A stretch of DNA of 33,622 nucleotides, from assembly GCA_017539045.1 (NCBI GenBank), contig JAFYHS010000023.1:1-33622 (forward strand). The letters run 5' to 3'. A program made the translations under genes and the position numbers. Under the pieces are notes generated by a model, which made no database searches, had not been told where the DNA came from, and was given only the letters and a program-made list of their open reading frames with translations. This DNA comes from Bacteroidales bacterium (GTDB lineage: Bacteria > Bacteroidota > Bacteroidia > Bacteroidales > F082). Every line of letters starts with the position of its first letter. Positions within the stretch are counted from its first letter, which is position 1. This document shows positions 1-33,622 of this stretch, in pieces.

Positions 1-1
1 T

Positions 2-3000
2 GCTAGGAGCTTTACATTTGGCTCGGGTGTGACTTCCATAGGCACTTATGCGTTCTATGGATGCAACCACATGACCTCGGTCACCCTTCCCAGTTCCTTA
101 ACTTCAATAGGATACTCGGCATTCGAGCATTGCCTTGGATTAAATTGGGTCAAAATAAGCGACATGAATGCTTGGTACGCGATTGACTTTGCCAATGCCT
201 TTGCCAATCCCCTTTATTATGCCGACCATTTCTATGTTAACAATAATGAAGTTGTTGGTTTGACCGTCACCAGTAACATATCTGAAATCAAAGACTATGC
301 TTTCGTTGGTTACAAAGGCTTACATTCGGTGAATTTTGGCAATTACGTGACATCCATAGGCAACTCTGCCTTCGAGAACTGCTCAGGTCTGACCTCGGTG
401 ACCATTGGCAACTCAGTGAATACCATAGGTGATGATGCGTTTAAGGATTGTACCAACTTGACCTCTGTAACCCTCAATAACAGTGCCATCGCATCAGCCG
501 ACTACACCAGCTCCAACAACCTAAAAACCATTTTCGGCAATCAAGTCACAAACTATACTTTTGGGGCCATCGTTTATTCCATTGGCAAGTATGCCTGCTA
601 CGGCTGCACGGGCCTGACCTCGCTGACCTTTCCTAATACTTTGCAAACCATCGGATTGCATACATTCAACGGTTGCACAAGTCTGACCTCTGTTACCCTT
701 CCCAGTTCATTGTATTTTATTGACCAATCTGCATTCCAGGGATGCAGCGGCTTGAATGGAGTCGTTATCAGCAATTTGGCCGCTTGGTGCGCGATTGACT
801 TTGGCAATGCCTACGCCAACCCCCTTTGTTATGCGAAGCATCTCTATCTTAACAATAACGAAGTCATTAATTTGACCATCCCCAGTAGCGTGTCTGAAAT
901 CAAGGACTTTGCTTTCACAGGCTCCACAGGCTTACATTCGGTGACCTTCCACAGCGACGTGACTTCCATAGGCAGCCAAGCGTTCAAGAACTGTACCCAT
1001 CTGTCCGCATTGGACATCCCTAGCACCATAACTTCCATCGACGAATACGCGTTCGAAAACTGCTCAGGCATGACCACTTTGACCCTGCCAAGCAACATGT
1101 CCTCAATAAGCCATGGCGTTTTCTATAACTGCACTGGCCTGGCCGAGATACATGTCGGCGCCACGGTGCCACCTATCATTGCCGGTAGCACCACTTTTGG
1201 TAATGTGCCGACGGCCATCCCCGTCTATGTGCCTTTGGGAAGTGCGCCTTCCTATCAAGCGGCGCAATATTGGTCAAGGTTCACCAATTATGTGGGTGCG
1301 ATTGTCCCTGGCGACCTCACGGTGACCGTGCCTTATGAACAAGAATTCTATCAAAGTTTCATCCCTGGCAAATGGACCTCCTATGAAGGACAACTGGTCT
1401 GGAATGGCTCGATAAACAAGTACACGGCTAACTTGTCGACGAACATCGATCATTGGTACTTCGGATTTGTCAATGGCGTCTTCCTCTCATCCCACGCCTG
1501 GGCCAACATTGGGAACACGAACCATGCCTTCTGGCTGGTGTCGCCCATCATGCACCTCGATGGAGAGTACAACATGCTCAGCTTCGACATGGCCCTCACC
1601 CAAGCCTCGGGCTTCTTGACGCCAGTTACCCCGGGCGCGCAAAACAACACGCGTATCTTTGCGCTCGTCTCGACCGACCACGGCTTGACGTGGACCAAGC
1701 TTGAAGCATGGAAGCATGGGTTGGGTGGCTATACCGAAATTGAAAGCCTCACACCTCATGCCACCACTCTCGAATACAACCTCGCGAGCTATGCCGACCA
1801 GGACATCATGGTGGGTTTCTACATGGAATGCACCAACGCCAATGATGCTGCCAACCGTGTGCATATCGACAACTTTAAGGTAGAGGGATATGATTTAACT
1901 ATTCCGCCCACCATCACCAGCGTTGAGACCGATGGCCATTCGGCCACCGTCAGATGGGAACCGGCCAACCCATGGCAACAAGATTGGGATGTTTACTATG
2001 ATGTCAATGGAAGTAGTTTGCCCGATCCATATAACTTGCCTTCTTTCTTTACGATGGAATGGCTGAACAATTCAGGCCGATATTTCTTTGTCTCTGGTAA
2101 CACCCATGAACAGGTCATCAATGGGCTGGAAGCCGCTTCATACTACAGAGTCTGGGTGCGTCATCGCGATCCGCTCTTTGGAACCGAAAGCAGTTGGACT
2201 CCAACCACATATTTCCAAACCACTTCGCTTTGCGCCCCGCCCCAGAACCCCCAAGTGGTGACCACGCAAACCACCGCCACCATCACTTGGGAGCCTGGAC
2301 AGCCCAACCAGACCAGTTGGTATATCTATGTGTACGGCTATGATGATATGTATGGTCACGATCTCATCTCGCCTTCTTTTACATTGACAGGACTTACACC
2401 AGGTTCGGAGTTTCAGGCAAGTATTAGCGGATCTTGCACGGGAGGTGACGGTGGTAGTGAATCCATCTGGGTGGAGTTCTCGACCGACGACTATGATCGT
2501 CTTACAGTGAACGAAGGTAACGAGACAAATGAAAATGTGGTTATTATGGGCGATTATTGCTGCATGTCCAACCCCATGTCACAGACACAATTTGTCATCC
2601 CGGCTGATATGCTGACTGATATGCAATATAGCACTATCAAAAAATTGAGTTTCTATAGCGAATCAGATAGTGAAGAATGGGGCAATGCATCCTTCCAGAT
2701 CTTCATAACGGAGGTTAACACATCTGACTTCGTAAATAAATGTGAGGCCAACACTGTCGATTTCGTGAATTGGAACTACATGACACAGTTTTATAATGGC
2801 ACACTTAGCATTGAACACCATGTGATGACGATTACTCCTTCTTTCGGTGGCGGATTCTATTATACCAACGGCAACTTGGTGGTTGGAATCAGACAAAACC
2901 AAACAGGCAATTGTCATCAAGGCTTGGAATGGCATGGCGTGAACACCAATACCACGCAGGCCCTTTATAATACGCAACTTGCGGGTGTACAATGTGAAGA

Positions 3001-5146
3001 GTTTCTTCCCCAAGTTACTTTTGCATACGAGCCCGACCCTTACAAGCCGCCCACCGAGTTCATTGCCTATGCTCAAGGTAGTAACGAGGTCTTCTTCTGG
3101 TGGGAGCAGGTTGACGGAGCCATATCCTATGACATTGAGGTCTCATGGAGCCCCGACTTCGACGAAGCGGAAGACCAGCTTCTTAGCGATCTGCCAGACT
3201 ATTTCTTCGTGTGGGATGGCTACGAGTATCTTGAGCCGAATTCGTCTTACTATGCCCGCATCCGCTCGCATTTTGTGGTGAACGGCACTGACCACTTCAG
3301 TAGTTGGTCGGAGGGTGTGGAATTCACAACGCTGTCGCCATGCCCGGCTCCGACCAATCTCACCGTCGAAGTGATAGACAACCTCACCGTCGAGTTGGAT
3401 TGGACCGAGAATGGCGATGCCACCGAATGGGGGATAGCCTATGCGGCAGCAGGCGAGAATGAACTTGGTTTTGCCACCTATCACCATCCCTATGTCTTGG
3501 GTGCGCCCTATCTCGAGCCTGGCAAAACCTATACTGTGCGGGTGCGGCCCATCTGCGAAGGCGAGGTGTTCGCTTGGAGCAATACTGTCACTTTCAATAC
3601 TAACAACATCGTCTTTGAAGACCAAAACGTGAAGGCCCTCTGCGTTGCCAACTGGGACACCAGTGGCGATGGCGAATTAAGTTACACCGAGGCTGCCGCG
3701 GTAACAAGTTTAGGAGAGGTGTTCAAGAGCAAGACCAACATCACTTCGTTTGATGAGTTGCAGTACTTCACGGGGTTGACGTCTATTAATTCCAATGCAT
3801 TTTATAATTGCATCCATCTGACATCTGTCGTTGTTCCCAGCGGGGTGACGTCCCTTGAGAGCTATGCGTTCCAACTCTGTACGAACCTCGAAACGGTCAT
3901 CTTGCCTAACACGTTGACGGAGATAAAGAGCAACGCCTTTAGAAAATGTAATGCGCTGACAGACATCGAACTTCCAGAGTCGTTGACCACAATTGGTACA
4001 ACTGCTTTTTATGAATGTACCAGTCTGACCTCCATCTTCATACCTGCATCGGTGACCACTATCGATGCTAATCCCTTCATGAAAAACAATTTGGAGTTCA
4101 TTTTTGTGGATCCTGCAAATGCGGTTTTCGACTCACGCGACAATTGTAATGCCATCATGAAGAAATCCAACAATCAGTTGGTTGTGGGTTGCAAGAACAC
4201 GGTTATCCCAAGCACCGCCCTCAGTATTTGGGACCATGCCTTCAGGGAATGCGAAGGATTAACCTCCATTTACATTCCCGAAAACATCCATTACATCTAT
4301 AGTAATGCATTCTGTGGATGCACGGCATTGACCAGTGTCAACATTCCTAGCCAAGTGGAGAAAATCTATTATTGTTCTTTCCAGGATTGTTCGAGCCTTA
4401 CGTCGATTACTTTGCCATCGGGTGTCACTGAAATTCAAACACTTGCGTTTTATGGCTGTTCAAGCCTCTCCGAGATGACACTCTTATCCACCAATCCGCC
4501 TACCGTGGGCGAAAACGCTTTCGCCTATGTCGACAAAACCATCCCCGTTTACGTGCCCTGCGACTATATGACGGATTATTATGACATTAATGGTACTGGC
4601 ACATGGGGTGGCTTTACCAACTTCATTGCCATTGACTGTGAGCAGCAGTCGGAAGTCATAGCCCTCCACGAAGGCTGGAACTGGTGGGCACCGAAGGGGG
4701 AAATGTATTTTGCCGACCTCGGCGATATTCTTGATCAAGGCCGAGGCATAATCGTCCTCTCGCAGTACGAAGGTTTTGCACGCTATGAGGACGACCTCTG
4801 GCAAGGCACGCTGAGCGAATTTGTGCCAGGCAAGATGTATAAAATCATGGCCAATGAGGATTGTACCATTGTCGTCACCAGCATGCCCGTTAGCTCTGCC
4901 TTCGTCACCATCGAACCCAACTTCAACTGGATTGGTTACACAGGTCCTGCTGGCCTGAGCATCGCTGAGGCGTTAGGAAGCTTCGAGCCAAACGAAGGAG
5001 ACGAGATTCACGATGAAGATGGCGTACGCATGGCCTCATACGATGGCGAGAACTGGGGAGGTAACCTTCTGCAACTCGTGCCAGGCAAGGGATACCTCTA
5101 TTATTCCACCGCTACCGTAAGCAAGACGATCATCATAAGCCATTAA
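2..5146 (+). CDS. Giant BspA-like leucine-rich-repeat / fibronectin III surface protein (5' end outside window)
   Basis: The frame is open to the left edge (the nine codons before the GTG at 29 already read as LRR), so the true N-terminus and signal peptide lie outside. Order of domains: BspA-type LRR block (about 2-1300) with repeated 'SIG..AF.NCSGLTSVT' units and a 'IPVYVP' cap; a MAM/choice-of-anchor-J-like adhesin domain (about 1330-1890); two FN3 domains (about 1890-2490); a beta-rich domain beginning with Cys-Cys (about 2500-3030); two more FN3 domains (about 3040-3600); an EF-hand-like loop DTSGDGELSYTE at 3656-3691; a second LRR block (about 3700-4490); and a C-terminal pair of 'GWNW/NW...LVPGK.Y' repeats (about 4650-5143). 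I see no typical type IX secretion C-terminal domain. Known BspA proteins act in adhesion; surface adhesion here is inference. A shared terminator follows directly. Confidence 0.85.
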   Translation, partial: ARSFTFGSGVTSIGTYAFYGCNHMTSVTLPSSLTSIGYSAFEHCLGLNWVKISDMNAWYAIDFANAFANPLYYADHFYVNNNEVVGLTVTSNISEIKDYAFVGYKGLHSVNFGNYVTSIGNSAFENCSGLTSVTIGNSVNTIGDDAFKDCTNLTSVTLNNSAIASADYTSSNNLKTIFGNQVTNYTFGAIVYSIGKYACYGCTGLTSLTFPNTLQTIGLHTFNGCTSLTSVTLPSSLYFIDQSAFQGCSGLNGVVISNLAAWCAIDFGNAYANPLCYAKHLYLNNNEVINLTIPSSVSEIKDFAFTGSTGLHSVTFHSDVTSIGSQAFKNCTHLSALDIPSTITSIDEYAFENCSGMTTLTLPSNMSSISHGVFYNCTGLAEIHVGATVPPIIAGSTTFGNVPTAIPVYVPLGSAPSYQAAQYWSRFTNYVGAIVPGDLTVTVPYEQEFYQSFIPGKWTSYEGQLVWNGSINKYTANLSTNIDHWYFGFVNGVFLSSHAWANIGNTNHAFWLVSPIMHLDGEYNMLSFDMALTQASGFLTPVTPGAQNNTRIFALVSTDHGLTWTKLEAWKHGLGGYTEIESLTPHATTLEYNLASYADQDIMVGFYMECTNANDAANRVHIDNFKVEGYDLTIPPTITSVETDGHSATVRWEPANPWQQDWDVYYDVNGSSLPDPYNLPSFFTMEWLNNSGRYFFVSGNTHEQVINGLEAASYYRVWVRHRDPLFGTESSWTPTTYFQTTSLCAPPQNPQVVTTQTTATITWEPGQPNQTSWYIYVYGYDDMYGHDLISPSFTLTGLTPGSEFQASISGSCTGGDGGSESIWVEFSTDDYDRLTVNEGNETNENVVIMGDYCCMSNPMSQTQFVIPADMLTDMQYSTIKKLSFYSESDSEEWGNASFQIFITEVNTSDFVNKCEANTVDFVNWNYMTQFYNGTLSIEHHVMTITPSFGGGFYYTNGNLVVGIRQNQTGNCHQGLEWHGVNTNTTQALYNTQLAGVQCEEFLPQVTFAYEPDPYKPPTEFIAYAQGSNEVFFWWEQVDGAISYDIEVSWSPDFDEAEDQLLSDLPDYFFVWDGYEYLEPNSSYYARIRSHFVVNGTDHFSSWSEGVEFTTLSPCPAPTNLTVEVIDNLTVELDWTENGDATEWGIAYAAAGENELGFATYHHPYVLGAPYLEPGKTYTVRVRPICEGEVFAWSNTVTFNTNNIVFEDQNVKALCVANWDTSGDGELSYTEAAAVTSLGEVFKSKTNITSFDELQYFTGLTSINSNAFYNCIHLTSVVVPSGVTSLESYAFQLCTNLETVILPNTLTEIKSNAFRKCNALTDIELPESLTTIGTTAFYECTSLTSIFIPASVTTIDANPFMKNNLEFIFVDPANAVFDSRDNCNAIMKKSNNQLVVGCKNTVIPSTALSIWDHAFRECEGLTSIYIPENIHYIYSNAFCGCTALTSVNIPSQVEKIYYCSFQDCSSLTSITLPSGVTEIQTLAFYGCSSLSEMTLLSTNPPTVGENAFAYVDKTIPVYVPCDYMTDYYDINGTGTWGGFTNFIAIDCEQQSEVIALHEGWNWWAPKGEMYFADLGDILDQGRGIIVLSQYEGFARYEDDLWQGTLSEFVPGKMYKIMANEDCTIVVTSMPVSSAFVTIEPNFNWIGYTGPAGLSIAEALGSFEPNEGDEIHDEDGVRMASYDGENWGGNLLQLVPGKGYLYYSTATVSKTIIISH
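137..1092 (+). repeat. Duplicated ~344-bp LRR super-unit inside the surface protein gene
   Basis: Two segments, about 137-480 and 749-1092, encode the same order of motifs: 'AIDF.NA.ANPL.YA', then 'NNNEV', 'SEIKD.AF', 'GLHSV' and 'VTSIG..AF.NC'. They lie exactly 612 bp (204 codons) apart with no change of frame. Stretches of DNA identity remain, for example GATTGACTTT at 181 and 793, and the segment coding SEIKD. This is a higher-order duplication of several LRR units plus a non-LRR insert, laid over the normal ~23-residue LRR period. Confidence 0.75.
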
Positions 5147-5159
5147 TATGCAAAGGATG

Positions 5160-5187
5160 AAAAAAGGCGGCCACGGCCGCCTTTTTT
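5160..5187. terminator. Bidirectional terminator between the LRR protein gene and rlmD
   Basis: A perfect inverted repeat, A6-GGCGG, loop CCACGG, CCGCC-T6, lies between two convergent stop codons (TAA ending at 5146 on +, TAA at 5191-5193 on -). The flanking A and T runs give a U-tract on both strands, so it can act as an intrinsic terminator in both directions. Confidence 0.9.
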
Positions 5188-5190
5188 CGT

Positions 5191-6627
5191 TTATCTCAGT
5201 TCCAACAAGCAAACATTCTCCACATGCTGTGTGTGCGGGAACATGTCGACGGGCTGCACCGCCATCACCTTGTAGGCTACATCCAACAGCTGTAGGTCAC
5301 GAGCTTGAGTGGCAGGGTTGCAGCTGACGTAGACGATCTTCTTGGCGCGGATCTTCAGCAACTGTTCCACTACCTTCTCGGCCATGCCCGCACGGGGCGG
5401 GTCGGTGACGATGAAGTCGGGATGGCCGTTGCTGGCGATGAAGTCGTCGGTGAACACCTTGGCCATGTCACCGGCATAGAAAGAGCAGTTCTTGATGCCG
5501 TTGATGTCGGCGTTGACCTTGGCGTCGTCGATGGCGGCCTGCACGTATTCGATACCAACCACTTTGTTCACGAACCTTGAGAAATACTGGGCGATGGTGC
5601 CCGTGCCCGTGTAGAGGTCGTACATCAGTTCGTCGCCCTGCACATCGGCGAGGTCGAAGGCGGTCTTATAGAGTCGCTCGGCTTGGTAGACGTTGGTCTG
5701 GAAGAACGACACCGGTCCGATGCGGAACTTCAGGTCGTCGTATCCCGGGCGAGGCGATTTCATGGTCTCGATGAGGTAAGGCTCGCCCTTGAGGCACTCG
5801 AACGGCAGGTCGTTGATGATGTCGTTCAGCTTCGTGTTGATGACCAGGAGCAGCGACACGATCTGGGGGAAGGCCATCTCCAAGGCGGGGATGAGTTCGT
5901 GGCGAATTACCTCGTTCTCCTCACTGATGATGAGGATGACCATAAACTCGCCCTTCGAGTTGCAGCGGACGACGAGGTTGCGCATCAGGCCTTCGTGGGC
6001 GCGGAAGTTGTAATAAGGGAGGTGGCGTTCCATCGTGAAGCGACGGACGAACAGACGAATGTCGTTCGAAGGGTCGGCCTGCAGGTGGCATTGCTCGATG
6101 TCGACGACGCGGTCGAAGAGTTGGGGCAGGTGGAAGCCAAGGCCCTTGCAGGCATCTTCGTCGTGGGTGCCTGTGGGCGCGCCGTCGGTGAGCCATTTGC
6201 GGTTCGAGAAGGTGTATTCCAGCTTGTTGCGGTATTGGAATTGCTTCTCGCAGCCGAGGATGGGCCTTATCTCGGGGTATTCAATCTTGCCGATGCGGTC
6301 GAAGTTGTCCTTCACCTGCTTCTGCTTGTAGTAGGTCTGCCACTCATAGGCCATGTGCTGCCATTTGCAGCCGCCGCAGAGGCCAAAGTGCTGGCATTCG
6401 GGCTCCACACGTTTGTCCGACAGTTTTTTGAAGTTCAAGATCTTGCCTTCGAAGAAGTTCTTCTTGCGCTTGTAGACCTCGATGTCGACCACGTCGCCGG
6501 GCACGCCAAAGGGGATGAAGACCACGCGCCCTTCGGGCTTGGCCACCGACATGCCTTCGGCACCAGCGTCGATGATCTCGACGTCTTCGATATATTCAGG
6601 TTCTCGTTTTACTTTGTTTCTTGCCAT
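5191..6627 (-). CDS. rlmD: 23S rRNA (uracil-C5)-methyltransferase, RlmD/TrmA family
   Basis: 478 aa. The family transfers a methyl group from SAM to C5 of uracil; RlmD acts on U1939 of 23S rRNA. Visible features: an N-terminal TRAM-like RNA-binding region (about residues 10-70); a [4Fe-4S] cysteine cluster C78-x5-C84-x2-C87 ('CQHFGLCGGC') with a further Cys in 'IEQCHL'; the SAM-binding loop DLYTGTGTIA; the DPPRAGM motif; and the catalytic-Cys motif SCNPATQARDL near the C-terminus, which ends in the usual 'HVENVCLLELR'. Its start overlaps the aroE stop by 19 bp, making it the last gene of a four-gene minus-strand operon. Bacteroidota often carry more than one paralogue, so the exact target (U1939 or U747-type) is not proven. 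Confidence 0.9.
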   Translation of the reverse strand: MARNKVKREPEYIEDVEIIDAGAEGMSVAKPEGRVVFIPFGVPGDVVDIEVYKRKKNFFEGKILNFKKLSDKRVEPECQHFGLCGGCKWQHMAYEWQTYYKQKQVKDNFDRIGKIEYPEIRPILGCEKQFQYRNKLEYTFSNRKWLTDGAPTGTHDEDACKGLGFHLPQLFDRVVDIEQCHLQADPSNDIRLFVRRFTMERHLPYYNFRAHEGLMRNLVVRCNSKGEFMVILIISEENEVIRHELIPALEMAFPQIVSLLLVINTKLNDIINDLPFECLKGEPYLIETMKSPRPGYDDLKFRIGPVSFFQTNVYQAERLYKTAFDLADVQGDELMYDLYTGTGTIAQYFSRFVNKVVGIEYVQAAIDDAKVNADINGIKNCSFYAGDMAKVFTDDFIASNGHPDFIVTDPPRAGMAEKVVEQLLKIRAKKIVYVSCNPATQARDLQLLDVAYKVMAVQPVDMFPHTQHVENVCLLELR

Positions 6628-7346
6628 ATCTCCCAGGTTTTCTTTGCTTGTTCCTCAAACATCTGCATGCCGTTATACACCTTGGCGCCCCAGGTCTTGC
6701 CCAACTCCATAAAGGAGGTTTCTTTGGGGTTATATATCAGGTCGATGAGGACGTGTTTGTTGCTCAAGGCTTGGTAGTGCAGGTCGGGGAAGTCTTCGTT
6801 TCGAGGTGCCATGCCCAAGGGTGTCGTGTTGATGATGAGCAGGCTCTGCCTTAAGACCGTGTCGGTCAGGGTGTCGTAGGTGTAGTCGCCTCTCTCGGCG
6901 CTGCGGCTGACAAGGGAATAAGCTATCCCTTTTTGTTTGAGCACATACTGCACCGCTTTGGAGGCGCCTCCTGTGCCCAAAACCAGCGCATGCCCGATGG
7001 ACTTGCCGTTGATGGCACGGTTGAGCAGCTGCTCGAAGCCATAGACATCGGTGTTGAAGCCTTTCAGTTTGCCTGCTGTGATCTTCACCACGTTGACGGC
7101 GCCGACTTCCTTGGCCATGTCATCGATTTCGTCAAGCAAAGGGATGATGGCTTCCTTGTAGGGTATGGTCACGTTGAACCCGCATAGGTCAGGGTAGGTG
7201 GCAATCACCTCGTGGATTTCATCCACCGACTTGAGGTCGAAGTGCTGATAAACGCAGTCCAAGCCCTCGTATTCGAATTTCGCGTTGAAGAAGTGGCGCG
7301 ACTGTGAGTGTTTTAAGGGATGTCCGATGAGTCCGTAGCGTTGCAT
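6609..7346 (-). CDS. aroE: Shikimate dehydrogenase (NADP+)
   Basis: 245 aa, typical for the short Bacteroidota AroE. It reduces 3-dehydroshikimate to shikimate in aromatic amino-acid and chorismate synthesis, in the cytoplasm. The N-terminal substrate site shows GLIGHPLKHSQS (Ser14/Ser16). The catalytic Lys64 is in 'NVTIPYKEA', Asn85 in 'GAVNVV' and Asp100 in 'GFNTDVYG'. The NADP-binding loop is GTGGASKAV. The start lies nine bases after the stop of the small membrane protein, and its end overlaps rlmD by 19 bp, so the genes are co-transcribed. Confidence 0.95.
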   Translation of the reverse strand: MQRYGLIGHPLKHSQSRHFFNAKFEYEGLDCVYQHFDLKSVDEIHEVIATYPDLCGFNVTIPYKEAIIPLLDEIDDMAKEVGAVNVVKITAGKLKGFNTDVYGFEQLLNRAINGKSIGHALVLGTGGASKAVQYVLKQKGIAYSLVSRSAERGDYTYDTLTDTVLRQSLLIINTTPLGMAPRNEDFPDLHYQALSNKHVLIDLIYNPKETSFMELGKTWGAKVYNGMQMFEEQAKKTWEIWQETK

Positions 7347-7355
7347 GGTTTGTCG

Positions 7356-7850
7356 TTATTTGATTCCGAAAATTGCTCCAAATCCCAAGGTGCACACCAC
7401 ACCGACGATGACGCTAGCCAGCACCACGCCGCCGATGACGGCAAGTACGCTCTTCTTGAAGTCCATGTCGAGGAAGCTGGCAGCCAGGGTGCCCGTCCAG
7501 GCTCCTGTGCCCGGCAAGGGGATGCCGACGAAGAGCAGCAAGGCCCAATATAGTCCACGACCCGCCTTGGCCTGTAGTTTTTGACCGCCTTTCTCGCCTT
7601 TCTCGAGGCACCAGTTGCAGAATCTATTGAACCAACGTACGTTGACGTTCTTGCCCCATTCCAGCACCTTGCGGGCAAAGAAATAGATGAAAGGCACGGG
7701 CAGCATGTTGCCGATGGCGATGATGATATACGACCAAAGCAGGCTGAAGTCGGGGTTGGCGGTGTGTATGCCGTAGGCTACGGGCAATGCGCCGCGCAAC
7801 TCAATCAGCGGTACCATGGCGATGAGGAAAATGTAGATGTAGTTCTTCAT
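7356..7850 (-). CDS. Small multi-drug export-type membrane protein (COG2426 family)
   Basis: 164 aa with about four hydrophobic segments (residues ~2-25, 38-62, 98-122, 135-162). It begins 'MVPLIELRGALPVAYG' after a short lead and contains 'GIPLPGTGAWTGTLAA', both typical of the Sm_multidrug_ex family. Despite the family name, no transport activity is established for most members. It shares an ATGA overlap (7847-7850) with the TPR gene upstream and lies nine bases before aroE. Its role in the operon is unknown. Confidence 0.8.
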   Translation of the reverse strand: MKNYIYIFLIAMVPLIELRGALPVAYGIHTANPDFSLLWSYIIIAIGNMLPVPFIYFFARKVLEWGKNVNVRWFNRFCNWCLEKGEKGGQKLQAKAGRGLYWALLLFVGIPLPGTGAWTGTLAASFLDMDFKKSVLAVIGGVVLASVIVGVVCTLGFGAIFGIK

Positions 7851-9304
7851 AGGGTGGGTGTGTCGGGAAGGTTTTCTTGGCTCTTCTTGTGTTCGTCAAT
7901 CAGCTCAAGGATCTCTGTGTCGTTGGCCAGCAGCTCGCGGTCAAACTCGATGAAGTCGGCGTAGCCCTCGAAGTCAGCTACGAGTGCCCGCTCTAAGGCT
8001 TCCAATCCATCTTGACGGCTGCCCTTGACGAAGAAGGCATAAGCCAAAAGATAGAGCAGCGACGGGTCGTTGTCGGTTTGCAGTAGCCCGAAGTTGATGG
8101 TGTTGATGGCCTCGTCGATTTTATCCTGCTCGCCATAGAGGTCGGCAATATAATAATAGGCGTCGGCGTCGTTGGGGGTCTGCTCCTGTATCTTGCGCAA
8201 GTATTCCATGGCCTTGTCGAAGTCATTCAGTTTGCGGTAGTCGGCCGCGATGGAGTAGAGGTGGTCGGTCTCCCATGGCTCCAGCTGATAGGCTTTCTCA
8301 AAGAAACGGATGGCTTTATTACTATAACCGCGGTCGCTGTACACATAACCGAGTCCGGCATAGCCGGCCCCTATCATCGGATTGATCTCGAGGGCTTTGT
8401 GGAAATGCTCCTCGGCAGTCTGCAAGTCGTTGATGCGATAATAGCAGTCACCGATGGTGGTATGTATCATCGAGGTCTCGATGCCGTTGCGCAGGGCTTC
8501 CTCGAGGGTGTCGATAGCTTCCTTGTAGCGTCCGAGGTCGTAATAGATGTCTGCCAGATGCATGTTGGTCCATAGGTCTTGCGGGTCGATGGACAGGGCG
8601 AACTCATACGGGTCAATGGAATCTTCGTATTGTCCCATCATGCGATAGACGTCGCCGATGTTGGTCCAGGCCTTGCTGTTGTATGGGTCTTTGTCGACCA
8701 GACGTTGGAAGTAGGCGATGGCTTCTTCTTTCCGTCCCGCGCTGAGGTAGCAGCAACGGATCTCGTGGTAGATGGTGTCGATCTCGTCAGTGTAAGGCAG
8801 CGCCTTGTTGTAGAACTCCAAGGCGAGGTCGAATTTCTGCATGCGCTGGTACTCGTATGCTATGGCGTTGTAGAGGTCGTATTTTTCGTCCTCGTCGAAG
8901 AAAGGAAGGGCGCTGAAGTAGTTTTCCAGGGCTTCTTTCGATTTGCCTAAGGCGGCCAGACAGGAGCCGAGGGTGAGGAAATAGTCGGGGTCGTCGTCCT
9001 CGTCGCGCTCCACGTGTTGCATGATATCGAAGGCGCGTTGGGCGTCATTTTCGAGCAGGTATTGGCGTGCATACTTGATTTTCAGCATGTTGCTCTCAGG
9101 ATGCTGCTCGAGGGCCATCTCCACCGCTTGACGCGAATGCCGCAGGTCGTTGTGCTGCGTGTAGTGGTCGATGATGAATTCAAACTCTTCGCTGTCGAAA
9201 TATGACGAATTGTTTTGCTTCAACATGTCCTCATAACGCTCCAACGCTGCCTGTCGGTCTTGCTCCTCTTCGTAATAATCGTCAATGTCTTCGTCGTCAA
9301 ACAT
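7847..9304 (-). CDS. Tetratricopeptide-repeat protein
   Basis: 485 aa from the ATG at 9302-9304 ('MFDDEDIDDYYEEEQDRQ'). The frame stays open further upstream, but that part is low-complexity and runs through the promoter, so I use the later start. At least ten TPR units span most of the length (for example 'AWTNIGDVYRMMGQYEDSID', then 'YAGLGYVYSDRGYSNKAIRF'). No signal peptide or membrane segment is seen and the N-terminus is acidic, so it is probably a cytoplasmic scaffold. It is the first gene of the operon and overlaps the next gene by ATGA. A specific partner cannot be named. Confidence 0.85.
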   Translation of the reverse strand: MFDDEDIDDYYEEEQDRQAALERYEDMLKQNNSSYFDSEEFEFIIDHYTQHNDLRHSRQAVEMALEQHPESNMLKIKYARQYLLENDAQRAFDIMQHVERDEDDDPDYFLTLGSCLAALGKSKEALENYFSALPFFDEDEKYDLYNAIAYEYQRMQKFDLALEFYNKALPYTDEIDTIYHEIRCCYLSAGRKEEAIAYFQRLVDKDPYNSKAWTNIGDVYRMMGQYEDSIDPYEFALSIDPQDLWTNMHLADIYYDLGRYKEAIDTLEEALRNGIETSMIHTTIGDCYYRINDLQTAEEHFHKALEINPMIGAGYAGLGYVYSDRGYSNKAIRFFEKAYQLEPWETDHLYSIAADYRKLNDFDKAMEYLRKIQEQTPNDADAYYYIADLYGEQDKIDEAINTINFGLLQTDNDPSLLYLLAYAFFVKGSRQDGLEALERALVADFEGYADFIEFDRELLANDTEILELIDEHKKSQENLPDTPTL

Positions 9305-9324
9305 AGCCTGTCGGAAATTTGGTG

Positions 9325-9332
9325 CAAAAATA
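9325..9332 (-). promoter_or_regulatory. -7 element (TATTTTTG) for the TPR-aroE-rlmD operon
   Basis: On the minus strand this reads TATTTTTG, an exact TAnnTTTG match, about 20 bp upstream of the TPR start. It is back to back with the transketolase promoter. No clear -33 TTG was found. Confidence 0.65.
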
Positions 9333-9368
9333 ATAAAAATCGGGAAAGTTTTAATTGGTTTTTTTACA

Positions 9369-9376
9369 TACCTTTG
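9369..9376 (+). promoter_or_regulatory. -7 element (TACCTTTG) for the transketolase operon
   Basis: Exact TAnnTTTG match 28 bp before the ATG at 9405, with an AT-rich upstream tract. A TTG occurs at 9355-9357, but its spacing (11 bp) is too short to be a normal -33 box. Confidence 0.65.
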
Positions 9377-9404
9377 CAAACAGAAATCTATAATAACAAA
9401 GAAT

Positions 9405-10247
9405 ATGACTATCAATGAATTAGAAAGAATCGCGACTCAGGTGCGCCGCGACATCATTCGTATGGTGCATGGCTGCCAGTCGGGCCACCCGGGCGGTTCG
9501 TTGGGCGCAACTGACATTGTCACAGCGCTTTATTTCGATCAGATGCAGATCGACCCCGCCAAGTTCCGCATGGACGGCAACGGCGAGGATATGTTTTTCC
9601 TCTCCAACGGCCATATCAGCCCGATGTTTTACAGCATCTTGGCGCGTCGAGGCTATTTCCCCGTCAGCGAGTTGGCTACCTTCCGTCGTCTCGGCACACG
9701 TCTACAAGGCCATCCTACCACGGCTGAAGGCCTGCCTGGCGTCCGCATCGCCTCTGGCTCGCTCGGCCAAGGTCTCTCTGTCGCAGTTGGCGCGGCACAG
9801 GCTAAGCGCCTCAATGGCGACAAGCACCTCGTCTTCGTCCTGATGGGTGATGGCGAGCAGGAGGAAGGCCAGATTTGGGAAGCTGCCATGTATGCCCCTG
9901 CCAAGAGCGTCGACAACCTCGTTGCCATCGTCGACTACAACAAGAAACAGATCGATGGCTCTACCGACGATGTGCTGAACCTCGGTGACCTTCGCGCCAA
10001 ATACGAAGCCTTCGGATGGAACGTGCACGAGATGAGCGGCAACAATATGCAGGCCGTGGTGAACACACTGAAATTTGCCCGCGAGAACGCTTTCCAAGGA
10101 AAGCCACAACTTATTCTCGCCCACACCGAGATGGGCATGGGTGTCGATTTTATGATGGGTACCCACAAATGGCACGGCTCGGCGCCTAACGACGAACAAG
10201 CCGCCAATGCATTGTCACAATTAACCGAAACTTTAGGAGATTATTGA
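9405..10247 (+). CDS. Transketolase, N-terminal (ThDP pyrophosphate-binding) subunit
   Basis: 280 aa from ATG 9405 (MTINELERIA); the frame extends upstream through the promoter, which rules out the earlier start. It has the ThDP-binding half of transketolase: 'HGCQSGHPGGSLGATD', 'LSNGHISPMFYS', the GDG motif with Mg-ligand context 'MGDGEQEEGQIWEAA', and 'VDYNKKQIDG'. With the next gene it forms a split enzyme moving two-carbon ketol units in the non-oxidative pentose phosphate pathway. One base separates its stop from the next start, implying coupled translation of the two subunits. Confidence 0.92.
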   Translation: MTINELERIATQVRRDIIRMVHGCQSGHPGGSLGATDIVTALYFDQMQIDPAKFRMDGNGEDMFFLSNGHISPMFYSILARRGYFPVSELATFRRLGTRLQGHPTTAEGLPGVRIASGSLGQGLSVAVGAAQAKRLNGDKHLVFVLMGDGEQEEGQIWEAAMYAPAKSVDNLVAIVDYNKKQIDGSTDDVLNLGDLRAKYEAFGWNVHEMSGNNMQAVVNTLKFARENAFQGKPQLILAHTEMGMGVDFMMGTHKWHGSAPNDEQAANALSQLTETLGDY

Positions 10248-10248
10248 T

Positions 10249-11202
10249 ATGGACTTTACGATACAGAACAACAAAGATACTAGATCGGGATTCGGTGAAG
10301 GCCTGCTCGAGGCAGGTCGCCGCAACCCCAAGGTGGTGGCTTTCTGTGCCGACCTCACCGGCTCATTGAAGATGGGCGACTTTGCCAAGGAGTTCCCTGA
10401 GCGTTTCTTCCAGACCGGCATCGCCGAAGCCAATATGATCAACATGGCGGCAGGTATGGCCTTGAGCGGTTTCGTGCCGTTCACGGGTACCTTCGCGGCC
10501 TTCTCGACGGGACGTGTCTACGACCAGATCCGTCAGAGCGTGGCCTATTCCAACAAAAACGTGAAGATTGCGGCGTCGCATGCCGGAGTCACCCTTGGTG
10601 AAGACGGTGCCACGCACCAAATCCTCGAAGACATCGGCCTGATGAAGATGCTGCCCAACATGACCGTCATCGTGCCTTGCGACTTCAACCAGACCAAGAA
10701 CGCCACCATCGCCGCCGCCGAATACGACGGTCCCGTGTACCTGCGTTTTGGTCGCCCGAAAGTGCCGAATTTCACCCCTGTGGATGAGAAGTTCGTCATC
10801 GGCAAGGCCCAGATGTTGCAAGAAGGCAAGGACGTAACCATCTTCGCCTGTGGTCACCTCGTTTGGAAGGCCGTGTTAGCCCTTCCCATCCTGAAGATGA
10901 TGGGCATCGACGCGGAATTGATTAACATCCATACCATCAAGCCCTTGGACGTGGAGGCCGTGCTGAAGTCGGTGAAGAAGACCCGTTGTGTGGTCACCGC
11001 CGAGGAGCATCAGCGTAATGGAGGCCTCGGTGATAGCATCGCACAGGTGTTGGCTATGAACGATCCTTGCCCGATGGAGATGGTGGCTGTCAACGATGTG
11101 TTCGGACAAAGCGGCACGCCCGATGAGCTGCTGAAAGCCTATCACTTGGATACGCCAGATATTGTTGAGGCTGTGAAAAAAGTTGTGGCACGCAAACAAT
11201 AA
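10249..11202 (+). CDS. Transketolase, C-terminal (pyrimidine-binding) subunit
   Basis: 317 aa. It contains the transketolase Pyr domain ('RSGFGEGLLEA', 'FQTGIAEANMINMAAGMAL', 'HAGVTLGEDGATHQILEDIGL') followed by the C-terminal regulatory domain ('VTAEEHQRNGGLGDSIAQVL'). The Glu in 'TGIAEAN' corresponds to the glutamate that activates the ThDP aminopyrimidine ring. The protein has no ThDP pyrophosphate domain of its own, so it must pair with the upstream product. DXS-type activity is unlikely because the two halves are split and of transketolase type. Confidence 0.92.
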   Translation: MDFTIQNNKDTRSGFGEGLLEAGRRNPKVVAFCADLTGSLKMGDFAKEFPERFFQTGIAEANMINMAAGMALSGFVPFTGTFAAFSTGRVYDQIRQSVAYSNKNVKIAASHAGVTLGEDGATHQILEDIGLMKMLPNMTVIVPCDFNQTKNATIAAAEYDGPVYLRFGRPKVPNFTPVDEKFVIGKAQMLQEGKDVTIFACGHLVWKAVLALPILKMMGIDAELINIHTIKPLDVEAVLKSVKKTRCVVTAEEHQRNGGLGDSIAQVLAMNDPCPMEMVAVNDVFGQSGTPDELLKAYHLDTPDIVEAVKKVVARKQ

Positions 11203-11229
11203 AACCATTGATTTCTAATTAATCTGAGT

Positions 11230-12402
11230 ATGAAAAAACTAACTTATCTATCCCTTCTCGCTCTCGTCATGCTTGGCATGATGACGGCATGCAATAAGAA
11301 ACAAAAAGAAGAAGAACAGCCTAAAGCCGTGAACGTCATCTATATGATTGGTGACGGTATGGCCTTGCCTCAGGTGTATGCTGCCATGCTCGCCACGGGC
11401 GAGGAGATGTCCTTCGAGCAATTCCCATACATTGGCGTAGTAGAGACGCACTCCGCCAGCAACGAGATCACGGACTCAGCTGCAGGTGGAACGGCATTAG
11501 CCAGCGACCATAAGACCAATAATGCCATGCTGGGCATGAATCCCGATACCATTCCAGTAAAGACGGTGCTTGAGGCATTGTATGAACAAGGTAAGGAGAC
11601 GGGCATCGTTGTGACGAGTTATGTCACACACGCCACGCCTGCCGCATTCTATGCCGAAGTACCGCATCGCCGTCAGTATGAGGACATCGCTATGCAACTG
11701 GCGGAATCCGACAACATCAACCTGATCATCGGTGGTGGCCGTAAACACTTCAACCAACGCAAGGACAGCCTCAACCTCATCGAGAAGATGGAGAACGAGC
11801 TGGGTTGGAAGGTGTACGACACCTTGGACAACATCGACTATGGCTGCAAGAAATACGCCGTTATAGCTGATGACGGTCACATGCCTACGGCGGCTGATCG
11901 TGGCGACTTCCTGCCTCGTGCTGTGAAAACGGCTTTGAAGACGCTTGACGACGCCGAGAAAGGGTTCTTCCTTATGGTGGAAGGCTCGCAGATCGACTTC
12001 GCTTGCCATGGCCACGACTCCACTTGGATGATGGACGAGATGATGGACTTCGACTATGCTGTGCAAGTGGCCTTGGACTACGCCAAAGAGAAAGGCAATA
12101 CGCTTGTCGTCGTCACCGCCGACCATGAGACAGGCGGTCTTACCTTGCCCGACCCACAAGGCAAATACACCAATGTCGTGTTCAACTATTCCACGGGTAG
12201 CCATACCTGCTTGCCCGTTTTGGTCTATGCCTATGGTCCTGGCGCTGAACAATTCACGGGTTGGATGCAGAATAGGGATTTGAAAGCCAAGATAATGAAC
12301 GCTTGTGGCTTGGAGAATGTCAGCGACAGCCTTGTGGAGAAGGACGGAGGCAAACACTTCAAGGCCGTCAAGGTGAACCTTGATTCGAATCGTAACAACT
12401 GA
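11230..12402 (+). CDS. Alkaline phosphatase family lipoprotein
   Basis: 390 aa. The N-terminus MKKLTYLSLLALVMLGMMTAC is a lipoprotein signal with Cys21 as the lipidated residue, followed by a charged linker. It is therefore expected to be anchored in the outer or inner membrane envelope. Metal ligand Asp42 is in 'YMIGDGMALPQVY'. The nucleophilic Ser83 is in 'ITDSAAGGTALASDHKT', and the late metal-binding motif is 'VTADHETGGL'. It hydrolyses phosphomonoesters, releasing phosphate in the periplasm. It lies 27 bp after the transketolase stop with no separate TAnnTTTG element, so it probably shares that transcript, and the glycosyltransferase follows after 11 bp. Confidence 0.9.
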   Translation: MKKLTYLSLLALVMLGMMTACNKKQKEEEQPKAVNVIYMIGDGMALPQVYAAMLATGEEMSFEQFPYIGVVETHSASNEITDSAAGGTALASDHKTNNAMLGMNPDTIPVKTVLEALYEQGKETGIVVTSYVTHATPAAFYAEVPHRRQYEDIAMQLAESDNINLIIGGGRKHFNQRKDSLNLIEKMENELGWKVYDTLDNIDYGCKKYAVIADDGHMPTAADRGDFLPRAVKTALKTLDDAEKGFFLMVEGSQIDFACHGHDSTWMMDEMMDFDYAVQVALDYAKEKGNTLVVVTADHETGGLTLPDPQGKYTNVVFNYSTGSHTCLPVLVYAYGPGAEQFTGWMQNRDLKAKIMNACGLENVSDSLVEKDGGKHFKAVKVNLDSNRNN

Positions 12403-12413
12403 TCGTTGATCCA

Positions 12414-14366
12414 ATGAAACTCTCTGTCGTCATCGTCAACTACAACGTCGAGTATTTCCTCGAGCAATGCCTCTACTCGGTGCGTCGCGCCATGCAAGGC
12501 ATCGAGGGGGAGGTGTTTGTCGTCGACAACAACTCCGTCGACGGCTCGTTGAGGATGTTGGCGCAGAAGTTTCCCGAGGTGAAGGTCATCGCCAACAAGG
12601 AGAACGTGGGCTTCAGCCGCGCAAACAACCAAGCTATCCGGATGTCAACGGGCGAGTATGTGCTGCTCCTCAACCCCGATACGGTGGTGGAGGACGATAC
12701 TTTCTCGAAATGCCTCGCCTTCATGGACAGCCATCCCGATGCGGGTGGTCTGGGCGTGAAGATGGTGGACGGCAAGGGACAGTTCCTGCCCGAATCAAAG
12801 CGCGGTTTGCCAACGCCTGCGACAGCGTTCTACAAGATGTTTGGCCTCTGCAAGCTCTTCCCACACAGCAAGCGCTTTGCACGGTATTACATGGGCCATC
12901 TTTCTGATGACGAGACCAACGAAGTTGAAATCTTGGCCGGTGCCTTTATGTTGATGCGTAAGGAGACGCTCGACAAGGTGGGCCTCTTGGATGAGACCTT
13001 CTTCATGTATGGCGAAGACATCGACTTGTCGTATCGCATCACACAGGGGGGGTACAAAAACTATTATTTTCCGGAAACGCGCATCATCCACTACAAAGGC
13101 GAGAGCACGAAGAAGACTAGTGTCAACTACGTGTTTGTCTTCTATCGAGCCATGGAGATCTTTGCCAAGAAGCATTTCGGCAACTCTTGGGCCAAGTCGT
13201 TCTCTTTCCTTATTAATATGGCCATCTACATCAAGGCTTTCTTCGCCTTGGTGTCGCAGTTCTTCCACAAGGCGGCTGTGCCTTTCCTGGATGCCGTGTT
13301 GGGCTATGGAGGTTTGGCGGCCATCAGTTATTTCTGGGGACATGGCACCATTTATAGCGGGGCAGGGAGTTATCCCACGCTCTTGTTCGCTGCCGTATTG
13401 CCAGCCTATATCTTGATTTGGCTTGCTTGTACTTATTTCGCGGGAGGCTACGACAAACCCTATAACATCGGCAAGGCTATCTTGGGCGTGGCCTTCGGTA
13501 GTGCCGTCATCTTGGTGCTCTATGCCTTGCTACCAGAGAGCCTGCGTTTCTCTCGCGCCTTGATTCTCTTCGGAATGCTGTGGTTGGCCTTGGAGATGAG
13601 CCTCACACGTTTTGTCGGCATTCTGTTGGGCAACGAGAACTTCCAGTCGAAGAAGACGGAAAAGAAACGCTTCCTCGTCATCGGCAGTCCTGAGGAAACG
13701 CAAAGGGTCAACTCCATTTTGGAGAGCACCTCCATCAAACCTGATTTCATCGGTTTAGTGAGCTCGGAGACGCAAGGCGAGGCTCCTGAAGGCTTCATCG
13801 GCAACCTCTCGCAGGTGCCCGATATCATTGAGATTTACAAGATCACGGAAGTCATCTTCTGCTCCAAGGACGTGCCGCATCAGGTCATCATCGACAAGAT
13901 GGTGGACTGGCATGCCACCAATGTGGATTACAAGATTGCACCCGAGGATAGCCTGTCCATCATCGGAAGCAACAGCATCAACACCCGTGGCGACCTCTAC
14001 ACCGTTGATATCAAGGCCATCGATACGGTGGCCAACCGTCGTAACAAACGCCTCTTCGACGTGGTGATGAGCCTGTTCAGCATCATTTTCTGGCTGCCTC
14101 TGGCCTTGGTGGTGAAAAAGCCCGTCCGTTTCCTGAAGAATGCAGTGTTGGTCTTACTCGGTCGTCGTACCTGGGTGGGCTATTGCTCACCTGCCGACGA
14201 GGCGCAGAAGCTGCCCAAGATTCGCAAGGGCATTTATAACCCCGCCTCCTTTATGGAGAAGGAGGTCGAAGCCGATGTTCTCAACCAGATGAATCTGCTT
14301 TATGCCCGTGACTACACGGTCTGGAAAGATGCAGAGATCTTCTTTAGGTCGGTGGCGATGAAATAA
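12414..14366 (+). CDS. Glycosyltransferase family 2 fused to membrane segments and a WcaJ-like C-terminal module
   Basis: 650 aa. Residues 1-~270 form a GT2 domain: 'LSVVIVNYNVEYFL', 'VVDNNSVDGS', 'ENVGFSRANNQAI', the DxD-like 'LLLNPDTVV', and the catalytic-region motif 'FMYGEDIDLSYRI'. About five hydrophobic segments follow (~270-405). A Rossmann-type domain (~415-530, 'FLVIGSPEETQRVN', 'EVIFCSKDV') comes next. The C-terminus ('RNKRLFDVVMSLFSIIFWLP', then 'GRRTWVGYCSP' and 'LPKIRKGIYNP') resembles a degenerate polyprenyl-phosphate sugar phosphotransferase. The protein probably adds a sugar to a lipid-linked glycan at the inner membrane. The exact sugar is unknown, and the C-terminal module may be inactive. 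Confidence 0.82.
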   Translation: MKLSVVIVNYNVEYFLEQCLYSVRRAMQGIEGEVFVVDNNSVDGSLRMLAQKFPEVKVIANKENVGFSRANNQAIRMSTGEYVLLLNPDTVVEDDTFSKCLAFMDSHPDAGGLGVKMVDGKGQFLPESKRGLPTPATAFYKMFGLCKLFPHSKRFARYYMGHLSDDETNEVEILAGAFMLMRKETLDKVGLLDETFFMYGEDIDLSYRITQGGYKNYYFPETRIIHYKGESTKKTSVNYVFVFYRAMEIFAKKHFGNSWAKSFSFLINMAIYIKAFFALVSQFFHKAAVPFLDAVLGYGGLAAISYFWGHGTIYSGAGSYPTLLFAAVLPAYILIWLACTYFAGGYDKPYNIGKAILGVAFGSAVILVLYALLPESLRFSRALILFGMLWLALEMSLTRFVGILLGNENFQSKKTEKKRFLVIGSPEETQRVNSILESTSIKPDFIGLVSSETQGEAPEGFIGNLSQVPDIIEIYKITEVIFCSKDVPHQVIIDKMVDWHATNVDYKIAPEDSLSIIGSNSINTRGDLYTVDIKAIDTVANRRNKRLFDVVMSLFSIIFWLPLALVVKKPVRFLKNAVLVLLGRRTWVGYCSPADEAQKLPKIRKGIYNPASFMEKEVEADVLNQMNLLYARDYTVWKDAEIFFRSVAMK

Positions 14367-14396
14367 AAAAAGAGACGCAATCGCGTCTCTTTTTTT
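14365..14396. terminator. Bidirectional terminator between the GT2 fusion gene and the GH109 gene
   Basis: Stem GAGACGC / GCGTCTC with loop AATC, flanked by seven A and seven T. It lies between the TAA ending at 14366 (+) and the convergent stop at 14412 (-), and can terminate in both directions. Confidence 0.9.
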
Positions 14397-14411
14397 GTGT
14401 GTTTCTTGTGG

Positions 14412-15833
14412 TTATTCCGCGTGTTTGTATCCTTTCACCTTGTCCCAGTCACCACGGGTGAAGTCGGGCATCTGCACTGGCATTCCGCCGTTGGCAATGG
14501 AAGCTGCGGTCAGCTCACCGAGGCACGACCATTCAGCGGCGTCGTAGACGTCTTGGTCGAGCGGTAGGCCATTATGCAGACAGTAGATCAAACGGTAGTC
14601 CATGACGAAGTCCATGCCGCCGTGACCACCGACCTCCTTGGCTTTCTCTTCAATCTCCACTGCAATGGGGTGGAGGTATTCCTTCATGATCTTGTCGCGC
14701 ACCTCGGCGGGGACGAAGCTATGCGGGTCGAGGTGTTGGCCTTCGGCGAGGAATCCGTCGGGGAGTTTGTCCTCAAGGACGGTGAAGCCTGCCGTCGGGT
14801 ATTTGTTGGCGAAGCCTTCCGTGCCCGTGAGTTGATACAGGCGGTTGTATGGACGATAGGTGTAGACGTCATGCTCGATGAGCAGGGTCTTGCCTTTCTC
14901 GGTCTGAATCATCGTGGTGGTCATGTCGCCATTGGCGAAGTCGTCGACATTCATCATCTCTTTGGCGACTTTTTTGCCGTTGTAAGACGGCGTGCTCATG
15001 GAGACCAAGGTCTTCATGCGGTCGCCGCGGTGGATGTTGAAGGCTTGACAGAGGGGTCCGAGGCCGTGGGTGGGATAGACGTCGCCCGCATGGTTTTGGT
15101 TGAACTCAAGGCGCCAGTTCTCGTAGTATTCGTGCCAGAATGGCTCCAGGTTGTGGATGTAAGCACCTTCGCCATGGATGAGCTCACCGAGCATGCCTTG
15201 TTGGGCCATGTTGAGAGCGGTGAGTTCAAAGAAGTCGTAGCAGCAGTTCTCGAGCATCATGCAGTGGCGCTGTGTTTGTTCGGCCACGTCGACGAGTTGC
15301 CAGCACTCTTCGATGGAGGTGGCGGCAGGCACTTCGACGGCCACGTGCTTGCCTTGTTGCATGGCATAGACGGCCATGGGGACGTGGGTCTTCCAGTCGG
15401 TGCAGATGTAGACGAGGTCGATGTCGTCGCGCTCACAGAGCTGCTTCCATGCCTCACGACCAGTATAGGCTTCGGCACGGGGTAGTCCCTTGGCCTCAAG
15501 GATATTGGTCTGCACAACTTCCACGCGGTCGGGCTCGATGTCGCATAGGGCGACAACGGTCACGCCGTCAATGTAGGTCATGCGGTCGACGGCATCGGGG
15601 CCACGCATGCCAAGGCCGATGAAGCCGATGCGGACGTTCTCGATGGGGTCGACAGTGAACTGAAGGACGCTTTTTTGGCCTTCGATGCGTTGCGGCTCGT
15701 CGAAAACGATGGTGTTGTCGACGATGCGGTAGTTGCCCTTGCGGACTTCCTTGACTTCGTTCTTCTCGCCACAGGCGGTGGCCATGGTCAGAAGAAACAG
15801 GCCGATGATAAGGTGTAAAAACTTGTTTTTCAT
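14412..15833 (-). CDS. Glycoside hydrolase family 109-type lipoprotein (Gfo/Idh/MocA fold, predicted alpha-N-acetylgalactosaminidase)
   Basis: 473 aa from the ATG at 15831-15833. MKNKFLHLIIGLFLLTMATAC is a lipoprotein signal; the in-frame ATG nine codons earlier would give an atypical n-region and lies on the -7 element. An NAD-binding motif 'GFIGLGMRGPDAV' and the GH109-like stretches 'DLVYICTDWKTH', 'LENCCYDFFELT', 'GDVYPTHGLGP' and 'HRGDRMKTL' place it near GH109. That family uses tightly bound NAD to hydrolyse terminal alpha-GalNAc by an oxidation/elimination path. It is divergent from a NahK-like kinase, so the pair could release and then phosphorylate N-acetylhexosamine. Another Gfo/Idh/MocA oxidoreductase role is the alternative. 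Confidence 0.82.
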   Translation of the reverse strand: MKNKFLHLIIGLFLLTMATACGEKNEVKEVRKGNYRIVDNTIVFDEPQRIEGQKSVLQFTVDPIENVRIGFIGLGMRGPDAVDRMTYIDGVTVVALCDIEPDRVEVVQTNILEAKGLPRAEAYTGREAWKQLCERDDIDLVYICTDWKTHVPMAVYAMQQGKHVAVEVPAATSIEECWQLVDVAEQTQRHCMMLENCCYDFFELTALNMAQQGMLGELIHGEGAYIHNLEPFWHEYYENWRLEFNQNHAGDVYPTHGLGPLCQAFNIHRGDRMKTLVSMSTPSYNGKKVAKEMMNVDDFANGDMTTTMIQTEKGKTLLIEHDVYTYRPYNRLYQLTGTEGFANKYPTAGFTVLEDKLPDGFLAEGQHLDPHSFVPAEVRDKIMKEYLHPIAVEIEEKAKEVGGHGGMDFVMDYRLIYCLHNGLPLDQDVYDAAEWSCLGELTAASIANGGMPVQMPDFTRGDWDKVKGYKHAE

Positions 15834-15857
15834 GAGTTGAGGTATTAATTTTGAAGG

Positions 15858-15865
15858 CAAAAATA
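15858..15865 (-). promoter_or_regulatory. -7 element (TATTTTTG) for the GH109 gene
   Basis: Minus-strand exact TAnnTTTG, 24 bp upstream of the start at 15833. It sits in the 66-bp divergent region shared with the NahK-like gene. Confidence 0.6.
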
Positions 15866-15876
15866 GAAAAAATACC

Positions 15877-15884
15877 TATCTTCG
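15877..15884 (+). promoter_or_regulatory. Probable -7 element (TATCTTCG) for the NahK-like kinase gene
   Basis: One mismatch to TAnnTTTG (C for T in the third fixed T), 15 bp before ATG 15900. A TTTG at 15850-15853 lies 23 bp upstream and could serve as the -33 box. The two divergent promoters overlap, so they may be controlled together. Confidence 0.5.
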
Positions 15885-15899
15885 CAAAAATTTTCATCT

Positions 15900-16988
15900 A
15901 TGGACGCACTTTACAACATCGCCGGTCATTTCGTCGACGCCAACGCTATAACTGCCATCGAGCCGCTGGGCAACGGACTCATCAACGACACCTATAAGAT
16001 TATGGTCAAAGGCGAGTCCAAGCCGAAATATGTCTTGCAACGCATCAATAACGCTGTTTTCACCGATGTGGAGATGCTGCAAAACAATATCGAGGCCGTG
16101 ACCGACCACATCAGGCAGAAATACGAGAGACAAGGTGTTAAGGACATCGACCGCCTTGTGTTGCGTTTTCTGAAAGCAGACACGGGCAAGACCTATGTCT
16201 ATGAAGATGAGAAGTATTGGCGTGTGATGGACTTCATTGCCGACAGTTACACCTACGAGGCTGTCACGCCAGAAAATGCCTACTATGCGGGCCGTTCCTT
16301 TGGCGATTTTGAGTCGCTGCTGACCGATCTGGAGGCGCCGATAGGGGAGATCATCCCCGACTTCCATAACATCGAGTTCCGCCTGAAACAGTTGGAGGAC
16401 GCTGTTTCCGAGGATCGTGTGGGTCAGATGTGTGAGGTGGAGGTGCAGAAGTTTGTAGACAAAATCAGAGAGGCGGCTGAAAGAATGTGTTTGGGCGAGC
16501 GACTCTATCGAGAGGGCAAGTTGCCGAAACGTATTTGCCATTGCGACACCAAGGTGAACAACATGCTCTTCGACAAGGAGGGCAATGTGCTCTGCATCAT
16601 TGACTTGGATACCATCATGCCGAGTTTTGTCTTCTCCGACTTTGGTGACTTCCTGCGTTCGGCGGCCAACACTGGTGCCGAGGACGATCCTGATTTGGAC
16701 AACATCCATTTCAATATGGAGATCTTCAAATCCTTTGCGGAAGGTTATTTGGAAGGCACCAAGTCATTCCTGTTGCCAATTGAAAAGGAGAACCTGCCAT
16801 ACGCGGCAACGTTGTTCCCATACATGCAAGCGGTGCGTTTCCTAACGGATTACATCAATGGAAACACCTATTATAAGATCAAATATCCCACCCACAATCT
16901 GGTACGCACACGGGCGCAATGGAAATTGTATGAGGAGGCTACGGCTGCCCTTCCAGAGATGGAGGCAGTATTAGAGGGATTTGCTTAG
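15900..16988 (+). CDS. Aminoglycoside-phosphotransferase-fold sugar kinase, N-acetylhexosamine 1-kinase (NahK)-like
   Basis: 362 aa, close to the length of NahK. The APH/choline-kinase fold is shown by the N-terminal loop 'PLGNGLINDTYKI', 'KYVLQRIN', the catalytic motif 'HCDTKVNNMLFD' (Brenner HxDxxxxN), and the metal-binding 'IIDLDTIMPSFVFSDFGD'. Characterised NahK enzymes phosphorylate GlcNAc/GalNAc at C1. The substrate here is inferred from this resemblance and from the divergent GH109 gene. Aminoglycoside resistance is unlikely given the context. Its last 50 bp overlap the convergent gene at 16939-17700 on the other strand. Confidence 0.78.
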   Translation: MDALYNIAGHFVDANAITAIEPLGNGLINDTYKIMVKGESKPKYVLQRINNAVFTDVEMLQNNIEAVTDHIRQKYERQGVKDIDRLVLRFLKADTGKTYVYEDEKYWRVMDFIADSYTYEAVTPENAYYAGRSFGDFESLLTDLEAPIGEIIPDFHNIEFRLKQLEDAVSEDRVGQMCEVEVQKFVDKIREAAERMCLGERLYREGKLPKRICHCDTKVNNMLFDKEGNVLCIIDLDTIMPSFVFSDFGDFLRSAANTGAEDDPDLDNIHFNMEIFKSFAEGYLEGTKSFLLPIEKENLPYAATLFPYMQAVRFLTDYINGNTYYKIKYPTHNLVRTRAQWKLYEEATAALPEMEAVLEGFA

Positions 16989-17700
16989 CACGGATCTTTT
17001 TGGCTATAATCCGTTTTTCACCATCCAAGACATAAATCAACGGTGTGGCCTCGATGTCATAGAGGCCGAACAATGCGTCAACGCTAACGTCGTTTGTATT
17101 CATGTCGATGGCCAGCACTGTGATTTCAGGATGCGCAATGCGAACTGAATCTAATTCCTGCATCTCTAGTTGACATAAGCCGCAGTCGTGGTCGTAGAAA
17201 AACAATACTGTGTAATCGCTTTTAACGGAATGTAAGTCAACGGAATCGTTTATTGCGAAATTGGGAGCAAGGTTGAATAAGGCCAGTCGTCGAAGGGTCT
17301 CGGCTTTGTCGCGTATCAATGCCAAATCAGCAGCATTCAGATCCCTGATTTCCAATCGAGAGAAATAGTTGTCATATAGGTAGACGAACACTTGGTCTTG
17401 GCTCATGTATTCGGGGTGGCGGTATTTCTTCAAAAGGTGCCAAAGGATGAAATCACGGAGGTCCGTGTTGAAACTTGTCCTTTCTACTAAGCTGTCGATT
17501 TCAATGGTGATGGAATCGGGTAGGGGAGCGACCATCTTGTCGAAATAGAAATCCAACTGCGCTGCCAACACGGGGTTGTCGTCAGTAGGCCCATCGAAGA
17601 CTTCGATGCCATCCCAGAAATGGGCGTTTTGGCCCATGGCATGCATGGAACACAAGCCCAAAAACAAGGAGAGCATGATGATGACAATCTTCGATTTCAT
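16939..17700 (-). CDS. Periplasmic thioredoxin-fold protein (DUF5106-like N-terminus)
   Basis: 253 aa. The signal peptide MKSKIVIIMLSLFLGLCSM..AMGQ ends near residue 24. The middle part (~25-150, 'AQLDFYFDKMVAPLPDSI', 'HPEYMSQDQVFVYLYDNYF') resembles the helical DUF5106 region found before thioredoxin domains in Bacteroidota. The C-terminal part is a thioredoxin/TlpA-like fold with the redox motif C-G-L-C in 'FFYDHDCGLCQLEMQEL' and the cis-Pro loop 'IEATPLIYVLDGE'. It is a predicted thiol:disulfide oxidoreductase of the envelope. The 3' end overlaps the kinase gene by 50 bp, and the putative promoter sits unusually close to the ATG. Confidence 0.8.
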   Translation of the reverse strand: MKSKIVIIMLSLFLGLCSMHAMGQNAHFWDGIEVFDGPTDDNPVLAAQLDFYFDKMVAPLPDSITIEIDSLVERTSFNTDLRDFILWHLLKKYRHPEYMSQDQVFVYLYDNYFSRLEIRDLNAADLALIRDKAETLRRLALFNLAPNFAINDSVDLHSVKSDYTVLFFYDHDCGLCQLEMQELDSVRIAHPEITVLAIDMNTNDVSVDALFGLYDIEATPLIYVLDGEKRIIAKKIRAKQIPLILPPSLEGQP

Positions 17701-17704
17701 GGCG

Positions 17705-17712
17705 CAAAAATA
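17705..17712 (-). promoter_or_regulatory. -7 element (TATTTTTG) only four bases upstream of the thioredoxin-fold gene
   Basis: Exact minus-strand TAnnTTTG. A start of transcription about 5-7 bases downstream would fall on the ATG at 17698-17700, which would make the mRNA leaderless or nearly so. Confidence 0.45.
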
Positions 17713-17723
17713 AAAACAATTTA

Positions 17724-17731
17724 TAAATTTG
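17724..17731 (+). promoter_or_regulatory. -7 element (TAAATTTG) for the endonuclease/exonuclease/phosphatase gene
   Basis: Exact TAnnTTTG on the plus strand. Transcription from here would give a leader of about 135 nt up to ATG 17874, containing a strong hairpin. Confidence 0.6.
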
Positions 17732-17832
17732 CAGCGGAAACAAAAGTGTAGTTATGGAGATTTATCACAAAACCTACAAAACTGGCAAAACTCCTTTGCG
17801 AACCATTGCGGCTACACAACCGTGTCGCCGCA

Positions 17833-17858
17833 GGAAAGCCGCCGGTTGGCAGCTTTCC
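17833..17858 (+). promoter_or_regulatory. Strong hairpin in the leader before ATG 17874
   Basis: GGAAAGC (17833-17839) pairs with GCTTTCC (17852-17858). After a C/A mismatch, GCC (17841-17843) pairs with GGC (17848-17850) around a GGTT loop. It ends 15 bases before the chosen start codon and has no T-run after it, so it is not an ordinary terminator. It may control translation or be a REP-like dispersed element. Confidence 0.6.
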
Positions 17859-17873
17859 CACACTGCTATAAAG

Positions 17874-18926
17874 ATGGTTGTTTTGTTTGGTTTTGTGTGT
17901 TTTGTGATTACTAATACAGTTTTTGGGCAGAACGAGCCCGTCCGCGTGGCCTTTTGGAACATGGAGAACTTCTTCGACCCTTATGTAGACAGCACTAGGG
18001 CATACAATGCATTCACTGAAGACGGCATGCAGCATTGGACGAAAAACCGTTTCTATCGAAAGCGCAACAATATGTATAAGGCCATCCTGGCCATGTCGGA
18101 GAACCGTCCTTTGGGCATCCTTGGCATGTGCGAGGTGGAGAACGAGTATGTGTTGAGTGCCCTTTTCGAGCAGACGCCTTTGAAGAAGCACAACTACCGT
18201 TGGGTGCTCTATGAAGGCCCCGATAAGCGTGGCATCGACCCCGCCATTGTGTATTCACTTGACCATTTCCAACTGGTGGAGAGCGCTGTGATACCCTATT
18301 ACAACCCTGAGGACACGGCGTATCATTCGAGGGATATCCTTTATTCGAAGTTTATTTCCGTGGTGGTCCCTGAACCTGTCGAAGGGCAGACCCAAACCGC
18401 CGATACCATCCACGTCTTTGTCAACCATTGGCCATCGCGTTACAGCGGCGAGTTGGAGACGGTGGGCTCACGCTCCTGTTCGGCAGCGATTCTGCGCGCA
18501 AAAGTCGACTCCATTGTTGCCGCGGCGCCTGAAGGTTACCAGCCTAAGGTCATCATGATGGGCGACTTGAACGACTGTCCCACCGACCCAAGCGTTTACG
18601 ACGTGTTGAGGGCGCGACATCCTAGCGAAAAGGAGGAGGGCTGTTTCATCAACCTATTCGGCAAGAACGACGGCCTTGGCTTTGAAGGCACACTGAAGCA
18701 CCAAACCGATTGGCAGATCTTCGACCAGATCATCGTCACAGATGGCGTGATGGAGGGTGAGGGCCTGCATTATAAGAATGGTAGCGCACGTATCTTCCAT
18801 GCCGACTTCATGCTCGAGGACGACGAGACCTATCACGGCAAGAAACTCTTCCGAACCTACATCGGGCCACGTTATTTCGGAGGCTTCAGCGACCATTTGC
18901 CAGTCTACATCGATTTGGTTCGTTAA
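17874..18926 (+). CDS. Endonuclease/exonuclease/phosphatase-family secreted protein
   Basis: 350 aa from ATG 17874, giving a short hydrophobic signal (MVVLFGFVCFVITNTVFGQ) right before the catalytic domain, as in relatives. An in-frame ATG at 17754 would add 40 basic, non-protein-like residues across the hairpin, so it is less likely, although the chosen signal lacks an N-terminal Lys/Arg. Catalytic motifs: 'VAFWNMENFFD', 'GMCEVEN' (metal Glu), 'DKRGIDPAIVY', 'FVNHWPSR', 'MGDLND', and terminal 'GGFSDHLP'. The fold cleaves phosphodiesters or phosphomonoesters using Mg. The substrate is unknown. A copy of a dispersed 23-bp repeat is embedded at 18365-18387 and encodes PEPVEG between two beta-strand-like stretches. 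Confidence 0.82.
   Translation: MVVLFGFVCFVITNTVFGQNEPVRVAFWNMENFFDPYVDSTRAYNAFTEDGMQHWTKNRFYRKRNNMYKAILAMSENRPLGILGMCEVENEYVLSALFEQTPLKKHNYRWVLYEGPDKRGIDPAIVYSLDHFQLVESAVIPYYNPEDTAYHSRDILYSKFISVVVPEPVEGQTQTADTIHVFVNHWPSRYSGELETVGSRSCSAAILRAKVDSIVAAAPEGYQPKVIMMGDLNDCPTDPSVYDVLRARHPSEKEEGCFINLFGKNDGLGFEGTLKHQTDWQIFDQIIVTDGVMEGEGLHYKNGSARIFHADFMLEDDETYHGKKLFRTYIGPRYFGGFSDHLPVYIDLVR
18365..18387. repeat. Dispersed 23-bp repeat, copy A (inside a coding sequence)
   Basis: GGTCCCTGA-A-CCTGTCGAAGGGC is identical to 23696-23718 at 22 of 23 positions. Here it is read in frame as V-P-E-P-V-E-G and does not break the gene. Confidence 0.8.
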
Positions 18927-18941
18927 TTCAACAAAAAACGC

Positions 18942-18949
18942 TATTTTTG
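18942..18949 (+). promoter_or_regulatory. -7 element (TATTTTTG) for the DMT permease gene
   Basis: Exact TAnnTTTG in the 43-bp gap, 20 bp before ATG 18970. It supports that start over earlier in-frame codons that overlap the previous gene. Confidence 0.6.
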
Positions 18950-18969
18950 CCGCACCAAACCAAATTACC

Positions 18970-19875
18970 ATGTGGGTAGTATTATCATTGATTTCAGCCT
19001 TCCTGTTGGGCTTCTACGACATCTTCAAGAAACAGACTGTCGTCAATAATGCCATCATCCCTGTCCTTTTCTATAGCACCTTGATCAGCGGACTCATGTT
19101 TGTGCCGTTCGTGCTGTTGTCACATTTCAAGCCTTACATCTTCGAAGGTGACTTCATGTCGAAGCTCTATATCGAGCCGCTGACGGCGAGGCAGCATCTG
19201 CTCATCATGGGCAAGACCGCACTTATCTTGTGCTCCTGGATGTTCAGCTATTCGGCCATGAAACACCTGCCCATCACCGTGGTGGGTCCTGTCAACCAGT
19301 TGCGTCCTGCCATCACGGTTATCTTGATGTTTTGTGTTTTCCGTGAGAGCCTGACGTGGCTACAAGGTACGGGTGTGGTCCTGGCCATCATATCGTTCTA
19401 CTTCATGAACCGATCGGGCAAACTCGAAGGCATTCAATTCAAGTCGAACAAATGGGTGTATATGCTGCTTGGCTCGGCCGTCCTCGTGGCTTTGAGTGGC
19501 GTCTACGACAAGTTCCTGCTCAGCAAGGAGAGCATCTCACCCTCTACCATTCAGGCGTGGTACACCATCTATGACTTCCTCATGATGGCCGTGTTGTTCC
19601 TCCTCTTCTGGGTACCGAAACGCCAAGAGCAACCCTTTGAATGGCGTTGGGGCATTGTGGCCATGGCTGTCTTCGTCACCGTGGCTGATGTCATCTACCT
19701 TACCGGCCTCAAACAAGAAGCTGCCGTGGTGGTGCTCATCCCGCTTATCCTCTATGGCGTGCGCCTCGTCGTGTCGTTTGTCTACGGCATCTTCGGGTTC
19801 AAGGAGCAGAACATCCGTAGCAAGATTATCCCCTTGCTGATGGTGCTGGCGGCCTTGGTTTGCCTGTGCATTTAA
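18970..19875 (+). CDS. EamA/DMT-superfamily permease
   Basis: 301 aa from ATG 18970 (MWVVLSLISAFLLGFYDIFK). About ten hydrophobic segments in two halves; the first half contains 'LPITVVGPVNQLRPAITVILMFCVF' in two adjoining stretches, typical of EamA repeats, and the second 'VADVIYLTGLKQEAAVVVLI'. It is an inner-membrane transporter of unknown substrate (metabolite export or uptake). The 'FYDIFKKQTV' start is common to a Bacteroidota subgroup. Its own promoter precedes it, and no convincing terminator follows. Confidence 0.82.
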   Translation: MWVVLSLISAFLLGFYDIFKKQTVVNNAIIPVLFYSTLISGLMFVPFVLLSHFKPYIFEGDFMSKLYIEPLTARQHLLIMGKTALILCSWMFSYSAMKHLPITVVGPVNQLRPAITVILMFCVFRESLTWLQGTGVVLAIISFYFMNRSGKLEGIQFKSNKWVYMLLGSAVLVALSGVYDKFLLSKESISPSTIQAWYTIYDFLMMAVLFLLFWVPKRQEQPFEWRWGIVAMAVFVTVADVIYLTGLKQEAAVVVLIPLILYGVRLVVSFVYGIFGFKEQNIRSKIIPLLMVLAALVCLCI

Positions 19876-19933
19876 CTGAAGTGAAAAATTGCTTGTTTTC
19901 AGTGTTAAAATAGTTGCATAAGTAGATTTTTCC

Positions 19934-19941
19934 TATATTTG
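19934..19941 (+). promoter_or_regulatory. -7 element (TATATTTG) for the acyl-CoA synthetase gene
   Basis: Exact TAnnTTTG, 30 bp before ATG 19972, with a TTG at 19914-19916 (17-bp spacing) as a possible -33 box. Confidence 0.6.
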
Positions 19942-19971
19942 CAACCCTATTGAAACGAGAATTCTTTGGAT

Positions 19972-21741
19972 ATGGAAATTAAAAGAGTCTTTGATCTTCT
20001 CGACAATTATGTGGAGAAGTATCCCAACCAGCAAATTGCCCTTGCAGGCAAAAAGAACGGACAATGGGTGCACTACAGCTCCAAGTCCTATAAGGAACAA
20101 TCCGACATCCTGAGCTATGCCCTCATCGAGTTAGGCATTGAGAAGGGTGACAAGGTGGCCATGATCCTTACCAACCGTCCCGAATGGAACATGCTCGACA
20201 TGGCCATCAGCCAGGTCGGCGCCATCACCGTACCGGTTTACCCCACCATCAGCGAGGAGGATTATCGTTTCATCTTGGCCGACTGCGATGCCAAGATGGT
20301 GATCATCGACGGCCTCTCCGTGATGAACAAAGTGACCAACATCTTGCCGGATGCCCCGAATGTGAAATTAGTCTATACCATGGTCGACAGAGAGAAGTAT
20401 CCTTATTTCGACCAGTTGCTCCAACTTGGAAAGGAACATCCGCACGCCGAAGAAGTGGCAACCCGCAAGGCCGCTGTCGACGAGATGGAGTGCGCCACCA
20501 TTATCTATACTTCTGGTACGACAGGCACGCCTAAGGGCGTGATGCTCTCGCACCATAACCTGATGAATCAATTCCCGAACTTCCATTACACGATCAGCGA
20601 TGGCTCTGACAAGGCTTTCAGCTTCTTGCCTGTATGCCACGCCTACGAACGCGCACTGATCTACTGCTACCAGTATCGTGGCATGTCCATCTATTATGCC
20701 GAGAGCCTGGCCACCATCGCCAACGACATGCGTGAGATTCATCCTACGATGATGTGTGCCGTTCCCCGTGTGCTCGAACGTTTCTATGACGCCATCTACC
20801 AATCCGGTAAGAAACAGAAAGGTATAGCCAGGGCTATTTTCTTCTGGGCCTTGCATCTTGGTGAACGCTATAAGATTGACGCAGTGAATCGCCATTGGTT
20901 CTATGACTGGAAGTTGGGCATCGCCGATAAGTTGGTTTATAGCAAGATCAGATCCAACCTCGGTGCTGAGAACTTCGATATCATCGTGTCGGGCGCTGCC
21001 GCCATCTCGCAAAAGATTGCAGGCTTCTTCTCGGCCATCAAGATGCCGGTCTTCGAAGGCTATGGTCTTACCGAGACTTCACCCGTTATCGCCGTTAGTA
21101 ACCGCAATCCTCATGGTCGTGAAGTGGGCTATGTGGGTCAGCCGCTGCCAGGCACCGAGGTGAAGATTGACGACAATGGCGAGATCTGTTGCCGTGGCCA
21201 TAACGTGATGATGGGTTACTACAAACACCCCGAGCTGACCAAGGAAGTCATCGACGAGGAGGGTTGGTTCCACACGGGCGACATGGGTGAGATCGACCAA
21301 TACAACCGCTTGAAGATTACGGGACGTATCAAGAGTCTCTTCAAGACCTCGGGCGGCAAGTACATCAATCCCGATGTCATCGAAGCCAAGTTCTGTTCCT
21401 CCAAACTGATTGAGCAGATCCTGGTGGTGGGTGAGAACCAAAAGTTTGCTGGCGCTCTCATTATCCCGAGCTTCTCCGACCTGAAGGCATGGTGTGCCGA
21501 GGAGAAGATTCCTTACACCACCAACGAAGAGATGATCCAGAATCCTGAGGTGCTCAAGCGCTTCGCCAAGGAGGTGAATGAGCTGAACAAGGGCTTGGGC
21601 GAGACAGAGAAGATCAAGAAACACGTGCTGCTCGCCGACGAGTGGAGCATTGCCAATGGCTTGCTCACGCCGACGCTGAAAGCCAAACGTAAGGTCATCA
21701 CCAACAAGTATAAGGACGTCATCGAGAAGATGTTCGCTTAA
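19972..21741 (+). CDS. Long-chain fatty acid--CoA ligase (AMP-forming)
   Basis: 589 aa from ATG 19972; the TTG two codons earlier is less likely. It activates fatty acids with ATP to acyl-AMP, then acyl-CoA, in the cytoplasm or at the membrane face. Visible ANL-family motifs: P-loop 'IIYTSGTTGTPKGVMLSHHNL' (read in two parts), 'YGLTETSPV', 'GWFHTGDMGEID', the hinge region 'LKITGRIKSLFKTSGGKYI' and the late catalytic Lys region 'GLLTPTLKAKRKVI'. The length fits the Bacteroidota FadD/FAA1-like group. It stands alone, with its own promoter and a terminator straight after the stop. Confidence 0.92.
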   Translation: MEIKRVFDLLDNYVEKYPNQQIALAGKKNGQWVHYSSKSYKEQSDILSYALIELGIEKGDKVAMILTNRPEWNMLDMAISQVGAITVPVYPTISEEDYRFILADCDAKMVIIDGLSVMNKVTNILPDAPNVKLVYTMVDREKYPYFDQLLQLGKEHPHAEEVATRKAAVDEMECATIIYTSGTTGTPKGVMLSHHNLMNQFPNFHYTISDGSDKAFSFLPVCHAYERALIYCYQYRGMSIYYAESLATIANDMREIHPTMMCAVPRVLERFYDAIYQSGKKQKGIARAIFFWALHLGERYKIDAVNRHWFYDWKLGIADKLVYSKIRSNLGAENFDIIVSGAAAISQKIAGFFSAIKMPVFEGYGLTETSPVIAVSNRNPHGREVGYVGQPLPGTEVKIDDNGEICCRGHNVMMGYYKHPELTKEVIDEEGWFHTGDMGEIDQYNRLKITGRIKSLFKTSGGKYINPDVIEAKFCSSKLIEQILVVGENQKFAGALIIPSFSDLKAWCAEEKIPYTTNEEMIQNPEVLKRFAKEVNELNKGLGETEKIKKHVLLADEWSIANGLLTPTLKAKRKVITNKYKDVIEKMFA

Positions 21742-21773
21742 AAAAAAGAGCCGCAACCGCGGCTCTTTTTTTT
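21741..21773. terminator. Bidirectional terminator between the acyl-CoA synthetase gene and speA
   Basis: Stem GAGCCGC / GCGGCTC, loop AACC, with A and T runs on either side. It lies between convergent stop codons and can act on both strands. Confidence 0.9.
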
Positions 21774-21775
21774 GA

Positions 21776-23662
21776 TTACTCCAGATAGGTATATCCGTAC
21801 AACCCTGAGCGGTAGTTGGAGAGGAATTCCTTGCCTTCTTCAACGCTGATCTTACCTTCCTTGACGCACTTGGTGACCCAGGTCTCCACTGTGCGGACGA
21901 GTTTCTTCGGGCTGTATTGCACGTATTCCAGCACGTCGGCCACGGTCTCACCGTCGATGACTTGGTCGATGTAGTAGCCTTTTTCGTCAACCGAGACGTG
22001 CACGGCGTTGGTGTCGCCAAACAAGTTGTGCAAGTCGCCCAAAATCTCTTGATAGGCTCCCACAAGGAACACTCCGATGTAGTAATGCTCCTTGTCGCTG
22101 AAGCCATGCAGCGGGATGGTGTGCTGGGTCGACTTGGCAACAAAGTTGGTGATCTTACCGTCGCTGTCGCAGGTGATGTCTTGCAGCGTGGCCAAATGCG
22201 TCGGGTTCTCATCCAAACGTTGGATGGGGATGATGGGGAAGAGCTGGTCGATGGCCCAGAGGTCGGGTAGTGACTGGAACAGTGAGAAGTTGCAGAAGTA
22301 TTTGTCGGCCAAAAGCTTCGGCAATGAGGTGAAGTCCTCGGGCACGCGCTTCAGGCTGTTGGCGATGTGGTTCACCTCACGGGCGATGCTCCAGAACAGA
22401 CGTTCGATCTTGGCGCGCGACTTGAGGTCGAGCAAGCCGAGGCTGAACAGGTTGAGCGCTTCCTCACGGATTTCTTGGGCGTCGTGCCAGATTTCGAGTG
22501 AAGAACTCTTGGTGAGTTCATCCCACGAATCGTAGAGTTCCTTGATGAGCTCGTGGTCGTCTTCCTCAGGCTCTTCGTTGTCGTCCCATTCGGGCAACGA
22601 GGTCTTCTCCAGCACCTCGAAGATGAGCACGGAGTGGTGCGCCGTCAGGGCACGACCCGACTCACAAATGACATTGGGGTGGGGTAGTTCGTTTTTGTCG
22701 CAGGCATCTACGATGGTGTAGATGGCGTTGTTGGCGTACTCTTGGATGCTGTAGTTGACCGAGCTGGCGCTGCTGGAGCTGGTGCCGTCGTAGTCAACGC
22801 CGAGGCCGCCGCCCATGTCGACGTATTCGATATGGTAGCCCATCTTGTAGAGTTGCACGTAGAACTGTGCCGCCTCACGCAAGGCCACGTTGATTTTCTT
22901 GATTTTGCTGACCTGGCTGCCGATGTGGTAGTGCACGAGCTTCAGGCAGTCTTTCATGTCGTGTTCCTCGAGGAAATCGAGGGCTTCGAGGAGTTCGGAA
23001 GAGGTGAGACCAAACTTGCTGCCGTCGCCACCCGATTCTTCCCATTTGCCTGCACCTGAGCTGGCCAATTTGATGCGCACGCCGAGGTTGGGCGTGACCT
23101 TCAGACGACGGGCGATCTTAGCCGTGGTCTTCAGCTCGTTGAGTTTCTCGATGACGATGATGATCTTACGGCCCATCTTCTGGGCGAGCAAGGCGAGTTC
23201 GATAAACTCCTCATCCTTGTAGCCATTGCAAACGATGAGGGAGTCGGAGTCGGTGCCCAGGGCGATGATGGCATGGAGCTCGGGCTTGGAGCCGGCTTCC
23301 AGACCGATGTTGCACTTCTTGCCGTGGCTCACGATCTCTTCAACCACAGGACGCATCTGGTTCACCTTAATGGGCATCACCACGAAGTTCTGTCCATGGA
23401 ACTCGTATTCCTTGGCGGCCTCCTTGAAGCAGGAGTCGATCTTGTTGATGCGGTCGTCGAGGATGTCGGGGAAACGTATCAGCATAGGTGCCGAGACGTC
23501 TCTCAGCGACAGCTCGTCAACGAGTTCGGGTAGGTCGACCGAGGCACAGCCTTCCTTGGGTGTCACGACCATGTGACCCTTATCATTAATGGAAAAATAG
23601 TTTCCTCCCCATCCTTTTACGTTGTAAAGGTCTTCGGAGTCTTCGATGCGCCATTTTCTCAT
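21776..23662 (-). CDS. speA: Biosynthetic arginine decarboxylase (PLP, fold III)
   Basis: 628 aa, typical SpeA length. It converts arginine to agmatine plus CO2, the first step of polyamine synthesis by the agmatine route. Lys99 in 'VMPIKVNQMRP' binds PLP. 'LVHYHIGSQV', 'EYVDMGGGLGVDYDG' and 'VICESGRAL' (the Cys region near the second active-site half) are all present. The carboxy end ('EEGKEFLSNYRSGLYGYTYLE') matches the family. The promoter is about 70 bp upstream, and the 5' leader contains copy B of the dispersed repeat. No other polyamine gene lies alongside. Confidence 0.95.
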   Translation of the reverse strand: MRKWRIEDSEDLYNVKGWGGNYFSINDKGHMVVTPKEGCASVDLPELVDELSLRDVSAPMLIRFPDILDDRINKIDSCFKEAAKEYEFHGQNFVVMPIKVNQMRPVVEEIVSHGKKCNIGLEAGSKPELHAIIALGTDSDSLIVCNGYKDEEFIELALLAQKMGRKIIIVIEKLNELKTTAKIARRLKVTPNLGVRIKLASSGAGKWEESGGDGSKFGLTSSELLEALDFLEEHDMKDCLKLVHYHIGSQVSKIKKINVALREAAQFYVQLYKMGYHIEYVDMGGGLGVDYDGTSSSSASSVNYSIQEYANNAIYTIVDACDKNELPHPNVICESGRALTAHHSVLIFEVLEKTSLPEWDDNEEPEEDDHELIKELYDSWDELTKSSSLEIWHDAQEIREEALNLFSLGLLDLKSRAKIERLFWSIAREVNHIANSLKRVPEDFTSLPKLLADKYFCNFSLFQSLPDLWAIDQLFPIIPIQRLDENPTHLATLQDITCDSDGKITNFVAKSTQHTIPLHGFSDKEHYYIGVFLVGAYQEILGDLHNLFGDTNAVHVSVDEKGYYIDQVIDGETVADVLEYVQYSPKKLVRTVETWVTKCVKEGKISVEEGKEFLSNYRSGLYGYTYLE

Positions 23663-23695
23663 GTCTTTGTTTTATTGGTTTGTTCAACAAGTTGA

Positions 23696-23718
23696 GGTCC
23701 CTGAGCCTGTCGAAGGGC
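23696..23718. repeat. Dispersed 23-bp repeat, copy B (in the speA 5' leader)
   Basis: GGTCCCTGA-G-CCTGTCGAAGGGC differs from copy A (18365-18387) at one base. It lies between the predicted speA -7 element (23732-23739) and the speA start (23662), so it is transcribed as untranslated leader. Confidence 0.8.
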
Positions 23719-23731
23719 CGCAATTGGGCTG

Positions 23732-23739
23732 CAAAACTA
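23732..23739 (-). promoter_or_regulatory. -7 element (TAGTTTTG) for speA
   Basis: Exact minus-strand TAnnTTTG, 69 bp upstream of the speA ATG. It is paired divergently with the promoter at 23771-23778. Confidence 0.55.
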
Positions 23740-23770
23740 TTAAAAATATTCGGTTTTACGCAGTTTTCCT

Positions 23771-23778
23771 TATTTTTG
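23771..23778 (+). promoter_or_regulatory. -7 element (TATTTTTG) for the GlcNAc-kinase-like gene
   Basis: Exact TAnnTTTG, 17 bp before ATG 23796. It excludes the longer frame that starts at 23646. Confidence 0.6.
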
Positions 23779-23795
23779 CACAAAATTATGCACCT

Positions 23796-24632
23796 ATGAG
23801 GCTCATTATCGATGCTGGTTCGACCAAAATGGAATGGATTCTCCTTGACGGAAACAATGTCAAGGAGCGTTTCTATACCGAAGGCTTCAACCCAAATTAC
23901 GCAGAGAGGCAATGCTTGGTAGACATGTGTCATGGCCTGTCTTTACCCGACGGAATCCATTTTATTCATTATTACGGCACGGGCTGTGGCAACGAGCAGA
24001 ACTGCCTTCTGATTCAGGAGGTCCTACTAGAGCGTTTTCCTTATGCCGAAATCCATGTTACCCATGATTTGATGGCGGCCTGTCATGCTGTGTTAGGCCA
24101 TGAGAAAGGCATCGCCTGTATCCTCGGGACGGGTTCTAACGCATGCCTTTACGACGGCGAGACGATCACGGAAAAGGCGGTGTCACTGGGCTATCTGGTT
24201 GGTGACGAAGGCAGTGGGATGCACATCGGCAGGGAAGTGGTACGTGCCTATTTCTATGGCTTCATGCCCGAGGAATTGCGGATGCAATTCGATGCGGAGT
24301 ATCATTTGGATGTGAAGGCGTTCATCCAGCGACTGTATCATGAGGTACAGCCATCGAAGTATCTGGCCACCTTCGCCAAGTTCGCGGGCGAAAACCAAGC
24401 GCATCCTTTTATGCATGACTTGGTGAAACGTTGTTTCAACGCTTTTATCGAGACTTTTGTCATCCGTAACAATGCCAGTAGGTCATTAAAGGTAAGCTTT
24501 ATTGGATCCGTGGCTTTCCATTTCCAGGACATCCTGAAAGAAAGCCTTTCCGATCATGGCCTCGCCATAGGCGAAATCATGCAAGCCCCTGCCGAAGGAC
24601 TGATACGGTACTATCAAAGTCTTCCGGCATGA
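23796..24632 (+). CDS. BadF/BadG/BcrA/BcrD-type ATPase, N-acetylglucosamine kinase-like
   Basis: 278 aa from ATG 23796 (MRLIIDAGSTKMEWIL), where the phosphate-1 motif of the ASKHA fold begins. Further motifs: 'YYGTGCGN', phosphate-2 'ACILGTGSNACLYDG', and 'VGDEGSGMHIGREVVRAYF'. Eukaryotic and Bacteroidota homologues phosphorylate GlcNAc at C6 or act in amino-sugar/cell-wall recycling; the substrate here is inferred. The family also includes CoA-reductase activators, but those carry cysteine cluster motifs not seen here. The last 56 bp overlap the 3' end of miaA on the other strand. Confidence 0.82.
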   Translation: MRLIIDAGSTKMEWILLDGNNVKERFYTEGFNPNYAERQCLVDMCHGLSLPDGIHFIHYYGTGCGNEQNCLLIQEVLLERFPYAEIHVTHDLMAACHAVLGHEKGIACILGTGSNACLYDGETITEKAVSLGYLVGDEGSGMHIGREVVRAYFYGFMPEELRMQFDAEYHLDVKAFIQRLYHEVQPSKYLATFAKFAGENQAHPFMHDLVKRCFNAFIETFVIRNNASRSLKVSFIGSVAFHFQDILKESLSDHGLAIGEIMQAPAEGLIRYYQSLPA

Positions 24633-25476
24633 TCCACCGGTAGCTGTTATCTTTCCTCAACCAAGTCATCTGCCGTTTGGCATATTGCCGCGTGTGGATC
24701 TTGATTTGCTCCACGGCCTCTTTGAGCGTGCATTGCCCGTCGAAATAAGCAAAAAGCTCTTTGTATCCAACGGTGTTGAGGGCGTTTAGATCCCGTTTGG
24801 GATAAAGCGCCTTGGCTTCGTCGAGTAACCCTTGTTCCATCATCATGTCCACACGACGGTCGATGCGCTTGATGAGTTGCTGACGGTCCCACAAGATGGC
24901 GTATTTCTTGATGTCGAAGTCGCGCTTGACGGTGCTGCCGCTACGGAAGGAAGAGAACGGCTTCCCGGTTTGGAAACACACCTCCAGGGCGCGTTGCAGG
25001 CGGCGTGGGTTCTGCTGGTCGACGATGGCGAAATAGTCGGGGTCGAGGCGCTGCAAGACCTCTTGCATGCCATGCAAGCCTTCGTCTTGGTACAGTTTCT
25101 CTACTTTCTCACGGATTTCGGGCTCCACGTCGGGCATGGCGTCGATGCCGTTGCACACCGCGTCGATGAAGAGGCCGGATCCACCCGTCATGACGACGGC
25201 GTCATGGGTCTTGAAGAGCTCGTCCAAGAGTTGGATGGCATCATGTTCGTAGTCGGCCACGTCGTATTTGTCCTCGATGCTGATGTGGTGCACGAAGTAA
25301 TGCTTGGCTTGACTCAGCTCTTCTTCAGTAGGAGCCGCCGTGCCAATGCTCATCTCCTTATAAAATTGTCGGCTGTCGGCGGAGAGGATGACGGTGTTCA
25401 ACGCTTTGGCCACTTTGATGGCAAAAGCGGTCTTGCCTGAGGCAGTGGGGCCAGCGATGACGATTAAGGTTTTCAT
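24577..25476 (-). CDS. miaA: tRNA dimethylallyltransferase
   Basis: 299 aa. It adds dimethylallyl to N6 of A37 in tRNAs that read codons beginning with U. Visible: P-loop 'IAGPTASGKTAFA' (residues ~7-19), 'ILSADSRQFYKEMSIGTA', 'HYFVHHISIEDKYDVADYE', 'VMTGGSGLFIDAV', and the family's C-terminal 'RQYAKRQMTWLRKD'. It overlaps the CCA-enzyme gene by ATGA (25473-25476), so it is the last gene of the clpC-cca-miaA operon. Two tRNA-maturation enzymes side by side suggest shared control. Confidence 0.95.
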   Translation of the reverse strand: MKTLIVIAGPTASGKTAFAIKVAKALNTVILSADSRQFYKEMSIGTAAPTEEELSQAKHYFVHHISIEDKYDVADYEHDAIQLLDELFKTHDAVVMTGGSGLFIDAVCNGIDAMPDVEPEIREKVEKLYQDEGLHGMQEVLQRLDPDYFAIVDQQNPRRLQRALEVCFQTGKPFSSFRSGSTVKRDFDIKKYAILWDRQQLIKRIDRRVDMMMEQGLLDEAKALYPKRDLNALNTVGYKELFAYFDGQCTLKEAVEQIKIHTRQYAKRQMTWLRKDNSYRWIMPEDFDSTVSVLRQGLA

Positions 25477-26948
25477 ACTTTATTCGGCACGGGCCCGTTA
25501 TTAGCCACCACAATAGGTTCTTGGATTTCCTTCACCACGCTGAGGCCTAGTTTTTGTCCTTCTTCCTTCATAAAGGCATACGCCTCGCTGAAGTTGTTCC
25601 CGATGATGCCATCGAGTATGGCCTCGCGGATGGCGTTCTTGATGACGCCGACCTCGCGACCCTCGGGGATGCCGAAGGTCTCCATGATGGCGATGCCGTC
25701 GATGGGCGGCTGCCAGTTGCGCAGGTGGTCCTTGGCTTCGATTTCTTTCAGCTTCTCCTGAACGATTTCGAAGTTATGGTGGAACTTCTTCACCTTCTCT
25801 TCATTCTTCGAGGTGATGTCGGCATTGCAGAGCAACATGAGGTCGTCGATGTCGTCGCCAGCGTCAAACAAGAGCCGTCTCACGGCACTGTCGGTGACGA
25901 TGTCTTCAGCCAACACGATGGGGCGGAGGTGAAGGAGCACGAGCTTCTCCACGTATTTCATCTTTTCGTTCAAGGGCAGCTTCATGGCGGCGAAGATCTT
26001 GGGCACCATCTTGGAGCCTTTGAACTCGTGCCCGTGGAAGGTCCAACCCGTGCCATCTTCCCAGCGCTTGGTCTGAGGCTTGGCGATGTCGTGCAGCAAG
26101 GCAGCCCAGCGCAGCCAGAGGTCGTCGCTCTTCTCGGCAACCTGGTCGAGCACCTGCAAAGTGTGCAGGAAGTTGTCCTTGTGGCCTCGGCCTTGCACCA
26201 CCTCGACGCCTTTCAGCTGGGAGAGTTGGGGGAAGATGAGCTTCAACAAGCCGCTTTCATCCAACAGTTTGAAGCCGATGGAAGGCTTCGGCGAGAGGAT
26301 GATCTTGTTCAGCTCCTCGGTGACACGCTCCATCGAGACGATCTTGATGCGTTGGGCATTGCGTTTGATGGCCTCAAACGATTCAGGCTCGATGTAGAAC
26401 TTCAGCTGTGAAGCGAAACGCACGGCGCGCATCATGCGAAGCGGGTCGTCGGAATAAGTGATGTCGGGGTCCAAAGGTGTCCTCAATAGCAGCTCTTCCA
26501 TATCGCCCATGCCGTTGTAGCGGTCGATGAGGGTGCCGAAATCCTCTGCGTTGAGGCTGATGGCCATGGCATTGATGGTAAAGTCGCGGCGGCTGATGTC
26601 GTCTTCCAAAGTACCATTTTCCACCACGGGCTTGCGGCTGTTGCGGTCATACGACTCTTTCCTAGCGCCCACAAACTCGACTTCCATGCCATCGAAGCGG
26701 ATCATGGCCGTGCCGAAAGCGCCGTAATACTTGGCTTCTTTGTGGCCGGGCAGGAGGGAGGCGACCTTCTTGGCCAGCGTGATGCCGCTGCCCACGGTGA
26801 CCACGTCGATGTCGTTGGACGGGCGGTGCAACAGGATGTCGCGCACGTAGCCGCCGATGACGTAGGTCTTGTAGCCCAACTCTGCGCTGGCGTAGGCGAT
26901 GACCTTAAAGATCTTGCTGCTGATATTTTTCTTGAAGTCGTAGTTCAT
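25473..26948 (-). CDS. cca: CCA tRNA nucleotidyltransferase (poly(A) polymerase family) with HD domain
   Basis: 491 aa. It adds or repairs the 3' CCA end of tRNA. Head domain: 'VIGGYVRDILLHRPSNDIDVV' (read in two parts) with metal Asp46/Asp48, and 'RRDFTINAMAISL'. RNA-binding neck: 'DPLRMMRAVRFASQL' and 'SMERVTEELNKI'. HD hydrolase domain: 'WAALLHDIAKPQTK'. Start and clpC stop overlap by one base (TGATG), and the end overlaps miaA. A poly(A) polymerase role is possible by family, but with HD domain and context a CCA-adding role is more likely. Confidence 0.9.
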   Translation of the reverse strand: MNYDFKKNISSKIFKVIAYASAELGYKTYVIGGYVRDILLHRPSNDIDVVTVGSGITLAKKVASLLPGHKEAKYYGAFGTAMIRFDGMEVEFVGARKESYDRNSRKPVVENGTLEDDISRRDFTINAMAISLNAEDFGTLIDRYNGMGDMEELLLRTPLDPDITYSDDPLRMMRAVRFASQLKFYIEPESFEAIKRNAQRIKIVSMERVTEELNKIILSPKPSIGFKLLDESGLLKLIFPQLSQLKGVEVVQGRGHKDNFLHTLQVLDQVAEKSDDLWLRWAALLHDIAKPQTKRWEDGTGWTFHGHEFKGSKMVPKIFAAMKLPLNEKMKYVEKLVLLHLRPIVLAEDIVTDSAVRRLLFDAGDDIDDLMLLCNADITSKNEEKVKKFHHNFEIVQEKLKEIEAKDHLRNWQPPIDGIAIMETFGIPEGREVGVIKNAIREAILDGIIGNNFSEAYAFMKEEGQKLGLSVVKEIQEPIVVANNGPVPNKV

Positions 26949-29542
26949 CAGACTTTGGCTTCTTCTTTGGCTTCGTTTAGGACTTTTTTCTCGTTCGGGA
27001 TGATGTTGACTAGTGTCTCCTCGCCGTTTTCGGCCATGTCGATGCTTATGGTGTCGCCGATGTGGAGGTTGGACGAGATGATGGCTTCGGCCAGCACGTC
27101 TTCCACGTACTTCTGGACGGCACGCTTCAGCGGACGGGCACCATATTGCTCGTCCCAGCCCTTCTCGGCGAGGAAGTCCATGGCCTTGTCTGTGATTTCG
27201 ATCTTGTAGCCCATCTCTTCGACGCGTTTCACCACCTCGCGGATCTCGATGCCGATGATCTTCCGGATATCGTTCTTATCCAAGGCGTTGAACATCACCA
27301 CGTCGTCGACGCGGTTGAGGAACTCGGGGGCGAAAGTGCGCTTCAAGGCGTTGTCGATGACGCTTTGCGAGTACTCGTTCTTCGAGTTGAGCTTGGCCTG
27401 CGTGCCGAAGCCCACACCCTGACCGAAGTCCTTCAGCTGGCGTGAGCCGATGTTGGAGGTCATGATGATGATGGTGTTCTTGAAGTCGACCTTGCGACCC
27501 AGGCTGTCGGTCAGCTGACCGTCGTCGAGGACTTGGAGCAACAGGTTGAACACATCGGGGTGTGCCTTCTCGATCTCGTCAAGCAAGACGATGGAATAGG
27601 GCTTGCGACGCACCTTCTCGGTGAGTTGGCCGCCTTCTTCGTAGCCCACATATCCGGGAGGCGCTCCCACGAGGCGCGACACAGCGAACTTCTCCATGTA
27701 TTCGCTCATGTCGATGCGGATGAGGGCATCCTCGCTATCGAAGAGGAATTTGGCCAGCACCTTGGCGAGGTAGGTCTTACCGACGCCCGTGGGGCCGAGG
27801 AAGATGAATGAGCCGATGGGCTTGTTCGGGTCTTTCAGTCCGGCACGGTTGCGGCGGATGGCGCGGGTCACTTTCTTGATGGCCTCGTCCTGGCCGATGA
27901 CGGTGCCCGCCAACTCGGTCTCCATGTGCATCAGGCGGTCGCCTTCGTTCTTGGCGATGCGCTGCACGGGTACACCGGTCATCATGGCGACGACCTCGGC
28001 GACATTTTGCTCGGTCACAGGCTGACGGTGCGCCACCGCGTTGTCCTCCCATGCCTTCTTGACGTCTTCGAGCTGTGCCATAAGCTTCACCTCTTCGTTG
28101 CGGTACATGCCCGCCTCTTCGAACTTCTGCTCGGCGATGGCGGCTTTCTTGTCCTTGCGCACGGCGTCGAGACGGCTTTCCAACTCAGTGATCTCGCTCG
28201 GCACGTCAATGTTCTTGATGTGTACGCGCGCACCAGCCTCATCCAAGGCGTCGATGGCCTTGTCGGGCAGGTGACGGTCGCTGAGGTAACGGTCGGTGAG
28301 CTTCACGCAGGCTTCAATGGCCTCGGGCGTGTAGGTGACCAAATGATGGTCTTCGTATCTCGGTTTGATGTTATTCAGGATCTCGATGGTCTCGGCGGGC
28401 GTGGTAGGCTCGACGAGGATCTTCTGGAAGCGGCGTTCCAAGGCGCCGTCTTTCTCGATGTACTGGCGGTATTCGTCCAAGGTGGTGGATCCGATGCACT
28501 GCAACTCGCCACGCGCCAAGGCAGGTTTGAACATGTTGCTGGCATCCAGCGAGCCATTGGCGTTGCCTGCGCCGACGAGGGTGTGGATCTCGTCGACGAA
28601 GAGGATGATGTCGCGGTTGTTCTCCAACTCGTTGAGGATGGCCTTGATGCGTTCCTCAAACTGGCCACGGTATTTGGTGCCGGCCACGATGGAGCCGATG
28701 TCGAGCATCACAACGCGCTTATTAAATAAGGTGCGCGGCACGCGGTGCTGCACGATGCGGATGGCCAGGCCTTCGGCGATGGCCGACTTGCCCACGCCAG
28801 GCTCACCGATGAGGATGGGGTTGTTCTTCTTGCGGCGGCTGAGGATCTGGGCGATGCGCTCGAGCTCGCGCTCACGGCCCACGATGGGGTCGAGGCGGTT
28901 CTCTTCAGCGGCTTTGGTGAGGTCGCGGCCGAAGTTGTCGAGCACCGGAGTCTTGCTCTTGATGTTGCTTGTCTTCTTAGGCTTCTCGGGTTGCGGCCGG
29001 ATTTCGTTCATCAGGTCGTCTTCTTCCTCCTCGTCATCATCATTGAAGATGTTGGAAGCATAACCTTGTTGTTCTTCAGGTGCCGACTCTTGCGGGTCGC
29101 TGTTTTCGGCCGTGAAGCGCAGCAGCTCCTGCTTGAAGTTGTCGTAGTTGATGCCTTCAAACTCGAGGTTTTGCGAGATGATGTTGTTCTTCTCGTGCAA
29201 AATGGCCAGCATGAGGTGCTCGGAGCGGACGATGTCCGAATGGAACTCCTTGGCGATGATATAGGTGAACTTCAGCACGCGCTCTGCCTGCTTGGTCAGC
29301 GGCAAGGCCAGCACTTGGCTGGTGTTGCTAGTAGCGGTGCGCACCGAGGCTTCCAGTTTCTTCGAGAATACTTCGATGTTCAGGTTGAGGTTCTCCAAAA
29401 TCTTGATGGCGCTGCTGCCGCCTTCCTTCAACATGCCCAAAAAAAGGTGCTCCAACCCGACGTAAGCGTTGCCCAAACGTTGCGCTTCCTGATGGCTAAG
29501 TGACAAAATGGCACGAACGCGGGGTGAGAATTTTGCATCCAT
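26948..29542 (-). CDS. clpC: ATP-dependent Clp protease ATP-binding subunit ClpC
   Basis: 864 aa. It is a double-ring AAA+ unfoldase feeding ClpP and a general protein-quality-control factor. The Clp_N repeat domain spans residues ~1-145 ('FSPRVRAILSLSHQEAQRLG'). After an acidic linker (~170-190, 'DDDEEEEDD') comes AAA-1 with Walker A 'GEPGVGKSAIAEG' and Walker B 'ILFVDEIHTLVGAG'. A UVR-like middle segment ('AIAEQKFEEAGMYRNEEVKL') separates it from AAA-2 ('LGPTGVGKTYLAKVLA', 'VLLDEIEKAHPDVF'). The UVR segment and length favour ClpC over ClpA or ClpB. It is the first gene of the operon. The promoter-like TACCTTTG lies about 75 bp upstream; no CIRCE-type inverted repeat was seen. Confidence 0.95.
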   Translation of the reverse strand: MDAKFSPRVRAILSLSHQEAQRLGNAYVGLEHLFLGMLKEGGSSAIKILENLNLNIEVFSKKLEASVRTATSNTSQVLALPLTKQAERVLKFTYIIAKEFHSDIVRSEHLMLAILHEKNNIISQNLEFEGINYDNFKQELLRFTAENSDPQESAPEEQQGYASNIFNDDDEEEEDDLMNEIRPQPEKPKKTSNIKSKTPVLDNFGRDLTKAAEENRLDPIVGRERELERIAQILSRRKKNNPILIGEPGVGKSAIAEGLAIRIVQHRVPRTLFNKRVVMLDIGSIVAGTKYRGQFEERIKAILNELENNRDIILFVDEIHTLVGAGNANGSLDASNMFKPALARGELQCIGSTTLDEYRQYIEKDGALERRFQKILVEPTTPAETIEILNNIKPRYEDHHLVTYTPEAIEACVKLTDRYLSDRHLPDKAIDALDEAGARVHIKNIDVPSEITELESRLDAVRKDKKAAIAEQKFEEAGMYRNEEVKLMAQLEDVKKAWEDNAVAHRQPVTEQNVAEVVAMMTGVPVQRIAKNEGDRLMHMETELAGTVIGQDEAIKKVTRAIRRNRAGLKDPNKPIGSFIFLGPTGVGKTYLAKVLAKFLFDSEDALIRIDMSEYMEKFAVSRLVGAPPGYVGYEEGGQLTEKVRRKPYSIVLLDEIEKAHPDVFNLLLQVLDDGQLTDSLGRKVDFKNTIIIMTSNIGSRQLKDFGQGVGFGTQAKLNSKNEYSQSVIDNALKRTFAPEFLNRVDDVVMFNALDKNDIRKIIGIEIREVVKRVEEMGYKIEITDKAMDFLAEKGWDEQYGARPLKRAVQKYVEDVLAEAIISSNLHIGDTISIDMAENGEETLVNIIPNEKKVLNEAKEEAKV

Positions 29543-29616
29543 ATAGTTATAATTCGTTAATTTTCAATACTTTAATAAAAAAACCAACTTTTCACTTGTC
29601 TGATTCGTTCAGAGTG

Positions 29617-29624
29617 CAAAGGTA
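29617..29624 (-). promoter_or_regulatory. -7 element (TACCTTTG) for the clpC operon
   Basis: Exact minus-strand TAnnTTTG, 74 bp upstream of the clpC ATG. It is the same octamer as the transketolase promoter. Between it and the ATG is an AT-rich leader with no recognisable feature. Confidence 0.55.
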
Positions 29625-29671
29625 CAAACAAAAACCGCGCCGCGCCAGTGCCAAAGTCAGATTTTTTATTG

Positions 29672-29799
29672 TGATCTATCGAAGTATAAGCAATAAAAAC
29701 TAGTAATTTATCGAAGTTTATAAGTAAAAAAACAGTAATCTATCGAACTTTATGAGTAAAAAACTTGCAATCTATCGAAGTTTATGTATTTTTGCAGCG
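29672..29799. repeat. Left array: four tandem 32-bp units with core TATCGAA
   Basis: Cores start at 29677, 29709, 29741 and 29773, exactly 32 bp apart. Units share TAATCTATCGAAGTTTA-type sequence followed by an A-rich tail. Unit 4 merges into the ATPase promoter. There are no unique spacers, so it is not a CRISPR array; the 32-bp period is close to three DNA turns, as in arrays of protein-binding sites. Confidence 0.9.
29765..29794 (+). promoter_or_regulatory. -33 TTG / -7 TATTTTTG promoter of the ATPase gene, embedded in repeat unit 4
   Basis: TTG at 29765-29767 and TATTTTTG at 29787-29794 are separated by 19 bp, the best -33/-7 pair in the window. The repeat core TATCGAA (29773-29779) lies in the spacer, so a protein bound to the repeat would block or alter polymerase binding. 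ATG follows 21 bp downstream. Confidence 0.75.
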
Positions 29800-29815
29800 T
29801 AAAAACAGCCTTATT

Positions 29816-31078
29816 ATGGACGCTCAAACGCTGAAAGAAATACTGCTTGACCAGCAAGAAGAGCTCAAGGACACCGACTTGACAACATTAATCAGTCGTT
29901 ATGAAGAGCCTCGACTTCATCTCGACAGCCGTCTTGCCCAGGTGGTTATTGGAGTGAGAAGAAGTGGTAAGTCTATCCTGTGTTACAAGGTTTTGCAACA
30001 GTCAGGAGTCAATTATGCCTACGTCAATTTTGACGACGAGCGGTTGACTACATTGACGACAGAGGACCTGAATACCGTCCTTGATGTCCTTTATCGCATC
30101 TATGGCGACTTCAAGCATCTGTTTCTTGATGAAATACAAAACATCGAAGGGTGGCCGCTGTTTGTCAATAGGCTGCTCAGAAAAGGAATGCATATCTTCC
30201 TGACGGGATCGAATGCCAAATTGCTCAGTAACGAATTGGTTACACACCTTACGGGTAGACATCATAAAGTCGAACTTTATCCTTTTTCTTTTGCCGAATA
30301 CTGCAAAATGAAGAATGTCGATACGCAATCCCTGACAACAAAAGCAAAGGCATTGAGGATTAAAGTGTTAGAGGAATATATGCAAGGTGGTGGATTCCCT
30401 GAATTATTCAACGAGACCGACAAACGTGAGTATATCCAAGGCCTGATGGACTCCATTATTAAGAAAGACATTGCCAAACGGTTCAAGTTGAGGCATGTGG
30501 AGGTACTGAGAAGAATGGCAACCTATTTGTCTGACAATTACTGTCAGGAGTTTGTGGCATCCAAAGTGGCTTCTTTGTTTGGGATTTCGGATCATACGGC
30601 AGAAAACTATTATTCTTATCTCAAACAAGCTTTCCTGCTCATCGGGGTGAATAGGTTCTCCTTCAAAAGTGCCGAACGCGTGTTGAATGAAAAAGTCTAT
30701 GTGGTTGATACAGCCTTTGCCACCGACAAAGAGGGCACGTTGGCTACAGAAAACTTGGGTTGGCGATTGGAGAATGTCGTCCTTGTTGAGTTGCTTAGAA
30801 GGACCAAACCTGAGTTCGCCGATGTGTTTTACTATAAAAGCCGTGAAAGGCAGGTGGATTTTGTGGTTGCAAAGGATGGCAAGGTGCAAGAATTGGTTCA
30901 GGTCTCTTACGACATCTCCCATCCGAAAACCGAGCGTCGGGAGGTGAAAGGTTTGAAGGATGCCTCAAAAGCATTGGGATGCAATCGTATGACACTGATT
31001 ACTTTGGATAGCGAAAAGACTATCTCAACGGAAAACGGGACAATACAAGTGGTTTCTGCCGCGAACTGGCTGACGTGA
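29816..31078 (+). CDS. AAA family ATPase with DUF4143 domain
   Basis: 420 aa from ATG 29816; the TTG upstream at 29765 lies in the promoter. AAA_14-type ATPase domain: Walker A 'GVRRSGKS' (residues 46-53), Walker B 'HLFLDEIQN' (101-109), and 'LTGSNAKLLSNEL'. A helical/winged-helix-like part follows (~225-275, 'EFVASKVASLFGISDHTAENYYSYL'). The C-terminal DUF4143 domain has a PD-(D/E)XK-like pattern: 'GWRLENVVLVELLRR', 'RQVDFVV', 'ELVQVSYDI'. Function of this widespread family is not established; they are often multicopy accessory genes. The winged-helix-like part and the repeats over its own promoter make autoregulation plausible (inference). Rhs-like remains follow immediately. Confidence 0.85.
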   Translation: MDAQTLKEILLDQQEELKDTDLTTLISRYEEPRLHLDSRLAQVVIGVRRSGKSILCYKVLQQSGVNYAYVNFDDERLTTLTTEDLNTVLDVLYRIYGDFKHLFLDEIQNIEGWPLFVNRLLRKGMHIFLTGSNAKLLSNELVTHLTGRHHKVELYPFSFAEYCKMKNVDTQSLTTKAKALRIKVLEEYMQGGGFPELFNETDKREYIQGLMDSIIKKDIAKRFKLRHVEVLRRMATYLSDNYCQEFVASKVASLFGISDHTAENYYSYLKQAFLLIGVNRFSFKSAERVLNEKVYVVDTAFATDKEGTLATENLGWRLENVVLVELLRRTKPEFADVFYYKSRERQVDFVVAKDGKVQELVQVSYDISHPKTERREVKGLKDASKALGCNRMTLITLDSEKTISTENGTIQVVSAANWLT

Positions 31079-31270
31079 TTCCAAGCCAACCGTTTTGGAT
31101 ATCAGCATTTGCAATGCGAAAGAGGGCTCGTTTTAAAAGGTAAAGGTTTAGAAATTCATCCTGTTTATTTTGGAACTCAAAAACAAATACTAACTCAAGA
31201 AAAGCTAATGATAAATGCCTATTTCATAAATAACGGACATCTTCCCCCTGGGAACCGCATTTTCAGATAG
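31079..31270 (+). pseudogene. Unstarted reading frame resembling an Rhs-type toxin C-terminal tip
   Basis: Right after the ATPase TGA the same frame stays open for 63 codons to TAG 31268-31270, with no good start codon near its beginning. It reads 'FQANRFGYQ', which resembles the Bacteroidota Rhs-core '(R/N)(F/Y)G(Y/F)QGQ' segment, then a soluble, basic stretch ending in 'NGHLPPGNRIFR'. It stops 24 bases before the immunity-like gene, the normal order for a polymorphic toxin and its antidote. The Rhs core expected between these parts is missing, so it looks like a deletion remnant. Family assignment is by eye and tentative; it may be a fortuitous open stretch. Confidence 0.4.
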
Positions 31271-31294
31271 AATAGAAACAATAAACAAAACAAT

Positions 31295-31738
31295 ATGAAT
31301 ATTTCAATTGGTTATATTGCCACAAATTTATCAATTAATAATACCACAACACTTAAATTGTTTTCGGATAACCTGAATTGTCGTATCAAAGAGCATGATT
31401 ATGGTACCTCTATTTATACGTTCTATATTAGCTTTATTTGTGTATTACCAGACTTTGAGTCTTTTCTCAAACCGAGAAGACCTAAATATATCGAATACGA
31501 AGAAACGATAATCGATGGCCGTCTATGTAAGTTCGAAAGAACTTTTGAATGCGAGCTAAAGCTAGATTACTCAATAATGAGTAAGGCTACGGAAGAAGAG
31601 GCAAAGAAAATCGTCGCTCAATCCATCATTGAGTTTCTTCACGTCTTGAAAATGCCAAAAAAAGTGACCGATTTCGACAAAGACAGGTTTGTGGCTGATA
31701 TGGAAGCGTTCTTTCGGGAGGAACAACTGATAGACTAA
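31295..31738 (+). CDS. Small AT-rich protein, possible polymorphic-toxin immunity protein
   Basis: 147 aa, soluble, no signal peptide. The first two thirds look beta-rich ('TSIYTFYISFICVLPDFESF', 'PRRPKYIEYEETIIDGR'), the last third helical ('ATEEEAKKIVAQSIIEFLHVL'). I recall similar proteins beside Rhs toxins in Bacteroidota (Imm44-like), but I cannot confirm the family. Base composition is clearly richer in A/T than the housekeeping neighbours, which suggests transfer. No TAnnTTTG element lies directly upstream, so it may once have been co-transcribed with a toxin gene. The next reading frame begins within its stop codon (TAATG). Confidence 0.6.
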   Translation: MNISIGYIATNLSINNTTTLKLFSDNLNCRIKEHDYGTSIYTFYISFICVLPDFESFLKPRRPKYIEYEETIIDGRLCKFERTFECELKLDYSIMSKATEEEAKKIVAQSIIEFLHVLKMPKKVTDFDKDRFVADMEAFFREEQLID

Positions 31739-31950
31739 TGTACACGTGCCAAACATATTATCAGCCATCAAGCATCACGATTGCTTACGATGCCCACGGC
31801 ATCTTAGGCGGTGCATCCACTTGGGCCCGTGGCGGCAACTTCAGCATTGGTTTTGCCTCAGGCACGGTGGCCTCGTTTATGACCACAACCGCAGACGTGT
31901 TGACCCAAAACCTGTGCGAGGCGTATGGCAGTACATTTATCGTAGTTTAA
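31738..31950 (+). pseudogene. Fragment resembling the Rhs pretoxin hydrophobic segment
   Basis: 70 codons. The central part, 'HGILGGASTWARGG' followed by 'FSIGFASGTVASF', matches the HGxxGGA...GG.F..GFA.G..AS pattern common just before the toxin domain of Rhs proteins. The preceding residues from the ATG look unrelated. The frame ends at TAA 31948-31950, inside the first unit of the right repeat array, so the gene appears cut off at that boundary. It is too short to be a working toxin. An alternative frame (31746-31967) has no recognisable content. Confidence 0.45.
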
Positions 31951-32012
31951 GCGAGAAAAACTTGTAATCTATCGAAGTTTACAAGTGGAAAATCGGTAAT
32001 CTATCGAAGTTT
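31933..32012. repeat. Right array: three 32-bp units (one degenerate)
   Basis: Cores at 31938 (TATCGTA, degenerate), 31970 and 32002 (TATCGAA) keep the 32-bp spacing of the left array. The stretch AAAAACTTG-T-AATCTATCG... at 31956 onward matches the junction of left units 3 and 4 at 29758 onward, apart from one base in its core. The -33-like TTG is kept, but no -7 octamer follows. Unit 3 is conserved only to about 32011. It lies between the Rhs-like fragment and gyrA. Confidence 0.85.
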
Positions 32013-32087
32013 GGGCGATTTCAATCCCCGCAAACACGCCAAAACAACAAAATCCACATTATTTTAAAAAGGTATCGAAAATTTCCC

Positions 32088-32095
32088 TATCTTTG
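32088..32095 (+). promoter_or_regulatory. -7 element (TATCTTTG) for gyrA
   Basis: Exact TAnnTTTG, 37 bp before ATG 32133 and 76 bp after the right repeat array. No clear -33 TTG was found. Confidence 0.6.
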
Positions 32096-32132
32096 CACCC
32101 TTATTTGTAAAAGCGAAAAATAGAACCAGAAA

Positions 32133-33622
32133 ATGGACGAAAACAATATCAACAATCCTGAAAATCAGGAAGAAATGCCTGAAGAACTCTCAGGAGAAAA
32201 AATTATCAAGGTTAATCTTGAAAACCAGATGAAGTCGGCTTACATCGACTATTCGATGTCGGTCATCATCTCGCGTGCCTTGCCCGACGTGCGCGACGGC
32301 CTCAAGCCCGTGCACCGTCGTGTGCTCTACGGCATGAAGGAATTGGGTGTCACCTCACGAAGCGGCTACAAGAAGTCGGCCCGTATCGTCGGTGAGGTGC
32401 TCGGTAAGTACCACCCGCACGGCGACTCGTCGGTCTACGACGCTATGGTGCGTATGGCCCAGAGCTGGTCACTGCGTTATCCTTTGGTCGACGGCCAAGG
32501 TAACTTCGGCTCGGTGGACGGCGACAGCCCCGCCGCCATGCGTTACACCGAGGCGCGCCTTCAGAAGATCGCTGAAGAGATGCTCGACGACCTCGACAAG
32601 GATACCGTCGACTTCCAGAACAACTTCGACGACTCGCTGCAGGAGCCTACCGTGCTGCCTACCCAGATTCCTACCTTATTAGTGAATGGTACCAACGGTA
32701 TCGCTGTGGGTATGGCCACCAACATGGCTCCCCATAACCTCAGCGAATGCGTCGACGGCATCATCGCCTATATCGACAACCGCGAAATCACCACGCCGGA
32801 GCTGATGCAATACATCAAGGCTCCCGATTTCCCGACTGCCGGTGTCATCTACGGCTACGAAGGCGTGCGCGAGGCGTTTGAGACGGGTAGGGGACGCATC
32901 GTCCTTCGCGGCGAGACCCACTTCGAGGAACACAACGGTCATGAGCGCATCATCGCCACTTCCATTCCTTATCAGGTCAACAAGGCCGAGATGATCAAGA
33001 AGACCGCAGACCTCGTCAACGAGAAGAAGCTGGAAGGCCTGGCCGACATCCGCGATGAGTCAGACAGAAAAGGTATCCGCGTGGTGTACGAACTGAAGCG
33101 CGACGCCAACCCTGACATCGTTTTGAACAAGCTGTTCATGATGACTCCGCTGCAGAGCTCGTTCAACGTGAACAACGTGGCTTTGGTCAACGGCCGTCCC
33201 TATACCTTGAACCTCAAGCAGCTGATTGAGCACTTTGTGGCCCACCGTCATGAGATCATCCTGCGCCGCACGCGTTTCGAGCTGAAGAAAGCCGAAGACC
33301 GTGCCCACATCTTGGAAGGTCTGGCCCGCGCCATCGACATCGTCGACGAGATCATCGCCACCATCCGTGCCTGTAAGGGCGGCACGCCCGAAGCCAAGCA
33401 AGCCATCATGGACAAGTTCGGCTTCGACGACCCGCAAGCCAGCGCCATCGTGGCCTACCGCCTCGGTCAGTTGGCCGGCCTCGAGATCAAGAAGATCATG
33501 GACGAGTTGGACGAAATCCACGAACGCATCAAGCATTTCCACGAAATTCTACAGAATGAGGAATTGCAGTTCCAGATCATCAAGGACGAACTGCTGGTCA
33601 TCAAAGAAAAATATGGCGATGC
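32133..33622 (+). CDS. gyrA: DNA gyrase subunit A (3' end outside window)
   Basis: 496 complete codons are present; the gene runs off the right edge. Start [14 protein letters not shown], with a short acidic extension, then '[20 protein letters not shown]' and '[16 protein letters not shown]'. The winged-helix segment has '[20 protein letters not shown]', and the catalytic Tyr138 is in '[11 protein letters not shown]' (E. coli Tyr122, offset 16). '[18 protein letters not shown]' and a coiled-coil region follow. It breaks and rejoins DNA during negative supercoiling. GyrA fits better than ParC by close match around the active site, though Bacteroidota paralogues are similar. Confidence 0.92.

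What the first reader, a model, noticed from the sequence alone, without database searches (positions are those of the whole stretch)
29672..32012. Repeat-bounded accessory islet with a DUF4143 ATPase and Rhs-like remains between clpC and gyrA
Two arrays of the same 32-bp unit (four copies left, three right) enclose about 2.3 kb holding one ATPase and three Rhs/immunity-like pieces, inserted between two housekeeping genes. The arrays could be ends of a mobile module or sites handled by the ATPase. The repeats, phase and gene order are seen directly; mobility and a functional link are inference.
Basis: partly seen in the sequence, partly recalled or inferred. Interest (0 to 1): 0.8.

Follow-up and report, generated by a model that had tools for sequence, protein, structure and literature searches.

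The report
Defence-candidate ATPase with own repeat array
A widespread, uncharacterised bacterial ATPase that is listed as a possible anti-phage gene carries beside its promoter its own row of evenly spaced short repeats, most likely the DNA switch that it binds to control itself; the second row beyond the gene looks like a partial copy of the first, not the end of a mobile element.

Summary
In detail: four units (29674-29783) and three units (31935-32012), 32 bp apart, bracket an AAA_14/DUF4143 ATPase and Rhs-toxin/immunity remains in a 2.4-kb insert between clpC and gyrA. Each unit is a conserved 14-nt core plus a variable spacer. The arrays do not behave as element ends. Among relatives with at least 44% protein identity, 50 of 55 have such an array upstream (51 of all 78 tested; 3 of 351 control genes), period 32-33 bp, with a core that changes with the protein; archaeal and chlamydial relatives show the same spacing. 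In this clade the last core lies between the promoter's -33 and -7 boxes. The right array is a partial, ordered copy of the left one. Relatives show the empty site, the ATPase without a right array, or arrays without the ATPase. Six genomes hold five different ATPases of this family here, all matching PADLOC's PDC-S01, reported as the fourth commonest defence candidate; most such candidates await validation. Best reading: the array is the ATPase's own operator, bound through a winged helix at three-turn spacing and acting in cis. Binding itself is untested. I found no description of such arrays in the literature searched.

The parts
29669..32045 (.). whole insert between clpC and gyrA relative to the empty site of genome G068
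   Evidence: alignment of both flanks to L122 (G068): left homology ends at 29668, right resumes at 32046, 6 bp replaced
29674..29783 (+). left array: four 14-nt cores ATCTATCGAAGTTT or near copies (units at 29674, 29706, 29738, 29770), period 32 bp
   Evidence: same position upstream of the gene in relatives
29765..29794 (+). predicted Bacteroidales promoter TTG-N19-TATTTTTG with the fourth core in its spacer
   Evidence: sequence; -7-like box 16-21 nt after the last core start in 19 of 21 arrays of the two nearest clades; the consensus is recalled
29816..31078 (+). AAA_14 + winged helix + DUF4143 ATPase, 420 aa, PADLOC PDC-S01
   Evidence: Pfam; PADLOC PDLC04787 E 2.6e-101; model pLDDT 90.6
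31109..31270 (+). 53-aa C-terminal remnant of an Rhs toxin tip
   Evidence: ends NGHLPPGNRIFR, as does the Rhs protein of L339; that of L340 ends HGFLPPGNKIFR; both have the Rhs core domain TIGR03696
31295..31738 (+). Rhs-tip immunity-type protein, 147 aa, open frame intact
   Evidence: 100% identical copy in G066; homologues directly behind Rhs proteins in L339 and L340
31738..31950 (+). Rhs-tip fragment; its last codons run into the right array
   Evidence: matches two separate segments of G091 (L156), i.e. an internal deletion relative to G091
31935..32012 (+). right array: three cores, partial copy of left units 1-3
   Evidence: spacer of right unit 1 best matches left unit 1 (15 of 18), right unit 2 best matches left unit 2 (13 of 18); identical unit pair upstream of gyrA in G091

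Best explanation
The left array is the private operator of the ATPase gene. The ATPase, a STAND/ORC-like P-loop protein with a winged helix and a C-terminal PD-(D/E)XK-type domain whose usual lysine is missing in this clade, binds the 14-nt cores in cis. Because cores lie 32-33 bp (three helical turns) apart on one face of the DNA, several protomers assemble side by side; the one on the last core covers the promoter, so the gene is kept low and is released when the protein is titrated or changes nucleotide state. Array and gene travel together as one unit. The insert arose by repeated gene turnover at a hotspot between clpC and gyrA; the right array is a relic of a duplication of the left one, and the Rhs pieces are unrelated cargo. 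Shown: array-gene linkage, spacing, position at a promoter-like sequence, covariation with the protein, copy relation of the right array, empty site. Inferred: that the ATPase itself binds, repression, cooperativity, and any role in defence.
For: Array (score at least 32, lag 31-34) upstream of 51 of 78 relatives against 3 of 351 control genes from the same loci (at any lag 52 of 78 against 13 of 351); of those 3, one is another AAA_14/DUF4143 ATPase and two are stranded array copies; mean score peaks only at lags 31-33. Of 55 relatives with at least 44% identity 50 have it, of 21 with at least 60% 20. Over 52 arrays: gaps 32 (89), 33 (35), 31 (2); neighbour-unit identity 0.76-0.98 in the core, 0.31-0.60 outside; an exact -7-like box 16-21 nt from the last core start in 19 of 21 arrays of the two nearest clades, and 27-36 nt in 18 of the 20 others that have one. 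Unit similarity follows protein identity (Mantel r 0.846, 0 of 5000 permutations, n=48). The same 32-33-bp spacing is seen by eye in archaeal and chlamydial relatives. Homology between the window and G070's 83% copy at another site runs 29677-31032, array plus gene and nothing else. A different AAA_14/DUF4143 ATPase has its own array, GGAATAAGTG at 33 bp, in 7 of the 13 genomes with that array; the other 6 lack it, and three of these lie in the clpC-gyrA gap. In 99 genus genomes 8 have exact type-A unit pairs: at ATPase A (or its truncated copy), beside clpC or gyrA, or, once (G043), at another PDC-S01 ATPase. Winged helix read from alignment and model; Foldseek neighbours include 2fna, Apaf-1, Avs5 and ORC subunits, with TM-scores of 0.26-0.48 by query length.
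Against: No binding data. No protein segment, the winged helix included, stands out once overall identity is removed (largest partial r 0.19), so the core-protein match could be plain co-inheritance. More distant PDC-S01-type genes of the genus mostly lack a three-unit array (7 of 59 near the gene, 0 of 59 further upstream at lag 31-34; 9 and 2 at any lag), and 0 of 27 from other Bacteroidota and 1 of 16 in the own genome passed the first, stricter cut-off. In 13 of 52 arrays no exact TANNTTTG follows the last core; in L048 the last core lies at the start codon itself. Five of 55 close relatives lack the array (L059, L076, L083, L086, L091), two of them (L076, L083) partial matches. Retained orphan arrays might have a function of their own.
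Confidence: 0.66

Rival explanations
1. The array is the operator of a host regulator or nucleoid protein that silences this class of acquired genes; the ATPase does not bind it.
For: The array lies at the promoter; host silencing of acquired AT-rich genes is a known theme (recalled).
Against: The core differs between ATPase subclades within one genus and is shared within a subclade across phyla: L071 (filed as Spirochaetaceae) and L086 (filed as Succinatimonas) carry cores like those of Bacteroidales relatives, though both are MAG contigs and misbinning is possible. A host factor would read one core per host.
Confidence: 0.14
2. The two arrays are the ends, or recombination sites, of a mobile module that the ATPase moves, or into which it inserts.
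For: Array-ATPase-array order here and in L040 and L051, and 39-bp repeats on both sides in L090; L036 shows array plus gene at another site.
Against: The right array is rare and, in the window, L040 and L051, a copy of the left one; absent in the 96% relative; no transposase-like match, inverted ends or visible target duplication. G052 still holds the array and a short sequence resembling the ATPase 3' end, which looks like deletion rather than clean excision (my reading).
Confidence: 0.08
3. The array is a decoy or sensor for a phage protein, which by binding it induces the ATPase.
For: PDC-S01 is a candidate defence gene; the array lies at the promoter.
Against: Paired units of three array types were not found in IMG/VR contigs beyond one coincidental coding match; the one array seen there, in L309, stands before an ATPase relative; the core follows the ATPase.
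Confidence: 0.07
4. Ordinary tandem duplication without function.
For: Tandem repeats arise easily; orphan arrays exist.
Against: Cores are conserved while spacers diverge to background and the period stays at 31-33 bp over 52 arrays; 51 of 78 against 3 of 351.
Confidence: 0.03

Closest known systems
PDC-S01 (PADLOC phage-defence candidate, AAA_14 + DUF4143, COG1373-type ATPase)
   Same: Sequence match E 2.6e-101; same two domains; single gene. That COG1373 is this family is recalled.
   Different: No mention of a private upstream array in the passages read; in this clade the PD-(D/E)XK motif reads D...QxS/A/T/C, without the usual lysine.
Iteron / operator arrays of self-regulated initiators (RepA-type, recalled)
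   Same: Short direct repeats on one helical face beside the promoter of the gene for the presumed binder.
   Different: No replication genes in the insert; spacing of three turns instead of the usual two (recalled); ATPase of another family; chromosomal.
STAND ATPases such as Avs, and the archaeal AAA+ ATPase Sso1545 (2fna)
   Same: P-loop plus winged-helix fold; 2fna is the best structural match, E 4.7e-9, TM 0.48/0.55.
   Different: No large sensor repeat domain; 420 aa; upstream DNA array.
Rhs toxin-immunity cassettes
   Same: 31109-31270, 31295-31738 and 31738-31950 are remains of such a cassette.
   Different: Core and most of the toxin are gone; only the immunity gene is intact.

Membership tests
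PDC-S01 / AAA_14-DUF4143 ATPases | profile match over the whole protein | tested here: met
   PDLC04787 residues 31-419, E 2.6e-101; AAA_14 and DUF4143 above cut-off
PDC-S01 / AAA_14-DUF4143 ATPases | PD-(D/E)XK fold with catalytic D, E/Q and K | tested here: inconclusive
   E319, D348, Q362 invariant in 60 aligned sequences, but the lysine position reads S/A/T/C; the model has a mixed alpha/beta C-terminal domain; no nuclease was among the 50 listed structural matches
PDC-S01 / AAA_14-DUF4143 ATPases | anti-phage activity | not testable with these tools
Operator / iteron array | direct repeats, constant helical spacing, core conserved and spacer not, adjoining the promoter | tested here: met
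Operator / iteron array | bound by the product of the adjoining gene | not testable with these tools
   only covariation, not localised to one segment
Transposon or integrative element bounded by the arrays | terminal inverted repeats, target duplication or a recombinase | tested here: not met
CRISPR array | near-identical repeats of about 23 nt or more, similar-sized unique spacers, cas genes (recalled) | tested here: not met
   14-nt core, 18-nt spacer; no cas match in the four ORFs scanned
Known structured RNA | Rfam match at gathering score | tested here: not met
   0 matches in window 28500-33622
Rhs toxin-immunity cassette | immunity homologue directly behind an Rhs core with toxin tip | tested here: met
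   L339 and L340, whose upstream proteins match TIGR03696 Rhs_assc_core at E 4.9e-12 and 1.3e-16; Pfam gave no match for them

The most novel reading that the evidence does not exclude
Self-addressed defence ATPases: each PDC-S01 gene of this kind owns a private array on which inactive protomers are parked in cis as an ordered filament, and the array is the sensor. Invading DNA or a phage factor that pulls protomers off the array both derepresses the gene and frees the effector, and the array-protein pairs have diversified so that the several copies in one genome do not cross-talk.
Probability: 0.12. Interest if true: 0.85.

Novelty: new variant of a known kind. Interest (0 to 1): 0.66.

Why it matters
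PDC-S01 is reported as the fourth most common defence of all prokaryotes (PMC12988326) and the most frequent individual locus in a rumen genome survey (PMC13356809), while experimental validation is said to be pending for most candidates of this class (passages read). A conserved upstream array offers a concrete DNA ligand to test for this protein family, could explain how several related copies share a genome, and gives a cheap marker: orphan arrays record where such genes once sat. My literature searches showed no description of it; they cover only open PMC papers, listings rather than full texts, and one search was swamped by unrelated hits.

Tried and rejected
Element ends: rejected (no inverted ends, no visible target duplication, right array rare). 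CRISPR and structured RNA: rejected. A regulon in trans: no evidence; in the window's own assembly the exact 13-mer occurs only here, and exact type-A pairs in 99 genus genomes only at ATPases or beside clpC/gyrA. The orphan array near a response-regulator gene in L040 is a copy of that locus's own ATPase array with its upstream gene. Phage origin of the arrays: no support (the one match, L308, is coding coincidence); 26 relatives of the ATPase do occur in IMG/VR contigs, and of the one whose upstream sequence I read (L309) it shows about four 32-bp-type units. Locating the specificity residues by windowed partial correlation: nothing stood out.

First statistic, with the control 99th percentile as cut-off (38.5), gave 20 of 78 relatives, 1 of 16 in the own genome (at lag 40; the window's own array scored 38 and missed it) and 0 of 27 from other Bacteroidota; the controls proved to contain arrays of other ATPases, so one search lists fixed cut-offs from 28 to 36 (57 of 78 against 8 of 351 at 28; 40 against 2 at 36; all lag 31-34). 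The choice of 32 was made. Controls are ORFs of at least 200 aa, not proven genes. The strict unit-pair pattern over the order found 1 of 393 genomes, the window's own, because it asks for one core type only. Of the 80 loci (L071, L087) were dropped for short upstream sequence; one of 28 phylum loci (L194) likewise; of 60 distant genes, which I picked by hand from the list, 1 (L262) was dropped.
Full report
What is there. The arrays lie as described. What repeats is a 14-nt core, ATCTATCGAAGTTT or a near copy, followed by a variable 18-nt spacer, so that starts fall every 32 bp. Left: four cores, 29674-29783; right: three, 31935-32012, same orientation. In the own assembly (2.36 Mb, 81% complete) the exact 13-mer occurs only here. 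The ATPase at 29816-31078 has AAA_14 and DUF4143 domains, matches PADLOC's PDC-S01 at E 2.6e-101, and gives a confident AlphaFold2 model (pLDDT 90.6, pTM 0.90). Its nearest solved structures by Foldseek are the archaeal AAA+ ATPase 2fna (E 4.7e-9), Apaf-1, RuvB, ORC subunits and the STAND defence protein Avs5; all TM-scores by query length are below 0.5. The own genome has 16 matches to DUF4143 at E up to 0.001, 13 of them above the curated cut-off.

The array belongs to the ATPase. I fetched 80 relatives with flanks; 78 had enough upstream sequence. With a three-unit repeat score over lags 20-50, 51 of 78 had a strong array (score at least 32) at lag 31-34, against 3 of 351 other ORFs of the same loci (52 and 13 at any lag); of these three, one is another AAA_14/DUF4143 ATPase and two are stranded arrays. 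The mean score rises clearly only at lags 31-33. Of the 55 relatives with at least 44% identity 50 have the array, of 21 with at least 60% 20 have it; the misses are L059, L076, L083, L086 and L091, of which L076 and L083 are partial matches; of the other 23 only L108 passes. Fifty-two arrays (51 plus the window) have gaps of 32 bp (89), 33 (35) or 31 (2); neighbouring units agree at 0.76-0.98 per base inside the core and 0.31-0.60 outside (the core window was chosen as the best one, which inflates the inside values). Chlamydial and archaeal relatives show two or three units at 32-33 bp by eye.

Position. In the window the fourth core lies between TTG (29765-29767) and TATTTTTG (29787-29794), a good match to the Bacteroidales promoter (consensus recalled). 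An exact TANNTTTG follows the last core in 39 of 52 arrays. It starts 16-21 nt after the core start in the two nearest clades (19 of their 21 arrays) and 27-36 nt in 18 of the 20 others, the exceptions being L054 (22) and L055 (51); 13 of 52 have none, and in L048 the last core lies at the start codon. A protein on the last core would therefore cover the promoter spacer or, in the other clades, roughly the -33 region.

Core and protein vary together. Core types include TATCGAAGTTT, TTATGGAAATAG, GTAAAATAAGGCA, TATCGGCAGT and TTTTGTGCAGT. Over 48 aligned array-bearing proteins, core similarity follows protein identity (Mantel r 0.846, 0 of 5000 permutations), median similarity being 0.75 at 60-70% protein identity and 0.57 at 40-50%. 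This can be common descent; windowed partial correlations did not single out the winged helix (largest 0.19). Cores close to those of Bacteroidales relatives occur in contigs filed as Spirochaetaceae and Succinatimonas (MAGs, so misbinning is possible), so the core seems to travel with the gene. Between the window and the 83%-identical ATPase of G070, which lies elsewhere in that genome, homology covers 29677-31032, array and gene only.

The insert and its history. In the genus, clpC and gyrA are divergent neighbours: clpC was found beside gyrA in 18 of 30 short loci and in 5 more genomes among 12 longer stretches. G068 has a gap of about 220 bp without arrays; against it the window's insert is 29669-32045, with 6 bp replaced. 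G051 (ATPase 96% identical) has left array and ATPase, no right array, and instead three units of another type, GGAATAAGTG on the other strand. G061 keeps the left array and the first 78 or so residues of the ATPase, followed on the other strand by a different ATPase with its own 32-bp array. G052 and G084 keep a left-type array but have a BspA-type gene instead of the ATPase (the BspA call by Pfam is for G052, for G084 by the look of its sequence, and gyrA is out of view in G084). G091 has the window's right array before gyrA; its contig starts too late to show the left side. G014 has a third kind of ATPase with four GGAATAAGTG units beside gyrA, clpC being out of view; G065 a fourth with four units of ATAATCTTGAAAAGAT; G077 a fifth, with no clear array. 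The five additional ATPases scanned, four from this site and one from G043, are all PDC-S01. GGAATAAGTG pairs occur in 13 of 99 genus genomes: 7 directly before an ATPase of that kind (four of the seven checked by Pfam), 6 without it. Arrays thus seem to outlive their genes, and the site is a turnover hotspot.

The right array. Its first and second spacers match the left first and second spacers best, 15 of 18 and 13 of 18, and it breaks off in the third unit. L051 and L040 also have a second array, a near copy of the first; L090 has 39-bp repeats on both sides (not pursued). It is best read as a duplication relic. A role at the gyrA promoter is possible but unsupported; the last core ends about 75 nt before gyrA's -7-like box.

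The Rhs part. 31295-31738 is an immunity-type protein: 13 of 99 genus genomes, the own included, have a homologue, one of them (G066) identical, and in L339 and L340 it follows a protein with the Rhs core domain. 31109-31270 carries the end of such a tip, and 31738-31950 is a tip fragment joined by a deletion relative to G091. No Pfam, NCBIfam or PADLOC family was found for these pieces themselves. They look like cargo unrelated to the arrays, although in G004 and G018 a homologue also lies behind another ATPase of this type.

How it most likely works. The ATPase carries a winged helix (my reading of model and alignment). Its C-terminal domain keeps E319, D348 and Q362 but not the usual lysine, so a binding role is at least as likely as cutting. 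Cores three helical turns apart beside the promoter are the anatomy of a cooperative, self-regulated operator. Binding, repression and the link to defence are inference. Generality is limited: of 59 more distant genes of the genus (32-40% identity, picked by hand) 7 have a three-unit array near the gene, against 0 of 59 further upstream; several own-genome paralogues show other repeats or palindromes at their promoters by eye.

What is known. One open paper names DUF4143, in a table (passage read); COG1373 appears in a list of transferred genes (passages). PDC-S01 is described in PMC12988326 and PMC13356809 as very common, and the first says that validation is pending for most candidates of this class (passages only). 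None of the searches showed a report of upstream arrays in its listing; that is not proof that none exists.

Noticed in passing
clpC-gyrA gap: window 29543-32132; L035, L116, L123, L140, L157, L158, L160, L163, L228: The divergent clpC-gyrA gap is an insertion hotspot in this genus: five different PDC-S01 ATPases, BspA-type LRR proteins, lipoprotein-like ORFs and Rhs tips were seen there, against an empty gap of about 220 bp in G068.
   Followed up: partly
L058:4511-4946: An ATPase relative with a much longer array: 14 exact TTTATGGCGTT units 32 bp apart (one gap of 41 holds a run of N), with alternating spacer types.
   Followed up: no
L040:3782-10340: A 348-aa acyltransferase-like gene plus the array is duplicated on both sides of the ATPase and two further genes; the right copy lies before a response-regulator gene.
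   Followed up: partly
L107, L108, L110, L113, L114 upstream regions (Chlamydiae): The cores are palindromic (TGCATTGACAATGCA type) with units about 33 bp apart, which suggests dimer binding in that clade.
   Followed up: no
L167, L169, L172, L178, L180 (own genome): Other DUF4143 paralogues of the same genome have palindromic or repeated motifs of different sequence and spacing at their promoters (for example TTCTTCTATAAAAGAA every 40 bp, TGCTTTCTGTAAAAAGCA every 33 bp).
   Followed up: partly
L090: Repeats of ACGGGTGGTGACCC type, about 39 bp apart, lie upstream and downstream of the ATPase relative and before a second ATPase-like ORF in the same locus.
   Followed up: no
window 31295-31738; G066:C2:260297-260737: The Rhs immunity-type protein is 100% identical in amino acids to a copy in another species of the genus, pointing to recent transfer.
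   Followed up: partly
L343 and L345: In two genomes a homologue of the Rhs immunity gene lies directly behind a different ATPase of this type on the same strand.
   Followed up: no
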